Origin: an uncultured Traorella sp.
Lineage (GTDB): Bacteria; Bacillota_I; Bacilli_A; Erysipelotrichales; Erysipelotrichaceae
Assembly: GCA_944324265.1 (NCBI GenBank)
Contig: CALUVS010000016.1
Location: 1-45,966, forward strand
DNA: 45,966 nucleotides
Reading direction: 5' to 3'
Made by a program: the position numbers and the translations under genes. This document shows positions 1-45,966 of the stretch, piece by piece. How positions within the stretch are numbered: the stretch's first letter is position 1; each line of letters begins with the position of its first letter. The notes beneath the pieces were generated by a model, which was given only the letters and a program-made list of their open reading frames with translations, did not search any database and was not told the origin of the DNA.

Positions 1-215
1 CTTCCTACCCAAGTAGAAGTTGTCATCACACCCTCATCATTCATGAAGTACCAGCTATAGCCGTCCTTCAGCCATCCTGTAGCTAAAGAGCCATCCGCTT
101 TGACATAGCGCCATGTTCCGTTACTTTCTTGCCAGCCTTCGTTAGCTGCCAATACTGGTGAAACATGAGAGGCCAATAAAGCTAAGGAAACACCTAAACT
201 CATTAATCTTTTCAT
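1..215 (-). CDS. Secreted protein with choline/cell-wall-binding repeats (5' end only)
   Basis: Only the first 71 codons are in the window; the gene runs off the left edge. The start at 215 is preceded by a purine-rich Shine-Dalgarno (AAGGAA). The protein opens with MKRLMSLGVSLALLA, a signal peptide ending near VLA-A. It continues with aromatic/glycine repeats such as GTWRYVKADGSLATGW and YSWYFMNDEGVM, the pattern of the choline-binding or glucan-binding repeat family (CW_binding_1). Family knowledge: these repeats tether secreted proteins to the cell wall or teichoic acids, and the catalytic domain, if any, usually lies elsewhere in the protein. That part is outside the window, so the enzymatic function is unknown. 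Confidence 0.8.
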   Translation of the reverse strand, partial: MKRLMSLGVSLALLASHVSPVLAANEGWQESNGTWRYVKADGSLATGWLKDGYSWYFMNDEGVMTTSTWVG

Positions 216-613
216 ATTTTTTCCTTTCCCTCATTGTCAGTGAGATGTAGTTAAAAGGAAATGATTTATACTATCTATAAAAGTATACCTTTATAAAATA
301 GGAAAAACTAGGTGGTTTTGCTTCAAAATCACCCTTTTTTACACATAAATTACCATATGTAAAATCATATACCTTTTAATACATTTCTATTTAATCATAT
401 ATTTGTTTTTATTTCAATGAAAATCTATTCATCGATAGTAATTATAACCTTTATTTATATTCTTACTTAAAAATAGTTATTGATTATCATTCTAATTTCC
501 AATTGCTCATGTCTACCTTTTTGCCAAAAATACCTCTCAATTCTCTTCTTAAATGCTGCGATATGCAAAAAAGTAACAAAATGAATATCTCAAATTTAAA
601 AAGTTTATATTCA
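216..613. other. AT-rich intergenic region
   Basis: About 400 nt of very AT-rich sequence between the secreted repeat protein and the HigBA promoter. Apart from the hairpin at 311-340 I see no reading frame or RNA motif I can support. The part nearest 300 should hold the promoter of the leftward gene. Confidence 0.5.
311..340 (+). terminator. Orphan Rho-independent terminator
   Basis: GGTGGTTTTG (311-320) pairs with CAAAATCACC (324-333) across a 3-nt loop and is followed by C and six T. There is no plus-strand gene upstream of it in the window. On the minus strand the hairpin is followed three bases later by five T, so it could work in that direction too. Confidence 0.6.
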
Positions 614-663
614 TTGACATACGATTCTATTCAGTTTAAAATTAAATTACCCGATAGGTAATT
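614..663 (+). promoter_or_regulatory. higBA promoter with overlapping palindromic operator
   Basis: TTGACA (614-619) and TAAAAT (637-642) are separated by exactly 17 nt. Just downstream, AATTACC (645-651) and GGTAATT (657-663) form a perfect 7-bp inverted repeat with a 5-nt spacer, at the expected transcription start. This is where HigA-type antitoxins normally bind to autoregulate; that this HigA does so is inference. Confidence 0.7.
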
Positions 664-686
664 ATATACTATGCAAGAGGATAATT

Positions 687-998
687 GTGGAAATAATATA
701 TGCATCTGCAAAAGTTCAATCATACTGTACGGATTTAATAGAAGCTAAGAAATTTTTCGTTGGAGATAATAACTTAGCTATTAGTTTATTTTCAAGAATC
801 AATTCAATCAAACAAGCTAAAAATATTAAGGATATAATTGCTTTAAAGACACATCATTTTCATAAACTTACAAATAAAGATGGAAAGAATCTAGAAGGTT
901 ATTTTGCTATAGACGTAAAAAGCAGAAAAGAACCTTTTGTGCCATGTCATATTGATGAAATTGCAGAAATTAAGGAGGTAAGTAAACATTATGAGTAA
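687..998 (+). CDS. higB: HigB-like toxin (RelE/ParE superfamily)
   Basis: 103 residues beginning at a GTG codon with AGAGG six bases upstream. The small basic protein, the start EIIYASAKVQ, the central ALKTHHFHKL segment and the GYFAIDVKSRKEP stretch fit the HigB/RelE mRNA-interferase fold. In that family the toxin cleaves mRNA at the ribosome and is neutralised by the antitoxin encoded next to it. The stop codon overlaps the start of the HigA-type gene by 8 nt, the usual HigB-first order. A strong promoter with a palindrome lies immediately upstream. The toxin frame is intact although the antitoxin gene is split. Activity is not shown by the sequence. Confidence 0.75.
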   Translation: MEIIYASAKVQSYCTDLIEAKKFFVGDNNLAISLFSRINSIKQAKNIKDIIALKTHHFHKLTNKDGKNLEGYFAIDVKSRKEPFVPCHIDEIAEIKEVSKHYE

Positions 999-1434
999 TT
1001 ATATTGAATATCAAAATAAAATTGCTTTCCATCCTGGATATTATATTAAAGAAATTATTGATGAGAGCGGACTTACTCAACAGGACTTTGCCCATCGGCT
1101 CGATACAACGCCAAAAAATCTTAGTCTGCTGATTAGAGGTGAACAACGTTTATCTATTGATATCGCAATAAAACTTTCAAAAATGTTGGGTACAAGTGTC
1201 AATTATTGGTTAAATTTACAAAACGAATATGATACTTTAATAGCTGAATTTAAATCTGAAAAGGACGCTGAAGAAGAGCGACAAATTTATTCTTATTTAA
1301 ACTATAGTTATTTTAAAGATTATTATGGATTACCTGATCTACCGAAGAAAATAAATGAACAAATAAAAGAAGTAAGAAAATTTCTTGGAATTTCATCACT
1401 CACTCTTTTGAAAAAAAAGAGACATCACTGTTAA
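991..1434 (+). CDS. higA: HigA-type antitoxin, XRE HTH half (frame ends early)
   Basis: 147 residues. Residues 14-66 form an XRE helix-turn-helix of the HigA subfamily: HPGYYIKEIIDESGLTQQ, then KNLSLLIRGEQRLS and IAIKLSKMLGTSVNYWL. HigA binds HigB and represses the operon. Family members with this N-terminus commonly continue into an ImmA/IrrE peptidase domain in one protein of about 370 residues. Here the frame ends soon after an A8 run (1411-1418). Moving one base forward restores an open frame from 1421 straight into the domain at 1490-2083. The HTH itself is complete and could still repress and neutralise. The start is supported by AAGGAGG at about 973-979. Confidence 0.8.
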   Translation: MSNYIEYQNKIAFHPGYYIKEIIDESGLTQQDFAHRLDTTPKNLSLLIRGEQRLSIDIAIKLSKMLGTSVNYWLNLQNEYDTLIAEFKSEKDAEEERQIYSYLNYSYFKDYYGLPDLPKKINEQIKEVRKFLGISSLTLLKKKRHHC

Positions 1435-1489
1435 TTATAGAAGAACCGAAGAAGATATCAATGATAGTCAACTGATCAAATCAAATATA

Positions 1490-2083
1490 ATGGTACAAAT
1501 AGCTATAAATAAAGCATTAAAAATACAAGCCCCTAAATTTGATAAGCACAAATTTGAAAAAGCAGTCAATTATGCATTAACATTAACAGAAAATCATGAA
1601 GAATTTTATTCATTGATTTATAGCGCATTTTTAGAAGCAGGTGTTATTTTCATCATATTACCGAACATTCAGGGTTCTAAAACAAATGGCGCAGTAAAAA
1701 AAGTAAGGGAAAGTATGATGCTGATGGTAAATGACAGAAGACTGAATTCAGATACATTTTGGTTTACCTTATTTCATGAAATAGGTCATATTATAAATGG
1801 TGATTATAGTAATATTTCCTTTGAAAAAGAAACAGGAAAATGTGAAGAAGCTGCCAACGCTTATGCCAGAGATAGCTTGATTCCAGCAGAAAAATATCAA
1901 GAGTTTTTGGCAAATGGAATATATACAAAAAAATCAATTCAATTGTTTGCTAAAGAAATTCAGCGTGATCCAGGAATTGTTTTAGGCAGATTACAAAAAG
2001 ATGGTATTATTGGATATAATGATTCTGCTTTAAATTCACTGCGGCATAAATATAAAATCGTATTGAAGAAGGAAGCAAAGTAA
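1490..2083 (+). CDS. ImmA/IrrE-family metallopeptidase domain, detached from HigA by a frameshift
   Basis: 197 residues with the zinc-peptidase signature HEIGH inside FWFTLFHEIGHIINGD, followed by CEEAANAYARDSLIPAE, which carries the downstream Glu/Asp of the family. ImmA/IrrE domains cleave or inactivate partner regulators. There is no ribosome-binding site before the first ATG (1490). The same frame is open back to 1421 and encodes the expected linker (RDITVNYRRTEEDINDSQ). It is therefore the C-terminal half of the HigA protein displaced by +1. Either the gene is broken, or an occasional slip at A8 makes the full-length protein, or the assembly has a one-base error. Confidence 0.75.
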   Translation: MVQIAINKALKIQAPKFDKHKFEKAVNYALTLTENHEEFYSLIYSAFLEAGVIFIILPNIQGSKTNGAVKKVRESMMLMVNDRRLNSDTFWFTLFHEIGHIINGDYSNISFEKETGKCEEAANAYARDSLIPAEKYQEFLANGIYTKKSIQLFAKEIQRDPGIVLGRLQKDGIIGYNDSALNSLRHKYKIVLKKEAK

Positions 2084-2184
2084 AGAATGCACTCTGATTC
2101 AGATTTTTTGAATACCTAAAAGATAAGAAAATTCTAAAGATAGAAAAGTCATAATAGTTTTTTGCTAATATCAAGGAGAAACCT

Positions 2185-2574
2185 ATGGAAAAGGAATTTG
2201 AGACAGCTTTGTTTTTTGATGATCATGTCATTGAAGAAAAATATTATCGTATTTTAGAAGAAAAACTGATGCAGTGGGAAGATGTTCATATCAAAGTCAG
2301 CAAAACACAAATCTCTTTTATCAGCAAGTATCTGTTTGCCTGTGTTTCTTTGCCTGTGCGCAAACTGAAAGAAATTCCTCCGCATTCAATCATTGTCACT
2401 TTTGGGTTGGAATTTATGCTGGATTCAAAACGAATCTGGCAGAAAAGTGAGCCCTATCGCAATCGCTGGACTCATCATGTTATCGTTTCAAAAGAGGAAG
2501 ATATCGATGAAGAATTGATGATGTGGCTTTATGAAGCCTATTATTTCAACCGCCATAAAACACGCAGAAAATAA
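2185..2574 (+). CDS. DUF5655-like protein
   Basis: 129 residues starting after AAGGAGAAACCT. The C-terminal half reads IIVTFGLEFMLDSKRIW, then EPYRNRWTHHVIV and IDEELMMWLYEAY. I recognise this pattern from DUF5655 domain proteins, in which the EPYxNRWTHH segment is the most conserved part. The family is widespread and its function is not established to my knowledge. There is no signal peptide or membrane segment, so it is probably cytoplasmic. It stands alone: TA debris lies upstream and its stop codon directly abuts the convergent deformylase gene. The family assignment is from memory of the motif. Confidence 0.65.
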   Translation: MEKEFETALFFDDHVIEEKYYRILEEKLMQWEDVHIKVSKTQISFISKYLFACVSLPVRKLKEIPPHSIIVTFGLEFMLDSKRIWQKSEPYRNRWTHHVIVSKEEDIDEELMMWLYEAYYFNRHKTRRK

Positions 2575-2988
2575 TTAAATGAGAATTCCCTGACAGTGAT
2601 CAATTTCATGCTGGATGATCTGTGCTTCAAATCCAATGAATGTTTTGATTTTCTTTTTCCAATGTATGTCTTGATAAGCGACTTTTATTTTTTGATATCG
2701 AATTGTTTTTCTTGTTCCTTTTAAAGATAAACAGCCTTCTTCTGTTTCATAGCGATTTTCTTTTTTGATTATTTCTGGATTGAACATGACTAAAACTGAT
2801 TCATCTTCACAGCGAATCACAATAATGTTTTTGCGTATGCCGATCATGTTAGCGGCAAGTCCTACGCATTCCAAAGCATGTGCATTCAAGGTATCCGCCA
2901 AATCAATGGCACATTCTTTGTCTGCATCAGTTGCTTCTAGAGAAGGCATGGATAAGAAAAATTCATCTTTCACTATATCTTTGATCAT
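2575..2988 (-). CDS. def: Peptide deformylase (short form with Gln-to-Asn in motif 1)
   Basis: 137 residues. Motif 2 is EGCLS with metal ligand C86. Motif 3 is QHEIDH with ligands H127 and H131 and catalytic E128. Motif 1 reads GLAAN (43-47) where the canonical form is GxGLAAxQ, so the conserved glutamine that stabilises the oxyanion is Asn. Peptide deformylase removes the formyl group from nascent N-terminal methionine. I recall this short GLAAN form being common in Firmicutes as a second, accessory deformylase, so a full-length def may exist elsewhere in the genome. The gene lies between a bidirectional terminator and the convergent DUF5655 gene and is probably monocistronic. Confidence 0.85.
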   Translation of the reverse strand: MIKDIVKDEFFLSMPSLEATDADKECAIDLADTLNAHALECVGLAANMIGIRKNIIVIRCEDESVLVMFNPEIIKKENRYETEEGCLSLKGTRKTIRYQKIKVAYQDIHWKKKIKTFIGFEAQIIQHEIDHCQGILI

Positions 2989-3008
2989 ATTAACAGTATA
3001 GCATAGAA

Positions 3009-3040
3009 AAACAGTTCACACGAAATGAACTGTTTGTTTT
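3009..3040 (-). terminator. Terminator of the deoD operon
   Basis: AACAGTTCA (3010-3018) pairs with TGAACTGTT (3026-3034). It is flanked by T runs on both strands and lies just after the stop of the minus-strand Cys/Asp repeat gene. It also insulates the deformylase gene. Confidence 0.8.
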
Positions 3041-3041
3041 T

Positions 3042-3371
3042 TTATGAATGATGTCTGCGATAATGTCTTCCCTGATGCCCATGACAGCCGCCTTGCTGGG
3101 CAGAGATGCAGTGATCACATTGACCATCGTTGTCTTCATCAATGAAATAGCTGCATTCATGATCATTCAGGCAATGATCACATTGTCCATCATTATTTTC
3201 ATCAATATACTGACTGCACTGGTGAAGCTGTGTACAGTTATCACATCTGCCGTCATTGTCTTCATCGACATAAAATGGATGATCGGCATGCAGATGATGG
3301 CATTCATTTACCTGTCCATAGCCGAATGCACAGCCCAATGTCAGTATAAGTGCTACAAGTCCTTTGAACAT
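3042..3371 (-). CDS. Small secreted protein with three DxDxDGxCDxC repeats and a His-rich tail
   Basis: 109 residues. A signal peptide (MFKGLVALILTLGCAFG) is followed by three near-identical 16-residue units: HPFYVDEDNDGRCDNC, CSQYIDENNDGQCDHC and CSYFIDEDNDGQCDHC. Each unit holds a DxDxDG calcium-loop-like core plus a CxxC pair. The C-terminus is rich in His, Gly and Arg (GCHGHQGRHYRRHHS). The pattern suggests metal binding: calcium by the Asp loops, or zinc/copper by Cys and His. The family is not named with certainty. The start codon overlaps the deoD stop (TAATG), so the two are translationally coupled. The LGC in the signal resembles a lipobox only weakly. Confidence 0.75.
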   Translation of the reverse strand: MFKGLVALILTLGCAFGYGQVNECHHLHADHPFYVDEDNDGRCDNCTQLHQCSQYIDENNDGQCDHCLNDHECSYFIDEDNDGQCDHCISAQQGGCHGHQGRHYRRHHS

Positions 3372-4087
3372 TATTCTGCTGTAGCGGCAGTTAAAGCAAT
3401 TTTCATCATATCAGTAAAACTTCTTTCTCTTTCTTCAGGAGTTGTAATTCCTTCTTTTACCAAAGAGTCAGAAATTGTTACTAAGCAAGCAGCATTTTTG
3501 CCGCAGATCTTAGCATTGTGGAATAAGGCAAAGCTTTCCATTTCAGCACATAAGCAGCCTTTTTCATCACGGAACAATTCCAGACCTGGTACATTATCTT
3601 CATGATAGAAAGCATCACTTGAGTGAATACGTCCCAAACGATAAGGAATCCCCAGATCATTTGCAGCTTTGATCAGTTTCGCATTCAATTCTTCACTTGG
3701 ATAAGTGACATCATCTTCATAGCCTCCCTGAACCTTTGCATAAGTAGATTCACTCCAGCTGCTGTCGGCAATAATTGTATCGAACAAATTTAAATCTTCA
3801 CAGTAAGCACCGGCAGATCCGATACGAATGATATTGTCGACATCATACATTTTAAATAACTCATAAGAATAAATACCAATTGAAGGCATTCCCATACCGC
3901 TGCCCATCACAGATACAGGTTTTCCATTGTATGTACCTGTATAGCCAAACATATTGCGTACCGTATTGAATTGCACTGGATTTTCTAAGAATGTTTCGGC
4001 AATGTATTTTGCACGCAAAGGATCGCCTGGCATGAGGACAGTTTTAGCGATTTGTCCCTTTTCAGCTTGATTGTGTGGTGTTGACAT
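3371..4087 (-). CDS. deoD: Purine-nucleoside phosphorylase DeoD
   Basis: 238 residues, the normal length for the hexameric bacterial enzyme. Recognisable motifs are VLMPGDPLRAKYIAE (phosphate/ribose site), VMGSGMGMPSIGIY, IIRIGSAGAY, CAEMESFALF (nucleoside recognition) and the late catalytic Asp in TISDSLV. It cleaves purine (deoxy)ribonucleosides with phosphate to give the base and (deoxy)ribose-1-phosphate for salvage. The start follows AAGGAGGAACAAAT. An extended -10 promoter lies at 4115-4123. A small secreted Cys/Asp repeat protein is coupled downstream, an association I cannot explain. Confidence 0.95.
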   Translation of the reverse strand: MSTPHNQAEKGQIAKTVLMPGDPLRAKYIAETFLENPVQFNTVRNMFGYTGTYNGKPVSVMGSGMGMPSIGIYSYELFKMYDVDNIIRIGSAGAYCEDLNLFDTIIADSSWSESTYAKVQGGYEDDVTYPSEELNAKLIKAANDLGIPYRLGRIHSSDAFYHEDNVPGLELFRDEKGCLCAEMESFALFHNAKICGKNAACLVTISDSLVKEGITTPEERERSFTDMMKIALTAATAE

Positions 4088-4114
4088 ATTTGTTCCTCCT
4101 TGTCATACACAGTC

Positions 4115-4123
4115 ATTATAACA
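4115..4123 (-). promoter_or_regulatory. Extended -10 promoter of deoD
   Basis: TGTTATAAT reading leftwards, 28 nt before the deoD start. No good -35 hexamer is visible, as is usual for TGn-extended promoters. It faces the promoter at 4151-4159. Confidence 0.65.
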
Positions 4124-4150
4124 CATCTTCCGCAATTATTTCCATGAGTA

Positions 4151-4159
4151 TGCTATACT
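4151..4159 (+). promoter_or_regulatory. Extended -10 promoter implying a leaderless HD-domain mRNA
   Basis: TGCTATACT ends only 6 nt before the ATG at 4166, so transcription should begin at or next to the start codon. No Shine-Dalgarno is present. Confidence 0.5.
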
Positions 4160-4165
4160 TAGAAT

Positions 4166-4609
4166 ATGGAACGTTTAGCACTCATGATTTATCATACAAA
4201 TCTTATATTTGATCAAATCAAAAATGAACAAAATCGGCACTTGGCTTATCATCATGCCCAATTGACACTGAAGGCTGCCAAAGCTATTTTAAAGCAAGAA
4301 AACTTGGATAATGACTGTATTCTGATTGCAGCCTATATGCATGATTGTGCCAATTATCAGCCGGTTTTTGATCATGCGCATAAGGGAGCTGATATCGCTT
4401 ATGAATTGTTGAAGAAGACGGATCGGTTCAGTGAAGAAGAATGTCTTTTCATTCATCAGATGATTCGGCATCATTCTGATAAAGATCATATTCATAGCAA
4501 AGCAGATGAAATCATTAAGAATGCTGATGTATTAGCAAAATATTGGGATCAGGAAGAACTCAGTGCAGAGAAAATGAAGCGCATTGCTTCTTATCAATTC
4601 ATACAATAA
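4166..4609 (+). CDS. HD-domain phosphohydrolase
   Basis: 147 residues with the HD-superfamily ligands: H29 in YHHAQ, the HD pair in AAYMHDCANY (57-58), a His pair in MIRHHSDKD and the distal Asp in IIKNADVLAKYWD. Such proteins hydrolyse nucleotides or phosphodiesters using a divalent metal; the substrate here cannot be read from the sequence. No ribosome-binding site precedes 4166. The extended -10 just upstream suggests leaderless translation from this ATG, and an alternative ATG at 4184 also lacks a clear site. It is divergent from deoD, so a role in nucleotide salvage is possible but unproven. Confidence 0.75.
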   Translation: MERLALMIYHTNLIFDQIKNEQNRHLAYHHAQLTLKAAKAILKQENLDNDCILIAAYMHDCANYQPVFDHAHKGADIAYELLKKTDRFSEEECLFIHQMIRHHSDKDHIHSKADEIIKNADVLAKYWDQEELSAEKMKRIASYQFIQ

Positions 4610-4650
4610 AAAACCTGTCTGAAAGCAATGTTTCTGGACAGGTATTTTTT
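4608..4650. terminator. Bidirectional terminator between the HD gene and mgtE
   Basis: ACCTGTC (4613-4619) pairs with GACAGGT (4637-4643), with further pairing inside. An A run precedes it and a T run follows it, so it serves both convergent genes. Confidence 0.8.
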
Positions 4651-4654
4651 CTAT

Positions 4655-6028
4655 TTAACCTACATAAAACGGAAGCAGTAATTTCTGTACTAAGAAGAAA
4701 TAAGTGATCAGTGCCATGGCATCGACCAAAGTAGTGATCAATGGTCCGGCCATAACAGCTGGGTCTTGTTTTAACAAGGTGGCTAAGATCGGCAATGTAG
4801 AACCTACAAGCTTTGCCAAAATTACTGTGACAAAGACAGTCAATGAAATGACAAAGGAAGTCATGATATCTACTTGATTCATGAAGATTATCACACGCAG
4901 GAAGTTGACCACTCCCATGATGATCCCGCACAGCAATGCAACACGAGTTTCTTTCCACCAAACCTTCAGGAAATCTTTTGGTGAGAGTTCTTTCATCGCC
5001 AAAGCACGAATGACCATGGTAGAAGATTGGTTACCGGCATTTCCGGCTGTATCCATCAGCATCGGAATAAAGACAGTCAGTGTTGTATATTCGGCCAGCA
5101 CACCTTCATAATAAGCTAAGATCTGTCCGGTGAAAGTAGCTGAAATCATCAAGATCAGCAGCCAAACTATACGTGATTTGAACATATCCCAGACACCGGT
5201 ATGCAGATAAGTATCTTCCAATGGAGAAATCGCATTCATTTTCTGGATATCTTCGGTTGCTTCTTCATGAATGACATCGATGATATCATCAACCGTAATA
5301 ATTCCAACCAAACATTCTTCATCATTGACAACCGGAATTGCCGTCAAGTCATATTTCTGAATCAGACGGGCTGCTTCTTCCTGATCATCACTGGTTTTCA
5401 CAAAAATCAAGTCGGTGTCCATAATATCGCCGACTACATCATCCTCTTTTGCAAAAAGCAATTCCTTAAATGAAATATATCCCTTCAGTTTCTTTTTTGT
5501 ATCCGTTATATAACAGTAAGAAATTGTTTCTGCCGTTCTCCCCTGGTTACGCACTCTTTCAATGGCCTCAGGAATAGTATCATTCTCCTTGATCTTGACA
5601 TAGTCAATAGACATAATGGAACCGCAAGTGTTTTCATCATAGCTTAATAGCTTATTGATTTCTAAGCGCTGCTGAGCACTGGCATTTTTTAAAATGTGAT
5701 TGACGATATTGGCAGGCATTTCCCCCATAAAATCAATAATATCATCAGAATACAGATTATCCAGTATATCCTTGATCTGCGGTCCGGTAAAATGGGCAAT
5801 CAGATCCTGCTGCTTTTCATGTGACAAGTAAGAAAATATACTTGATGACACATCCTTTTTTAATGTTTTAAATATGAATAATGTCTCTGCAACATCCAAT
5901 TCAGAAACAAGTTCACTCATGTCTACAACATTATATTCATCAAATAACTCTCTCAGCTTTGCGACATCTTTATTCTGAATGCATTCTTTGAGGGTGACCA
6001 ATAATGCTTCTTTTTCTTTTTCGTTCAT
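4655..6028 (-). CDS. mgtE: Magnesium transporter MgtE
   Basis: 457 residues, typical for MgtE. Residues 1-135 form the helical N domain. Two CBS domains follow (about 136-260: CGSIMSIDYVKI, VVGDIMDTDLIFV, IPVVNDEECLVGIITVDDI). Then come five membrane helices from about 285, including the pore signature PMLMDTAGNAGNQSSTMVIRA. It is a Mg2+-gated channel in the inner membrane: the cytosolic N/CBS part closes the pore when internal Mg2+ is high. The start follows AGGAGTGGT. I see no M-box riboswitch in the 80-nt gap upstream, so control appears to rest on protein gating. A terminator separates it from ddl. Confidence 0.96.
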   Translation of the reverse strand: MNEKEKEALLVTLKECIQNKDVAKLRELFDEYNVVDMSELVSELDVAETLFIFKTLKKDVSSSIFSYLSHEKQQDLIAHFTGPQIKDILDNLYSDDIIDFMGEMPANIVNHILKNASAQQRLEINKLLSYDENTCGSIMSIDYVKIKENDTIPEAIERVRNQGRTAETISYCYITDTKKKLKGYISFKELLFAKEDDVVGDIMDTDLIFVKTSDDQEEAARLIQKYDLTAIPVVNDEECLVGIITVDDIIDVIHEEATEDIQKMNAISPLEDTYLHTGVWDMFKSRIVWLLILMISATFTGQILAYYEGVLAEYTTLTVFIPMLMDTAGNAGNQSSTMVIRALAMKELSPKDFLKVWWKETRVALLCGIIMGVVNFLRVIIFMNQVDIMTSFVISLTVFVTVILAKLVGSTLPILATLLKQDPAVMAGPLITTLVDAMALITYFFLVQKLLLPFYVG

Positions 6029-6083
6029 AATACCACTCCTTTCCCGAACTATATTTTACCCCGAAAATCATGCATTCACAAGT

Positions 6084-6110
6084 AAAAAAGAAACCAGTTT
6101 TCCTGATTTC
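6084..6110 (-). terminator. Terminator of the murF-ddl operon
   Basis: Read leftwards, GAAATCAG (6110-6103) pairs with CTGGTTTC (6097-6090) and is followed by six T. The stem overlaps the ddl stop codon. Confidence 0.75.
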
Positions 6111-7236
6111 ATTTTTTTAACATATTCAATGAAAGATCTTGTTTCAATAAGGGTGATTCAATGCGCCGAATCTCACGCATTTTCAAGCGATATTTCTTAA
6201 ATCCTAATAACAGGATCGTACTTAATATCTCTTTTTTCTCAATCAAACCTTCAAATAAATATAAAGATAGAGAGCCTGGAATCAGATTCAATTCATTGAT
6301 ATACAGCTTTCCTTCATGAAGAAAAAAGTCAATGCGCACAACTCCGCTGCAGTCAAATGCCTTGAAAGCCTGTATCGCAAGCGCCGTCATCTCTTCTTTT
6401 AATTCAATTGAAATATCTGCCGGCAGATGCGCTGATGCTTGAGGTGCATTTTTGACTCTGCTTCCGCCATATTTGTCTTGATAAGAAAGAATCTCTTCAC
6501 TTTTGAAGACTTCTTCGATATGAGAGGCAATCTGATTGTCTCGATCCCCCAATACCGCAATATTGAATTCCCGATGATCCTTCAGTTTTGTCTCAATCAA
6601 AAGCTTTTGATCAAAGGCAAAGCATTCCAATGCTTTTCGTATGAGATTTTCATCTGCATCCGCACATTGAATACCGATTGAACTGCCGCCGTGTGCCGGC
6701 TTTAAGATCCATGGAAAAGGCAGATCACATTCTTCCAATTTATCAATATCACTTGCGACATCTTCCCGATAAAAGATGCGTTCTTCCACTGTCGGCAATT
6801 CATGGGCACGCAGCCATTTTTTCGTAATTTCTTTGTCCATGCCCATCGCACAGCTGGCAAGGGAAGATTGACAATAAGGCAGCTGCATCGTTTCAAAAAG
6901 TCCCTGCAGGGTGCCGTCTTCTCCGCTGGTACCATGAACTAACGGCAATACAATGTCAATCTGAATTCTTTTGCGAAAGAGTGCTTTGGGCTTCAGATAC
7001 GTCAGAAAGTTTTTATATTCAAAGATAACTTCACTTAAATGTGTATAATCCAGTTCCCGATAAAAAGCAGGATCACTCAAAGATTCACCAATATAGAAAT
7101 GCTGATGCTTGTCATAATAAACAAGGATCACATCAAATTCTTCCGGAAGATATTTTGCAATATGCAGTGCTGTTAAGACAGATACTTCGTGTTCTACGGA
7201 ACAGCCTCCGTAAACTAAAGCCAATTGATATTTCAT
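6109..7236 (-). CDS. ddl: D-alanine--D-alanine ligase
   Basis: 375 residues from the ATG at 7236, which follows GGAGGAATCTT; the upstream in-frame ATG at 7254 has no such site. ATP-grasp features are YGGCSVEHEVSV at the N-terminus, PLVHGTSGEDGTLQG, ILKPAHGGSSIG, the omega-loop SYQDKYGG, and the Mg2+ site RIDFFLHEGKLYINELN. It joins two D-alanines with ATP for the peptidoglycan stem peptide. The YxxKY-type omega loop fits D-Ala:D-Ala rather than D-Ala:D-Lac specificity, by analogy. It lies 29 nt after murF, which uses its product, in one operon. Its C-terminus extends slightly beyond the usual NxxPGS end. Confidence 0.95.
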   Translation of the reverse strand: MKYQLALVYGGCSVEHEVSVLTALHIAKYLPEEFDVILVYYDKHQHFYIGESLSDPAFYRELDYTHLSEVIFEYKNFLTYLKPKALFRKRIQIDIVLPLVHGTSGEDGTLQGLFETMQLPYCQSSLASCAMGMDKEITKKWLRAHELPTVEERIFYREDVASDIDKLEECDLPFPWILKPAHGGSSIGIQCADADENLIRKALECFAFDQKLLIETKLKDHREFNIAVLGDRDNQIASHIEEVFKSEEILSYQDKYGGSRVKNAPQASAHLPADISIELKEEMTALAIQAFKAFDCSGVVRIDFFLHEGKLYINELNLIPGSLSLYLFEGLIEKKEILSTILLLGFKKYRLKMREIRRIESPLLKQDLSLNMLKK

Positions 7237-7265
7237 AAGATTCCTCCACTGCACTAATCTATGCG

Positions 7266-8801
7266 TTAGCCCGCTGAACGTGAAAGAGATTGCGGAATAT
7301 CATTTTCAATCAAAACAACATCATCTTTTTCCATCAATACGCTTGCCAGCTGCAGAGCATTGTGCATCGTATCCACCTGATAAAGAGCATTTTCATCAAA
7401 ACCATGAGCTAAAAGACTTTCATGAATACTTACACAAGGGCCCACCAAGATGACAATGTCACAGATCCCAATCATCTGGCGAGCAAATTCATGACAATAA
7501 TAGTCATGATGAACGCCCAGATCCAAGAAGCCCGGTGTGATCAATAGATGACGATTGGGCATCATGGCTAATACCTGCAGTGCCTTTTCTGCACTGTCCG
7601 GATTGGAATTATAGGCGTTATCAATGCAGACGCCATCATAGAAAGGCTTCAATTCCAAACGATGGGCAATCGGTTTGCATAAAGTCAAAGCATTCTGAAT
7701 CATCAAAGGATCCATCTTTAAGATCAATGCTATACCGATGGCAAATAAACAATTGAGAATATTATGTTCACCTAACAGACTGATAGAACAATCCATTTCT
7801 TCTCCAAAAGCTGTCACATGAAAAGTACTGCCTTTGGCATTGCATCGTATGTCAGAAGCCATAATATCCGCTTGATGATGAATGCCTACACTGACTATTC
7901 TGCACAAAGGATCAATGGGATATTCGCGTATGAACGTATTGTCTGCATTGATCAGTCCAATGCCATCTTGAGGCAATGACTGAATCAGCTGCATTTTTTC
8001 ATGCAGGATATTTTCGATTGTCTTAAATGTGGATAAATGCTGCGGTCCTACTGTAGTGACAATACCGATGGAAGGCTGAATCATCTTAGCAAGATCTTCT
8101 ATTTCATGAAGATGATCCGCACCCATTTCACATAAAAACACTTCATGATGCTTTTGTAAATTTTCTAAGATGGTCCTTGAAATTCCCATTTCGTTATTAT
8201 ACGACAAAGGCGTGCTGCAGCAGCTATATTGATGAGACAAGACCTCATGAATCAGATTTTTGACACTAGTCTTGCCGTAGCTGCCGGTAATGCCGATCTT
8301 CAGACAATCCATTTGTTCCAGGCGTGTTTTTGCTTTCTGCACAATTCTTTTGCGGAAATAGGTTTCTAAAGGCAATGAAAGCTGAATCAATCCAAGAAAA
8401 GCATAGGAATGAAAACCAAACAAAAGGCTGTGAATCAAGATTTCTATCAGCTTCGGAAAGAAGTTCAAAGCAAGCATGATCATCAGATGCAGAAGAAAAG
8501 ACAATGCAAATAAACGAATCATACGTTTGGTAAATTTTAAGGGATATTGTTCTTTCACATTTTGATTGAGCTTAGAAATCAAATAAGTTAACACAAGTGT
8601 TGAAATCAGTTCCAATGATTCTGCCAAGGGAGCACATAAGAAACGATAACTAGCATAAGCCAAAGCCGTTAAAATGGCATAACCGAGTTTCTTTGAAGTG
8701 AAAAACTCCATATAACGATCTTTTTGGTATCGGTTTTGCTGGTAGACAGAAGCATCAAATAAATTCAGAAACAGCTGATTGACCACATAAAAAAGAATCA
8801 T
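7266..8801 (-). CDS. murF: UDP-MurNAc-tripeptide:D-Ala-D-Ala ligase, membrane-anchored MurF
   Basis: 511 residues. The first 160 carry several hydrophobic segments (about 40-60, 65-77, 97-115, 120-145). The Mur-ligase core begins with P-loop KIGITGSYGKTS (168-179), then LSYNNEMGISRT, CEMGADHLHEI and IGIVTTVGPQHLSTF, and ends with the C-terminal domain motif IDNAYNSNPDSAEKAL. It adds the dipeptide D-Ala-D-Ala to the UDP-MurNAc-tripeptide. A soluble MurF is about 450 residues, so the membrane part is an addition I have seen in some Firmicutes. The start overlaps the hydrolase stop by 4 nt and ddl follows 29 nt downstream, which supports MurF over other Mur ligases. Confidence 0.88.
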   Translation of the reverse strand: MILFYVVNQLFLNLFDASVYQQNRYQKDRYMEFFTSKKLGYAILTALAYASYRFLCAPLAESLELISTLVLTYLISKLNQNVKEQYPLKFTKRMIRLFALSFLLHLMIMLALNFFPKLIEILIHSLLFGFHSYAFLGLIQLSLPLETYFRKRIVQKAKTRLEQMDCLKIGITGSYGKTSVKNLIHEVLSHQYSCCSTPLSYNNEMGISRTILENLQKHHEVFLCEMGADHLHEIEDLAKMIQPSIGIVTTVGPQHLSTFKTIENILHEKMQLIQSLPQDGIGLINADNTFIREYPIDPLCRIVSVGIHHQADIMASDIRCNAKGSTFHVTAFGEEMDCSISLLGEHNILNCLFAIGIALILKMDPLMIQNALTLCKPIAHRLELKPFYDGVCIDNAYNSNPDSAEKALQVLAMMPNRHLLITPGFLDLGVHHDYYCHEFARQMIGICDIVILVGPCVSIHESLLAHGFDENALYQVDTMHNALQLASVLMEKDDVVLIENDIPQSLSRSAG

Positions 8802-9481
8802 ACATCGACTCCCAAAAGATACGCCAATACCAAATAAACAAAACGCTCTGTTTCATGGTAATAAGCAAAATGATCTTCATTTTTGAAGATAAACAGCTGT
8901 GCATTGGGCAATTGCTTTTCCATTAATTTGCCCATCCACAAAGGTGTCTGCTGGTCTTTCTCTCCCCAGATCAAACATACCGGAATGGTAATTTCTTTTA
9001 AATGATTGTAAATATCGGCATTGACTGACATGACCAATAGTTTTTTCAAGTATTCATTGGCATTTTGATAATCAATGCTTCCTTTGTTTTTCAGTATTTT
9101 TTTCTTGTGCAGAAAAACACGAAATCTTTTTTCCAATGAAAGCCGATTGCGCAGTCCTGCCGAAGCAGTCAATACCAAAGCTGTCACAGGGTATTTCAAT
9201 GCATAAAATAAGGCCACTCGTCCGCCGAAAGAATGTCCTAATAAGATAGGGTCTTTGATGTCATTTGTTTTGATAAATGCATGCAATGCATCAATATAAT
9301 CTTCAAAGCAAGTAATTTCTGCTTCATCACTTTTCCCAAAGCCAAACAAATCCAATGTCCATACACGATAGGACTGCGACAAAAGCTCTGCCGAAGGTTT
9401 CATCAGATTGGCATTGCATCCCCATCCATGAAGCAGCACCATATCTCTTCCCTCTCCTGCTACAGTGAAATTGATAAACAT
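8798..9481 (-). CDS. Alpha/beta-fold hydrolase
   Basis: 227 residues with a complete alpha/beta hydrolase triad: nucleophile S84 in LLGHSFGGRVA, acid D176 in LIWGEKDQQTP and H204 in NEDHFAYYHE. The oxyanion loop is LLHGWGCNAN. There is no signal peptide, so it is cytoplasmic. The substrate is unknown; family members act as esterases, lactonases or acyl hydrolases. It is the first gene of the operon with murF (4-nt overlap) and ddl. That suggests, but does not show, a link with cell-envelope precursor metabolism. The start follows GGGAGGAACAAA. Confidence 0.85.
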   Translation of the reverse strand: MFINFTVAGEGRDMVLLHGWGCNANLMKPSAELLSQSYRVWTLDLFGFGKSDEAEITCFEDYIDALHAFIKTNDIKDPILLGHSFGGRVALFYALKYPVTALVLTASAGLRNRLSLEKRFRVFLHKKKILKNKGSIDYQNANEYLKKLLVMSVNADIYNHLKEITIPVCLIWGEKDQQTPLWMGKLMEKQLPNAQLFIFKNEDHFAYYHETERFVYLVLAYLLGVDV

Positions 9482-9527
9482 TTTGTTCCTCCCACTGCAT
9501 TGTATGTCGATTTCGCAGATTCTAAAA

Positions 9528-9558
9528 CAAAAAAGCCAAAAGTCTAATGACCTTTGGC
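9528..9558 (-). terminator. Terminator of the two-component operon
   Basis: Read leftwards, GCCAAAGG pairs with CTTTTGGC across the histidine-kinase stop codon and is followed by six T. Confidence 0.75.
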
Positions 9559-10890
9559 AATTCTGAATATTACTCCATCTGTTGTATTTTCACCGGTAAT
9601 TGTATAACCATTGGCTTGTGTAACCTTATAAACAATGGATAAACCAATACCGAACTGACCGCCCTTGCCTTTTTCAAATGGCTTAAACAAGGATTCCAGA
9701 CGATCTTCTGAAATCGTAGGTCCATTGTTATAAATCGTCAATTCATCTTCATCCAGCAAGATCACGATCTTATCTTTAGCATAACGATATGCATTTTCCA
9801 AGATATTTTCCACTGTAATGCGCCATGGTTCACTGGCACCTTTGAAATAAACTTCTTCCAGATCTGTTTCTACCTGAATATCACTTCGCAAAGCAATCAT
9901 CGCCTGCAGTACTTCTTCAATCACACGTTTCATATTGGTTTCTTTTTCACCGGTATTCTGGCTGACCAAATATTCCACACGATTCAGATAAAGCAGTGAA
10001 TATACTTTCTTTTCCAATCTTTCTGCATTGTTGATGATGACATCCACACTCTTTTCCAATGTACCGTATGGATATACCCCATCTTTGATGCTTTCTCCAT
10101 AGCTCTTGATGGTCGCAATCGGTGTCTTCAGATCATGAGAAATGTTATGGATCATTTCTTCTTTAGTCTTTTCCTGTCTTTCCAATTCCTGCCGCATTTC
10201 AACAATGGCATCTGCCAATTCGCCGATTTCATCATTGCGGTTGACATTCAATGTTGCATTTTCTCCCAAACGTATTTTTTCAATATAATTTCGGATCTGA
10301 TTCAATGGATGAATCAAATAAGCAACCCAAAGCATCAATACAATAAAGAATAAACCTACAACCATCACAGTAACATTGACGACTGTTCCCAATAAGGTTT
10401 CACGATAATTCAAACGGAATTCATTCGTGACAACTGTGACTACTGCAAAATCATCACTTAAGATATTGATGGCATAATAAGCCGTTACATTGCCTTCTGT
10501 ATAACTGTAATGATCAACTTTGATATTCTGATTGATCTGATTGTACATGTTCATTGAAATATTATCAGAAAGTTTCGGCAGATTATTGAACTGCTCGCTG
10601 GCAATAGAATAATTGCCATCTTCTGTATAAAATACGTTATAGATCACAGAAGTATCATGATTCTGAAAGGACATGATATCCTGAGGATCCATATTGGAAC
10701 GATAAAGACTGCCAATCATTTCCTGATTGCGGTCAATGACCATATACATCTGTTCTTCGACAAATTCATCGACCTGACTGGTCAGAAATACAAAGAAGAA
10801 AGAAGCAAAGAATGTGATAAATACGAATATCAGAACAAATAGCTGCTGAGAAAGTGAAAGATTTTTCACCCATTCCTTAACTTTTCTCAT
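9544..10890 (-). CDS. Sensor histidine kinase (CssS-like)
   Basis: 448 residues. TM1 spans about 16-37 and TM2 about 167-193, bracketing an extracellular sensor of about 130 residues. Then come a HAMP linker, the DHp H-box NISHDLKTPIATIKS (phospho-accepting H252), and an ATPase domain with N-box ENILENAYRYA and a G-box GKGGQFGIGLSIVYK. It should sense an envelope signal and phosphorylate the response regulator whose stop lies 3 nt upstream of its start. The partner resembles CssR of Bacillus subtilis, whose kinase responds to misfolded secreted protein. A similar role is inferred, not shown; no protease gene sits beside it. Confidence 0.9.
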   Translation of the reverse strand: MRKVKEWVKNLSLSQQLFVLIFVFITFFASFFFVFLTSQVDEFVEEQMYMVIDRNQEMIGSLYRSNMDPQDIMSFQNHDTSVIYNVFYTEDGNYSIASEQFNNLPKLSDNISMNMYNQINQNIKVDHYSYTEGNVTAYYAINILSDDFAVVTVVTNEFRLNYRETLLGTVVNVTVMVVGLFFIVLMLWVAYLIHPLNQIRNYIEKIRLGENATLNVNRNDEIGELADAIVEMRQELERQEKTKEEMIHNISHDLKTPIATIKSYGESIKDGVYPYGTLEKSVDVIINNAERLEKKVYSLLYLNRVEYLVSQNTGEKETNMKRVIEEVLQAMIALRSDIQVETDLEEVYFKGASEPWRITVENILENAYRYAKDKIVILLDEDELTIYNNGPTISEDRLESLFKPFEKGKGGQFGIGLSIVYKVTQANGYTITGENTTDGVIFRIAKGH

Positions 10891-10893
10891 ATT

Positions 10894-11553
10894 CTATCCA
10901 AGTCGATATCCATAACCGTAAATTGTATGTATATTCAGTTTCGGCAGTTTCTTTCTCAAACGGCGCAGCGTATCATCCACGACACGGTCACTGCCAAAAT
11001 AATTATCCTCCCATACTAATTCCAGTATTTTTTCACGAGAAAAAGCCGTGCCTTTATTGCGGATAAACATCATTAATAAATCAAATTCTTTGGTAGTCAG
11101 ATCAATTTCCTGATCATTGTCAAATACCTTGCGCTGTTCTTCATCCAATTCATAGGAATCAATCTGAATGTGTGTATTTTCTGTCTTATAAGTACGCTTG
11201 ATGACATTATTGACGCGCAGCACAAGCTCTTTTGGTGAGAATGGCTTTGTAATGTAATCATCACTGCCTTTTTCAAGTCCAATGATACGGTCAAATTCTT
11301 TGTCACGGGCAGACATGAAGATGACCGGAACATCTCGGCCCTGCAGACGAATTTCTTCAATCAAATCAAAACCGCTCTTATCATCCAGCATGATATCCAA
11401 GATCCATAAGTGAACATCGTCATCCACTGTATGCATGCTCGCCTGTTCATAAGTATAATAAGAACGAACTTCATATCCTTCCTTTTCAAGATAACGTTTG
11501 ACTAATTCATTTAAATCTTTTTCATCTTCTACTACACATATTACTTTTTTCAT
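10894..11553 (-). CDS. OmpR-family response regulator (CssR-like)
   Basis: 219 residues. The receiver domain has acidic pocket VVEDEKD, phospho-acceptor D53 in LWILDIMLDD, and switch residues in IFMSARDKEF and DDYITKPFSP. A C-terminal winged helix follows (LTTKEFDLLMMFIRNKG, DNYFGSDRVVDDTLRRLRKK, TIYGYGYRLG). From memory, LWILDIML, SARD and the FGxDRVVDD stretch match B. subtilis CssR, regulator of the secretion-stress proteases HtrA/HtrB. The start follows GAGGTGATCTC, and an extended -10 lies upstream at 11578-11586. It forms a two-gene operon with the kinase. Confidence 0.92.
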   Translation of the reverse strand: MKKVICVVEDEKDLNELVKRYLEKEGYEVRSYYTYEQASMHTVDDDVHLWILDIMLDDKSGFDLIEEIRLQGRDVPVIFMSARDKEFDRIIGLEKGSDDYITKPFSPKELVLRVNNVIKRTYKTENTHIQIDSYELDEEQRKVFDNDQEIDLTTKEFDLLMMFIRNKGTAFSREKILELVWEDNYFGSDRVVDDTLRRLRKKLPKLNIHTIYGYGYRLG

Positions 11554-11577
11554 GAGATCACCTCTATCACAACATCT

Positions 11578-11586
11578 ATTGTAACA
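11578..11586 (-). promoter_or_regulatory. Extended -10 promoter of the two-component operon
   Basis: TGTTACAAT reading leftwards, 25 nt before the response-regulator start. There is no strong -35. Confidence 0.55.
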
Positions 11587-11595
11587 TGTTTGAAT

Positions 11596-11627
11596 AAAAA
11601 TAAAAGGACTTGATTTAAAGTCCTTTT
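11596..11627 (-). terminator. Terminator of the cdaA-cdaR-glmM operon
   Basis: Read leftwards, AAAAGGACT pairs with AGTCCTTTT (9 bp, 8-nt loop) followed by ATTTTTA. It overlaps the end of glmM. Confidence 0.85.
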
Positions 11628-12949
11628 GATTTTACAAAATTTACGACTCTGTTAACATATTTCTCACAAAGTTCATCGCTTTTGGCTTCAACCATGACAC
11701 GAAGCAATGGTTCTGTTCCGCTTGGACGAACCAAGATACGGCCTTCATCCCCCAGCTCATTTTTGACTTCTTCAATGACCTGAAGTACTTCTGCATCATG
11801 AAGCACTGTTTCCTTATCATTGACGCGTACATTGATAAGAAGCTGCGGATAAATATAAAGATCTTCGCCCAATTGTTTCAAAGACATCTGCTTTTCAACC
11901 ATGACACGGCACAGCTGCAATGCTGTAAATAAGCCGTCACCGGTATTCTGATAGTCTTTAAAAATAATATGACCGCTTTGTTCACCGCCGATCTTGTAGT
12001 CATTGGCTTCCATGCTTTCAAAAACATATTTATCGCCGACAGCAGTCTGAACACTTTGAATGCCATTGGCTTCAAACGCTTTATATAGACCTAAATTGGC
12101 CATGACGGTTGTCACGACAACATTGTCTTTCAATGTATTTTTTTCTTTCATGTATTTGCCGAGAATATGAAGAATATAATCACCATTGATCAAATTTCCT
12201 TCTTCATCAACGGCAATCAGACGATCGGCATCCCCATCAAAGGCAAAGCCCACATGATAAACGCCCTCTCTCATTAAATCCTGCAGCCTTTCCGGATGAG
12301 TAGAGCCGCATTTTAAATTGATATTGACTCCATTTGGTTCACCGTGAAGCACTTCTACAGTAGCGCCTAATTCACTTAAGCACTCCACAGCGGTGCTTGT
12401 GGCACTGCCGTTCGCCAGATCCAAAGCAATCTTCATACCGCTTAAATCAATCGGATTGACCTGTTTCAGCCATGAAATATACAGCTGCAGGCCATCCTCA
12501 AACGGAATCATGCGTCCGATCTTATCATCCAGCACGGCCGGAATTTCTTCTTCACTGTCCAAATAAGCTTCAATCGCTTCTTCAACTTCCGCATCCATTT
12601 TCTTTCCTTCGCCATTGAACAGCTTGATGCCATTGTCATAGTAAGGGTTATGAGAAGCACTGACCATGATACCGCAGTCAAAGTTTTCTTCCTGAATCAA
12701 GAAGCTGACACTTGGTGTCGGACAGACCCCCAGCAGATAGACAGAAGCTCCTGTCGATGTGGCACCGGCTGCCAGTCCCATTTCAAACATGGAACTGGAC
12801 AGACGTGTATCCTTGCCAATCAAAATTCGTGCATGTCTTTCCTGACCGAAATAATGGCCAAGAAAGGCTCCTATACGGATTGCTTTATCCAGACATAAGG
12901 TATCGTTTGCACGTCCGCGATAACCGTCTGTTCCAAAATATTTTCCCAT
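11615..12949 (-). CDS. glmM: Phosphoglucosamine mutase GlmM
   Basis: 444 residues, the standard length. It begins MGKYFGTDGYRGRAN. The active phosphoserine is S99 in MVSASHNPYYDNG, the Mg2+ loop is FAFDGDADRL, the sugar-binding loop is GGEQSGHIIF, and the phosphate-binding loop is RPSGTEPLLRV. It interconverts glucosamine-6-phosphate and glucosamine-1-phosphate, feeding UDP-GlcNAc synthesis. It is the third gene after cdaA and cdaR. In related Firmicutes GlmM binds and inhibits CdaA, so the operon couples wall precursor supply with c-di-AMP level. The 6-nt gap to cdaR indicates co-transcription. Confidence 0.97.
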   Translation of the reverse strand: MGKYFGTDGYRGRANDTLCLDKAIRIGAFLGHYFGQERHARILIGKDTRLSSSMFEMGLAAGATSTGASVYLLGVCPTPSVSFLIQEENFDCGIMVSASHNPYYDNGIKLFNGEGKKMDAEVEEAIEAYLDSEEEIPAVLDDKIGRMIPFEDGLQLYISWLKQVNPIDLSGMKIALDLANGSATSTAVECLSELGATVEVLHGEPNGVNINLKCGSTHPERLQDLMREGVYHVGFAFDGDADRLIAVDEEGNLINGDYILHILGKYMKEKNTLKDNVVVTTVMANLGLYKAFEANGIQSVQTAVGDKYVFESMEANDYKIGGEQSGHIIFKDYQNTGDGLFTALQLCRVMVEKQMSLKQLGEDLYIYPQLLINVRVNDKETVLHDAEVLQVIEEVKNELGDEGRILVRPSGTEPLLRVMVEAKSDELCEKYVNRVVNFVKSKGL

Positions 12950-12955
12950 AATTGC

Positions 12956-14329
12956 CTACCTTGTGACATTGATCTTCACAGTTGCACGGTCAATGCTGTA
13001 CTGAAGCATTGGATTTGGACCTTCGACATGCAATGGCATATCAATCGTACCGCTGCTTCCTTCCGGAATTTCAGTTAAATCAATATAAACGGAAATACCG
13101 CTTCCATCCTCTTCTTCCAGCATTTCGGCAGCTCCCTGCACTAAGACATCAATGTTATTCAATTCTGATTCATCAATTGTAATTCGATATTCATTTGTAT
13201 TGTTGCGATAAGAAATCAAGACATCTTCAATAGTCTTTTCTTCCATATCTCCCAATGTCATCGTAATTGAAACGCTCTGTACACTTGCTTTGCGGACACC
13301 GCTTGGCAGATTGATCGGCATAACTACCGTATTGACATCCTGCGTAAATCTTCCGACCGGAATACGGACATCAATCGAATTGATCTGATCCAGCACTTCC
13401 TGTGAACCCCAGATCGTCACAGCCGAATGATCAATCGAATAAGAAGCAATGGCTCGATTATTCGGAATCGTTTCATACGGAATGACATTGATCGGTACAT
13501 CCTTGCTTGGCTGAGTAACTCCGACTGTAACAACAACACGTTCAGGCACGATATCCACATTGATGCGATCCCCTTGTTGGTTATAAGCAGCCAAAGGTGC
13601 CTCAATCGTGAAATCTCCTTCTACATTTGTTACATCGATGAGTGCCTTTACAGAAGCAATGGAATTCAAAGTCTGTTCAGAAGCACGTACGATCACACTG
13701 TCTGTTTCAAATTCAGGAATTCCCAATGAATTGATCTGATCCATTCGATTTGTATTAATGAAATCATAACCAATCGTAAATTCTCTTGAAATCTTCTTGG
13801 AAATTGTTACGGTAACAGTACTTGGTTCAATGACAGAACGCACACGGCTGGATAAGCCTACTGCTTTTAATTCCACCTGATGAATTCCTTCTCCCAAGCC
13901 TGTCAGATCAGCTACTACCTGCTGATTTTCAGCACTGGCCAATGTAATTTCACTGGCATCTCCGATAATATTCAAAGTAACTGTTTCCGGCAGCCCGCTG
14001 ACCTCATAGACAGAAGTATTGACTTCTGTCGTCAAAGGAAGATCCTCAAAAGTCTTGGCACTGCTGGCCGCATTCATAATAGACAAACTATTGACAGAGT
14101 TAACAGCAATATACAATACGATTGCCATCAGCAATGTCACAACACTGGCATATCGCTGATTAAAAAGCAATTTATCAAACCAGCCGGAAAACCAGCGGAA
14201 AGCTTTTAAGATGGTTGATTCAATGGTCGCATAAGATTTAGCAATCTTTTTGCTTTGTTCGGCAATGGTCTTCGCTAACTCAACCTTATTTTCATCAACT
14301 TTTTTCTGGGAATCTTTTCTTTTTGCCAT
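12956..14329 (-). CDS. cdaR: CdaR, YbbR-domain regulator of CdaA
   Basis: 457 residues. There is a long basic cytoplasmic N-terminus (1-55), one membrane helix at about 61-80 (ASVVTLLMAIVLYIAV), then an extracellular part made of repeated YbbR domains. Their shared pattern can be seen around residues 105, 185, 275 and 365 (SEITLASAENQQV, DSVIVRASEQTLNSI, SAVTIWGSQEVLDQI, NIDVLVQGAAEMLEE). CdaR binds the membrane enzyme CdaA and tunes c-di-AMP production. The start overlaps the cdaA stop by one base and glmM follows, the conserved Firmicutes order. Confidence 0.92.
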   Translation of the reverse strand: MAKRKDSQKKVDENKVELAKTIAEQSKKIAKSYATIESTILKAFRWFSGWFDKLLFNQRYASVVTLLMAIVLYIAVNSVNSLSIMNAASSAKTFEDLPLTTEVNTSVYEVSGLPETVTLNIIGDASEITLASAENQQVVADLTGLGEGIHQVELKAVGLSSRVRSVIEPSTVTVTISKKISREFTIGYDFINTNRMDQINSLGIPEFETDSVIVRASEQTLNSIASVKALIDVTNVEGDFTIEAPLAAYNQQGDRINVDIVPERVVVTVGVTQPSKDVPINVIPYETIPNNRAIASYSIDHSAVTIWGSQEVLDQINSIDVRIPVGRFTQDVNTVVMPINLPSGVRKASVQSVSITMTLGDMEEKTIEDVLISYRNNTNEYRITIDESELNNIDVLVQGAAEMLEEEDGSGISVYIDLTEIPEGSSGTIDMPLHVEGPNPMLQYSIDRATVKINVTR

Positions 14330-15504
14330 TACTCTTCACTTCCCTTCTTGTCTTCTACAAATACGATCTCTTCAGCGACTTCAGATGGTTCATCATGAAA
14401 TGTTCCGATAATAGCATCCAATTTGCCGTCACTGCTTAATTCCGCTGTTTCTGCAGGAGTTTCTTTCACAGTTTCTTGCTCGGCAGTTTCTTTCTTAGTC
14501 GTTCTTCGTTTTCTTTTGGTCGGTGCAGTCTTTTCTTTTTCAATGACCTTTTCATTCAAGGTTTCCATTTCAGTCGGATCGACCTTATGCTTGCTGTACT
14601 TCTTTACAGATTTTTTCATCAAATGAGCTGTAATACGAGGACCTTTGTGTTTTTCACTTTCTTTCCCCTGTTCAAATTCAACTTCATCCAAATTTGTTTT
14701 TTCAACTTGTTTATTTCCTTCCACAACATTTTCTGTCTGGCAGATAACTTTCATCAGATAATTGCGCAGTCCTTCCGGTGTCATGACCTGCAGACGTCCG
14801 CCTTCTGCCACACTGATTGTTCCGGTTTCTTCACTGACAACAATGGAAATCGAGTCCGTGATTTCAGAAATACCGATAGCGGCACGATGTCTTGCCCCGT
14901 AAGAAGATGGGAAATCAAATGTTGTCGGCGGAAAATAAGCAGAAGCACAGGCAATCTGATCCCCCTGAATAATCACAGCCCCATCATGCAATGGAGTTCC
15001 AGGCACAAAGATAGAACATAAAAGCTCACTGGTCACAATAGAATTCATTTTTGTACCTGTCTTGATAAAGTCACTCAAAGAATGACTTTGTTCCAAAGAA
15101 ATTAAAGCTCCTGTCTGAGTCTTTGACAATTCAGCTGCTGCTTTGACCAATTCATCTACTAATTTTTCACGTTCATTTACAGTTAATGTACTGATTCTTG
15201 AAAACAGATTTGTTTTCCCAATCTTTTCAAGCATACCGCGGATTTCCGGCGAGAACAAAATGATCAGCGCCAAAGGTCCCCATTGAATAAACAAACCTGC
15301 CAACAAACCAATTGTTTCCAGATTAAAGATATTGGCGATTGCTTGAATCAGGATAATAACAATAATACCCTTGAAAATTTGAATCGTTCGTGAATTATTA
15401 CGTACGATCTTTAATATAAAATACAGAACTACCCAAGTACAGATGATATCCACAACTGCACGAAGCAATTCCAGCAAAGTTGTAAGATTCAAGTAATTAA
15501 TCAT
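14329..15504 (-). CDS. cdaA: Diadenylate cyclase CdaA with a long charged C-terminal extension
   Basis: 391 residues from the ATG at 15504 behind AAAGGAGTTTTTT; the in-frame ATG seven codons upstream lacks a site. Three membrane helices lie in residues 8-85. The DAC domain follows, with catalytic motifs DGA (174-176, in PLHDGAVIIQG) and RHR (205-207, in SYGARHRAAIG). It condenses two ATP to cyclic di-AMP, which governs potassium and osmotic balance and wall homeostasis. B. subtilis CdaA ends near 273 residues. Here about 125 extra residues rich in Lys, Glu and Thr follow, including EKTAPTKRKRRTTKKE. They look disordered, and their role is unknown. Confidence 0.96.
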   Translation of the reverse strand: MINYLNLTTLLELLRAVVDIICTWVVLYFILKIVRNNSRTIQIFKGIIVIILIQAIANIFNLETIGLLAGLFIQWGPLALIILFSPEIRGMLEKIGKTNLFSRISTLTVNEREKLVDELVKAAAELSKTQTGALISLEQSHSLSDFIKTGTKMNSIVTSELLCSIFVPGTPLHDGAVIIQGDQIACASAYFPPTTFDFPSSYGARHRAAIGISEITDSISIVVSEETGTISVAEGGRLQVMTPEGLRNYLMKVICQTENVVEGNKQVEKTNLDEVEFEQGKESEKHKGPRITAHLMKKSVKKYSKHKVDPTEMETLNEKVIEKEKTAPTKRKRRTTKKETAEQETVKETPAETAELSSDGKLDAIIGTFHDEPSEVAEEIVFVEDKKGSEE

Positions 15505-15526
15505 AAAAAACTCCTTTCGCTTCATT

Positions 15527-15535
15527 ATTATAACA
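15527..15535 (-). promoter_or_regulatory. Extended -10 promoter of cdaA-cdaR-glmM
   Basis: TGTTATAAT reading leftwards, 22 nt before the cdaA start. The -35 is weak. Confidence 0.65.
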
Positions 15536-15586
15536 CGTCGGCATATCTTAGAAAAGGTTCAATCAAATTTGACATGCTTGAAAAAA

Positions 15587-15616
15587 TGAAAAAAACAGTG
15601 GTTTTCACTGTTTCTT
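15587..15616 (-). terminator. Terminator between the sigI-rsgI region and cdaA
   Basis: Read leftwards, AAACAGTG and CCACTGTTT pair around a short A-rich loop, followed by a T run. It ends either the rsgI transcript or the short RNA proposed at 15590-15712. Confidence 0.75.
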
Positions 15617-15712
15617 TCATAGAATAACCATTTTTCTCTTCCTCTTAACATCCAGCCTTCCCCAACTGAACATCTGAGTTTGAAAGGTGCCCTTATCACC
15701 TTCATTATAAGA
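15590..15712 (-). ncRNA. Candidate short RNA between rsgI and cdaA
   Basis: The 250-nt gap holds a possible promoter (15714-15742) and a strong terminator (15587-15616), with about 120 nt between them. That stretch contains a stem AAGGTG/CACCTT and a G-rich segment around GTTGGGGAAGGCTGG. No plausible coding frame with a ribosome-binding site is present. I do not recognise a known riboswitch class. It could equally be the untranslated tail of the sigI-rsgI transcript. Confidence 0.3.
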
Positions 15713-15713
15713 A

Positions 15714-15742
15714 TACGAATTCCAAAATTCATTTTTGGGGGT
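15714..15742 (-). promoter_or_regulatory. Possible SigI-type promoter
   Basis: Read leftwards, ACCCCC followed by an A tract (15742-15732), then CGTA (15717-15714) after a 19-nt spacer. From memory, SigI promoters carry ACCCCC with an A tract at -35 and CGWA at -10. The spacing may be long for a true match. Confidence 0.3.
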
Positions 15743-15756
15743 AGAAACAAATTTTT

Positions 15757-17172
15757 TTAAGAATTTGTTTCTTCCTCCGCATTTTTATCTGAATTTTCAC
15801 TTGTTTCTGCCTCTTCTGGCTGTTCTGTTGTTCTGGATTTATCAGATGTATTTGTTTCATTGCCTGTTTCTTCCGTTACTTCTTCATTTTGAATCGGACA
15901 GACAAACTTAATGCCGCTTTCTTCATCCGTGCAGATTTTCTTATCAGCCGGGCAAACAAACTTATTGCCGGTGGCTTCATCCACACAAATATCCTGATCT
16001 GCCGGACAAACGAATTTTGTACCATCTTCATTGACGCAGATATCTTTATCTGTCGGACAGACAGACTTCGTTCCGTCTTCATTCACACAAATCTCCTGAT
16101 CCGCCGGACAAACAGATTTTGTACCGTCTTCATTGACGCAGATATCTTTATCTGCCGGACAGACAAATTTCTGGCCTTCTTCGTTGACACAGATATCTTT
16201 ATCCTTCGGACAGGCAATGGCTTCGCCAGTTTCCAGATCCACACAATCTTTTGGTTCTGTCGAAGTTACCTCATTCCAGATTTTCTGTTTGGTTTCTTCA
16301 TCTACTTGGCTTTGGTATTCTGCCAATACACCGCCGAAAGCCGCAGCTTCCAAAGGTTCTTCGCTGACTTCTCTTGTCTGGCGCATCTGTGCGACACTAT
16401 CCAACACATTCTGCTTTGTTTCCAAAAGCTCATCACTCTGTGTTTGTTCAGTATTGCTGCTGTTGATGATCTTGTTCAATTCCTTGACCGGCATCTGACT
16501 GGCTTCTTCAGCTGTCAGATTTTCATCTTCCTTCACTGCCTGCTGCACCAAACGATACTTGCCGGCAGAAAGGCCATGAGAGCTGGCTTCATTTTTCATG
16601 ACCATATTGCTCTCTTCTGTCAATACAATGCCCAAGATCTGTTCCTCAATAAAGAAATCATTGACCTTAGCAACCAGTACATCCTGCAGTATTGCTGCCT
16701 TGGCATCATCATCATTGACAACTGTGATCAGCACAGCATTGTCACTTTTTTCCTGATCGATAAAGCCAAGCTGAGTGGCCTCATTCACAAAGCTTTCAAC
16801 AGCTGTGTCAATATCTTCTCCTTTATAATCAATACCGGCCAGCACCAATTTTCCATCTTCATTGGTCGGTGCAGCACTGATGATGCGGTCATACACATTC
16901 AAGGTAAATTCCACACCCGGATTGATATCCACAGCTACATACGAAACAGGGGTTGTTTGGTTCACATGATAGTTGAAACCAAATATACCGCCTATCATGA
17001 CCAACAGCAAGCATAAAGTTGTTACAACCTTCATTGCTGATTGATCGCCATATTCAATTTCTCTTCCCACATACATACCAGAAGTGGCTTTGATTTCGTC
17101 AAATTGTCCGCGTTCATTCATAACAATGGCTTTGTCATGATGAATTTCCATGATAATTCCTTTTCTCATCAT
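15757..17172 (-). CDS. rsgI: RsgI-like anti-sigma factor with seven Cys-pair repeats outside the membrane
   Basis: 471 residues. The cytoplasmic RsgI N-terminal domain (RKGIIMEIHHDKAIVMNERG, 3-22) should hold SigI. One membrane helix spans about 47-66. The extracellular part starts with the conserved PVSYVAVDINPGVEFTLN domain (75-93). It ends in seven units of about 17 residues (310-426) of the form CVNEDGTKxVCPADxDI, each with two cysteines, and a disordered acidic tail. In this family the ectodomain receives a wall or polysaccharide signal and regulated proteolysis frees the sigma factor. The Cys repeats replace the carbohydrate-binding modules of clostridial RsgI. The start follows AAAGGAGTGGA, 12 nt after sigI. 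Confidence 0.85.
   Translation of the reverse strand: MMRKGIIMEIHHDKAIVMNERGQFDEIKATSGMYVGREIEYGDQSAMKVVTTLCLLLVMIGGIFGFNYHVNQTTPVSYVAVDINPGVEFTLNVYDRIISAAPTNEDGKLVLAGIDYKGEDIDTAVESFVNEATQLGFIDQEKSDNAVLITVVNDDDAKAAILQDVLVAKVNDFFIEEQILGIVLTEESNMVMKNEASSHGLSAGKYRLVQQAVKEDENLTAEEASQMPVKELNKIINSSNTEQTQSDELLETKQNVLDSVAQMRQTREVSEEPLEAAAFGGVLAEYQSQVDEETKQKIWNEVTSTEPKDCVDLETGEAIACPKDKDICVNEEGQKFVCPADKDICVNEDGTKSVCPADQEICVNEDGTKSVCPTDKDICVNEDGTKFVCPADQDICVDEATGNKFVCPADKKICTDEESGIKFVCPIQNEEVTEETGNETNTSDKSRTTEQPEEAETSENSDKNAEEETNS
15895..16245 (-). repeat. Tandem 51-54 bp repeats within rsgI
   Basis: Seven in-frame copies encode the Cys-pair units. The middle four are nearly identical at DNA level (around 16000-16200), so copy number could vary between strains. 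Confidence 0.75.
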
Positions 17173-17184
17173 TCCACTCCTTTC

Positions 17185-17886
17185 CTAGCGATAGATCGGC
17201 AGATAACCTTTCAGATATTCAAAATCTGAGTGATAAATCACAATTACCGCTATTATATATTTACGATATGATTCGATCTTTTTTCGAGGTAACAAGAAAA
17301 CTTTTTCAATTTCTTTTAATGGTAATGTATAATCCTTTAAAATTTTATCGCACAATTCCTTATTTTTTATTATATCCTCAATTAAGCGATTCACGCTCAT
17401 ACGCATCAAAGCATGCTTCGGTGAACATTTCACCAAATCCGCAAATGTAATGCCATGTTCGGACAATTGCGCATTTAAAGCTTCGATTTCGGCTACACGA
17501 ATCGAATTTTCATAGCTTTCTTCATAATTTTCAATGGCAGATTGCTGCAATTCCTTAATTTCTTTTTCTTCTTCGTCATACAAGCTGTATGAATTCATTC
17601 TCTCCCGATACTGACTGGATTTAAAATAATCCAATAAGCGAGCTTTCATGACTACCTTGGAATAAAGCAGAAAATTACCGCGCTGATCAAAGCGATCAAT
17701 GGCTTCATTAAATGCCATCATTGCAATCTGTATTTCATCATCTACACCGAATTCCACATAACGATGACAGATTTCAGAACAAAAAGACGCAATAAAAGGC
17801 ATATATTGCGTTATGAAATCATTGCGTGCATTCTCATCCTGCTTAATTTTATTTATATCCAAAAGTCCCTGTTTTTGTTCAACCAT
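17185..17886 (-). CDS. sigI: RNA polymerase sigma factor SigI
   Basis: 233 residues. Region 2 is visible as FITQYMPFIASFCSEICHR, VDDEIQIAMMAFNEAIDRFD and GNFLLYSKVVMKARLLDYF. The C-terminal SigI-specific domain includes KEIEKVFLLPRKKIESYRKY and replaces an ordinary region 4. SigI directs genes for heat, wall or polysaccharide stress and is held by RsgI encoded next. A vegetative-type promoter, TTGCAA (17930-17925) and TAAACT (17907-17902) 17 nt apart, lies upstream. I see no SigI-type autoregulatory element before it. The start follows GAGGAATTT. Confidence 0.9.
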   Translation of the reverse strand: MVEQKQGLLDINKIKQDENARNDFITQYMPFIASFCSEICHRYVEFGVDDEIQIAMMAFNEAIDRFDQRGNFLLYSKVVMKARLLDYFKSSQYRERMNSYSLYDEEEKEIKELQQSAIENYEESYENSIRVAEIEALNAQLSEHGITFADLVKCSPKHALMRMSVNRLIEDIIKNKELCDKILKDYTLPLKEIEKVFLLPRKKIESYRKYIIAVIVIYHSDFEYLKGYLPIYR

Positions 17887-17901
17887 AAATTCCTCATTTC
17901 T

Positions 17902-17930
17902 AGTTTACTCCAAATACAAGAAATTTGCAA
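17902..17930 (-). promoter_or_regulatory. Promoter of sigI-rsgI
   Basis: TTGCAA and TAAACT read leftwards, spaced by exactly 17 nt and ending 16 nt before the start codon. Confidence 0.5.
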
Positions 17931-17963
17931 AGTTTCCCTCTATATTTTTAGTATTCTTGAGTT

Positions 17964-17993
17964 TTAAAAAACTGTGTTTCAAGCACACAGTTT
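17964..17993 (-). terminator. Terminator of maf
   Basis: Read leftwards, AAACTGTG pairs with CACAGTTT and a run of T follows. It begins at the maf stop codon. Confidence 0.8.
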
Positions 17994-18555
17994 ATCGATC
18001 AATATATTTTGTTAATCTTCTGACCAGTTCTGCTATCGGCAAACCCACTACATTATAGAAATCACCTTGAATTTCTTTTACCAGCAATGCCCCTTTTCCC
18101 TGAATACCATAAGCACCTGCTTTATCATGAAATTCACCTTTTTTCAGATACTCCTGAATCTGTTCCTCACTAAGATCAAAGAAAGTGACTTGAGTAATTT
18201 CACTGAAGACCTCTTTGACACTTTCAGAAATAATGGCAACACCGGTTACCACTTCATGTGTTTTTCCTGAAAGCATGCGAAGCATTCTGGCCGCATCTTC
18301 TTTATCTTTTGGTTTTCCTAAGATTTCACCATCCAGACAGACAACGGTATCCGCACCTATTATCATTTCCTGCGGATATCTCTGCATGGCATGCAGGGCT
18401 TTCTGACAGGCAAGCTTTTCAACGCCTTTGGCCAGTCCTTCACTCAGATCCAAAGTTTCATCAATATGCCCATTGGCCGTCATAAACGGAATATCACTCA
18501 GCATCATCAATTCTCTTCTGCGCGGAGACTCACTTGCTAACACAACTCTTCTCAT
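17992..18555 (-). CDS. maf: Maf-like nucleoside triphosphate pyrophosphatase
   Basis: 187 residues, normal for the family. Motifs: RRVVLASESPRRRELM at the N-terminus (phosphate binding), MIIGADTVVCLDGEILGKPK, RMLSGKTHEVVTGV, and the late KAGAYGIQGKGALLV with the catalytic region. Maf proteins hydrolyse dTTP/UTP or modified nucleotides to monophosphates, sanitising the pool. Overexpression blocks septum formation in B. subtilis. The gene is monocistronic: a terminator overlaps its end and a 430-nt gap lies upstream. Confidence 0.93.
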   Translation of the reverse strand: MRRVVLASESPRRRELMMLSDIPFMTANGHIDETLDLSEGLAKGVEKLACQKALHAMQRYPQEMIIGADTVVCLDGEILGKPKDKEDAARMLRMLSGKTHEVVTGVAIISESVKEVFSEITQVTFFDLSEEQIQEYLKKGEFHDKAGAYGIQGKGALLVKEIQGDFYNVVGLPIAELVRRLTKYIDR

Positions 18556-18668
18556 ATCATCACTTCCTAACCTTTTCGTATATTACCACTTTTTTGGCAA
18601 AAGTACAATCATTTCTTATTGCCGCAGTTTTTGCTTCAGACTCTTTTCATTTCAATAAAACGGCTTTT

Positions 18669-18917
18669 TCAGCCCTGTTTATAGCTATTATATTCATTCA
18701 TAAATTCCTGAAAATTTTCTTCTCCCATCTCAAAAGTCAGTTCTTTCTCTACAACTTCACTGATTATCAGTGAAAATTGAATTTGATAGTTCAACAGTAT
18801 GAATTTTCTCAACCAAATACAAAACCGTTCATCCTGTCGAAGCCAAAAGAACACAAGACAAAAAAGAATCTTCGATTTAACTTTAATAAGTATAAATTCA
18901 TAAAAATCAAGCATCAT
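18669..18917 (-). CDS. Unrecognised 82-residue reading frame, possibly a gene remnant
   Basis: It lies in the 430-nt gap between maf and the AbiE remnant. The N-terminal half is hydrophobic and basic (ILFCLVFFWLRQDERF). The C-terminal part, EVVEKELTFEMGEENFQEFM, looks like genuine soluble coding sequence. A weak stem (AGGGCT/AGCC) followed by TTTTATT lies just after the stop. There is no good ribosome-binding site. I do not recognise a family. It may be the 3' end of a decayed gene or chance. Confidence 0.25.
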   Translation of the reverse strand: MMLDFYEFILIKVKSKILFCLVFFWLRQDERFCIWLRKFILLNYQIQFSLIISEVVEKELTFEMGEENFQEFMNEYNSYKQG

Positions 18918-18932
18918 TAAACCGTCTCAATA

Positions 18933-18961
18933 TGTACAAGCTTGATACCAAGCGTTATAAT
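18933..18961 (+). promoter_or_regulatory. Promoter of the AbiE remnant
   Basis: TGTACA (18933-18938) and TATAAT (18956-18961) with a 17-nt spacer, 23 nt before the start codon. Confidence 0.6.
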
Positions 18962-18984
18962 AGTGTCAAGTTAAAACAAGAGGA

Positions 18985-19588
18985 ATGATGGTATTGACCG
19001 ATTTAGATTCTTTAAAAAAACTCGTCAGAGAAAATGGCTATCTATATACAAAGGACGTAACCAACGCAGGGATCCGCCGAGAACAGCTCAAAAAATATTT
19101 AGATGAAGGCATCTTGATTCGTGAAAGCCGGGGAATCTATTCTTTTGCAGACAGTATGAATGACGAATTTGTATTGCTGCAGAGCAGATGTAAAAAAGGA
19201 ATTTTCTCTTATGGAACCGCATTATATTTTCATGGTCTGTCCGATCGCTTTTTCGCAGATGATTTCCATGACAGTACCAAAAACCTATAATGTATTTTAT
19301 CTAAAAGAAGAATTATTTCATGTAGAATTTCACCGAATCAAGCCATCTTTATGGAGCATCGGAATAATGGAGCTAATCTCACCGCAAGGCGGAAAAATCA
19401 TGGTCTATGATAAAGAACGTTGTATCTGTGATATGATACGGAACCGTAAAAAGACTGATCCGCAAATTTTTACACAAGCAGTGAAAAGCTATTTTGCTTC
19501 TAAAGAACGTGATAATATTCGATTGATGGAATATGCCAAAAAATTTCACATTGAAGAGAAAGTCCAAGAATATATGGAGATATTATGA
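18985..19588 (+). pseudogene. abiEi: AbiEi-type antitoxin, frameshifted
   Basis: The first frame (18985-19290) carries the AbiEi winged-helix start LKKLVRENGYLYTKDV, then IRREQLKKYLDEG, SRGIYSFAD and FSYGTALYFHGLSDR, and runs into a stop. Skipping one T in the T5 run at 19249-19253 moves into the second frame, which continues the family sequence (MTVPKTYNVFYLKEE, MELISPQGGKIMVYDKERC, DPQIFTQAVKSYFASK, AKKFHIEEKVQEYMEIL) to 19588. The two parts abut at the right place, so this is one gene broken by a +1 shift. AbiEi represses and neutralises the nucleotidyltransferase toxin AbiEii in type IV toxin-antitoxin phage defence. The N-terminal DNA-binding part could still be made. Confidence 0.85.
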
Positions 19589-19680
19589 TGAAAACACCAG
19601 AACAATTAAAAAGTGACATCAACTATATACTGCTGTGGATATTATGTGAGGTTTCTTTTGGTTTTCCAAAATATTCCTGA
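19585..19680 (+). pseudogene. AbiEii toxin, only the start codons remain
   Basis: ATGATG overlaps the AbiEi stop, as in intact modules. The first residues MMKTPEQLK match the usual AbiEii start. After about ten codons the frame enters unrelated sequence and stops at 19680. Some 270 residues are missing, including the nucleotidyltransferase active site, so the toxin has been deleted. Confidence 0.75.
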
Positions 19681-19800
19681 CTCCATGCAATTATGCCATA
19701 GACAAAACGATGTGTATCTGTACATTCAGCTTCATTGTCGTCCAATTGATTGACAGCACTGCTTTTATCTGACAGTTTTCCTTGACAAGGCTTTGTAAAA
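19620..19800 (-). other. Possible coding remnant at the AbiE deletion junction
   Basis: On the minus strand an open frame reads KLSDKSSAVNQLDDNEAE, then CTDTHRFVYGIIAWSQEYFG, and stops close to the AbiEii break. It has the composition of real protein but no start codon and no family I recognise. It may be the 3' end of another gene brought in by the deletion. Confidence 0.3.
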
Positions 19801-19802
19801 AT

Positions 19803-19842
19803 AAAATCACGGGTCAGTCGTTTCCTTTTCCCGTGATTTTTT
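19803..19842. terminator. Bidirectional terminator after the AbiE remnant
   Basis: AAATCACGGG (19804-19813) pairs with CCCGTGATTT (19830-19839) and is flanked by T runs on both strands. It serves AbiE rightwards and possibly the DUF1461 operon leftwards. Confidence 0.8.
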
Positions 19843-19901
19843 ACTTTTCTGACGATACAAAGGTGATAGTTACATTAGAGAAAATGTGCATATTTATACA
19901 C

Positions 19902-20636
19902 TTATTCAAAGGAAATGGATGATAGCCTTTGCTTCTTCATTGATTTCTTATAAATAAAGTGTGTCAAGGCAACAATGCAGCCATAGCTCAAAACAAATGT
20001 AATAGCTATACGGAAGACCATGCCTGCAAAAAATGATTCCGGGAACATATTGATCATAATAGAAGTTGCCGGATTGAGCAGCCACAAATCATTGGTAAAG
20101 AATAGTTCATGAAAGGCTGTCCAGAAAGAAGTAAAATCAATCAAGGCATAGCCGATCAGAAAAGCAGCAATGATGACAAATGCAATGCTGACTTGTTTAA
20201 AAGCATTGTTCAGCTGTTTAAATAAAGCAGAGAATTCGCATTTTTTGCGGATGACTTCGCTTGCCAGATAAATAGCTGCAATCACACCGATTGCTGCCAA
20301 TACAGCGACAACACGCTGAACATTGATCCATAGATTTTTGACATCCACCATGTGAGCTGTTTCTCTTTCATTGAAGACTTCTCTTTCAACACCGACAATT
20401 TTGGCATTTACTTGAATATCATCTCTTTCATCCTGCAGATAATCCAGCAGAACATCGGTGGCTTCAAACAAATCTTCATCACTCATACCAATGCTGGCTG
20501 CGGTATTAAGTCTTTGATATTCGCTTTCAAAATAATTGCGGTTAAAGGCATGAAACGAGATACTGCCCAAAAGGCAGCAAGCCATAATAGCAATGGCAAT
20601 CAAGATGCCCATTATTTCATTGATTTTATTTTTCAT
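19902..20636 (-). CDS. DUF1461 (TIGR01906-type) integral membrane protein
   Basis: 244 residues with four membrane segments (about 8-28, 107-128, 147-168, 207-230). A large non-cytoplasmic loop after the first contains FNERETAHMVDVKNLW. The signature FHELFFTNDLWLLNP, followed by MINMFPESFF, is what I know from DUF1461/TIGR01906 proteins. Their function is unknown; they occur in many Firmicutes. The start overlaps the upstream hydrolase gene by 11 nt, so the pair is translationally coupled and it is the last gene of a three-gene operon. Confidence 0.8.
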   Translation of the reverse strand: MKNKINEIMGILIAIAIMACCLLGSISFHAFNRNYFESEYQRLNTAASIGMSDEDLFEATDVLLDYLQDERDDIQVNAKIVGVEREVFNERETAHMVDVKNLWINVQRVVAVLAAIGVIAAIYLASEVIRKKCEFSALFKQLNNAFKQVSIAFVIIAAFLIGYALIDFTSFWTAFHELFFTNDLWLLNPATSIMINMFPESFFAGMVFRIAITFVLSYGCIVALTHFIYKKSMKKQRLSSISFE

Positions 20637-21756
20637 CTGTTTCGCCTCTTATCTCTGAAATCTTATTTTTGATTGTAATATTCAATTCATCAAACATCTT
20701 TCCTAACATGCTCGGTACTTCTTCCAGCTGTTTTTTGATGCTGTCGGTAAGACCATTGAGTAATGTATCGACTTCGATTGTCTTGATCTCATCTTCGCCA
20801 TATCCGTCAAACAATGCACGGCGTTTGCCTAGATGATATAAAACAACATGATACAATTCTTCTTTCTGTAAATTGCCGCTGACATATTCCATGAGCTGAT
20901 CAATCAATTTTACTTTGAACTCTCTGTTTTGTTTTGCCAGAACTTTGTTGATCATCTGATCCAAAATGATCGGCAGAACACTTTTTTTGTCTTTCAGGAT
21001 CAGTTCGCCTTTTTCAAATTTAAAGGCATAAGGCTGATGATTGGCAATAACATCATTGATGGAATTGTTGCTGAAAACTGAAGCATAGATAATCGGTGCT
21101 TTGATATGATTGAAGAAAGAAGAAACACAATCATGTTCATTTTCTATCAGCATACATTTATTCAAGAATCTTTCATCTGCAAGACGTTCTTGATACTGAA
21201 TCATCATATCATCATTGATGCCAGGGGCATTCATTGTCAGAATATTTGTAATCTGATCCAATTTATCATCTGTACAGGTTACACCTAAATATAAAGCCAG
21301 ATTGCCGCCTTTGGAATGACCGCATAAAATAATCTTTTTATCGGTTTCCAATTGATTGAACCATTGACTGACTTCCAGCTGCTGGCGAGTCACTCCTAAA
21401 AAGATTTCCAGGTTGTCGCGCCAATCTTCCCAGCCGCATTCATGATGCAGTTCATCCAGATATTCACTGCCGCGAAACACAACAATCATCTGTTCACTGT
21501 TTTCAATTACAAAGAAGACAAGTCCGCTTTTGTTGTTGTAATTGACATATTCAGTGATGATAAAATCGTCATAACGTGAAAAATCCATCGTATGGAGAAA
21601 GTTTCTCATGTCTTCATAAAAAGGATCGGAACGCAGCTTCTGTGTATCAATGCTTTGGATGAATGAACTGAAAGGCATTCCTTTTTGGTAATCGACAATA
21701 TCAAAATAAGACAGACTGCATAATCTCAGCCCATCCATGCTGTTAAAGTCCAACAT
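20626..21756 (-). CDS. Mbeg1-like (DUF2974) alpha/beta hydrolase
   Basis: 376 residues. The lipase-type nucleophile elbow is ILCGHSKGGNLALYLG with S148. Upstream come IVVFRGSEYLDELHHECGW and the conserved EDWRDNLEIFL. After the Ser come LTMNAPGINDDM and IENEHDCVSSFF, which should supply the acid. DUF2974 (Mbeg1-like) proteins are predicted hydrolases of unknown substrate. There is no signal peptide, so it is cytoplasmic. The C-terminal 100 residues are helical and charged and lie beyond the hydrolase core. It sits between an unknown protein (14-nt overlap) and a DUF1461 membrane protein (11-nt overlap). Confidence 0.85.
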   Translation of the reverse strand: MLDFNSMDGLRLCSLSYFDIVDYQKGMPFSSFIQSIDTQKLRSDPFYEDMRNFLHTMDFSRYDDFIITEYVNYNNKSGLVFFVIENSEQMIVVFRGSEYLDELHHECGWEDWRDNLEIFLGVTRQQLEVSQWFNQLETDKKIILCGHSKGGNLALYLGVTCTDDKLDQITNILTMNAPGINDDMMIQYQERLADERFLNKCMLIENEHDCVSSFFNHIKAPIIYASVFSNNSINDVIANHQPYAFKFEKGELILKDKKSVLPIILDQMINKVLAKQNREFKVKLIDQLMEYVSGNLQKEELYHVVLYHLGKRRALFDGYGEDEIKTIEVDTLLNGLTDSIKKQLEEVPSMLGKMFDELNITIKNKISEIRGETDEK

Positions 21757-22975
21757 TGGCTGAGTTTTTCTCCTGTTCCATATAAATAATCGTATTTAAG
21801 GTCATGCGGACCTTACCGACTGTATTCATATCTGCGCATTCACAGTTGATCATTAAAGTTTCTTTTCCGCTGATTAATTGAGCATGCAGATATAAGGTCT
21901 GACTTTCATCATTGAGCTGATGCAGAACAGCTCTGCCTCTGATATTGTCACTGTCGATATCAAATACATCCACGGCATTGACCGTATTCAAATAACGATG
22001 AGCATAGTCTTCTACTTCTTTATCAAAACGATAGCCGGTAATGCTCATGCGGGATAAAACTTCATCCTCTTCTCTTACTTCCAAGATCATTGTATTGCCG
22101 TCAAAGCTTTGCATGGCATATCCTTTTTCTAAGATAAACCAATTGCCGTAAACATACAGCACTGCTTCTCGGCGATAGCCAATCAGATCTTCATGGATTT
22201 GCTGAACATCAAAGATCTTGATTTCTCTTCTCAATAATTTGCATAACAGCTGATATTCATCCACCGGAAGACTGAGATTTTTATCCAATTGATGTGCTTT
22301 TTCCAAAGCTTCCACAATTCCTTTGGCAACTGTCAGATCTTTTTCACTCTGAGCAGAATGTTCAAAGACACAGTCACTCCATAAAGAAATCAAAGCACTG
22401 TTGCGGTAAAACAGCGCATCCTTTTCAATATTTTTCCAAACATAGAAAAGATCCTCTGCTTCTGTAAATGTCATTTCACGCAGTTTTTTAGCAGTAATAT
22501 AGCCATAAGGCGTAATGATCTTGCCTTCTTTGGCCAAAGGCAGATAATTTTTATCATCCCAGCTGTAAACCGCTTCTTCCGTATCACTCATGCCTGACAT
22601 ATTGGATAAGAGTGTATGTAAATAGTTATCAAAGTAATTTTCTTTTAAGCGCTGAAAATCATGATCAGATAAATATTCACATTCATCATCAATATTCAAG
22701 ACAATATCACCGCTTTTTTGAATCGTTTCATAAAGCTCACAGACCGCAGCATGATAACCGGGACCTGCCAGTGCTGTATTGGTGGTCAAGGTCACATAGT
22801 AGTCGGTAAAAATCACCTGGATCACACCTAACGGACAAACATAAATATTTCCTGTATTTTGTTTCATGTCAAAAAGAACATTTTTTTCATCACAAGCTTT
22901 TTGTATTTGTGCAATACAAGCCTGTTTCTCTTCCTTTTGACGGAGTATACCTTCAAGATTACATGTAATTGCCAT
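21743..22975 (-). CDS. Unrecognised cytoplasmic protein, first gene of the Mbeg1/DUF1461 operon
   Basis: 410 residues from the ATG at 22975, chosen because CGAGGAA lies 8 nt upstream; two in-frame ATGs just upstream (22981, 22990) are less well placed. There is no signal peptide or membrane segment. Residues 1-120 read like a small alpha/beta sensor-type fold (IYVCPLGVIQVIFTDYYVTL). The middle is helical. The end contains beta-rich stretches (RGAVLHQLN, QTLYLHAQLISGKETLMIN). I do not recognise a family. Its end overlaps the Mbeg1-like gene by 14 nt, so it is translated together with a putative hydrolase and a membrane protein. Confidence 0.75.
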   Translation of the reverse strand: MAITCNLEGILRQKEEKQACIAQIQKACDEKNVLFDMKQNTGNIYVCPLGVIQVIFTDYYVTLTTNTALAGPGYHAAVCELYETIQKSGDIVLNIDDECEYLSDHDFQRLKENYFDNYLHTLLSNMSGMSDTEEAVYSWDDKNYLPLAKEGKIITPYGYITAKKLREMTFTEAEDLFYVWKNIEKDALFYRNSALISLWSDCVFEHSAQSEKDLTVAKGIVEALEKAHQLDKNLSLPVDEYQLLCKLLRREIKIFDVQQIHEDLIGYRREAVLYVYGNWFILEKGYAMQSFDGNTMILEVREEDEVLSRMSITGYRFDKEVEDYAHRYLNTVNAVDVFDIDSDNIRGRAVLHQLNDESQTLYLHAQLISGKETLMINCECADMNTVGKVRMTLNTIIYMEQEKNSANVGL

Positions 22976-23038
22976 AATCATTCCTCGCATTCTCTACTAT
23001 TTTATACGATGCACTCATAAAATTCTAGTGGTGAGATC

Positions 23039-23917
23039 ATGAAATTCATAGCAGTGCTTTTATTATGTGTGCTTTCCTTTTGGCACAGTGAGTGGCTTTT
23101 GATCAGCAGCAGGGAAAGTATCGTCTTCTTTTTTGAACAATTATTGCCCTCCATGTTTTTTTTGATGGTAGTCATTCGTCTGTTTGTTTCTGTTGTCAAT
23201 ACAAAAAGTCATTGTTTGGATCGTATCGGAAACAGCTTGGGCATGGATGGCCAAGCCCTGATCTTAGCTTTTTCAGCTTTCATGCTGGGTTTTCCGGGCG
23301 GAGCGCTTTTGATCAATGAATTCTGCCGGAAACAAGCAATTGATGTGAAAGCTGCCAGACGTTTGATTTACTGTGTCAGCTGTGCCTCCATCAGTTTTAT
23401 GCTGATGACCATCAGTACTTTATTTCACTCGCTTTCTTTTGCACTGTTTTTATATTTGATACAGTTTATCAGTGTTATTTTCTTGCTGAGTGCGACCCGC
23501 AGAAACAGAATTGAAATGCAGAAGGAGCAGAAAGCAATTTCTTTTTTTCAAAGTTTCAGCCAAGCTATTTCCTTTTCACTGCATGCCATGGCGGCAATAT
23601 TGGCATATCTGCTTGTCATCAGCAGCATTCGTTCTTTGCTTTTGATATACTTTTCGCTTTTTGATTCTTTGGTCCTGCTGACGCTGGAATTTTCTTCTGC
23701 TCTTTCTTCTTTATCGCAAAGTACTCTTGCTATATCTGCGCAATTCATCTGTGCTTCTGCTTTATTGAGCTTTGGCGGTTTTTCCGTCCATCTGCAGGTC
23801 TTAGGAAGCTGTGAAGAAAGCAGATTGAATTACGGCATCTATTTTGGCTATCGGATGATTCAAGTCTTGATCAGTGTTCTGCTGGCTGTCATTGTCTGTA
23901 CTTTTGTGTCGTTTTAA
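23039..23917 (+). CDS. YlbJ-like polytopic membrane protein (nucleoside-recognition/gate fold)
   Basis: 292 residues with about eight membrane segments. The segment AFMLGFPGGALLINEFC, followed by CVSCASISFMLM, resembles the GFPxGA...N motif of YlbJ and other gate-domain proteins, and LLSFGGFSVHLQVLG near the C-terminus matches the second half-motif. In B. subtilis YlbJ is a SigE-dependent sporulation protein needed for heat-resistant spores. It is shorter than typical YlbJ (about 400). The start follows GTGGTGAGATC. It is divergent from the Mbeg1 operon with only 63 nt between starts. The family call is moderate; another transporter of the same fold is possible. Confidence 0.6.
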   Translation: MKFIAVLLLCVLSFWHSEWLLISSRESIVFFFEQLLPSMFFLMVVIRLFVSVVNTKSHCLDRIGNSLGMDGQALILAFSAFMLGFPGGALLINEFCRKQAIDVKAARRLIYCVSCASISFMLMTISTLFHSLSFALFLYLIQFISVIFLLSATRRNRIEMQKEQKAISFFQSFSQAISFSLHAMAAILAYLLVISSIRSLLLIYFSLFDSLVLLTLEFSSALSSLSQSTLAISAQFICASALLSFGGFSVHLQVLGSCEESRLNYGIYFGYRMIQVLISVLLAVIVCTFVSF

Positions 23918-23960
23918 CTTGAACTTGCGAATAGAATTAGTACACAAGCCAACAACTTAG

Positions 23961-23969
23961 TGCTATAAT
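23961..23969 (+). promoter_or_regulatory. Extended -10 promoter of yuiD-nifU
   Basis: TGCTATAAT, 19 nt before the YuiD start, with a weak -35. Confidence 0.6.
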
Positions 23970-23988
23970 ATTCTACACGAGGTGATTT

Positions 23989-24453
23989 ATGATGTTGACA
24001 CTGTTTCCACTGTGGGCGGCTTTGATTTCCAATATCTCTGCACAGCTGATCAAACCGTTTGTTTATTATTTTCGAACAGGCAAATTTGATATCCAATATA
24101 CAGTGGCATGCGGTGGTTTTCCAAGCAGTCATACTTCTACTGTTTCAGCTCTCTCTCTCGCAGTAGGGCTTGTGGAAGGCTTTGAATCAACCTTGTTTGC
24201 TGTTACCTGTATCTTTTCTTTGATTGTGATCTATGATGCAGTCAATGTACGTTATTATGCAGGAAAAGGAATTCAGCTAACCAAACAGCTGATTTCGGAT
24301 CTGGAAGATGTCATGTCATTGAAATTAGATGATCCGATTTACTTTGAAAAAATAAAAGATGTCCTGGGACATCGTATGATTGAAGCTATCGGCGGTTTTG
24401 TATTGGGAATTGCCATTACTTTGATCTTAGCCCTGTTCAATGGACTGTTATAG
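23989..24453 (+). CDS. YuiD-type divergent PAP2 family membrane protein
   Basis: 154 residues. Motifs are LISNISAQLIKPF, the phosphatase-like CGGFPSSHTSTVSAL and the distal IYDAVNVRYYAG. These belong to the divergent PAP2 (DUF212, YuiD) family, related to phosphatidic-acid phosphatases and vanadium haloperoxidases. Four membrane helices are visible. The family probably acts on lipid or isoprenoid phosphates; the substrate is unproven. The start follows GAGGTGATTT, with two adjacent ATGs. A NifU-C gene follows after 11 nt. Confidence 0.88.
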   Translation: MMLTLFPLWAALISNISAQLIKPFVYYFRTGKFDIQYTVACGGFPSSHTSTVSALSLAVGLVEGFESTLFAVTCIFSLIVIYDAVNVRYYAGKGIQLTKQLISDLEDVMSLKLDDPIYFEKIKDVLGHRMIEAIGGFVLGIAITLILALFNGLL

Positions 24454-24464
24454 GAGATGATACG

Positions 24465-24707
24465 ATGAGAACTGAAAAAGAAAAGGAAATTATTGAAGTA
24501 TTGGAAAAAATTCGTCCTTACATTCAGCGAGATGGCGGGGACTTGGAATATGTGAGCTTTGAAGATGGTATCGTCACTGTCAAGATGCTGGGTGCCTGCA
24601 GCGAATGTCTGGCCTTGGATGAAACCATTTCTATGGGTGTGGAAGCATTGCTTTTGGAAGAAGTGGAAGGCGTTGTCGGCGTACGCGTAGCCAGTGCTTT
24701 TGAATAA
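24465..24707 (+). CDS. NifU C-terminal-domain iron-sulfur scaffold protein
   Basis: 80 residues. It has the Nfu domain hallmark GACSECLALDETI with the CxxC that bridges an Fe-S cluster between two subunits. The N-terminal EVLEKIRPYIQRDGGDLEYV and the end VEGVVGVRV are typical of the family. It carries [4Fe-4S] clusters to target apoproteins. The start follows GGAGATGATACG, and it is co-transcribed with the YuiD-like gene. It ends at a perfect palindromic terminator. Confidence 0.93.
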   Translation: MRTEKEKEIIEVLEKIRPYIQRDGGDLEYVSFEDGIVTVKMLGACSECLALDETISMGVEALLLEEVEGVVGVRVASAFE

Positions 24708-24728
24708 CTGCAGATCTGCAGTTTTTTT
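24706..24728 (+). terminator. Perfect 18-bp palindromic terminator
   Basis: AACTGCAGATCTGCAGTT is fully self-complementary and is followed by a T run. It ends the yuiD-nifU transcript and faces the convergent yunB-like gene. Confidence 0.85.
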
Positions 24729-25296
24729 ATGCGCCGTAAGGAAATACAGAAGGAACTTCACCCATAAACAATTCAGCTGCCAAAGGCAATTGCTGATGAT
24801 AGGTAAATGGATGATGATAAAAACCCAAATATAATTCTCCGTGCAGAACAATATCCAATGTGACACGAATCAATACATTGTTGATACCTAAGCTTTCTGT
24901 CTGAAAAGAAATTGTTCCCTGTATTTTCTCATTGCGATGCATCGTAAATGAAATCTTGGTTCCTTTGGAATGAAAAAACGTCATGGGCACAAAATTGCCG
25001 ATAGGAATACCGGCAATGAGCTGCTCTTTTTTTATATTCTCATTTAACAGATGCAAAGCTTCTGCCAGCAAAGCATTGGTCTTCGCTACATCCAAGGATT
25101 GATCCAGAAACAAATCATTCGGAATATTCAGATCTTGGATGATAAAAGCAATTTCTTCATTGAGTGCCTGAATGGTTTCTGCTTCCATCTGCATGAATAA
25201 ATACGGACGCATCTTTTTTTCACCAGCAATAACACCGCCAATCAGCAAGACTGTCAATAAGCATGCCCATACACTTCTTTTAATCTTTTGTTTCAT
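24727..25296 (-). CDS. yunB: YunB-like sporulation protein
   Basis: 189 residues. There is one N-terminal membrane anchor (about 10-24, SVWACLLTVLLIGGVIAG) and an extracytoplasmic domain. Conserved YunB stretches are IAGIPIGNFVPMTFF, TISFQTESLGINNVLIRVTL and the C-terminal LPLAAELFMGEVPSVF. In B. subtilis yunB is SigE-controlled and needed for proper spore formation, with yunC as neighbour. Here the gene for a YunC homologue lies immediately upstream, overlapping by 17 nt. That conserved neighbourhood supports both calls. Confidence 0.82.
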   Translation of the reverse strand: MKQKIKRSVWACLLTVLLIGGVIAGEKKMRPYLFMQMEAETIQALNEEIAFIIQDLNIPNDLFLDQSLDVAKTNALLAEALHLLNENIKKEQLIAGIPIGNFVPMTFFHSKGTKISFTMHRNEKIQGTISFQTESLGINNVLIRVTLDIVLHGELYLGFYHHPFTYHQQLPLAAELFMGEVPSVFPYGA

Positions 25297-25582
25297 TCAT
25301 CTTTGACATGGCTTCATATCCGCTCATGCCTAATAAGATACCGGCATGCACAGCTCCGCTGCTGCATCGGACAACAACACTTTCCAATAACTGTTCATAG
25401 CTTTCTGCCTGTGACATGATGCAGACACATGTCTTCACAGAATCAAAAGCATGAATTTCAAATATCGGCCCGCATAAAAAGCCTTTGGTATTCAAAACAA
25501 GATAGAGCGGCACAAACGGCAATTTCAGCGTTACACCTATATAACGCTGTGCTCCGTGTGTAATACTTTTTAGATCAACCAT
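25280..25582 (-). CDS. yunC: YunC-like DUF1805 protein
   Basis: 100 residues. The pattern QRYIGVTLKLPFVPLYLVLN, TKGFLCGPIFEIHAFDS and the Gly-rich end AGILLGMSGYEAMSKM matches DUF1805, whose B. subtilis member is YunC. The biochemical function is unknown. The canonical form has MCG at the second motif; here it is LCG, so the cysteine is kept. It is the first gene of a yunC-yunB pair (17-nt overlap). A TATAAT lies about 14 nt before its start (GAGGTAGGAGGCAATA). I could not identify a SigE promoter. Confidence 0.78.
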   Translation of the reverse strand: MVDLKSITHGAQRYIGVTLKLPFVPLYLVLNTKGFLCGPIFEIHAFDSVKTCVCIMSQAESYEQLLESVVVRCSSGAVHAGILLGMSGYEAMSKMNETKD

Positions 25583-25643
25583 TATTGCCTCCTACCTCAT
25601 TATATTGAATTCTGATGAAATTCATGATAGCTCAAGCACATAT

Positions 25644-25667
25644 AAAAATGACGCCTTCGCGTCATTT
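25644..25667 (-). terminator. Strong terminator of the glycolipid/yhaM operon
   Basis: Read leftwards, AAATGACGC, a GAAG tetraloop, GCGTCATTT and T residues. It overlaps the yhaM stop codon. Confidence 0.9.
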
Positions 25668-26600
25668 CAGTTTGCTTTTATAAAAACTTCTGTTTTCCAT
25701 AGCAAAGATTCTAGGTGTAAAATCACCGGGTTCAATGCCATCATATGCCTTGACCAATACATTCATACGTGCATCCATATTATCAATATAGTGCAGTATT
25801 TCTGCTTCCGGAATCATCGGAAGCACCGGAGAACCGAACTCATATTCACCATGATGAGATAAGATCATATGGCGAACCAGCATGATTTCTTCTCCTTCAA
25901 GTCCATTTTCTTTTGCAATGGCATCAACTTCAGCCTGCATGATTGAAATATGTCCCAGTAATTTCCCTTCAGTCGTATATTCGGTAATGACCGGTCCGCT
26001 CAATTCTCTGCACTTTCCGATATCATGCAAGATAACACCCGTATAAAGCAATTCACGATTCAATAGCGGATAGCAGTCACAGACCGCTTTGGCCAGCTTT
26101 AACATGCCCCATACATGTGTCGCTAAGCCTCCGACAAAATCATGATGCAGCTTACTGGCAGCCGGATATGCATAAAAATCTTTCTCATAGCGCTCCATCA
26201 CACATTCCAGCAGCCGTTTCAATGTCGGATTTTCAAAAGAATGAATGATTTCCTCGATTTCTTTTTTCAGCTGAGAGCGCGGAATATCTCCTTCTCTGAC
26301 AAAATCAATCAAATTTACACTGCTTCTTTCAATGATACGGCATTCATTGACCCGCATCTGCAATTGCTTATTATGAGAAAGCACTTCCCCATTAAACTGC
26401 AGAATCATCCCTGCCTTAAAGGAAGCAATCTGTTCCGGTTTGGCTGACCATAATTTGGCATCAATCGTACCTGTTTTATCCTGCAGTACCAAGGATAAAT
26501 AAGGAGCTCCTTTTGATGTCACTCCTTTGGTAATCTCCTTGATCAGATAAGTAAATGAGCCTGTATCGCCATCCATTAATTCATTGATTGATTTACTCAT
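25662..26600 (-). CDS. yhaM: YhaM-family 3'-5' exoribonuclease
   Basis: 312 residues from the ATG at 26600 behind GGGGATTGAC; an ATG seven codons upstream lies inside the preceding gene. Residues 1-95 form an OB fold (GAPYLSLVLQDKTGTIDAKLW). The HD domain starts near 150: KLHHDFVGGLATHVWGMLKLA, then the metal pair VILHDIGKCREL, HMILSHHGEYEFGSPV and YIDNMDARM. YhaM degrades RNA and single-stranded DNA from the 3' end in Gram-positive bacteria. The start overlaps the GT-RecX stop by 8 nt, so it is the last gene of the glycolipid operon. Confidence 0.92.
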   Translation of the reverse strand: MSKSINELMDGDTGSFTYLIKEITKGVTSKGAPYLSLVLQDKTGTIDAKLWSAKPEQIASFKAGMILQFNGEVLSHNKQLQMRVNECRIIERSSVNLIDFVREGDIPRSQLKKEIEEIIHSFENPTLKRLLECVMERYEKDFYAYPAASKLHHDFVGGLATHVWGMLKLAKAVCDCYPLLNRELLYTGVILHDIGKCRELSGPVITEYTTEGKLLGHISIMQAEVDAIAKENGLEGEEIMLVRHMILSHHGEYEFGSPVLPMIPEAEILHYIDNMDARMNVLVKAYDGIEPGDFTPRIFAMENRSFYKSKLK

Positions 26601-28578
26601 TGTCAATCCCCTTTTCTTCAATCATCAGCAAGACATCATCTGAATTATACCCTTTTCGAATCAATGATTTCAAAATAGCGTTCTTTAATTTCTTGCCTTC
26701 ATATTTCTTTGAATAACGGCGTATTTCTTTTTCAATTGCCCTATCCAAATTTTCTTTCTCCATTTTTTTGTCTTCATCATAATTCAAAGACTCTACTACA
26801 GACTTCGCTATATCAAAACTAAATCCTTTATTAGTCAATTGACGAAGTAATGTCTGTTTTTTCATATACACAGATTTTCCTTTAATATGATCAAAGTTTT
26901 TATGTGCATAACGTTCTGCTTTTTCTTTTTCCTTTTCATCATCTACATTTTCAAATGCTTTGGCTACCTTTTCATAAGGCAAGCCTTTGCTTGTCAATTG
27001 ATGAATGATTCTTTTCTTACTGTCTGTAGATAAGAGCAGTTTATCTACTTGATCTGCCAAGTAGGCATCATCATTGATATACCCTTCATCTTCCAATCGT
27101 TCGATCATTTCATTGATCTGCTTGATATCCAGCACATCTTCTTTGATCAGAAAATCATACATTTCTCTGCGTGTGCGTGCTTTAAGGGCAATTCTTTTGA
27201 TACAGCGGATATACTGCTTTAAGACAACCTCTCTTTTCTGCAGCTCATCTAAGGTTGCTTCATGAACAATACCATCTTTTTTCAATTCAAAAGCAAAATA
27301 ATCCTCTACACTGACCAGCACTGTAAATTCATCTTTTTGATTATCCACTAATGTTAATTCTGCACAATCATCTTTGATGCGCACTTTTTTGATCAGATAC
27401 GTTTTATGATACGTTGCAATAGCTTCTTCATACACATCCATGATTGAAGCATAGAAAATATCACTGTCATATTTCTGTACCTTTTCCATTGCTTTCTGAC
27501 TCATTTTCTGTTTTACTTTTTCATCACATTCAAAATAAGCCATTGCCTTCAAAGAGAAAGTATCTTCCTCGATATAGAATCCGCTGACACCTTCTTCTAC
27601 CAGATCTTCTACTACCTCATCTCTGCGCACAAAGATTGGCAATCCGGCAGCCATTGCTTCAATAAAAGTCATTCCCTGCGTTTCTGTCAGTGAACAAGAA
27701 ACAAAAGCATCTGCCATTGCATAATACAAAGGCACTTCTTCACTCGGCTTTTTGCCAGCAAAAATCACAGAATCTTCTATTCCGCATTGTTTTGCCAATT
27801 CTTTGAGTTCATCCAGATCTGGTCCGCCGCCGACAATCATCAATTTATAATGCTTATTGGCTTTAGCACAATCAACAAACCCACGGATAGCTACATCAAT
27901 GGATTTTTCAGATGCAATGCGCCCGACATAAATCATCAGCTTATTATCAGCACCTAAACCATATTCTTGACGCAATGCCTGCACAGCCTCTGCATCAATA
28001 TTCGCCGGATTGAATTTTTTCAGATCCAGTCCGGTCGGAATGACATGAATCGGTGATTTTACGCCATATTTCAATAAAGTTTCCTTTGTCTTGATGCTTG
28101 GCGCAATCACAGCATCACAGCCATCTGAGATAATACGGCTGATAGAGCCTGTTACTTTTTTGGCTACCTTATCCACTTCATCAATATCAAATAAATTGAC
28201 ATAATGTGTATAATCTTCATACATCGTATGATAAGTATAAACAATCGGAATACCTAGTTCTTTCGCTACAATTCTTGCGAAAATACCTACACCGAATTCT
28301 GTCTGTACATGAATGACATCCAAATTCATCTGACGAATTTCTTCCTTCGCTGATAACTGGATAGGAGAAGACATAATATAGCCATACAGCCATTTTAATT
28401 CCACTCCCGGCAATCGAAGCACATTGCCTTCTCTTTCCGTATGAAGCAAGCCTTTGTGATTCGCTATGACAAATACTTCATGACCATTTTTTTCCAATGC
28501 TTTCTGTAAAGTGACCGTGCTGGAAACAACACCATTGATATCCGGCAAATACGTATCACTGAATAAACCGATCCGCAT
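26593..28578 (-). CDS. Fusion protein: GT4 diacylglycerol glycosyltransferase + RecX
   Basis: 661 residues in one uninterrupted frame. Residues 1-388 are a GT-B family 4 glycosyltransferase: MRIGLFSDTYLPDINGVVSS, VIHVQTEFGVGIFARIVA, IYVGRIASEKSIDVAI and the E-x7-E loop TETQGMTFIE (E299, E307). It is closest in my memory to monoglucosyl-diacylglycerol synthases. Residues 395-661 are a full RecX: the N-terminal beta part LTLVDNQKDEFTVLVSVEDY, then three-helix repeats ARTRREMYDFLIKE, IHQLTSKGLPYE and LLRQLTNKGFSFD. RecX modulates RecA filaments. Fusion of a membrane-lipid enzyme to a recombination regulator is surprising. The gene lies 15 nt after the flippase-like gene and overlaps yhaM. Confidence 0.9.
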   Translation of the reverse strand: MRIGLFSDTYLPDINGVVSSTVTLQKALEKNGHEVFVIANHKGLLHTEREGNVLRLPGVELKWLYGYIMSSPIQLSAKEEIRQMNLDVIHVQTEFGVGIFARIVAKELGIPIVYTYHTMYEDYTHYVNLFDIDEVDKVAKKVTGSISRIISDGCDAVIAPSIKTKETLLKYGVKSPIHVIPTGLDLKKFNPANIDAEAVQALRQEYGLGADNKLMIYVGRIASEKSIDVAIRGFVDCAKANKHYKLMIVGGGPDLDELKELAKQCGIEDSVIFAGKKPSEEVPLYYAMADAFVSCSLTETQGMTFIEAMAAGLPIFVRRDEVVEDLVEEGVSGFYIEEDTFSLKAMAYFECDEKVKQKMSQKAMEKVQKYDSDIFYASIMDVYEEAIATYHKTYLIKKVRIKDDCAELTLVDNQKDEFTVLVSVEDYFAFELKKDGIVHEATLDELQKREVVLKQYIRCIKRIALKARTRREMYDFLIKEDVLDIKQINEMIERLEDEGYINDDAYLADQVDKLLLSTDSKKRIIHQLTSKGLPYEKVAKAFENVDDEKEKEKAERYAHKNFDHIKGKSVYMKKQTLLRQLTNKGFSFDIAKSVVESLNYDEDKKMEKENLDRAIEKEIRRYSKKYEGKKLKNAILKSLIRKGYNSDDVLLMIEEKGIDNE

Positions 28579-28593
28579 GCAACTTCTCCTCTC

Positions 28594-29604
28594 TTATGAT
28601 TTCATCTTTCTTACAAACAAGAACATGACCATACCAATGACCAAGACCAAATGATAGGTCGTAAAGCGCCAGCACAGCATAATGCTGGAAACAAGGGCCG
28701 GTTCTAGGATCATACTGTATAAGGTATGAAACATGACTTCAGTTCCTCCGCTGGCTCCCGGAATTGGGAAAAAGGCATTGGCCATTGATACAAAGCAAGC
28801 TAAGGCAATAGAATCAATCAGCGGCATTGTCTGATGCATGGCTAAGCCAATGACATAAGGAATACTGAAATAAACCGTTAAACGTAAGATATTTATAATA
28901 ATCAGCTGAACAACTAATTTTCGATTGTCTTTGCTGGCATTGATCTCATTGGTAAAAGCTCTTAATTGGCTGTCCCAGCGCATCAAAGCAGCTTCTTCAT
29001 TTTTGACAATATGCAGTTTATAGCACAGATGACAGATCCAATGACTGATTTTCTCATATAATTTCGGAAATTTCGCCATGGACCACAAAGCAAATATGAC
29101 AGATCCATTAATCAAAAAACCTAATAAAATGAAAGACAATAACAATGGATACTGTGCATAATATTTCGGAAAACATAATAACATGCAGACAATCGTATAA
29201 CCGATCAATGTAATCTGATAAATGACAAAATCCATCCATAATGCACTGGAAGCACTGGCAAAAGGCACTCCCTGCTTGCTGTAAACAAATACCTGAACAA
29301 CCTGTCCTCCGCTGGCCCCGGGTGTCAGACCGCTGAACAAGGCACCGATAAAGGCATTGACCAGTCCCTGTGAAAAACGAAAATTCGGATAATAGGTTTT
29401 GGTAATGGCAGTCAAAGAAGCTCCCATGAAGAAATTGGGCAGAATGGCATACAATACAATACCGATAAAGGCCATCGGTGAAATCGATGTCAATAGCTCC
29501 ATGATACTTCCGTTATCATCTTTTAAGGTTATATAAAGCGTAGCAATTGTTATAACAATAATAGTTATTACACCAATCAGATAATTTCTTTTTTCCTTAC
29601 TCAT
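28594..29604 (-). CDS. Flippase-like LPG_synthase_TM (YbhN/MprF N-domain) membrane protein
   Basis: 336 residues with about eight membrane helices. Signatures are ALFSGLTPGASGGQVVQVF and the paired AFFPIPGASGGTEVMF, the two half-repeats of the UPF0104/AglD family that also forms the flippase part of MprF. Members move or help export lipid-linked or charged lipids. It is flanked by two GT4 glycosyltransferases in the same operon (4-nt overlap upstream, 15 nt downstream), so it may translocate the glycolipid they make. The substrate is inferred from context only. Confidence 0.88.
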   Translation of the reverse strand: MSKEKRNYLIGVITIIVITIATLYITLKDDNGSIMELLTSISPMAFIGIVLYAILPNFFMGASLTAITKTYYPNFRFSQGLVNAFIGALFSGLTPGASGGQVVQVFVYSKQGVPFASASSALWMDFVIYQITLIGYTIVCMLLCFPKYYAQYPLLLSFILLGFLINGSVIFALWSMAKFPKLYEKISHWICHLCYKLHIVKNEEAALMRWDSQLRAFTNEINASKDNRKLVVQLIIINILRLTVYFSIPYVIGLAMHQTMPLIDSIALACFVSMANAFFPIPGASGGTEVMFHTLYSMILEPALVSSIMLCWRFTTYHLVLVIGMVMFLFVRKMKS

Positions 29605-30614
29605 ATTTCTCCATTCAGAACTGATTCATATATTTTTTTCAATTCTGCTCCTACTTGTTCTATACTTCTTTTTTCAGCTGTCAGATAGCCGTTTTCACGA
29701 AGATCTGCACACTCATGATGCAAGATCATGCGCAGTTTCCTTTCAAATTCATCGACAGTCTTTCCTTTATAGCAATTCACACCATCCACTAGCCATGGCT
29801 CATATACAGGAATATCACGAATCAAAATATGAGAACGGCTCGCTAAAGCTTCCAAAACAACAATACCTTCTGTTTCCTCTTTGCTGGCAAAAAAGAAACA
29901 GTCAGAACCGGCATAAGCCCCCTCAATGATCGGTCCTTTGACATATCCAGGCAAGATGACATTACTTGGATGATTGCCATTCACAACTTCTCTTACCTTT
30001 TTTGGAATCGTATAGCTAGGAGTATGTCCAAACCAGATAAATTTCACATCCGGCATACGGCTGGCAACCTCCATAAAGTCCAAGATTCCTTTTCTTTCAA
30101 AATACAGACCGACTGAAATCACAACTTTTTCATCTTCACGCAATGAAAAATAACGATGAAAAGCCTTGATTTTCTCTTCATCATAATGAAAACGATTTAA
30201 ATCTATTCCATTGGACAAGGCCACTACCGGCTGCGTAATCCCATCATAGTTTTCAATCAGCTGTTTTGAATACGGCGTAGGTGTTACGATCAAATCTGCT
30301 TTGGAATATAAAGAGACCAGTATCTTCTTAAAAGCAGGCGCAATCTGATTGCTTAAGACAAAAGAATTACGAAAATCTTCTTCTGTAGAATGGGCATGAT
30401 AGATAACTTTTTTGCCCTGACTGCGTGCTTTTGAGATAACTGCCAAAGAACTAGGTCCCACTGTATTGATATGCAAAATATCATAATCATCATTAGGATC
30501 CAGCGTATATTCAATACCTGCGGAAGCACAGGCTGCTTTTTGATGTTTCAATGCTCGCCCAATCCCTGATGTTTTAATTAATTCTTTCCCCTCAAAGTAA
30601 AGACATACTTTCAT
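29601..30614 (-). CDS. Family 4 glycosyltransferase, probable second-sugar glycolipid synthase
   Basis: 337 residues from the ATG at 30614, which follows GGGAGTTCCTAT; the upstream ATG has no site. It begins MKVCLYFEGKELIKTSGIGR, the hallmark of the LafB/DGlcDAG-synthase group that adds a second hexose to monoglucosyl-diacylglycerol. Further motifs are LHINTVGPSSLAVISKA, VIYHAHSTEEDF, ALSNGIDLNRF, ISVGLYFERKGILDF and the donor site EETEGIVVLEALA. With the GT4-RecX enzyme it could build the diglycosyl lipid anchor of lipoteichoic acid. It is the first gene of the operon; TTATAAT lies at about 30646. The sugar specificity cannot be read from the sequence. Confidence 0.85.
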   Translation of the reverse strand: MKVCLYFEGKELIKTSGIGRALKHQKAACASAGIEYTLDPNDDYDILHINTVGPSSLAVISKARSQGKKVIYHAHSTEEDFRNSFVLSNQIAPAFKKILVSLYSKADLIVTPTPYSKQLIENYDGITQPVVALSNGIDLNRFHYDEEKIKAFHRYFSLREDEKVVISVGLYFERKGILDFMEVASRMPDVKFIWFGHTPSYTIPKKVREVVNGNHPSNVILPGYVKGPIIEGAYAGSDCFFFASKEETEGIVVLEALASRSHILIRDIPVYEPWLVDGVNCYKGKTVDEFERKLRMILHHECADLRENGYLTAEKRSIEQVGAELKKIYESVLNGEI

Positions 30615-30635
30615 ATAGGAACTCCCTTCATCCAT

Positions 30636-31137
30636 TTATATTTATTATAACGCAAAAAAAACCAGACCACTAGTAATTTCCAACTGTAAGTATCATTTTA
30701 GCGTAAAAATTCCTCTTTCATTATATCACGTTATAAATTGCTGACAAATATTTTAGCAGGCAAAATAATATGAGGACAATTTTCCAATAAAAATATCACG
30801 CTCATCATATTCAAATACGATTCACCTATTTAATGATGTTTATCATTATCATTTTCTTTGTAACTGCAATTCAATATCCTATTTCAAATTTATCTTAAGT
30901 CTTTACAAAAATAATAACAAATATTCTTATAAGCATTATTTAGAAATATTATTTAATATTATGACTTTTATTTCCGCCAAAAATCAATTATTGTTTTCTT
31001 CAGAAGCATATATTTATAGCATTAAAAGTACGGACATATGCAAGCGGTTACATTCATACAAAAATACCCCTACAAAATCTTACAGAAATAAGGTAGAATA
31101 TATATAAAGAAGTATACAAAGATTTTATGGAGGGGTT
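30636..31137. other. 500-nt AT-rich divergent intergenic region
   Basis: It lies between the leftward glycolipid operon and the rightward GntR gene. No gene is visible. It contains a Fur-box-like 19-mer (30832-30850) and several AT-rich -10-like hexamers; a GntR-family operator is likely near 31100-31137. Confidence 0.5.
30832..30850. promoter_or_regulatory. Fur-box-like sequence
   Basis: AATGATGTTTATCATTATC; read on the minus strand, by my count, it matches the classic 19-bp Fur box at 16 positions. No iron-uptake gene adjoins it, so the match may be a product of AT-rich DNA. Confidence 0.3.
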
Positions 31138-31857
31138 ATGGATAATAATAAAAAAACATCAAAAAAGCAAGTAATTGAAAACTACTTGCTCTCAGAGATC
31201 GGCAATGGTCATTTTAAGATAGGTGATCAAATTCCTTCTGAATTGGAATTAGCTAAGATGTTTAATTTCGGCAGGCAGACTGTGCACTCCGCTTTATCTG
31301 ATTTAGCATTGATGGGAATCATTGAAAGAACTCCGGGGAAAGGCTCTTTTGTTTCTCGTCATCCAGTCAACCGAAATATCCAAAAGAAAAAAAGCTTTAC
31401 TGAAGATATGCAAAGCATTGGTATGACTGCCGGCAGCAGATTGCTTGAATTTAAGATCATAAAAGCAATAGAAGCTCCGGAAGTAGCCAAAGAGATGAAA
31501 GTCGAACCGGAAGAAAATTTATATTTCTTAGTACGATTGAGAACAGGCAACGGTACACCGATTGCACTGCAGTATACATATATACCAGTAAAATTTATCG
31601 AACATTTTGATCTCAGCATGCTGGATAAATCACTGGACAGTTATACAGAATCTTTGGGGTATAACATCAATGATTTCTACACTCGTCTAAGAGCGGTGGA
31701 AGGAACGGATGAACAGATTCAGATATTGCAGTCTACAAGCCGGGCAATTCTGAACAGTATTTCTATTCGTTATATTGATTCAGCAACACCGTTTCAATAT
31801 ACTTCCTCATTCTATCGTTCAGACTTATACGAGTACACATTCTCATCTTTCAATTAA
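31138..31857 (+). CDS. GntR/HutC-family regulator with UTRA domain
   Basis: 239 residues. Residues 8-77 form a GntR winged helix (QVIENYLLSEIGNGHFKIG, IPSELELAKMFNFGRQTVHS, LALMGIIERTPGKGSFV). Residues 95-237 form a UTRA ligand domain (LLEFKIIKAIEAPEVAKEM, ENLYFLVRLRTGNGTPIAL, QYTYIPVKF). This family represses sugar, amino-sugar or lipid genes and binds small metabolites. It follows GGAGGGGTT. No metabolic operon lies beside it except the convergent chromate-type transporter and the divergent glycolipid operon 0.5 kb away, so its regulon is unclear. It ends at a terminator shared with the chromate genes. Confidence 0.9.
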   Translation: MDNNKKTSKKQVIENYLLSEIGNGHFKIGDQIPSELELAKMFNFGRQTVHSALSDLALMGIIERTPGKGSFVSRHPVNRNIQKKKSFTEDMQSIGMTAGSRLLEFKIIKAIEAPEVAKEMKVEPEENLYFLVRLRTGNGTPIALQYTYIPVKFIEHFDLSMLDKSLDSYTESLGYNINDFYTRLRAVEGTDEQIQILQSTSRAILNSISIRYIDSATPFQYTSSFYRSDLYEYTFSSFN

Positions 31858-31862
31858 ATGAC

Positions 31863-31910
31863 AAAAAACTGCAGCTATTAGATTTGATCTAAACGCTGCA
31901 GTTTTCTATT
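31863..31910. terminator. Bidirectional terminator between the GntR and chromate genes
   Basis: AAAACTGCAG (31865-31874) pairs with CTGCAGTTTT (31896-31905), with an inner TAGAT/ATCTA pairing. Confidence 0.8.
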
Positions 31911-32457
31911 AAAATGAAATGAACATGCCGACTACGGCTGCCAAAGCAATATATAAGATTGGATGCTTTTGATATTTCACCAAAAGATAATACAATATTG
32001 CAAAGAAAATCAAAGCTGGCCAGTTAAAGAATTCCATCATTGTCTTGTCCACACGGAATAATGTTGACTGAATCACATCCCAAGCAGAAGCCAAGATCAA
32101 AGCAGCTACTGCCGGACGAATGCCGTAAAAGGCAGCATCGACATATTTATTATTCTTAAATTTTGTTAAAACCTTTGCAATCGAAATGATGACGATCAGG
32201 GCTGGTACAACAATCCCCATTGTCGCTACAACACCGCCAAGAATACCGGCAGCATTATAGCCGGCATAAGTTGCCATATTGACTCCAATCGGACCTGGCG
32301 TACTTTCCGAAATTGCAATCATGTTCACTAGCTCTGTTCGTGTGAACCAAGTATATTTATCGGCTAAATCATATAAGAATGGCAATGTAGCCAACCCTCC
32401 GCCTACAGAAAACAAACCAATTTTGAAAAATTCAAAAAATAATGTAAACAATACCAT
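31909..32457 (-). CDS. chrA: Chromate transporter family half-protein (second gene)
   Basis: 182 residues with about five membrane segments. It carries the CHR-domain motifs FKIGLFSVGGGLATLPFL and ISESTPGPIGVNMATYAGY. CHR proteins export chromate or sulfate-like anions. In many Firmicutes the protein is split into two single-domain subunits encoded side by side that form an antiparallel pair, as here with the gene 3 nt upstream. The role in an anaerobe is not obvious; chromate resistance is only the family name. Its start follows GGGGAAATAGT. Confidence 0.88.
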   Translation of the reverse strand: MVLFTLFFEFFKIGLFSVGGGLATLPFLYDLADKYTWFTRTELVNMIAISESTPGPIGVNMATYAGYNAAGILGGVVATMGIVVPALIVIISIAKVLTKFKNNKYVDAAFYGIRPAVAALILASAWDVIQSTLFRVDKTMMEFFNWPALIFFAILYYLLVKYQKHPILYIALAAVVGMFISF

Positions 32458-32460
32458 ATA

Positions 32461-32997
32461 CTATTTCCCCTCCCTAGCTTTTAGCAAAATACCAATCAAT
32501 GCGGATCCGATGACAACCGGAATCGGAGAAACAGAAGTAAACATCAAAATAATAAATACCAGTGCAAATATAACCAATGTGCTCTTATCGACAACACCTT
32601 TTTTAAATAAAGTAACGGTAGCATTGACAACCAATACTCCGACAGCAATACGGATACCGGCAAAAGCCATCTGTACAACTGGATAAGACATGATATTGCT
32701 TAAAAACATGGCAATGATCAAAATAATAACAATGGAAGGAAAGACCATTCCTAGAGCCGAAGCAATAGCCCCTAATTCTTTTTTGCATTTGTAGCCGACA
32801 AAGATAGCTGTATTCACTGCAATGATGCCGGGTGTACATTGACTGATGGCATAATAGTCCATGATTTCTTCATCTGTTGCCCATCCTCGATTCTGGACAA
32901 TCTCTTTTCGAAGTATCGGCAGCATAGCATACCCGCCGCCGAATGTAACAGCGCCTATGCGCGTAAAAATACAAAATAAATCAAGATATTCTTTCAT
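32461..32997 (-). CDS. chrA: Chromate transporter family half-protein (first gene)
   Basis: 178 residues, paralogous to the next gene. It has the same motifs: FTRIGAVTFGGGYAMLPIL, then ISQCTPGIIAVNTAIFVGY. These are the N-terminal half of the CHR domain, with five or six membrane helices in total. A vegetative promoter with a 16-nt spacer lies upstream (33059-33086), overlapped by an imperfect inverted repeat (ACAATT and AATTGT). The pair should form one anion transporter in the inner membrane. Confidence 0.88.
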   Translation of the reverse strand: MKEYLDLFCIFTRIGAVTFGGGYAMLPILRKEIVQNRGWATDEEIMDYYAISQCTPGIIAVNTAIFVGYKCKKELGAIASALGMVFPSIVIILIIAMFLSNIMSYPVVQMAFAGIRIAVGVLVVNATVTLFKKGVVDKSTLVIFALVFIILMFTSVSPIPVVIGSALIGILLKAREGK

Positions 32998-33058
32998 ATT
33001 CCCTTATCCTTTCATTTCTTATTCACATTGTATTGACAATGATTGTTGTGCTAAAACA

Positions 33059-33086
33059 ATTATAGCCAATTGTCCGGATATTTCAA
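33059..33086 (-). promoter_or_regulatory. Promoter of the chromate transporter pair
   Basis: Read leftwards, TTGAAA (33086-33081), 16 nt, TATAAT (33064-33059). An inverted repeat ACAATT-6-AATTGT overlaps the -10, a possible operator. Confidence 0.65.
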
Positions 33087-33151
33087 CATATAAATGTACA
33101 ATCATAAGCAAACAATCATGCCAAAATTGAATTATTGCTATATATAATTTG

Positions 33152-34798
33152 TTATGAAAGCGGATTGATCGGAGCTGATGGATCAAAAAGCGGATCCTGA
33201 ATATAGCTTTCATTCTCCCATTCTTCTATTTGAATCGGATGGACTGTCGAATAAGGCTCTAATGCAAAATATTCCACAATCTTTCTGTGATAATTCTCTG
33301 CCGTTACCAGTCGTTCATGCACAGTCGGCAATACCTTCTCTCCACGCAGTTCATTCAATGAGAAAGTAAATTGATCCAACCGTTTTTGATTCATTGTATC
33401 CAAATATAATTCATAAACCTGTGATAAATCTTCTTCACTGAGAATATAAACATCCATCAGCTGCTTTGGATCCATGGAAACAGAGAATGCTCGCTCATTG
33501 ATTCCTTCTTCCAATACATGCATTTCCAATTGCCAGCTGTCAATATCAGAAACAATATTCGCTACCAAACGATTGACTTCTTCCATATCTAGATTCGTCG
33601 TAATTGATGTAGCTATCGTATCATTCATGACATTGATCAATGAGGACATCGGCATATTCTGAAGCAGCTTTGAAGCTAAACTGACAATTAGTTTCTGCTG
33701 GTTGATCAGGCGTTCATTTCCTTCCCCTACATGTCTGGCCAATGCCAGTGCCTCTTGTCCTGAAAGCACCTGACTGCCTGCTTCGACACATACTGTATTT
33801 TCCTGCCGAAACTCATTTTGTTCGCAGAAGCTTTCTTCTATTTCTACTTCAATGCCGCCAACTTGATCAATCAAATCAATAAAGGATGAAAAATTCAGCC
33901 GCACATAATAGTCAATATCAAAGCCAAAGGCGGCAGACAGTGCATACATCGTATTGTCAATGCCTTCATTGGAAGTGTTGGATAAAATATCTGGATAATA
34001 GCTATAAGCCGGATTCGGAACATATAGATTTTTCGGCAAAGAAATCAGCTCAATTTTTTTCGAAAGCGGATTGATCATCGCCAATAAATTAAAATCACTG
34101 TTTCCGACACTGTTTACATTGCTCAGTGAATCACTGCCTGAAATAAAAACGGTAAAAGGATCTTCGATGAGATTTTTATAGACAGCAGGCAAATTAATTT
34201 CATCGTGATATTGATAAATTTCAATTCGTTCATAATTCTCATAGTCTTCAAGCAGTGATAAATTAAAATTAGAAACATAACATCCTTGAATCTGCTTCTC
34301 TTCCATTGCTTGGCTGAGATCAGAATGAGTCACATACTCTACTAATTCAATATCCAATCTTTTTTCTTCCAGTACATTTTCCAAAATGGATAAATAGCGC
34401 AGATCATGCTGCAGATAACCAATCTTCATGCCATCCAGATCACTGATTTCATCCGCATTTTCAACATTGCTTACCAAATTAAGCTGATGATTCATATAAT
34501 TGGATGTATCAATAATGCTCGATGAGTGGCGGAATATACTGCTGTGCAAGGAAAAGCTGAACAAAGCAACCGTCACTGCAAACAAGAGTATTCTTCTAAA
34601 AAAACGAAAACGCTGTGTGCTTAAGATCAATGCAAAATATCCTGCCGCTGCTGCCAGCAATACCACCGCACAAACAACAATCAAAGAGACAGGAAAATAT
34701 CCTGTAATATATACTTCCAGCAAAGAATAAATGGAGGACAATGTGAAGAGAATGAGCAATATCAAATCAATCGTTGTATTAAATCGTTCTTTCTTCAT
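33152..34798 (-). CDS. LCP-family protein with altered active site
   Basis: 548 residues from the ATG at 34798 behind GGAGGATTTT. Three membrane segments occur within residues 8-105. A region that looks like a small solute-binding domain follows (GMKIGYLQHDLRYLS). Then comes the LCP domain from about 210 (FTVFISGSDSLSNVNS). Compared with its neighbour, the signature IPRDSYVPNP is LPKNLYVPNP and ARHRH is ARHVG. Arginines that bind the lipid pyrophosphate in LCP enzymes are thus changed to Lys and Val, while the Asp residues for metal remain. LCP proteins attach teichoic acids or capsule to the wall. This copy may be weak, inactive or changed in substrate. Confidence 0.85.
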   Translation of the reverse strand: MKKERFNTTIDLILLILFTLSSIYSLLEVYITGYFPVSLIVVCAVVLLAAAAGYFALILSTQRFRFFRRILLFAVTVALFSFSLHSSIFRHSSSIIDTSNYMNHQLNLVSNVENADEISDLDGMKIGYLQHDLRYLSILENVLEEKRLDIELVEYVTHSDLSQAMEEKQIQGCYVSNFNLSLLEDYENYERIEIYQYHDEINLPAVYKNLIEDPFTVFISGSDSLSNVNSVGNSDFNLLAMINPLSKKIELISLPKNLYVPNPAYSYYPDILSNTSNEGIDNTMYALSAAFGFDIDYYVRLNFSSFIDLIDQVGGIEVEIEESFCEQNEFRQENTVCVEAGSQVLSGQEALALARHVGEGNERLINQQKLIVSLASKLLQNMPMSSLINVMNDTIATSITTNLDMEEVNRLVANIVSDIDSWQLEMHVLEEGINERAFSVSMDPKQLMDVYILSEEDLSQVYELYLDTMNQKRLDQFTFSLNELRGEKVLPTVHERLVTAENYHRKIVEYFALEPYSTVHPIQIEEWENESYIQDPLFDPSAPINPLS

Positions 34799-34821
34799 AA
34801 AATCCTCCATTACTATTTGAT

Positions 34822-36651
34822 TTATTCCATACCTTCCGGAGCAGATGGAAGCGTTGAAGTTTCCTCTTGCGGATCTTCAGGCTCTGTCGGTACTTCAGGA
34901 TTGCTTGGTTCCTGCGGAGTCTCTGGTTCAGCAGGTGTTTCAGGCTCAGCCGGTGTTTCCGGTTCTATCGGTGCTGCCGGCTCCTCTTCTCCTGTGGTTG
35001 GTTCTTCCGGCTGTACCGGTTCTTCGCTCGGTACTTCCTCTGCAGGTGCTTGATAGCCATAGTAGCTAGGGAAATACGTACTCATGACAGAGTCAAAATT
35101 CTGTACTGTCACTAAATATGGATTCACTGGTGCCGCATCAACATACTTAGTCATATCATTTAAGTCAAATTGGAAATCGGAAAGCTGTTCTTCTTCAAAC
35201 ATCGCTTTGTATTGAGAATACACATTATTGATATCATCTTGATTTAATAAGTATACCCACAATGGTCCAGAGCCTTCTGCACTGGCACAAATCTGCATAT
35301 CTCCTAAGCCATTAAGCATTGTTGTGGATGAGAATGTCCAAGGCTGCATTTTTTCAATCTGTGAATTGACAAATTTATTGATGTATTCTGTCGGCATATT
35401 GGTAGAAACATAGGTGCTGGCAACTTCCAGCAATTCAGGCACTTTCGCTACACCTTCCAAAGTCAGTGTTTTATTCACAATTGCTTCAATGATCTGCTGC
35501 TGAGCATAGTTTCTTCCGCTGTCTCCCCATCCTTCTGTATGACGGTGACGAGCATAAGCCAAAGCTTCGCTGCCGTTCAATGTCTGAACTCCCGGATAGA
35601 GATGGATCGTATTGACAAAATAACCTCCGCCCATTTCACGATATTCATTTTGTTCAGTAAATTCCAGCTGGACGTCTACTTCAATATCACCCAATGTATC
35701 AACAATTTCAATCAAAGATGAGAAGCTGACTTTCGCATAATAGTCAATTTCAATACCGAAAATACTTTCCAGCGTATTGACCATAGCATCCGGTCCGAGC
35801 CATCCCAAATGTGTCAGTTTGTCCGGATAATTGCCGGCCTGCGGATTCGGTACATAAGAGTCACGCGGAATTGAGATCATTTCCACATGATGACGATTCG
35901 GATCCACCAATAACAGCATATTGACATCACTCAAGCCATTATAATCCGGCACGCCTAAATCATCCATACCCGAAATAAACACAGTAAATGGTGTATTGGT
36001 AATATCTACTTCATTGGCTGTATCTTCTACATCTTCCACCATTTCAATCTCATGAATCATTTTATATTTTTCCGTAAATGTTTCATCACTGTTGCTGCGC
36101 ATTGTATAATCCTGCAGACTCATCAGCACTGCATCGATATTGCGCACATCTAAATCTGCCATCATTGTATCAACATTTTCATAGCTTTTCCAAATAAAGC
36201 CATTGCCGCTTAATTCATTAATAGCATAATTCGTCAGCTCTGAACCATTATCAACATAACCCAATGTTTTATCCTGCAAATTCTCAACATAATCATATCC
36301 AGAATCAACACTTACGACTACACCCATCACAGATACATTCTGACTAGGTGAAAAGCCCTGCAGTCCACTACGGATCCGGCCCATAAAAATACTGCAGAAA
36401 ACAAGCAGTACACTTAAGATCCCGGCAATGCATCGCCGTGCAATAGTCACTTTATTATCCCGATAGCGCATCGTAAAAAAAAGCGCACCGAATATTGCCA
36501 GCATCAACAAGGCAAATATCAGGATATACATATTTGGAATGAATCCGCCGATAATGCATTCCACAACAAAATAAATCACACTGATAAGCAAAACAATCAG
36601 AAAAATCAGGTCGATTTTCTGATTTGTTGGCTTCACATATCTATTTTTCAT
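34822..36651 (-). CDS. LytR-CpsA-Psr (LCP) family wall-polymer ligase
   Basis: 609 residues from the ATG at 36651 behind GGGAGAGATTTT. Membrane segments lie in 13-95. An extracellular N-domain with a solute-binding-like stretch (GVVVSVDSGYDYVENL) precedes the LCP domain: VFISGMDDLGVPDYN, MISIPRDSYVPNP, ALAYARHRHTEGWGDSGR and NYAQQQIIEAIVNK, all key Arg, Asp and Gln residues present. The tail is a Pro/Glu-rich spacer with EPETPA repeats. It should transfer undecaprenyl-linked wall polymers to peptidoglycan outside the membrane. An extended -10 promoter precedes it, and the divergent paralogue follows 23 nt downstream. Confidence 0.9.
   Translation of the reverse strand: MKNRYVKPTNQKIDLIFLIVLLISVIYFVVECIIGGFIPNMYILIFALLMLAIFGALFFTMRYRDNKVTIARRCIAGILSVLLVFCSIFMGRIRSGLQGFSPSQNVSVMGVVVSVDSGYDYVENLQDKTLGYVDNGSELTNYAINELSGNGFIWKSYENVDTMMADLDVRNIDAVLMSLQDYTMRSNSDETFTEKYKMIHEIEMVEDVEDTANEVDITNTPFTVFISGMDDLGVPDYNGLSDVNMLLLVDPNRHHVEMISIPRDSYVPNPQAGNYPDKLTHLGWLGPDAMVNTLESIFGIEIDYYAKVSFSSLIEIVDTLGDIEVDVQLEFTEQNEYREMGGGYFVNTIHLYPGVQTLNGSEALAYARHRHTEGWGDSGRNYAQQQIIEAIVNKTLTLEGVAKVPELLEVASTYVSTNMPTEYINKFVNSQIEKMQPWTFSSTTMLNGLGDMQICASAEGSGPLWVYLLNQDDINNVYSQYKAMFEEEQLSDFQFDLNDMTKYVDAAPVNPYLVTVQNFDSVMSTYFPSYYGYQAPAEEVPSEEPVQPEEPTTGEEEPAAPIEPETPAEPETPAEPETPQEPSNPEVPTEPEDPQEETSTLPSAPEGME
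34838..35045 (-). repeat. Coding repeats for the Pro/Glu-rich tail of the LCP protein
   Basis: Short in-frame repeats encode EPETPAEPETPAEPETP and related units, a likely wall-spanning linker; they cause the apparent reading frames on the other strand. Confidence 0.7.
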
Positions 36652-36677
36652 AAAATCTCTCCCAAATAATCGCATTT

Positions 36678-36686
36678 ATTATAACA
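36678..36686 (-). promoter_or_regulatory. Extended -10 promoter of the LCP pair
   Basis: TGTTATAAT read leftwards, 26 nt before the start codon. Confidence 0.65.
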
Positions 36687-36751
36687 CTTAACCAGGTATA
36701 TGTTATGTGATTTTTTTGTGAATTTCACATTTTTTACCAAAAAATAAGCAA

Positions 36752-36778
36752 AATAAAAAGGAATCTTTCGATTCCTTT
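36752..36778 (-). terminator. Terminator of the desulfoferrodoxin gene
   Basis: Read leftwards, AAAGGAATC, a GAAA tetraloop, GATTCCTTT and a T-rich tail. Confidence 0.85.
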
Positions 36779-36793
36779 GTCACTTTTTAATTA

Positions 36794-37180
36794 TTAAAGA
36801 GCAGTTTTCCACAATCCGTGCAAATTGCAATATTCATAAACTGCAACCAGCTTATCATTTTCTGTCAATTTAAATTCAACCACTGGCGTATCATTTGGAT
36901 TTAAATCAACTCTTAATCCTCCGCGTTCAGTCTGAACATATACAAACTGGATATAATGTTCTGCAGTCATTGGGTGCATTACTTCACCAACAGCCACCTT
37001 TACTGTATCACCATTAACTGTAACAACTGGTACGTGTTTTTCTCCTGCTCCATCACTTGTATTTGCAATCAATTCCTTCATTGGTTCACCGCAGCAGATT
37101 ACTGGTACTCCTGAATCAACAATTTTTTCTACAATGTTGCCGCAGTGAGAGCAACGATAAAATTTAACTTCTTTAGCCAT
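36794..37180 (-). CDS. dfx: Desulfoferrodoxin (superoxide reductase)
   Basis: 128 residues from the ATG at 37180 behind GAAGGAGGT; 26 in-frame codons upstream belong to the promoter region. The N-terminal desulforedoxin-type centre has C9, C12, C28 and C29 (YRCSHCGN and VICCGEPM). The catalytic centre II has the His ligands and Cys in KHVPV, GEVMHPMTAEHYI and EYCNLHGLW. It reduces superoxide to peroxide using a square-pyramidal iron site without releasing oxygen, a defence typical of anaerobes. It is a single gene with its own promoter (37209-37236) and terminator. Confidence 0.96.
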   Translation of the reverse strand: MAKEVKFYRCSHCGNIVEKIVDSGVPVICCGEPMKELIANTSDGAGEKHVPVVTVNGDTVKVAVGEVMHPMTAEHYIQFVYVQTERGGLRVDLNPNDTPVVEFKLTENDKLVAVYEYCNLHGLWKTAL

Positions 37181-37208
37181 AAAATTACGACCTCCTTCAT
37201 GTACCTTC

Positions 37209-37236
37209 ATTGTACCTGAATTACAGAAACTTGCAA
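37209..37236 (-). promoter_or_regulatory. Promoter of desulfoferrodoxin
   Basis: Read leftwards, TTGCAA (37236-37231), 16 nt, TACAAT (37214-37209). Confidence 0.65.
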
Positions 37237-37387
37237 GTGATATGCTTTTCAAAATCAACGCAATTCTGCAAGATTATTTTCACTCCAGCATACTGCTTGA
37301 TTTCTTGATTGAATATTTCACCCTCATGATAAAAATCACGCCTATTTTAAAGAGTCTTTCAGAGAATCATTTTTTTGCTTTTCAATT

Positions 37388-37726
37388 TTAAATGAATAAT
37401 AAATTTAGACTTGGAAAGCCGCCGTTAGTAAAATAAATGATCCCTACTACTGCAGCAGCAAGAACTGCTGATACTGCAGAAATCACAAATCTTTTTGACA
37501 TCAAAGCTTCAGGAAGAATTTTTCGTTTGACCAAAGCATCGGGCATCAGCAGCAAAGAAAGTGTAATAGATAATAAAAGAGTAGCGATAAATACAAATAC
37601 TGAACTCATTCCTAAAGAAATATTAGCGGCTGCAAGAATAACAGATCCAACAATACCTAATATTCCAAGTACCCATACAAGATAGCGTGTACCAATAAAT
37701 AATCCATCAATTGTTTTTGTTAACAT
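37388..37726 (-). CDS. Small membrane protein of unknown family
   Basis: 112 residues with three or four membrane segments (about 13-35, 39-60, 80-98 and a hydrophobic C-terminal end). A basic stretch (LVKRKILPEALMSKR) lies between the second and third. I do not recognise the family. The start follows GGAGGTAATG. It is the last of three tandem minus-strand genes for small membrane proteins; the other two are only 26 and 25 residues (37796-37876, 37917-37994) and share the same style of ribosome-binding site. Confidence 0.7.
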   Translation of the reverse strand: MLTKTIDGLFIGTRYLVWVLGILGIVGSVILAAANISLGMSSVFVFIATLLLSITLSLLLMPDALVKRKILPEALMSKRFVISAVSAVLAAAVVGIIYFTNGGFPSLNLLFI

Positions 37727-37795
37727 AAATCATTACCTCCATTTTTAACAATTTCTTCAATCTATATAGAAAGATGTATATTTTCAAACATCTTG

Positions 37796-37876
37796 TTATT
37801 TTCTCTTATCGTATAATTTTCCAGTTCCCACAAGACCAACAGCTACAAGAGTTGCAAAAATTAATTTACTTACCAT
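37796..37876 (-). CDS. 26-residue single-span membrane peptide
   Basis: ATG at 37876 lies behind GAGGTGAGGTT, a strong ribosome-binding site. The peptide has a hydrophobic segment (LIFATLVAVGLVGTG) and a charged end (KLYDKRK). Such peptides may be membrane-complex subunits or membrane-active toxins. The site, composition and tandem arrangement argue for a real gene; the family is unknown. Confidence 0.55.
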   Translation of the reverse strand: MVSKLIFATLVAVGLVGTGKLYDKRK

Positions 37877-37916
37877 AACCTCACCTCATTTCATCCTTTG
37901 TCCTGAAATTGAATCT

Positions 37917-37994
37917 CTATCTATTTTTGTAAAATATATATCCGCCAATCACTGCGATCACCACAATTACAGCAATAATAACTTTCATCATCAT
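37917..37994 (-). CDS. 25-residue single-span membrane peptide
   Basis: ATG at 37994 (or either of the next two codons) lies behind GAGGTGAAGAAT. The peptide is MMMK, a hydrophobic segment (VIIAVIVVIAVIGGYIFY), then KNR. Its design is the same as the next peptide: one helix and a positive C-terminus. No family is recognised. It is the first gene of the small-membrane-protein cluster. Confidence 0.55.
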   Translation of the reverse strand: MMMKVIIAVIVVIAVIGGYIFYKNR

Positions 37995-38360
37995 ATTCTT
38001 CACCTCATTTCTGCCGTCATTCTATCTGAAAAATATTTATGTTTTATTCATATTTTGTTTCTTAATTGTTAAAAATAAACTTGATGATAAAAATATTTAA
38101 TGCCATAAGTTTATTGAAGGATAATTATCAGTGTGCTCGATTATATACAAGTACTTCATTATGAAAAATTGATATGAGTAAGAGATAGAATAAGAAATAT
38201 TTTACTTTTGGAGGACTTTTTTTTAGAAAAAAGGTAAAAAATAGCTCAAAGTTAGTTAAAGCAAATTGCTTTCAAAATGGAAAAAATAGGACCCTCATCT
38301 CACCCAAAGTGTTATGAGTCGCTCTAAAAGTCACACTCTTTCACAGGACAAACACCAAAA
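37995..38360. other. AT-rich gap with a possible mobile-element remnant
   Basis: No gene. On the minus strand around 38250-38340 a short stretch reads SVTFRATHNTLGEMRVLFF, flanked by AGGAC and GTCCT, with T6 beyond. It may be the decayed end of an insertion sequence or a terminator-like RNA; I cannot identify it. Confidence 0.3.
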
Positions 38361-38404
38361 ATAAAAAAGCTCCGAAAAGCCTTTAAAATAGGGCTTTCAG
38401 AGCT
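38361..38404 (-). terminator. Terminator of tRNA-Leu
   Basis: Read leftwards, AGCTCTGAAAGCC pairs with GGCTTTTCGGAGCT (one mismatch region) and a T run follows. Confidence 0.85.
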
Positions 38405-38415
38405 GTCTGATAAGA

Positions 38416-38498
38416 TGGTGCGCGTGAAGGGACTCGAACCCCCATGGTTGCCCGCCAGATCCTAAGTCTGGTGCGTCTGCCAATTTCGCCACACGCGC
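38416..38498 (-). tRNA. tRNA-Leu (anticodon UAG, reads CUA)
   Basis: The acceptor strands GCGCGTG and CACGCGC pair. The anticodon arm is CCAGA-CTTAGGA-TCTGG with anticodon TAG. A class II variable region follows, then the T loop TTCGAGT. The terminal CCA is encoded (38418-38416). A promoter at 38515-38543 (TTTGCA, 17 nt, TGCTATAAT) precedes it and a terminator follows, so it is transcribed alone. Confidence 0.95.
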
Positions 38499-38514
38499 AT
38501 ATAATTGCTCAATT

Positions 38515-38543
38515 ATTATAGCATATCTCCCTTAAAATGCAAA
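38515..38543 (-). promoter_or_regulatory. Promoter of tRNA-Leu
   Basis: TTTGCA and extended -10 TGCTATAAT, read leftwards, spaced 17 nt, ending 16 nt before the mature tRNA. Confidence 0.65.
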
Positions 38544-38751
38544 CATAAATTCAGACTTTTCGCAATACTACGATAAAAAGACTGCAATGGTCCTAATGAA
38601 TCAATCAGGTCAACTGCAGTTCTTTTTTGTAATAAAATGCCAAGTATAAACTAATGCTAAAAGATCGATGAAATATATTTTTAAGCCTAGAATCGCTTTA
38701 CTGAAATTAAAGCACTCACGACAAATGAATGATATGTAATCTTATCGAAAA

Positions 38752-39906
38752 TCATTGTATAGGCCAAGAACATTCACGCCATTGTCCGTTTCCTTGCTCT
38801 GTTTTTCCAATCAACAGGTCTGTGGCAGCATCTGCAATATAGCCAAGATAATTTGCAGCTGAACTATCACCGCACAGCAATTTCCACATAAGTCCGCCAA
38901 AAAGATAAGACTGAGCAAATTCTCGCCAGCTATGCAATTCTTCCGCAGCCTTTTGAGAAAGATCCCAAAGTATACCGACAGCCTCACTTTCTGTAAGCCA
39001 GCCCAAATAACATCCCCAACGAGTCAGCATAGCTGCCCTGCCAATATCCCATCCCGTCATAAAGCTAGGAGTATATTGACTTTTATATCGTTGGACAAAC
39101 CTCCATGCTCGTCTGACAGATTCACGCTCATCCTCATCCATGTTTTCATCCATCAACTCCTCTGGTGAAGATGCTTCTCCATATAACTGATATCGAAAGA
39201 TATACCCTTCCTGTGCTAAATAACGAATCATATCCAGCAGATCACTTCGGCCATTGATTCCCCAAGAACGGCGTACTATCGAAACAACTTTCTGTTCCAT
39301 GACAGGAATATGTTCCTCCACATCCATATCATATAAATCATGACCATTCAGAGTTGATACAATACCGGACAGTAATATACCAAAGCGTTCCCATCTTGGA
39401 TCATTTTTTTGGTAATGAATCGGTTCTGACTCAGGAAGTGCACCCAACCGAGCCATCGTTTCATCTAAAACAGCATAAAGGCTTTGTTCAAGTTCCAGAT
39501 TCAATTCAGATTCTTCCTCTTCATCAGCATCTTCCATCTCCAGCATTTCCAAAGCTGCTGCAAGCACACCCATATCTTCTCCAAACATCTGACCCATCAA
39601 ATCCTTTGCAGCAGAAGCAGTTACCTCCACAACTTTCTCATTAATCATTTTTTGCAGCAATTCCTCGTTGACTGCCATCTGTGCCATGCCATCATTTCCA
39701 AAAATCTGACCAAGAATTTCTACTTGCCGCTCTGTGTTGGCATCAATCTGCTTTCCTGACTCAGAGGCAGATACCTCCTTTTCAGAACTTGAAATCTCAA
39801 TATTATTCATCAGTTCCTCATTTTTTTCAAAAGTCTTCTTCATAGAGTTGACAGCTCGTTCACTGGATTGTTGTGCCCGTTTTCTAATTTCATCTATATC
39901 AATCAT
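38752..39906 (-). CDS. DUF1266 domain protein
   Basis: 384 residues. Residues 1-150 are acidic and low in complexity (MLEMEDADEEEESELN), perhaps coiled. The C-terminal 200 residues form the DUF1266 domain: SWGINGRSDLLDMIRYLAQ, MTGWDIGRAAMLTRWGCYLG, WLTESEAVGILWDLSQKA and SWREFAQSYLFGGLMW. DUF1266 proteins are widespread and uncharacterised, and are often seen with secretion, toxin or membrane genes. The start follows GGAGGATATAAAGA and overlaps the 60-residue membrane protein gene by 8 nt. It is the last gene of the locus and has no signal peptide. Confidence 0.85.
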   Translation of the reverse strand: MIDIDEIRKRAQQSSERAVNSMKKTFEKNEELMNNIEISSSEKEVSASESGKQIDANTERQVEILGQIFGNDGMAQMAVNEELLQKMINEKVVEVTASAAKDLMGQMFGEDMGVLAAALEMLEMEDADEEEESELNLELEQSLYAVLDETMARLGALPESEPIHYQKNDPRWERFGILLSGIVSTLNGHDLYDMDVEEHIPVMEQKVVSIVRRSWGINGRSDLLDMIRYLAQEGYIFRYQLYGEASSPEELMDENMDEDERESVRRAWRFVQRYKSQYTPSFMTGWDIGRAAMLTRWGCYLGWLTESEAVGILWDLSQKAAEELHSWREFAQSYLFGGLMWKLLCGDSSAANYLGYIADAATDLLIGKTEQGNGQWRECSWPIQ

Positions 39907-40081
39907 TCTTTATATCCTCCTCATCAAGAGGGAGCGTATGCCATGCCGATGGCTTTTGGCGGCATGTAAATAATCTTCTGATTCGCTTCAATATAGTTTC
40001 TATGAAATGAAACCACAGATTACCAAATAGAAACACACCCACAAGAAACAGCAGGATCGCTCCAATTTCTCTTAAAGACAT
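39899..40081 (-). CDS. Small single-span membrane protein in the DUF1266 locus
   Basis: 60 residues with one membrane segment (about 7-25, GAILLFLVGVFLFGNLW), a basic stretch (KRIRRLFTCRQK) and an acidic end (LDEEDIKND). No family is recognised. The end overlaps the start of the DUF1266 gene by 8 nt and it starts 8 nt after the preceding gene, so the three are expressed together. It may anchor the DUF1266 protein at the membrane; that is inference. Confidence 0.65.
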   Translation of the reverse strand: MSLREIGAILLFLVGVFLFGNLWFHFIETILKRIRRLFTCRQKPSAWHTLPLDEEDIKND

Positions 40082-40089
40082 CTTTCATC

Positions 40090-40575
40090 TCACTTTGTTG
40101 CAAATTTATTCATAAAGAATTCAGTAAAAGCAGCCAATTCATCCTCCTGCGATACATAAACGTACAATTTTTCATCTTCCAGCCAATCATAGGCATTGAT
40201 ACCGATATAACCTTTTTTATCCGGATAAATGATAAAAGCATCCGTAGGATATTTATTGCGATAAGCTTTATAGATTTCAGAGCGGCGATAGTAGGTTGGA
40301 TCTCCGCAGCCTGAAAGATCCGGAACAGTAGGTACAACTGCAATTGTCTGGCTATCCTCGTTCCATCCGACAATTAAATTTCCTATTTTTGTTTTGCTTC
40401 CATGTACAAATCCATAATTAAAGCGGCTCACATCTTCTGTATATCCGAAAATTAGCCTATAATTATCTCCTTCTTCCACAACATGATTAAACAAAGCACG
40501 CATTTTCTTTGCATTTGCATTGCTTTTTTCCATATCAATTTCCGGTTCCTTAAATAACTTATTAAACAATCCCAT
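40090..40575 (-). CDS. Unrecognised 161-residue protein of the DUF1266 locus
   Basis: No signal peptide or membrane span. It begins MGLFNKLFKEPEID, then a mixed alpha/beta protein with VEEGDNYRLIFGYTEDVSRF, GNLIVGWNEDSQTIAVVP, FIIYPDKKGYIGINAYDWL and LYVYVSQEDELAAFTEFF. The last part suggests a compact PH-like or SMI1-like fold, but I cannot assign a family. The start follows GGAGGAAAAGTA. It is the first of three tightly spaced genes ending in DUF1266. Confidence 0.7.
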   Translation of the reverse strand: MGLFNKLFKEPEIDMEKSNANAKKMRALFNHVVEEGDNYRLIFGYTEDVSRFNYGFVHGSKTKIGNLIVGWNEDSQTIAVVPTVPDLSGCGDPTYYRRSEIYKAYRNKYPTDAFIIYPDKKGYIGINAYDWLEDEKLYVYVSQEDELAAFTEFFMNKFATK

Positions 40576-40624
40576 TACTTTTCCTCCTTCATTTTTTAAG
40601 TAAATAGACTACATCCCAATGAAA

Positions 40625-40831
40625 TTATTTCAATTGACATAACGTTTCTGGATTTTTGCTCAAATTAAGATATAAATCATCTGTGTTTTCAAATATATAG
40701 CTATTGCTTAATGGCAGGCAATATTCTGATAAAGCATAAAATAAAAATAAACAATTTAATTTGTCTTTATTTTGATGAAAGGAATATCCGTCGAAATAAA
40801 ATATTCGGACGGATTTATTACTTCTCATCAT
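40625..40831 (-). CDS. Possible 68-residue gene after tetR
   Basis: The frame overlaps the end of the TetR gene by 14 nt and has no clear ribosome-binding site. The sequence IFYFDGYSFHQNKDKLNCLF, then FENTDDLYLNLSKNPETL, has protein-like composition but no family I know. It could be a coupled small gene or a remnant. Confidence 0.3.
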   Translation of the reverse strand: MMRSNKSVRIFYFDGYSFHQNKDKLNCLFLFYALSEYCLPLSNSYIFENTDDLYLNLSKNPETLCQLK

Positions 40832-41453
40832 TTAAATTCTGAGGAACCATTCTCAGCTTTTCTAAGACATCTACAATTGCATCAAGCTGAAAATCAATCG
40901 TTTCATCCGCAGCCTCAGGAACAAATAAAGGAAGAGTATTTGGAAGAGCTCTACGTATAACCATCGCTGTCAGGCTTAAATTTGTAAACAGATTGATTCG
41001 TTGCGCATCTGCTCTTATCCCAAATCCTTCTAATATTTTTCCAAAAAGCAAATGCTGCTTATGGCGGAACACCTGATAACTTTCTTTTGACAAGCGTTTA
41101 AAAATCAACTGCTGCTCTTCCATAGTTAAAACAGCAATTCCATACTGTTCTCCGTAACAGCAATCATGCAGAAATTTCTTCACAGCATCACGCCAAGTTA
41201 ATGCAGGATCCGCCATCAATTGCTGCACATACTCAATGATTTTTGGCTGCTGCCAGTATAATGTTTCAATCACCAAATCTTCTTTTGTAGGAAAAAAAGA
41301 ATAAAAGAATGTTCGTGAAATTCCAACCCTTTTATATACCTGTTCGACAGTAGTATGCTGAATTCCTTGTTTTGCCATCAGTTCAAGTCCGACAGTAATC
41401 AGTTCCGCTCTAATACGTTCCCTATCCTCTTCAGAATAAGCTACCCTAGGCAT
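40818..41453 (-). CDS. TetR-family transcriptional regulator
   Basis: 211 residues. The N-terminal HTH (about 10-56) reads RERIRAELITVGLELMAKQG, IQHTTVEQVYKRVGISRTFF and YSFFPTKEDLVIETL, the TetR pattern. The C-terminal ligand or dimer domain is helical and unlike named subfamilies. It heads a set of same-strand genes ending in the DUF1266 protein and may control them; the 240-nt gap to the next clear gene leaves this open. An AT-rich gap lies upstream. Confidence 0.88.
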   Translation of the reverse strand: MPRVAYSEEDRERIRAELITVGLELMAKQGIQHTTVEQVYKRVGISRTFFYSFFPTKEDLVIETLYWQQPKIIEYVQQLMADPALTWRDAVKKFLHDCCYGEQYGIAVLTMEEQQLIFKRLSKESYQVFRHKQHLLFGKILEGFGIRADAQRINLFTNLSLTAMVIRRALPNTLPLFVPEAADETIDFQLDAIVDVLEKLRMVPQNLNDEK

Positions 41454-41750
41454 TCCATCACCTCACTAAAATAAAAACAAATTCTTTTCTATGTTTTTAT
41501 TTTAACATTCACACTATAAGAACTCAAGAGCAAAACACAATCATTTCAACGTTATTCAAGAAACAGCTTTCTAATGAAAAAAATTAATTTACTCATCAAT
41601 AAGCAATGAGTTTCATTCCTATTCACACGCTTAAAATCCATGAAAAAAAGACATTTCCTGTAAAAAATATATTTATTAATCTAATAGTTAAAGCTATACT
41701 GTAAGTAGCATAGCTAAAATAATTTCATAAACGATGAAGGAACAAAATTC
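41454..41750. other. AT-rich intergenic region
   Basis: About 300 nt with no gene I can support; it should hold the tetR promoter reading leftwards. Confidence 0.4.
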
Positions 41751-41876
41751 TTGGATATCAATAGCAAAGAAATTGTTTATGATCATATTTTAAATCAACC
41801 GGAATATATGGTAATCATGGTCGATCATGGCTACACTCCTTCTATTGATTATATGGATGAGTTTGTCCAATTATAA
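41751..41876 (+). CDS. Possible 41-residue DUF1858-like protein with a TTG start
   Basis: The frame starts at TTG behind GAAGGAACAAAATTC and reads LDINSKEIVYDHILNQ, then PEYMVIMVDHGYTPSIDYMD. The pattern of a short helix, then yP-e-i-mv-hGy, recalls DUF1858, a small domain often linked to hybrid-cluster or hemerythrin proteins. It is shorter than the usual domain (about 60) and could be a fragment. Confidence 0.35.
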   Translation: MDINSKEIVYDHILNQPEYMVIMVDHGYTPSIDYMDEFVQL

Positions 41877-41951
41877 AATTGTGTCCGAATAATAAAATAT
41901 CATTAGTGAACCAATATAATGCATCAAATAATAAGATTGGAGAGTGAGTGT

Positions 41952-42212
41952 ATGAACGTAGACCTTTTGGAATTATCAGCAGCTGTAATATTATTTGTAA
42001 TGGATTTATGTTTGCAAAGATATATCAATAGACAAGAGGTTATGTTCTTTAAAATAAACAAATATAAATTAAAATATGTATTAGCAGGGATTTTGCTGTT
42101 ATTATTAATTTATTCGATTGCATACAAGGAATATTGGCTGTTTATTTGCTGCCTGTTTTTGTTAAGAATAATTGATAAATTGATATATATAATTAAAAAT
42201 AATCGCGTTTAG
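41952..42212 (+). CDS. Small membrane protein, unknown
   Basis: 86 residues from the ATG at 41952 behind GGAGAGTGAGTGT; an in-frame ATG 11 codons upstream has no site. Three hydrophobic stretches are visible (about 4-20, 38-54, 59-75), interrupted by basic residues. There is no recognised family. Its neighbours are a possible DUF1858-like peptide and a zinc-ribbon membrane protein, in the accessory part of the window. Confidence 0.55.
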   Translation: MNVDLLELSAAVILFVMDLCLQRYINRQEVMFFKINKYKLKYVLAGILLLLLIYSIAYKEYWLFICCLFLLRIIDKLIYIIKNNRV

Positions 42213-42249
42213 CATTTCGTCAAAACATTCAATTATTCACTAGAACGTC

Positions 42250-42277
42250 TTGTATATTTGCAAATTTTAATTATACT
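42250..42277 (+). promoter_or_regulatory. Promoter implying a leaderless zinc-ribbon gene
   Basis: TTGTAT (42250-42255), 16 nt, TATACT (42272-42277), ending 7 nt before the ATG at 42285. Confidence 0.55.
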
Positions 42278-42284
42278 TATTATT

Positions 42285-42698
42285 ATGATAAAGTGTTCAA
42301 ATTGCTGCAATAAAATTGAATTAAATGAAGCAAATCTTACACAAAATGGCCTGTATATTCAAATGGAATGTCCTGTATGCGGGAAAAGGTTGTGTATTTT
42401 TCCTCGTGTTCCTCTGCACTACATAATTATTATCGGTGTCACAGCCGGAATACTTGGCAGTTTGTGTCAAGATGATCTTACCGGCAGTATCGTTCAGGTA
42501 GTTATTATATTTACATCTTTGCTCTGCTCTTATTTTAATTATTTAAAATCTATTATGGATAAGCCTGCTGAATACTTTGCGAAAATAAAATACAGTGTCG
42601 ATATTGAACCTAAACACTTAAATCTTAAATTTATTTTTCTATTATCTTTTGCTCTGATCTTATATGTAATATTGAAATATTTATTTGATGCCTTCTAG
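42285..42698 (+). CDS. Zinc-ribbon membrane protein
   Basis: 137 residues from the ATG at 42285. The N-terminus holds a four-cysteine ribbon: IKCSNCCNKIEL and MECPVCGKRLC. Two membrane segments follow (about 45-60 and 68-85), and a last hydrophobic helix closes the protein (LKFIFLLSFALILYVIL). There is no Shine-Dalgarno, but a good promoter ends 7 nt upstream, so a leaderless mRNA is likely. A TTG 27 nt upstream is the only other start. Zinc-ribbon membrane proteins of this kind have no set function. Confidence 0.6.
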   Translation: MIKCSNCCNKIELNEANLTQNGLYIQMECPVCGKRLCIFPRVPLHYIIIIGVTAGILGSLCQDDLTGSIVQVVIIFTSLLCSYFNYLKSIMDKPAEYFAKIKYSVDIEPKHLNLKFIFLLSFALILYVILKYLFDAF

Positions 42699-42806
42699 AA
42701 GAAAGCAGTAAGAATTATCCTAGGCATATTGAAATGAATATCTTGTATGTTATAAAAGCGAGGAAGTACCTTACAGGTGCTGCTTAATCATTTTTGATAA
42801 GACTAG
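42699..42806 (+). other. Short transcribed region or tiny peptide before a terminator
   Basis: A 17-codon frame (MNILYVIKARKYLTGAA, about 42734-42787) precedes the terminator at 42807. It has no ribosome-binding site. It may be untranslated tail. Confidence 0.2.
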
Positions 42807-42841
42807 AGAACACTCTGCCGTTTACAGGGTGTTTTCTTTTT
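42807..42841 (+). terminator. Terminator after the zinc-ribbon gene
   Basis: AACACTCTG (42809-42817) pairs with CAGGGTGTT (42825-42833), followed by a T-rich run. Confidence 0.8.
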
Positions 42842-43019
42842 GAGTACGGTTATTTGCTTCGCCTTTGCAAAGTTTAGCATAAAGCAAACAAAATATTTAC
42901 TAACTTATCAGATCAATTACATTTTGCTGAATATATCTAGTCTTTTTAAAAATAAGTTCTATTTATAAAATATGAATTATGCTCTTATATAAATAGGAAA
43001 TGAAAAAAAGGGTATATTT

Positions 43020-43381
43020 ATGAAATTCAGTAAATCACTCAGTTTTGCATTGATCATTGGGTTTATTTTTGATAGTCATCTTTTGCATGATCAGCCAACA
43101 GAACTTACGCCTGTCGGAGATGAAATAACACTTCCTTCTCTCAAAGCATCTTGTCTGCACTGTGGAGAAGGTTTATATACACAAACAGAAGCCTATTATA
43201 TAATTGACTGGTATGTTACAGAAGAAGTGAAATGCAATCATCATGTTTATGGCACTGATCTTATGTTATCCAGAGATATTATCATTATTTCTGCAATCAT
43301 TGCGGCGAAAGCATATCTGTAAATGAAAGTAAAACAAAGCTGGAATGCTGCGGCTTTCATATGCAATCTCTACCCAAATAA
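43020..43381 (+). pseudogene. Secreted Cys-rich zinc-ribbon-like protein, probably frameshifted
   Basis: The first frame (to 43322) gives a signal peptide (FSKSLSFALIIGFIFDSH), then CLHCGEGLYTQTEA and VKCNHHVYGTDLMLS, and degenerates into IIIISAIIAAKAYL. In the -1/+2 frame the sequence after the AGAGA at 43272-43276 reads RYYHYFCNHCGESISV, then KLECCGFH, and ends at 43381. Joined, the parts give the repeated CxHCG...CNH...CNHCG...CCG layout that I know from small exported proteins of clostridia. One frameshift, or a sequencing error, therefore splits the gene. The function of the family is unknown. Confidence 0.55.
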
Positions 43382-43388
43382 AACATAG

Positions 43389-43417
43389 AGCCTGCTTGTG
43401 CAGGCAGGCCCTTTTTA
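43389..43417. terminator. Hairpin between the two convergent secreted-protein genes
   Basis: GCCTGC (43390-43395) and GCAGGC (43400-43405), with T5 a few bases beyond. Confidence 0.55.
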
Positions 43418-43437
43418 TGAAATCTCCCCCTTATTTA

Positions 43438-43641
43438 TTACAGCCAGCAATCAGGTGTACAATTGGAACATGGCATGATTCCTAATTCATCATCATCCAC
43501 GCAGATCAGTTCACATTCTCCTTCTTCATTTAACTGGTAAAAGCAAACTTTATTATCTTCATGATCTTCTGCATGCAGTTCACTTGATGAAAACATCATA
43601 GCTAAGGTCAATGCACCCAATACAACTAATTTTCTTTTCAT
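43438..43641 (-). CDS. Small secreted six-cysteine acidic peptide
   Basis: 67 residues from the ATG at 43641 (AAGGAA lies 8 nt upstream; a GTG two codons earlier is too close to it). A signal peptide (RKLVVLGALTLAMMFSSSE) ends near LHA-ED. The mature part of about 45 residues is acidic and holds six cysteines: VCFYQ, GECELIC, MPCSNC and DCWL. No family is recognised; it resembles a disulfide-stabilised or metal-binding secreted peptide. It is divergent from the TPR regulator at 43858 with an inverted repeat between them, so it may be that regulator's target or signal source. Confidence 0.65.
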   Translation of the reverse strand: MKRKLVVLGALTLAMMFSSSELHAEDHEDNKVCFYQLNEEGECELICVDDDELGIMPCSNCTPDCWL

Positions 43642-43699
43642 ATCCACACTTCCTTCCTATTCTTTATATTCTATTATTTTTTTCATCATTGTGATTGTT

Positions 43700-43750
43700 T
43701 TTTCCATTTTTTCGTGAAATTATGATTTTATTTTTAAAAATGATGGAAAA
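43700..43750. promoter_or_regulatory. Inverted repeat between the six-Cys peptide and the TPR regulator
   Basis: TTTTCCAT (43700-43707) and ATGGAAAA (43743-43750) are an exact 8-bp inverted repeat 35 nt apart, in the divergent promoter region. TGATGGAAA and AAAATTGGAA from this block recur at 45631 and 45685. Confidence 0.4.
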
Positions 43751-43791
43751 TTGGAATTTTATGGTAAGCTTATTTATCAAAATGACAACTA

Positions 43792-43820
43792 TTGTTTTTC
43801 TGTATTTAAGATGATATTAT
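43792..43820 (+). promoter_or_regulatory. Promoter of the TPR regulator
   Basis: TTGTTT (43792-43797), 17 nt, TATTAT (43815-43820). Confidence 0.55.
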
Positions 43821-43857
43821 GTAAAAAAAGGTATAACAATTAGTATAGAGGGCGAAT

Positions 43858-45153
43858 ATGGCTGCAGAGTTAAATCAAGAAAAAAGTATCATGGGTATCT
43901 TAATATCCTATTATCGTAAAAACAGCGGAATTAATATTGATACTATCCTGCATAATAAAGATAAATATTTTAATGACTATTGTACCAACTGTCTGAAATG
44001 CAGGGATGTAGAAACAATCTGTTCTTACAAAACATTCAAGAAAATTGAAAGCGGTGGAGTTGTCAGAAATGAATGTATTTATTATCGTCTCTGTGAAAAT
44101 CTGAAATTCAATGTATGTTTTGAAAGAAACGTATTTGAGAAAATGAATCATCTGCGAAACTCCATTGTGAATGGTTTATGCAATTATTCCTATTCTGCTT
44201 TATCCAGCTTATTAAGTGAAATATGCAATGAATGCAATCATTATAAAAACTATTTCTATATTCATGATATATTGGAATTGTATTACGATATCGTTAATTT
44301 TACTATCTATGAAAAAACACCAAATGCAAAGAAAATAGATCTATATCTGTTTTTAAGAAATAAGCTGAATGATACGGACAATAAATTATTAATTTCTTTT
44401 CTGTATAATTTAAGCTTTTATATTCCTGAATTGATTGAATATCGGCATGAATTATTGGAGGAATGCCGCAAGTATTATCAAGATCCTTTATTTTTAAATG
44501 TACGTTTGATTGATATCACAAGCAATAATACGCTGGATGCTTACTATCAGATTAATGAAATCATTTATCATGAACAGCATAGCTTTACGACTTACCAGAG
44601 CTTTTTGCTGTATGATTATTTAGCACTGATAGAAATGAATGGCGATGCTTATGAAAGAGCCTATGTTACGATACAGATTTGTCTGGAAATTATTAATAAT
44701 GGTGCTGATTTCAATCCCGCTACAATCAAGAAAGCCTATCGGCAGATTGGCATGATTGCTTTCTGCTTACAAAAATATGAAGAATCCATCGAATATTTTC
44801 TCAAAGCCAAACGGTTTCATCAACTTTCTTCCTTAAGTATTCAGACCTTGCTTTTATACAAAGCATTGGAAATCACGCACCAAGAGGATCGCTTAAGATC
44901 ATTATTGGCAGAAAGCAAACTGTATCCAACTGAGAATCATGTGGAAAAGAAGATTAATGCTTACTATTATCTGAAATATGATCAGCCTTTAAATAAAACA
45001 CAGATTTCACTTTTAGAAGATTATATCTGTTCAGAAATGAAACCATTAGCAAATCGAATGGGAAAAATATTTAAAGATATTTTCCGTGAAAAATTGATGG
45101 AATTTATTGCCATTACGACGAATTATAAAAAACTATATTTATTTGAAAAATAA
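43858..45153 (+). CDS. TPR-repeat regulator with atypical HTH (RRNPP-like)
   Basis: 431 residues, starting after AGAGGGCGAAT. The N-terminus looks like an XRE HTH: helix MGILISYYRKNSGIN, recognition part SYKTFKKIESGGV, then CIYYRLCENLKFN. It is interrupted by a loop holding CxxCxxC plus one more Cys (C42, C45, C48, C55). Residues 100-420 are helical repeats of the tetratricopeptide kind, clearest at ALIEMNGDAYERAYVTIQIC and GMIAFCLQKYEESIEYFLKA. HTH plus TPR is the plan of the RRNPP peptide-pheromone receptors (PlcR, Rgg, NprR, AimR). Its ligand is unknown; the divergent six-Cys peptide is one candidate. It ends at a good terminator. Confidence 0.7.
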   Translation: MAAELNQEKSIMGILISYYRKNSGINIDTILHNKDKYFNDYCTNCLKCRDVETICSYKTFKKIESGGVVRNECIYYRLCENLKFNVCFERNVFEKMNHLRNSIVNGLCNYSYSALSSLLSEICNECNHYKNYFYIHDILELYYDIVNFTIYEKTPNAKKIDLYLFLRNKLNDTDNKLLISFLYNLSFYIPELIEYRHELLEECRKYYQDPLFLNVRLIDITSNNTLDAYYQINEIIYHEQHSFTTYQSFLLYDYLALIEMNGDAYERAYVTIQICLEIINNGADFNPATIKKAYRQIGMIAFCLQKYEESIEYFLKAKRFHQLSSLSIQTLLLYKALEITHQEDRLRSLLAESKLYPTENHVEKKINAYYYLKYDQPLNKTQISLLEDYICSEMKPLANRMGKIFKDIFREKLMEFIAITTNYKKLYLFEK

Positions 45154-45184
45154 CAGCCATGTCATAAGATATGGCTGCTTTTTT
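45154..45184 (+). terminator. Terminator of the TPR regulator gene
   Basis: CAGCCAT (45154-45160) pairs with ATGGCTG (45171-45177), followed by C and six T. Confidence 0.85.
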
Positions 45185-45211
45185 GAGCAATAAATACTTC
45201 TGTATGTCTTT

Positions 45212-45487
45212 ATGAAACAGACAATTGTAATAAATTTAAATGGTCATATTAGAAAAATAAGAGAGCCGGACATTTCTTTGATCACTGCTGTACTTCTGGA
45301 TTCAATCATATCAGTTTCTTTATTGCTCATTTATTGAAAAAGCAGATATGATTTCTTAAAACTGCAACTTTATCTATTCATCTATTCGTCAATCAATGAA
45401 AAGGTAATCAAGCAATACATTGTGTTGGATGTAGAAAAGTCACACATTCATTTCAATGTGGTTTTGAAAAGGCTTACTGCAGTATAA
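45212..45487 (+). pseudogene. Possible decayed gene with one in-frame TGA
   Basis: From ATG 45212 the frame reads MKQTIVINLNGHIRKIREPD and a hydrophobic stretch, meets TGA at 45335, then continues in the same frame with INEKVIKQYIVLDVEKSHIH to TAA at 45487. One stop in 91 codons is unusual in such AT-rich DNA. There is no family match and no ribosome-binding site. Confidence 0.25.
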
Positions 45488-45888
45488 GATCATTTCTTTG
45501 CTATTTTAACAATAAAAATTAAAAACTTCACAGGATACAGTAAATTTCAGCAGGATCAATACAAATGAGAATGAAACTCTCCCCCCTCTTTTCCTAATAT
45601 CTATTATTTTATAATGTTTTTTTGATTATCTGATGGAAATTCCAAATATTTGATTATTTTTCATTTTATTTTCATTTTATGCTCAAAATTGGAAATTAAA
45701 GAATTCCTGCATCTTTGCAGGAACCAATCATTATACCTGAAATATTCATGGAAACAAATAACTGAATAAAAATTGTTAAAAAAGAGATGATCATTTAAAA
45801 TGCTTGTGATTTGGATGAAATGTTTATGAGTTTTCCACAGTAAAAACTACAGTCAATCAACTGCATTGTTGAATATAAACGTTTCTGC
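45488..45888. other. AT-rich intergenic region with operator-like motifs
   Basis: No gene is visible. It holds TGATGGAAA (45631-45639) and AAAATTGGAA (45685-45694), both shared with the promoter region at 43741-43756. A hairpin TTCCTGCA/TGCAGGAA lies near 45704-45723, without a good T run on the plus strand. Confidence 0.35.
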
Positions 45889-45966
45889 CTATTGAAGAAG
45901 TACTTTATTCATATAATGATTAAATATCTCTTGTCTTGGATAGGCACTGCTAAAATGCAGTTCAAC
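45889..45966 (-). CDS. Possible 3' end of a gene entering from the right
   Basis: Read leftwards from the window edge, the frame gives VELHFSSAYPRQEI, then FNHYMNKVLLQ and TAG. It is too short to name. The codon content looks like real coding sequence. Confidence 0.35.
   Translation of the reverse strand, partial: VELHFSSAYPRQEIFNHYMNKVLLQ

Follow-up and report, generated by a model that had tools for sequence, protein, structure and literature searches.

Organization of the locus

The window analysed here comprises the full 45,966 nucleotides of a single contig (G000:C16), and the Traorella genome to which it belongs measures 2.2 Mb. Two divergent genes lie towards its end, each with its ORF where an earlier note on this DNA had placed it. 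The candidate pheromone precursor gene (43438..43641, − strand), assigned from the ORF, its homologues and a signal peptide read by eye, encodes a 67-aa Sec-type pre-peptide from an ATG start codon, or 69 aa from an upstream GTG; its ribosome-binding site, GGAAGG (GGAAGGAA), is apparent from the sequence at 43650..43657 (− strand). The second gene (43858..45153, + strand) encodes a 431-aa HTH-TPR receptor or regulator of the RRNPP kind, as judged from the ORF, a profile search and fold matches. The region 45154-45966 was searched for a regulator remnant and held none.

The ∼210 bp between the two genes (43648..43857) have a GC content of 22% and are the presumed site of both promoters. The 8-bp inverted repeat pointed out in the earlier note is present and exact, at 43700 and 43743, but it does not exceed chance: in first-order Markov simulations of the 22% GC gap, 52% of the sequences contained at least one such repeat, so it provides no evidence for an operator and was rejected as one. 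An upstream block shared with relatives (ACGAAAAANGGAAAAA), weakly conserved and lying ∼60-75 bp before the peptide start, was likewise not above chance and was rejected as a conserved element. Terminator-like hairpins are more frequent than expected in 43300-43900 (3 observed versus 0.2 expected), and those resembling intrinsic terminators in both directions separate the peptide gene from the gene convergent with it (43387..43412).

The 431-aa protein has a predicted Rap/NprR-like receptor fold

The earlier note had read the 431-aa protein as an HTH-TPR regulator, and Pfam, AlphaFold, Foldseek and VIA-align together support both folds. By sequence, the signal is faint. Pfam gave a weak TPR match to the protein itself (E 0.0015, under the gathering score), TPR_2 matched 14/48 family members and HTH_3 matched 4/48 relatives, and the NCBIfam models gave the regulator no useful name. 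Searching the genome contigs with the single 431-aa sequence gave no match; a profile built from 15 relatives found family members in 50 of the 316 genomes of the order. No match to the system was obtained in the annotated phages, plasmids and viral contigs searched.

The structure prediction that the note had proposed as a check recovered both the HTH and the TPR fold. The AlphaFold2 model, made from an alignment of 48 window and locus sequences, is all-helical and has a pLDDT of 94.8 and a pTM of 0.90, and its residues ∼89-431 (44116..45150, + strand) form a predicted TPR receptor domain with a Rap/NprR-like fold. With this model, all Foldseek rows below E 1e-3 were Rap proteins, followed by NprR, ComR and PlcR. 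The top ten VIA-align rows were all Rap or NprR, with Z 16.5-19.7 over 317-332 residues, and the nearest unrelated TPR protein had Z 15.7. Judged on the model, the lead of Rap and NprR over unrelated TPR proteins is modest, because these are repeat proteins and TPR proteins match one another easily, although the ordering is consistent. In a sequence search of the PDB, most matches were designed TPR proteins of a generic kind and RapF ranked low; the comparison of folds was the more informative. A BFVD search returned generic TPR proteins only. The XRE-type HTH domain (∼residues 1-86; 43858..44115, + strand) was assigned from Pfam matches in relatives and a domain model. Modelled alone, this region reached a pLDDT of 85 and came closest to XRE domains, including those of ComR, PrgX, PlcR, Rgg and HipB, with Z 6-7.4, which is only middling for a domain of this small size.

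The cysteine loop that had been noted inside the HTH is indeed there, as C42-x2-C45-x2-C48-x6-C55 (43981..44022, + strand). The alignment of relatives confines the four-cysteine insert to one subclade, a five-member set, while a cysteine at the C55 (ICS) position occurs in 36/48 members. These cysteines might suggest that the regulator uses C42, C45, C48 and C55 to sense metal or redox state, and that the cysteine-containing peptide is part of a thiol or metal response of the envelope, with no cell-cell signalling. We consider this very improbable: most members with a cysteine-tail peptide lack the four-cysteine insert, and the large TPR domain would be left unexplained. Among the holders of the insert, a third cysteine in the peptide tail (see below) is seen in the window, in L027 and probably in G114, where the peptide is on another contig, and not in L028.

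The peptide of the window and its closest homologues

The 67-aa peptide begins with an n-region (KRK); a hydrophobic core comes next and then a cleavage site, LHA, as read by eye and from a hydropathy score. Removal of the predicted signal peptide, MKRKLVVLGALTLAMMFSSSELHA, would leave the mature part EDHEDNKVCFYQLNEEGECELICVDDDELGIMPCSNCTPDCWL, which contains six cysteines. Comparison of peptides across loci showed that its C-terminal tail, CSNCTPDCWL (43441..43470, − strand), has a C-x(2-4)-C arrangement in common with the others.

Homologous peptides are encoded in congeneric genomes, with 52% identity in an uncultured Traorella (G114) and 45% in T. massiliensis Marseille-P3110T (G091), which shows the small ORF to be a gene. 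Homologues also occur in a further uncultured Traorella (G058) and in G145, and there are weaker ones elsewhere. In G091 and G058 much of the precursor has diverged and the tail, VxCSPECWGx, is retained; in both, the peptide gene is flanked by two regulator paralogues. In G114, at the end of a contig, the peptide gene lies opposite a gene encoding an XRE protein of 130 aa. Such a 130-aa XRE gene is found between the peptide and regulator genes, or facing the peptide, in L029 (8881-9273, −), L031 (8829-9221, −) and L026 (5385-5777, +), and the window has none at the position seen in these Traorella relatives. The window's genome contains a second HTH-TPR regulator gene, on another contig (G000:C75; L116 1023-2483, +), preceded by a Sec-like 68-aa cysteine-containing peptide (CVLLYDENGNIINQEEYEKC) that has no cysteine-pair tail.

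Cysteine-tail peptides recur beside related receptors

We scanned the surroundings of 64 regulator ORFs and fragments for small Sec-like ORFs. Receptor relatives in the Erysipelotrichaceae often had an adjoining small Sec-like peptide with C-x(2-4)-C among its last residues, so that the adjacency the earlier note had suggested checking in related genomes does recur. Such tails numbered 25 near receptors, where the noncoding DNA scanned came to 39,759 bases, and 1 in the 74,710 bases farther away, a count that is partly in-sample because the motif was first noticed in early loci, later widened and then counted on the same loci; about ten of the 25 matches came from loci added after the motif's first form, and two of the 25 look spurious (L041 9427-, L086 4668-). 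Expressed by ORF, 25/95 Sec-like small ORFs within 900 bp of receptors had a cysteine tail versus 1/133 beyond 1.5 kb. The Fisher p-values for near versus far (∼6e-11 by base and ∼7e-10 by ORF) overstate the evidence, since related genomes are not independent. That the two genes are chance neighbours, or that the small ORF is not a gene, is barely credible given this distribution and the conservation of the peptide sequences across species, even though some receptors are without such a neighbour.

The tails are CTPDCWL in the window and, elsewhere, CPPSCWD, CSPECWGV, CSPECWGI, CTLDCWGND, CEHECW, CPRSCW, CIGICW, CTNCWLP, CWFNCE, CGFFCE, CMFNCDEG, CSSPDCMWQ, CSSPDCMFQ, CTAPDCMFG, CFGLGCKDH, CPQPLCKQL, CNKPGCNEA, CDSPECLDID, CPGPGCDPS and CYGSDCVSLN, together with CGYPECDFGSY, CSFPECGFGG, CLFDECG, CILWEC and CSSPGCWVIA, which belong to short members that leave ∼6-15 residues around the tail. 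In this short form, little besides the tail remains after removal of the predicted signal peptide, for example ARCGYPECDFGSY. The long form consists of a cysteine-acidic hairpin plus the tail, and its acidic Cys-x(12-14)-Cys region is conserved too. The earlier note had regarded a cysteine-rich peptide as an unusual partner for such a receptor; the window peptide is cysteine-rich, but it is no oddity of this locus, since peptides of the kind recur among relatives.

The six cysteines and the conserved acidic hairpin of the long form would suit a regulated, disulfide-rich secreted effector (an antimicrobial peptide, or an inhibitor or chaperone of proteases), with the HTH-TPR protein sensing some other signal. 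We hold this to be unlikely, if worth serious weight. The short members are too small for a folded inhibitor or effector, the receptor fold is a peptide-receptor fold, and receptors from another family of the class are accompanied at the corresponding position by ordinary linear peptides resembling Phr. These last receptors (L137, L138, L140 and L141) are followed by Sec-like, proline-rich linear peptides with the motifs DPVPMPYS, ETRPLPFS, DPIPIPFEG and DPIPLPFNP. In a 62-row receptor tree, made by a quick method and with many weak forks, the four form a single clade, and the cysteine-tail label occurs in both halves of the Erysipelotrichaceae receptors (26 rows).

The cysteine tail marks only part of the receptor family, because 20 remoter receptors yielded no convincing cysteine-tail peptide (one near match, which overlaps another ORF and is probably spurious, and none far). 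Several of these remoter regulators have other small Sec-like ORFs ∼110 bp downstream. Many receptors within the set also lack a cysteine-tail peptide, partly owing to contig ends. According to the earlier note, its proposal would be refuted by homologues of the regulator that have no small exported peptide close by: part of the family is of this kind, chiefly the remote members and those at contig ends. In published RRNPP subfamilies, a detectable peptide is missing in 0-60% of cases (PMC9765709).

Neighbouring genes for proteases and cysteine-rich proteins

In three loci (L080, L081 and L087), the peptide gene beside the regulator is followed in the same direction by a gene for a secreted matrixin-like protease and then by a lipoprotein gene; L086 has the matrixin-like protease and lipoprotein genes, with no peptide recognized. 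In L034, L117 and L118 the gene after the peptide encodes a secreted cysteine protease of the C39-like type, and in L032 the same protease lies behind a small Sec-like ORF without a cysteine tail. An inhibitor or chaperone encoded directly before secreted proteases would fit these arrangements, which favours the effector explanation; however, most peptide-bearing loci have no adjoining protease. The window is among them, its peptide gene being followed by the terminator-like hairpins. In Streptococcus, the peptide gene of the RopB-SpeB system lies next to the genes for its receptor and for a cysteine protease that is secreted (PMC10518010). The C39-like protease loci of the cysteine-tail family parallel that arrangement, the difference being that the signal in Streptococcus is a linear peptide made without a leader.

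The window also contains a frameshifted gene for a small secreted cysteine-rich protein (43020..43385, + strand), a candidate member of the regulon. Relatives of this gene lie less than ∼600 bp from regulators in three other Traorella loci. Intact or partial relatives are found at L154 6517-6963, L116 2786-2974 and L094 2852-3067.

Comparison with known systems

PMC10075063 gives as the RRNPP(A) signature a propeptide of 10-100 aa, Sec export, a receptor of 250-500 aa, TPR and genes -60 to 400 bp apart. The 67-aa propeptide and the 431-aa receptor are within these lengths, and the genes are adjacent, divergent and ∼210 bp apart. The other two of the five features, TPR repeats and a predicted Sec export, are supported on weaker evidence than the signature tool demands, and the models add an XRE HTH and a receptor fold of the Rap/NprR/PlcR type.

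The NprR-NprX system of Bacillus resembles the pair in having a receptor of about the same length that combines an HTH with a Rap-like TPR part and, next to it, a gene for a Sec propeptide, such as the one predicted in the window. NprR was among the best fold matches, with ∼12% identity over the aligned part, and belongs to a different bacterial order; NprX, unlike the window peptide, is short and linear and has no cysteine pair. Rap, of the Rap-Phr systems of Bacillus and its phages, gave the best fold match (residues ∼89-431, Z up to 19.7) and also has a small Sec pre-peptide encoded next to it. The majority of Raps have no HTH and target response regulators, and Phr signals are linear. PlcR-PapR likewise pairs an HTH-TPR activator with an adjoining Sec propeptide, and PlcR matched model residues 9-412 with Z 13.5. 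PlcR is shorter than the window receptor, with fewer TPR helices, and PapR is linear. The Agr autoinducing peptides are also cysteine-containing signal peptides of Bacillota. They are processed by AgrB to a thiolactone and sensed by a membrane histidine kinase, whereas the window pair comprises a predicted Sec precursor and, in place of a histidine kinase receptor, a soluble, cytosolic HTH-TPR protein; no AgrB-type protein was recognized in the neighbourhood listings.

A model for the peptide-receptor pair

The genes, the fold similarity, the recurrent adjacency and the shared tail motif lead us to read the pair as an RRNPP-type quorum-sensing module with the C-terminal cysteine-pair peptide as its signal, with a probability of roughly two in three. 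The earlier proposal of a candidate peptide-signalling pair is supported by Rap/NprR as the top receptor match, an XRE-like HTH and an adjacency that recurs in diverged relatives. By analogy with NprR, PlcR and RopB, the precursor would be exported by Sec, and removal of the signal peptide, probably with further proteolysis in the long form, would yield a cysteine-pair peptide (approximately CSNCTPDCWL). This peptide would be re-imported by an oligopeptide permease (Opp) and bind in the TPR superhelix of the receptor, which would then change its binding to DNA in the intergenic region that the two genes share. In this way the receptor may adjust expression of the peptide and, in relatives, of the adjacent secreted-protease genes. 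OppA-like PF00496 proteins, common to most bacteria, were found in 7/7 genomes tested, with two in the window's genome. The conserved acidic Cys-x(12-14)-Cys region counts against the quorum-sensing reading, because a mere leader would not need conservation.

The peptide cysteines could be free thiols in the anaerobic gut, could form a disulfide loop or could be structural. A more specific version of the quorum-sensing reading, which we find rather doubtful, is a redox-gated one: outside the cell the C-x3/4-C pheromone would be closed by a disulfide, and it would have to be reduced or be read as a loop by the receptor, with the four-cysteine HTH insert participating in the window's subclade. 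Were this so, the signal would convey the redox conditions in the gut lumen as well as cell density.

Seven RRNPPA subfamilies have been mapped to Lactobacillales and Bacillales (PMC9765709), and further RRNPP systems are known in Clostridium (PMC7376267, PMC7206700). RRNPP signals are regarded as short unmodified peptides (PMC12998947). Within the RRNPP literature covered, which took in few subscription papers and supplements, no Erysipelotrichaceae systems and no class of cysteine-pair pheromones were described; prior detection is possible, for instance among the new subfamilies of PMC10075063, which a figure there arranges by taxonomic family. The Erysipelotrichaceae receptors and their cysteine-pair peptides probably represent a previously undescribed RRNPP quorum-sensing branch in a common gut family. 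If so, around two dozen peptide-receptor pairs would be ready for testing, some of them linked to secreted proteases, and the question would arise whether the cysteines render the signal redox-sensitive. The T. massiliensis type strain has such a pair and could serve as a laboratory model.
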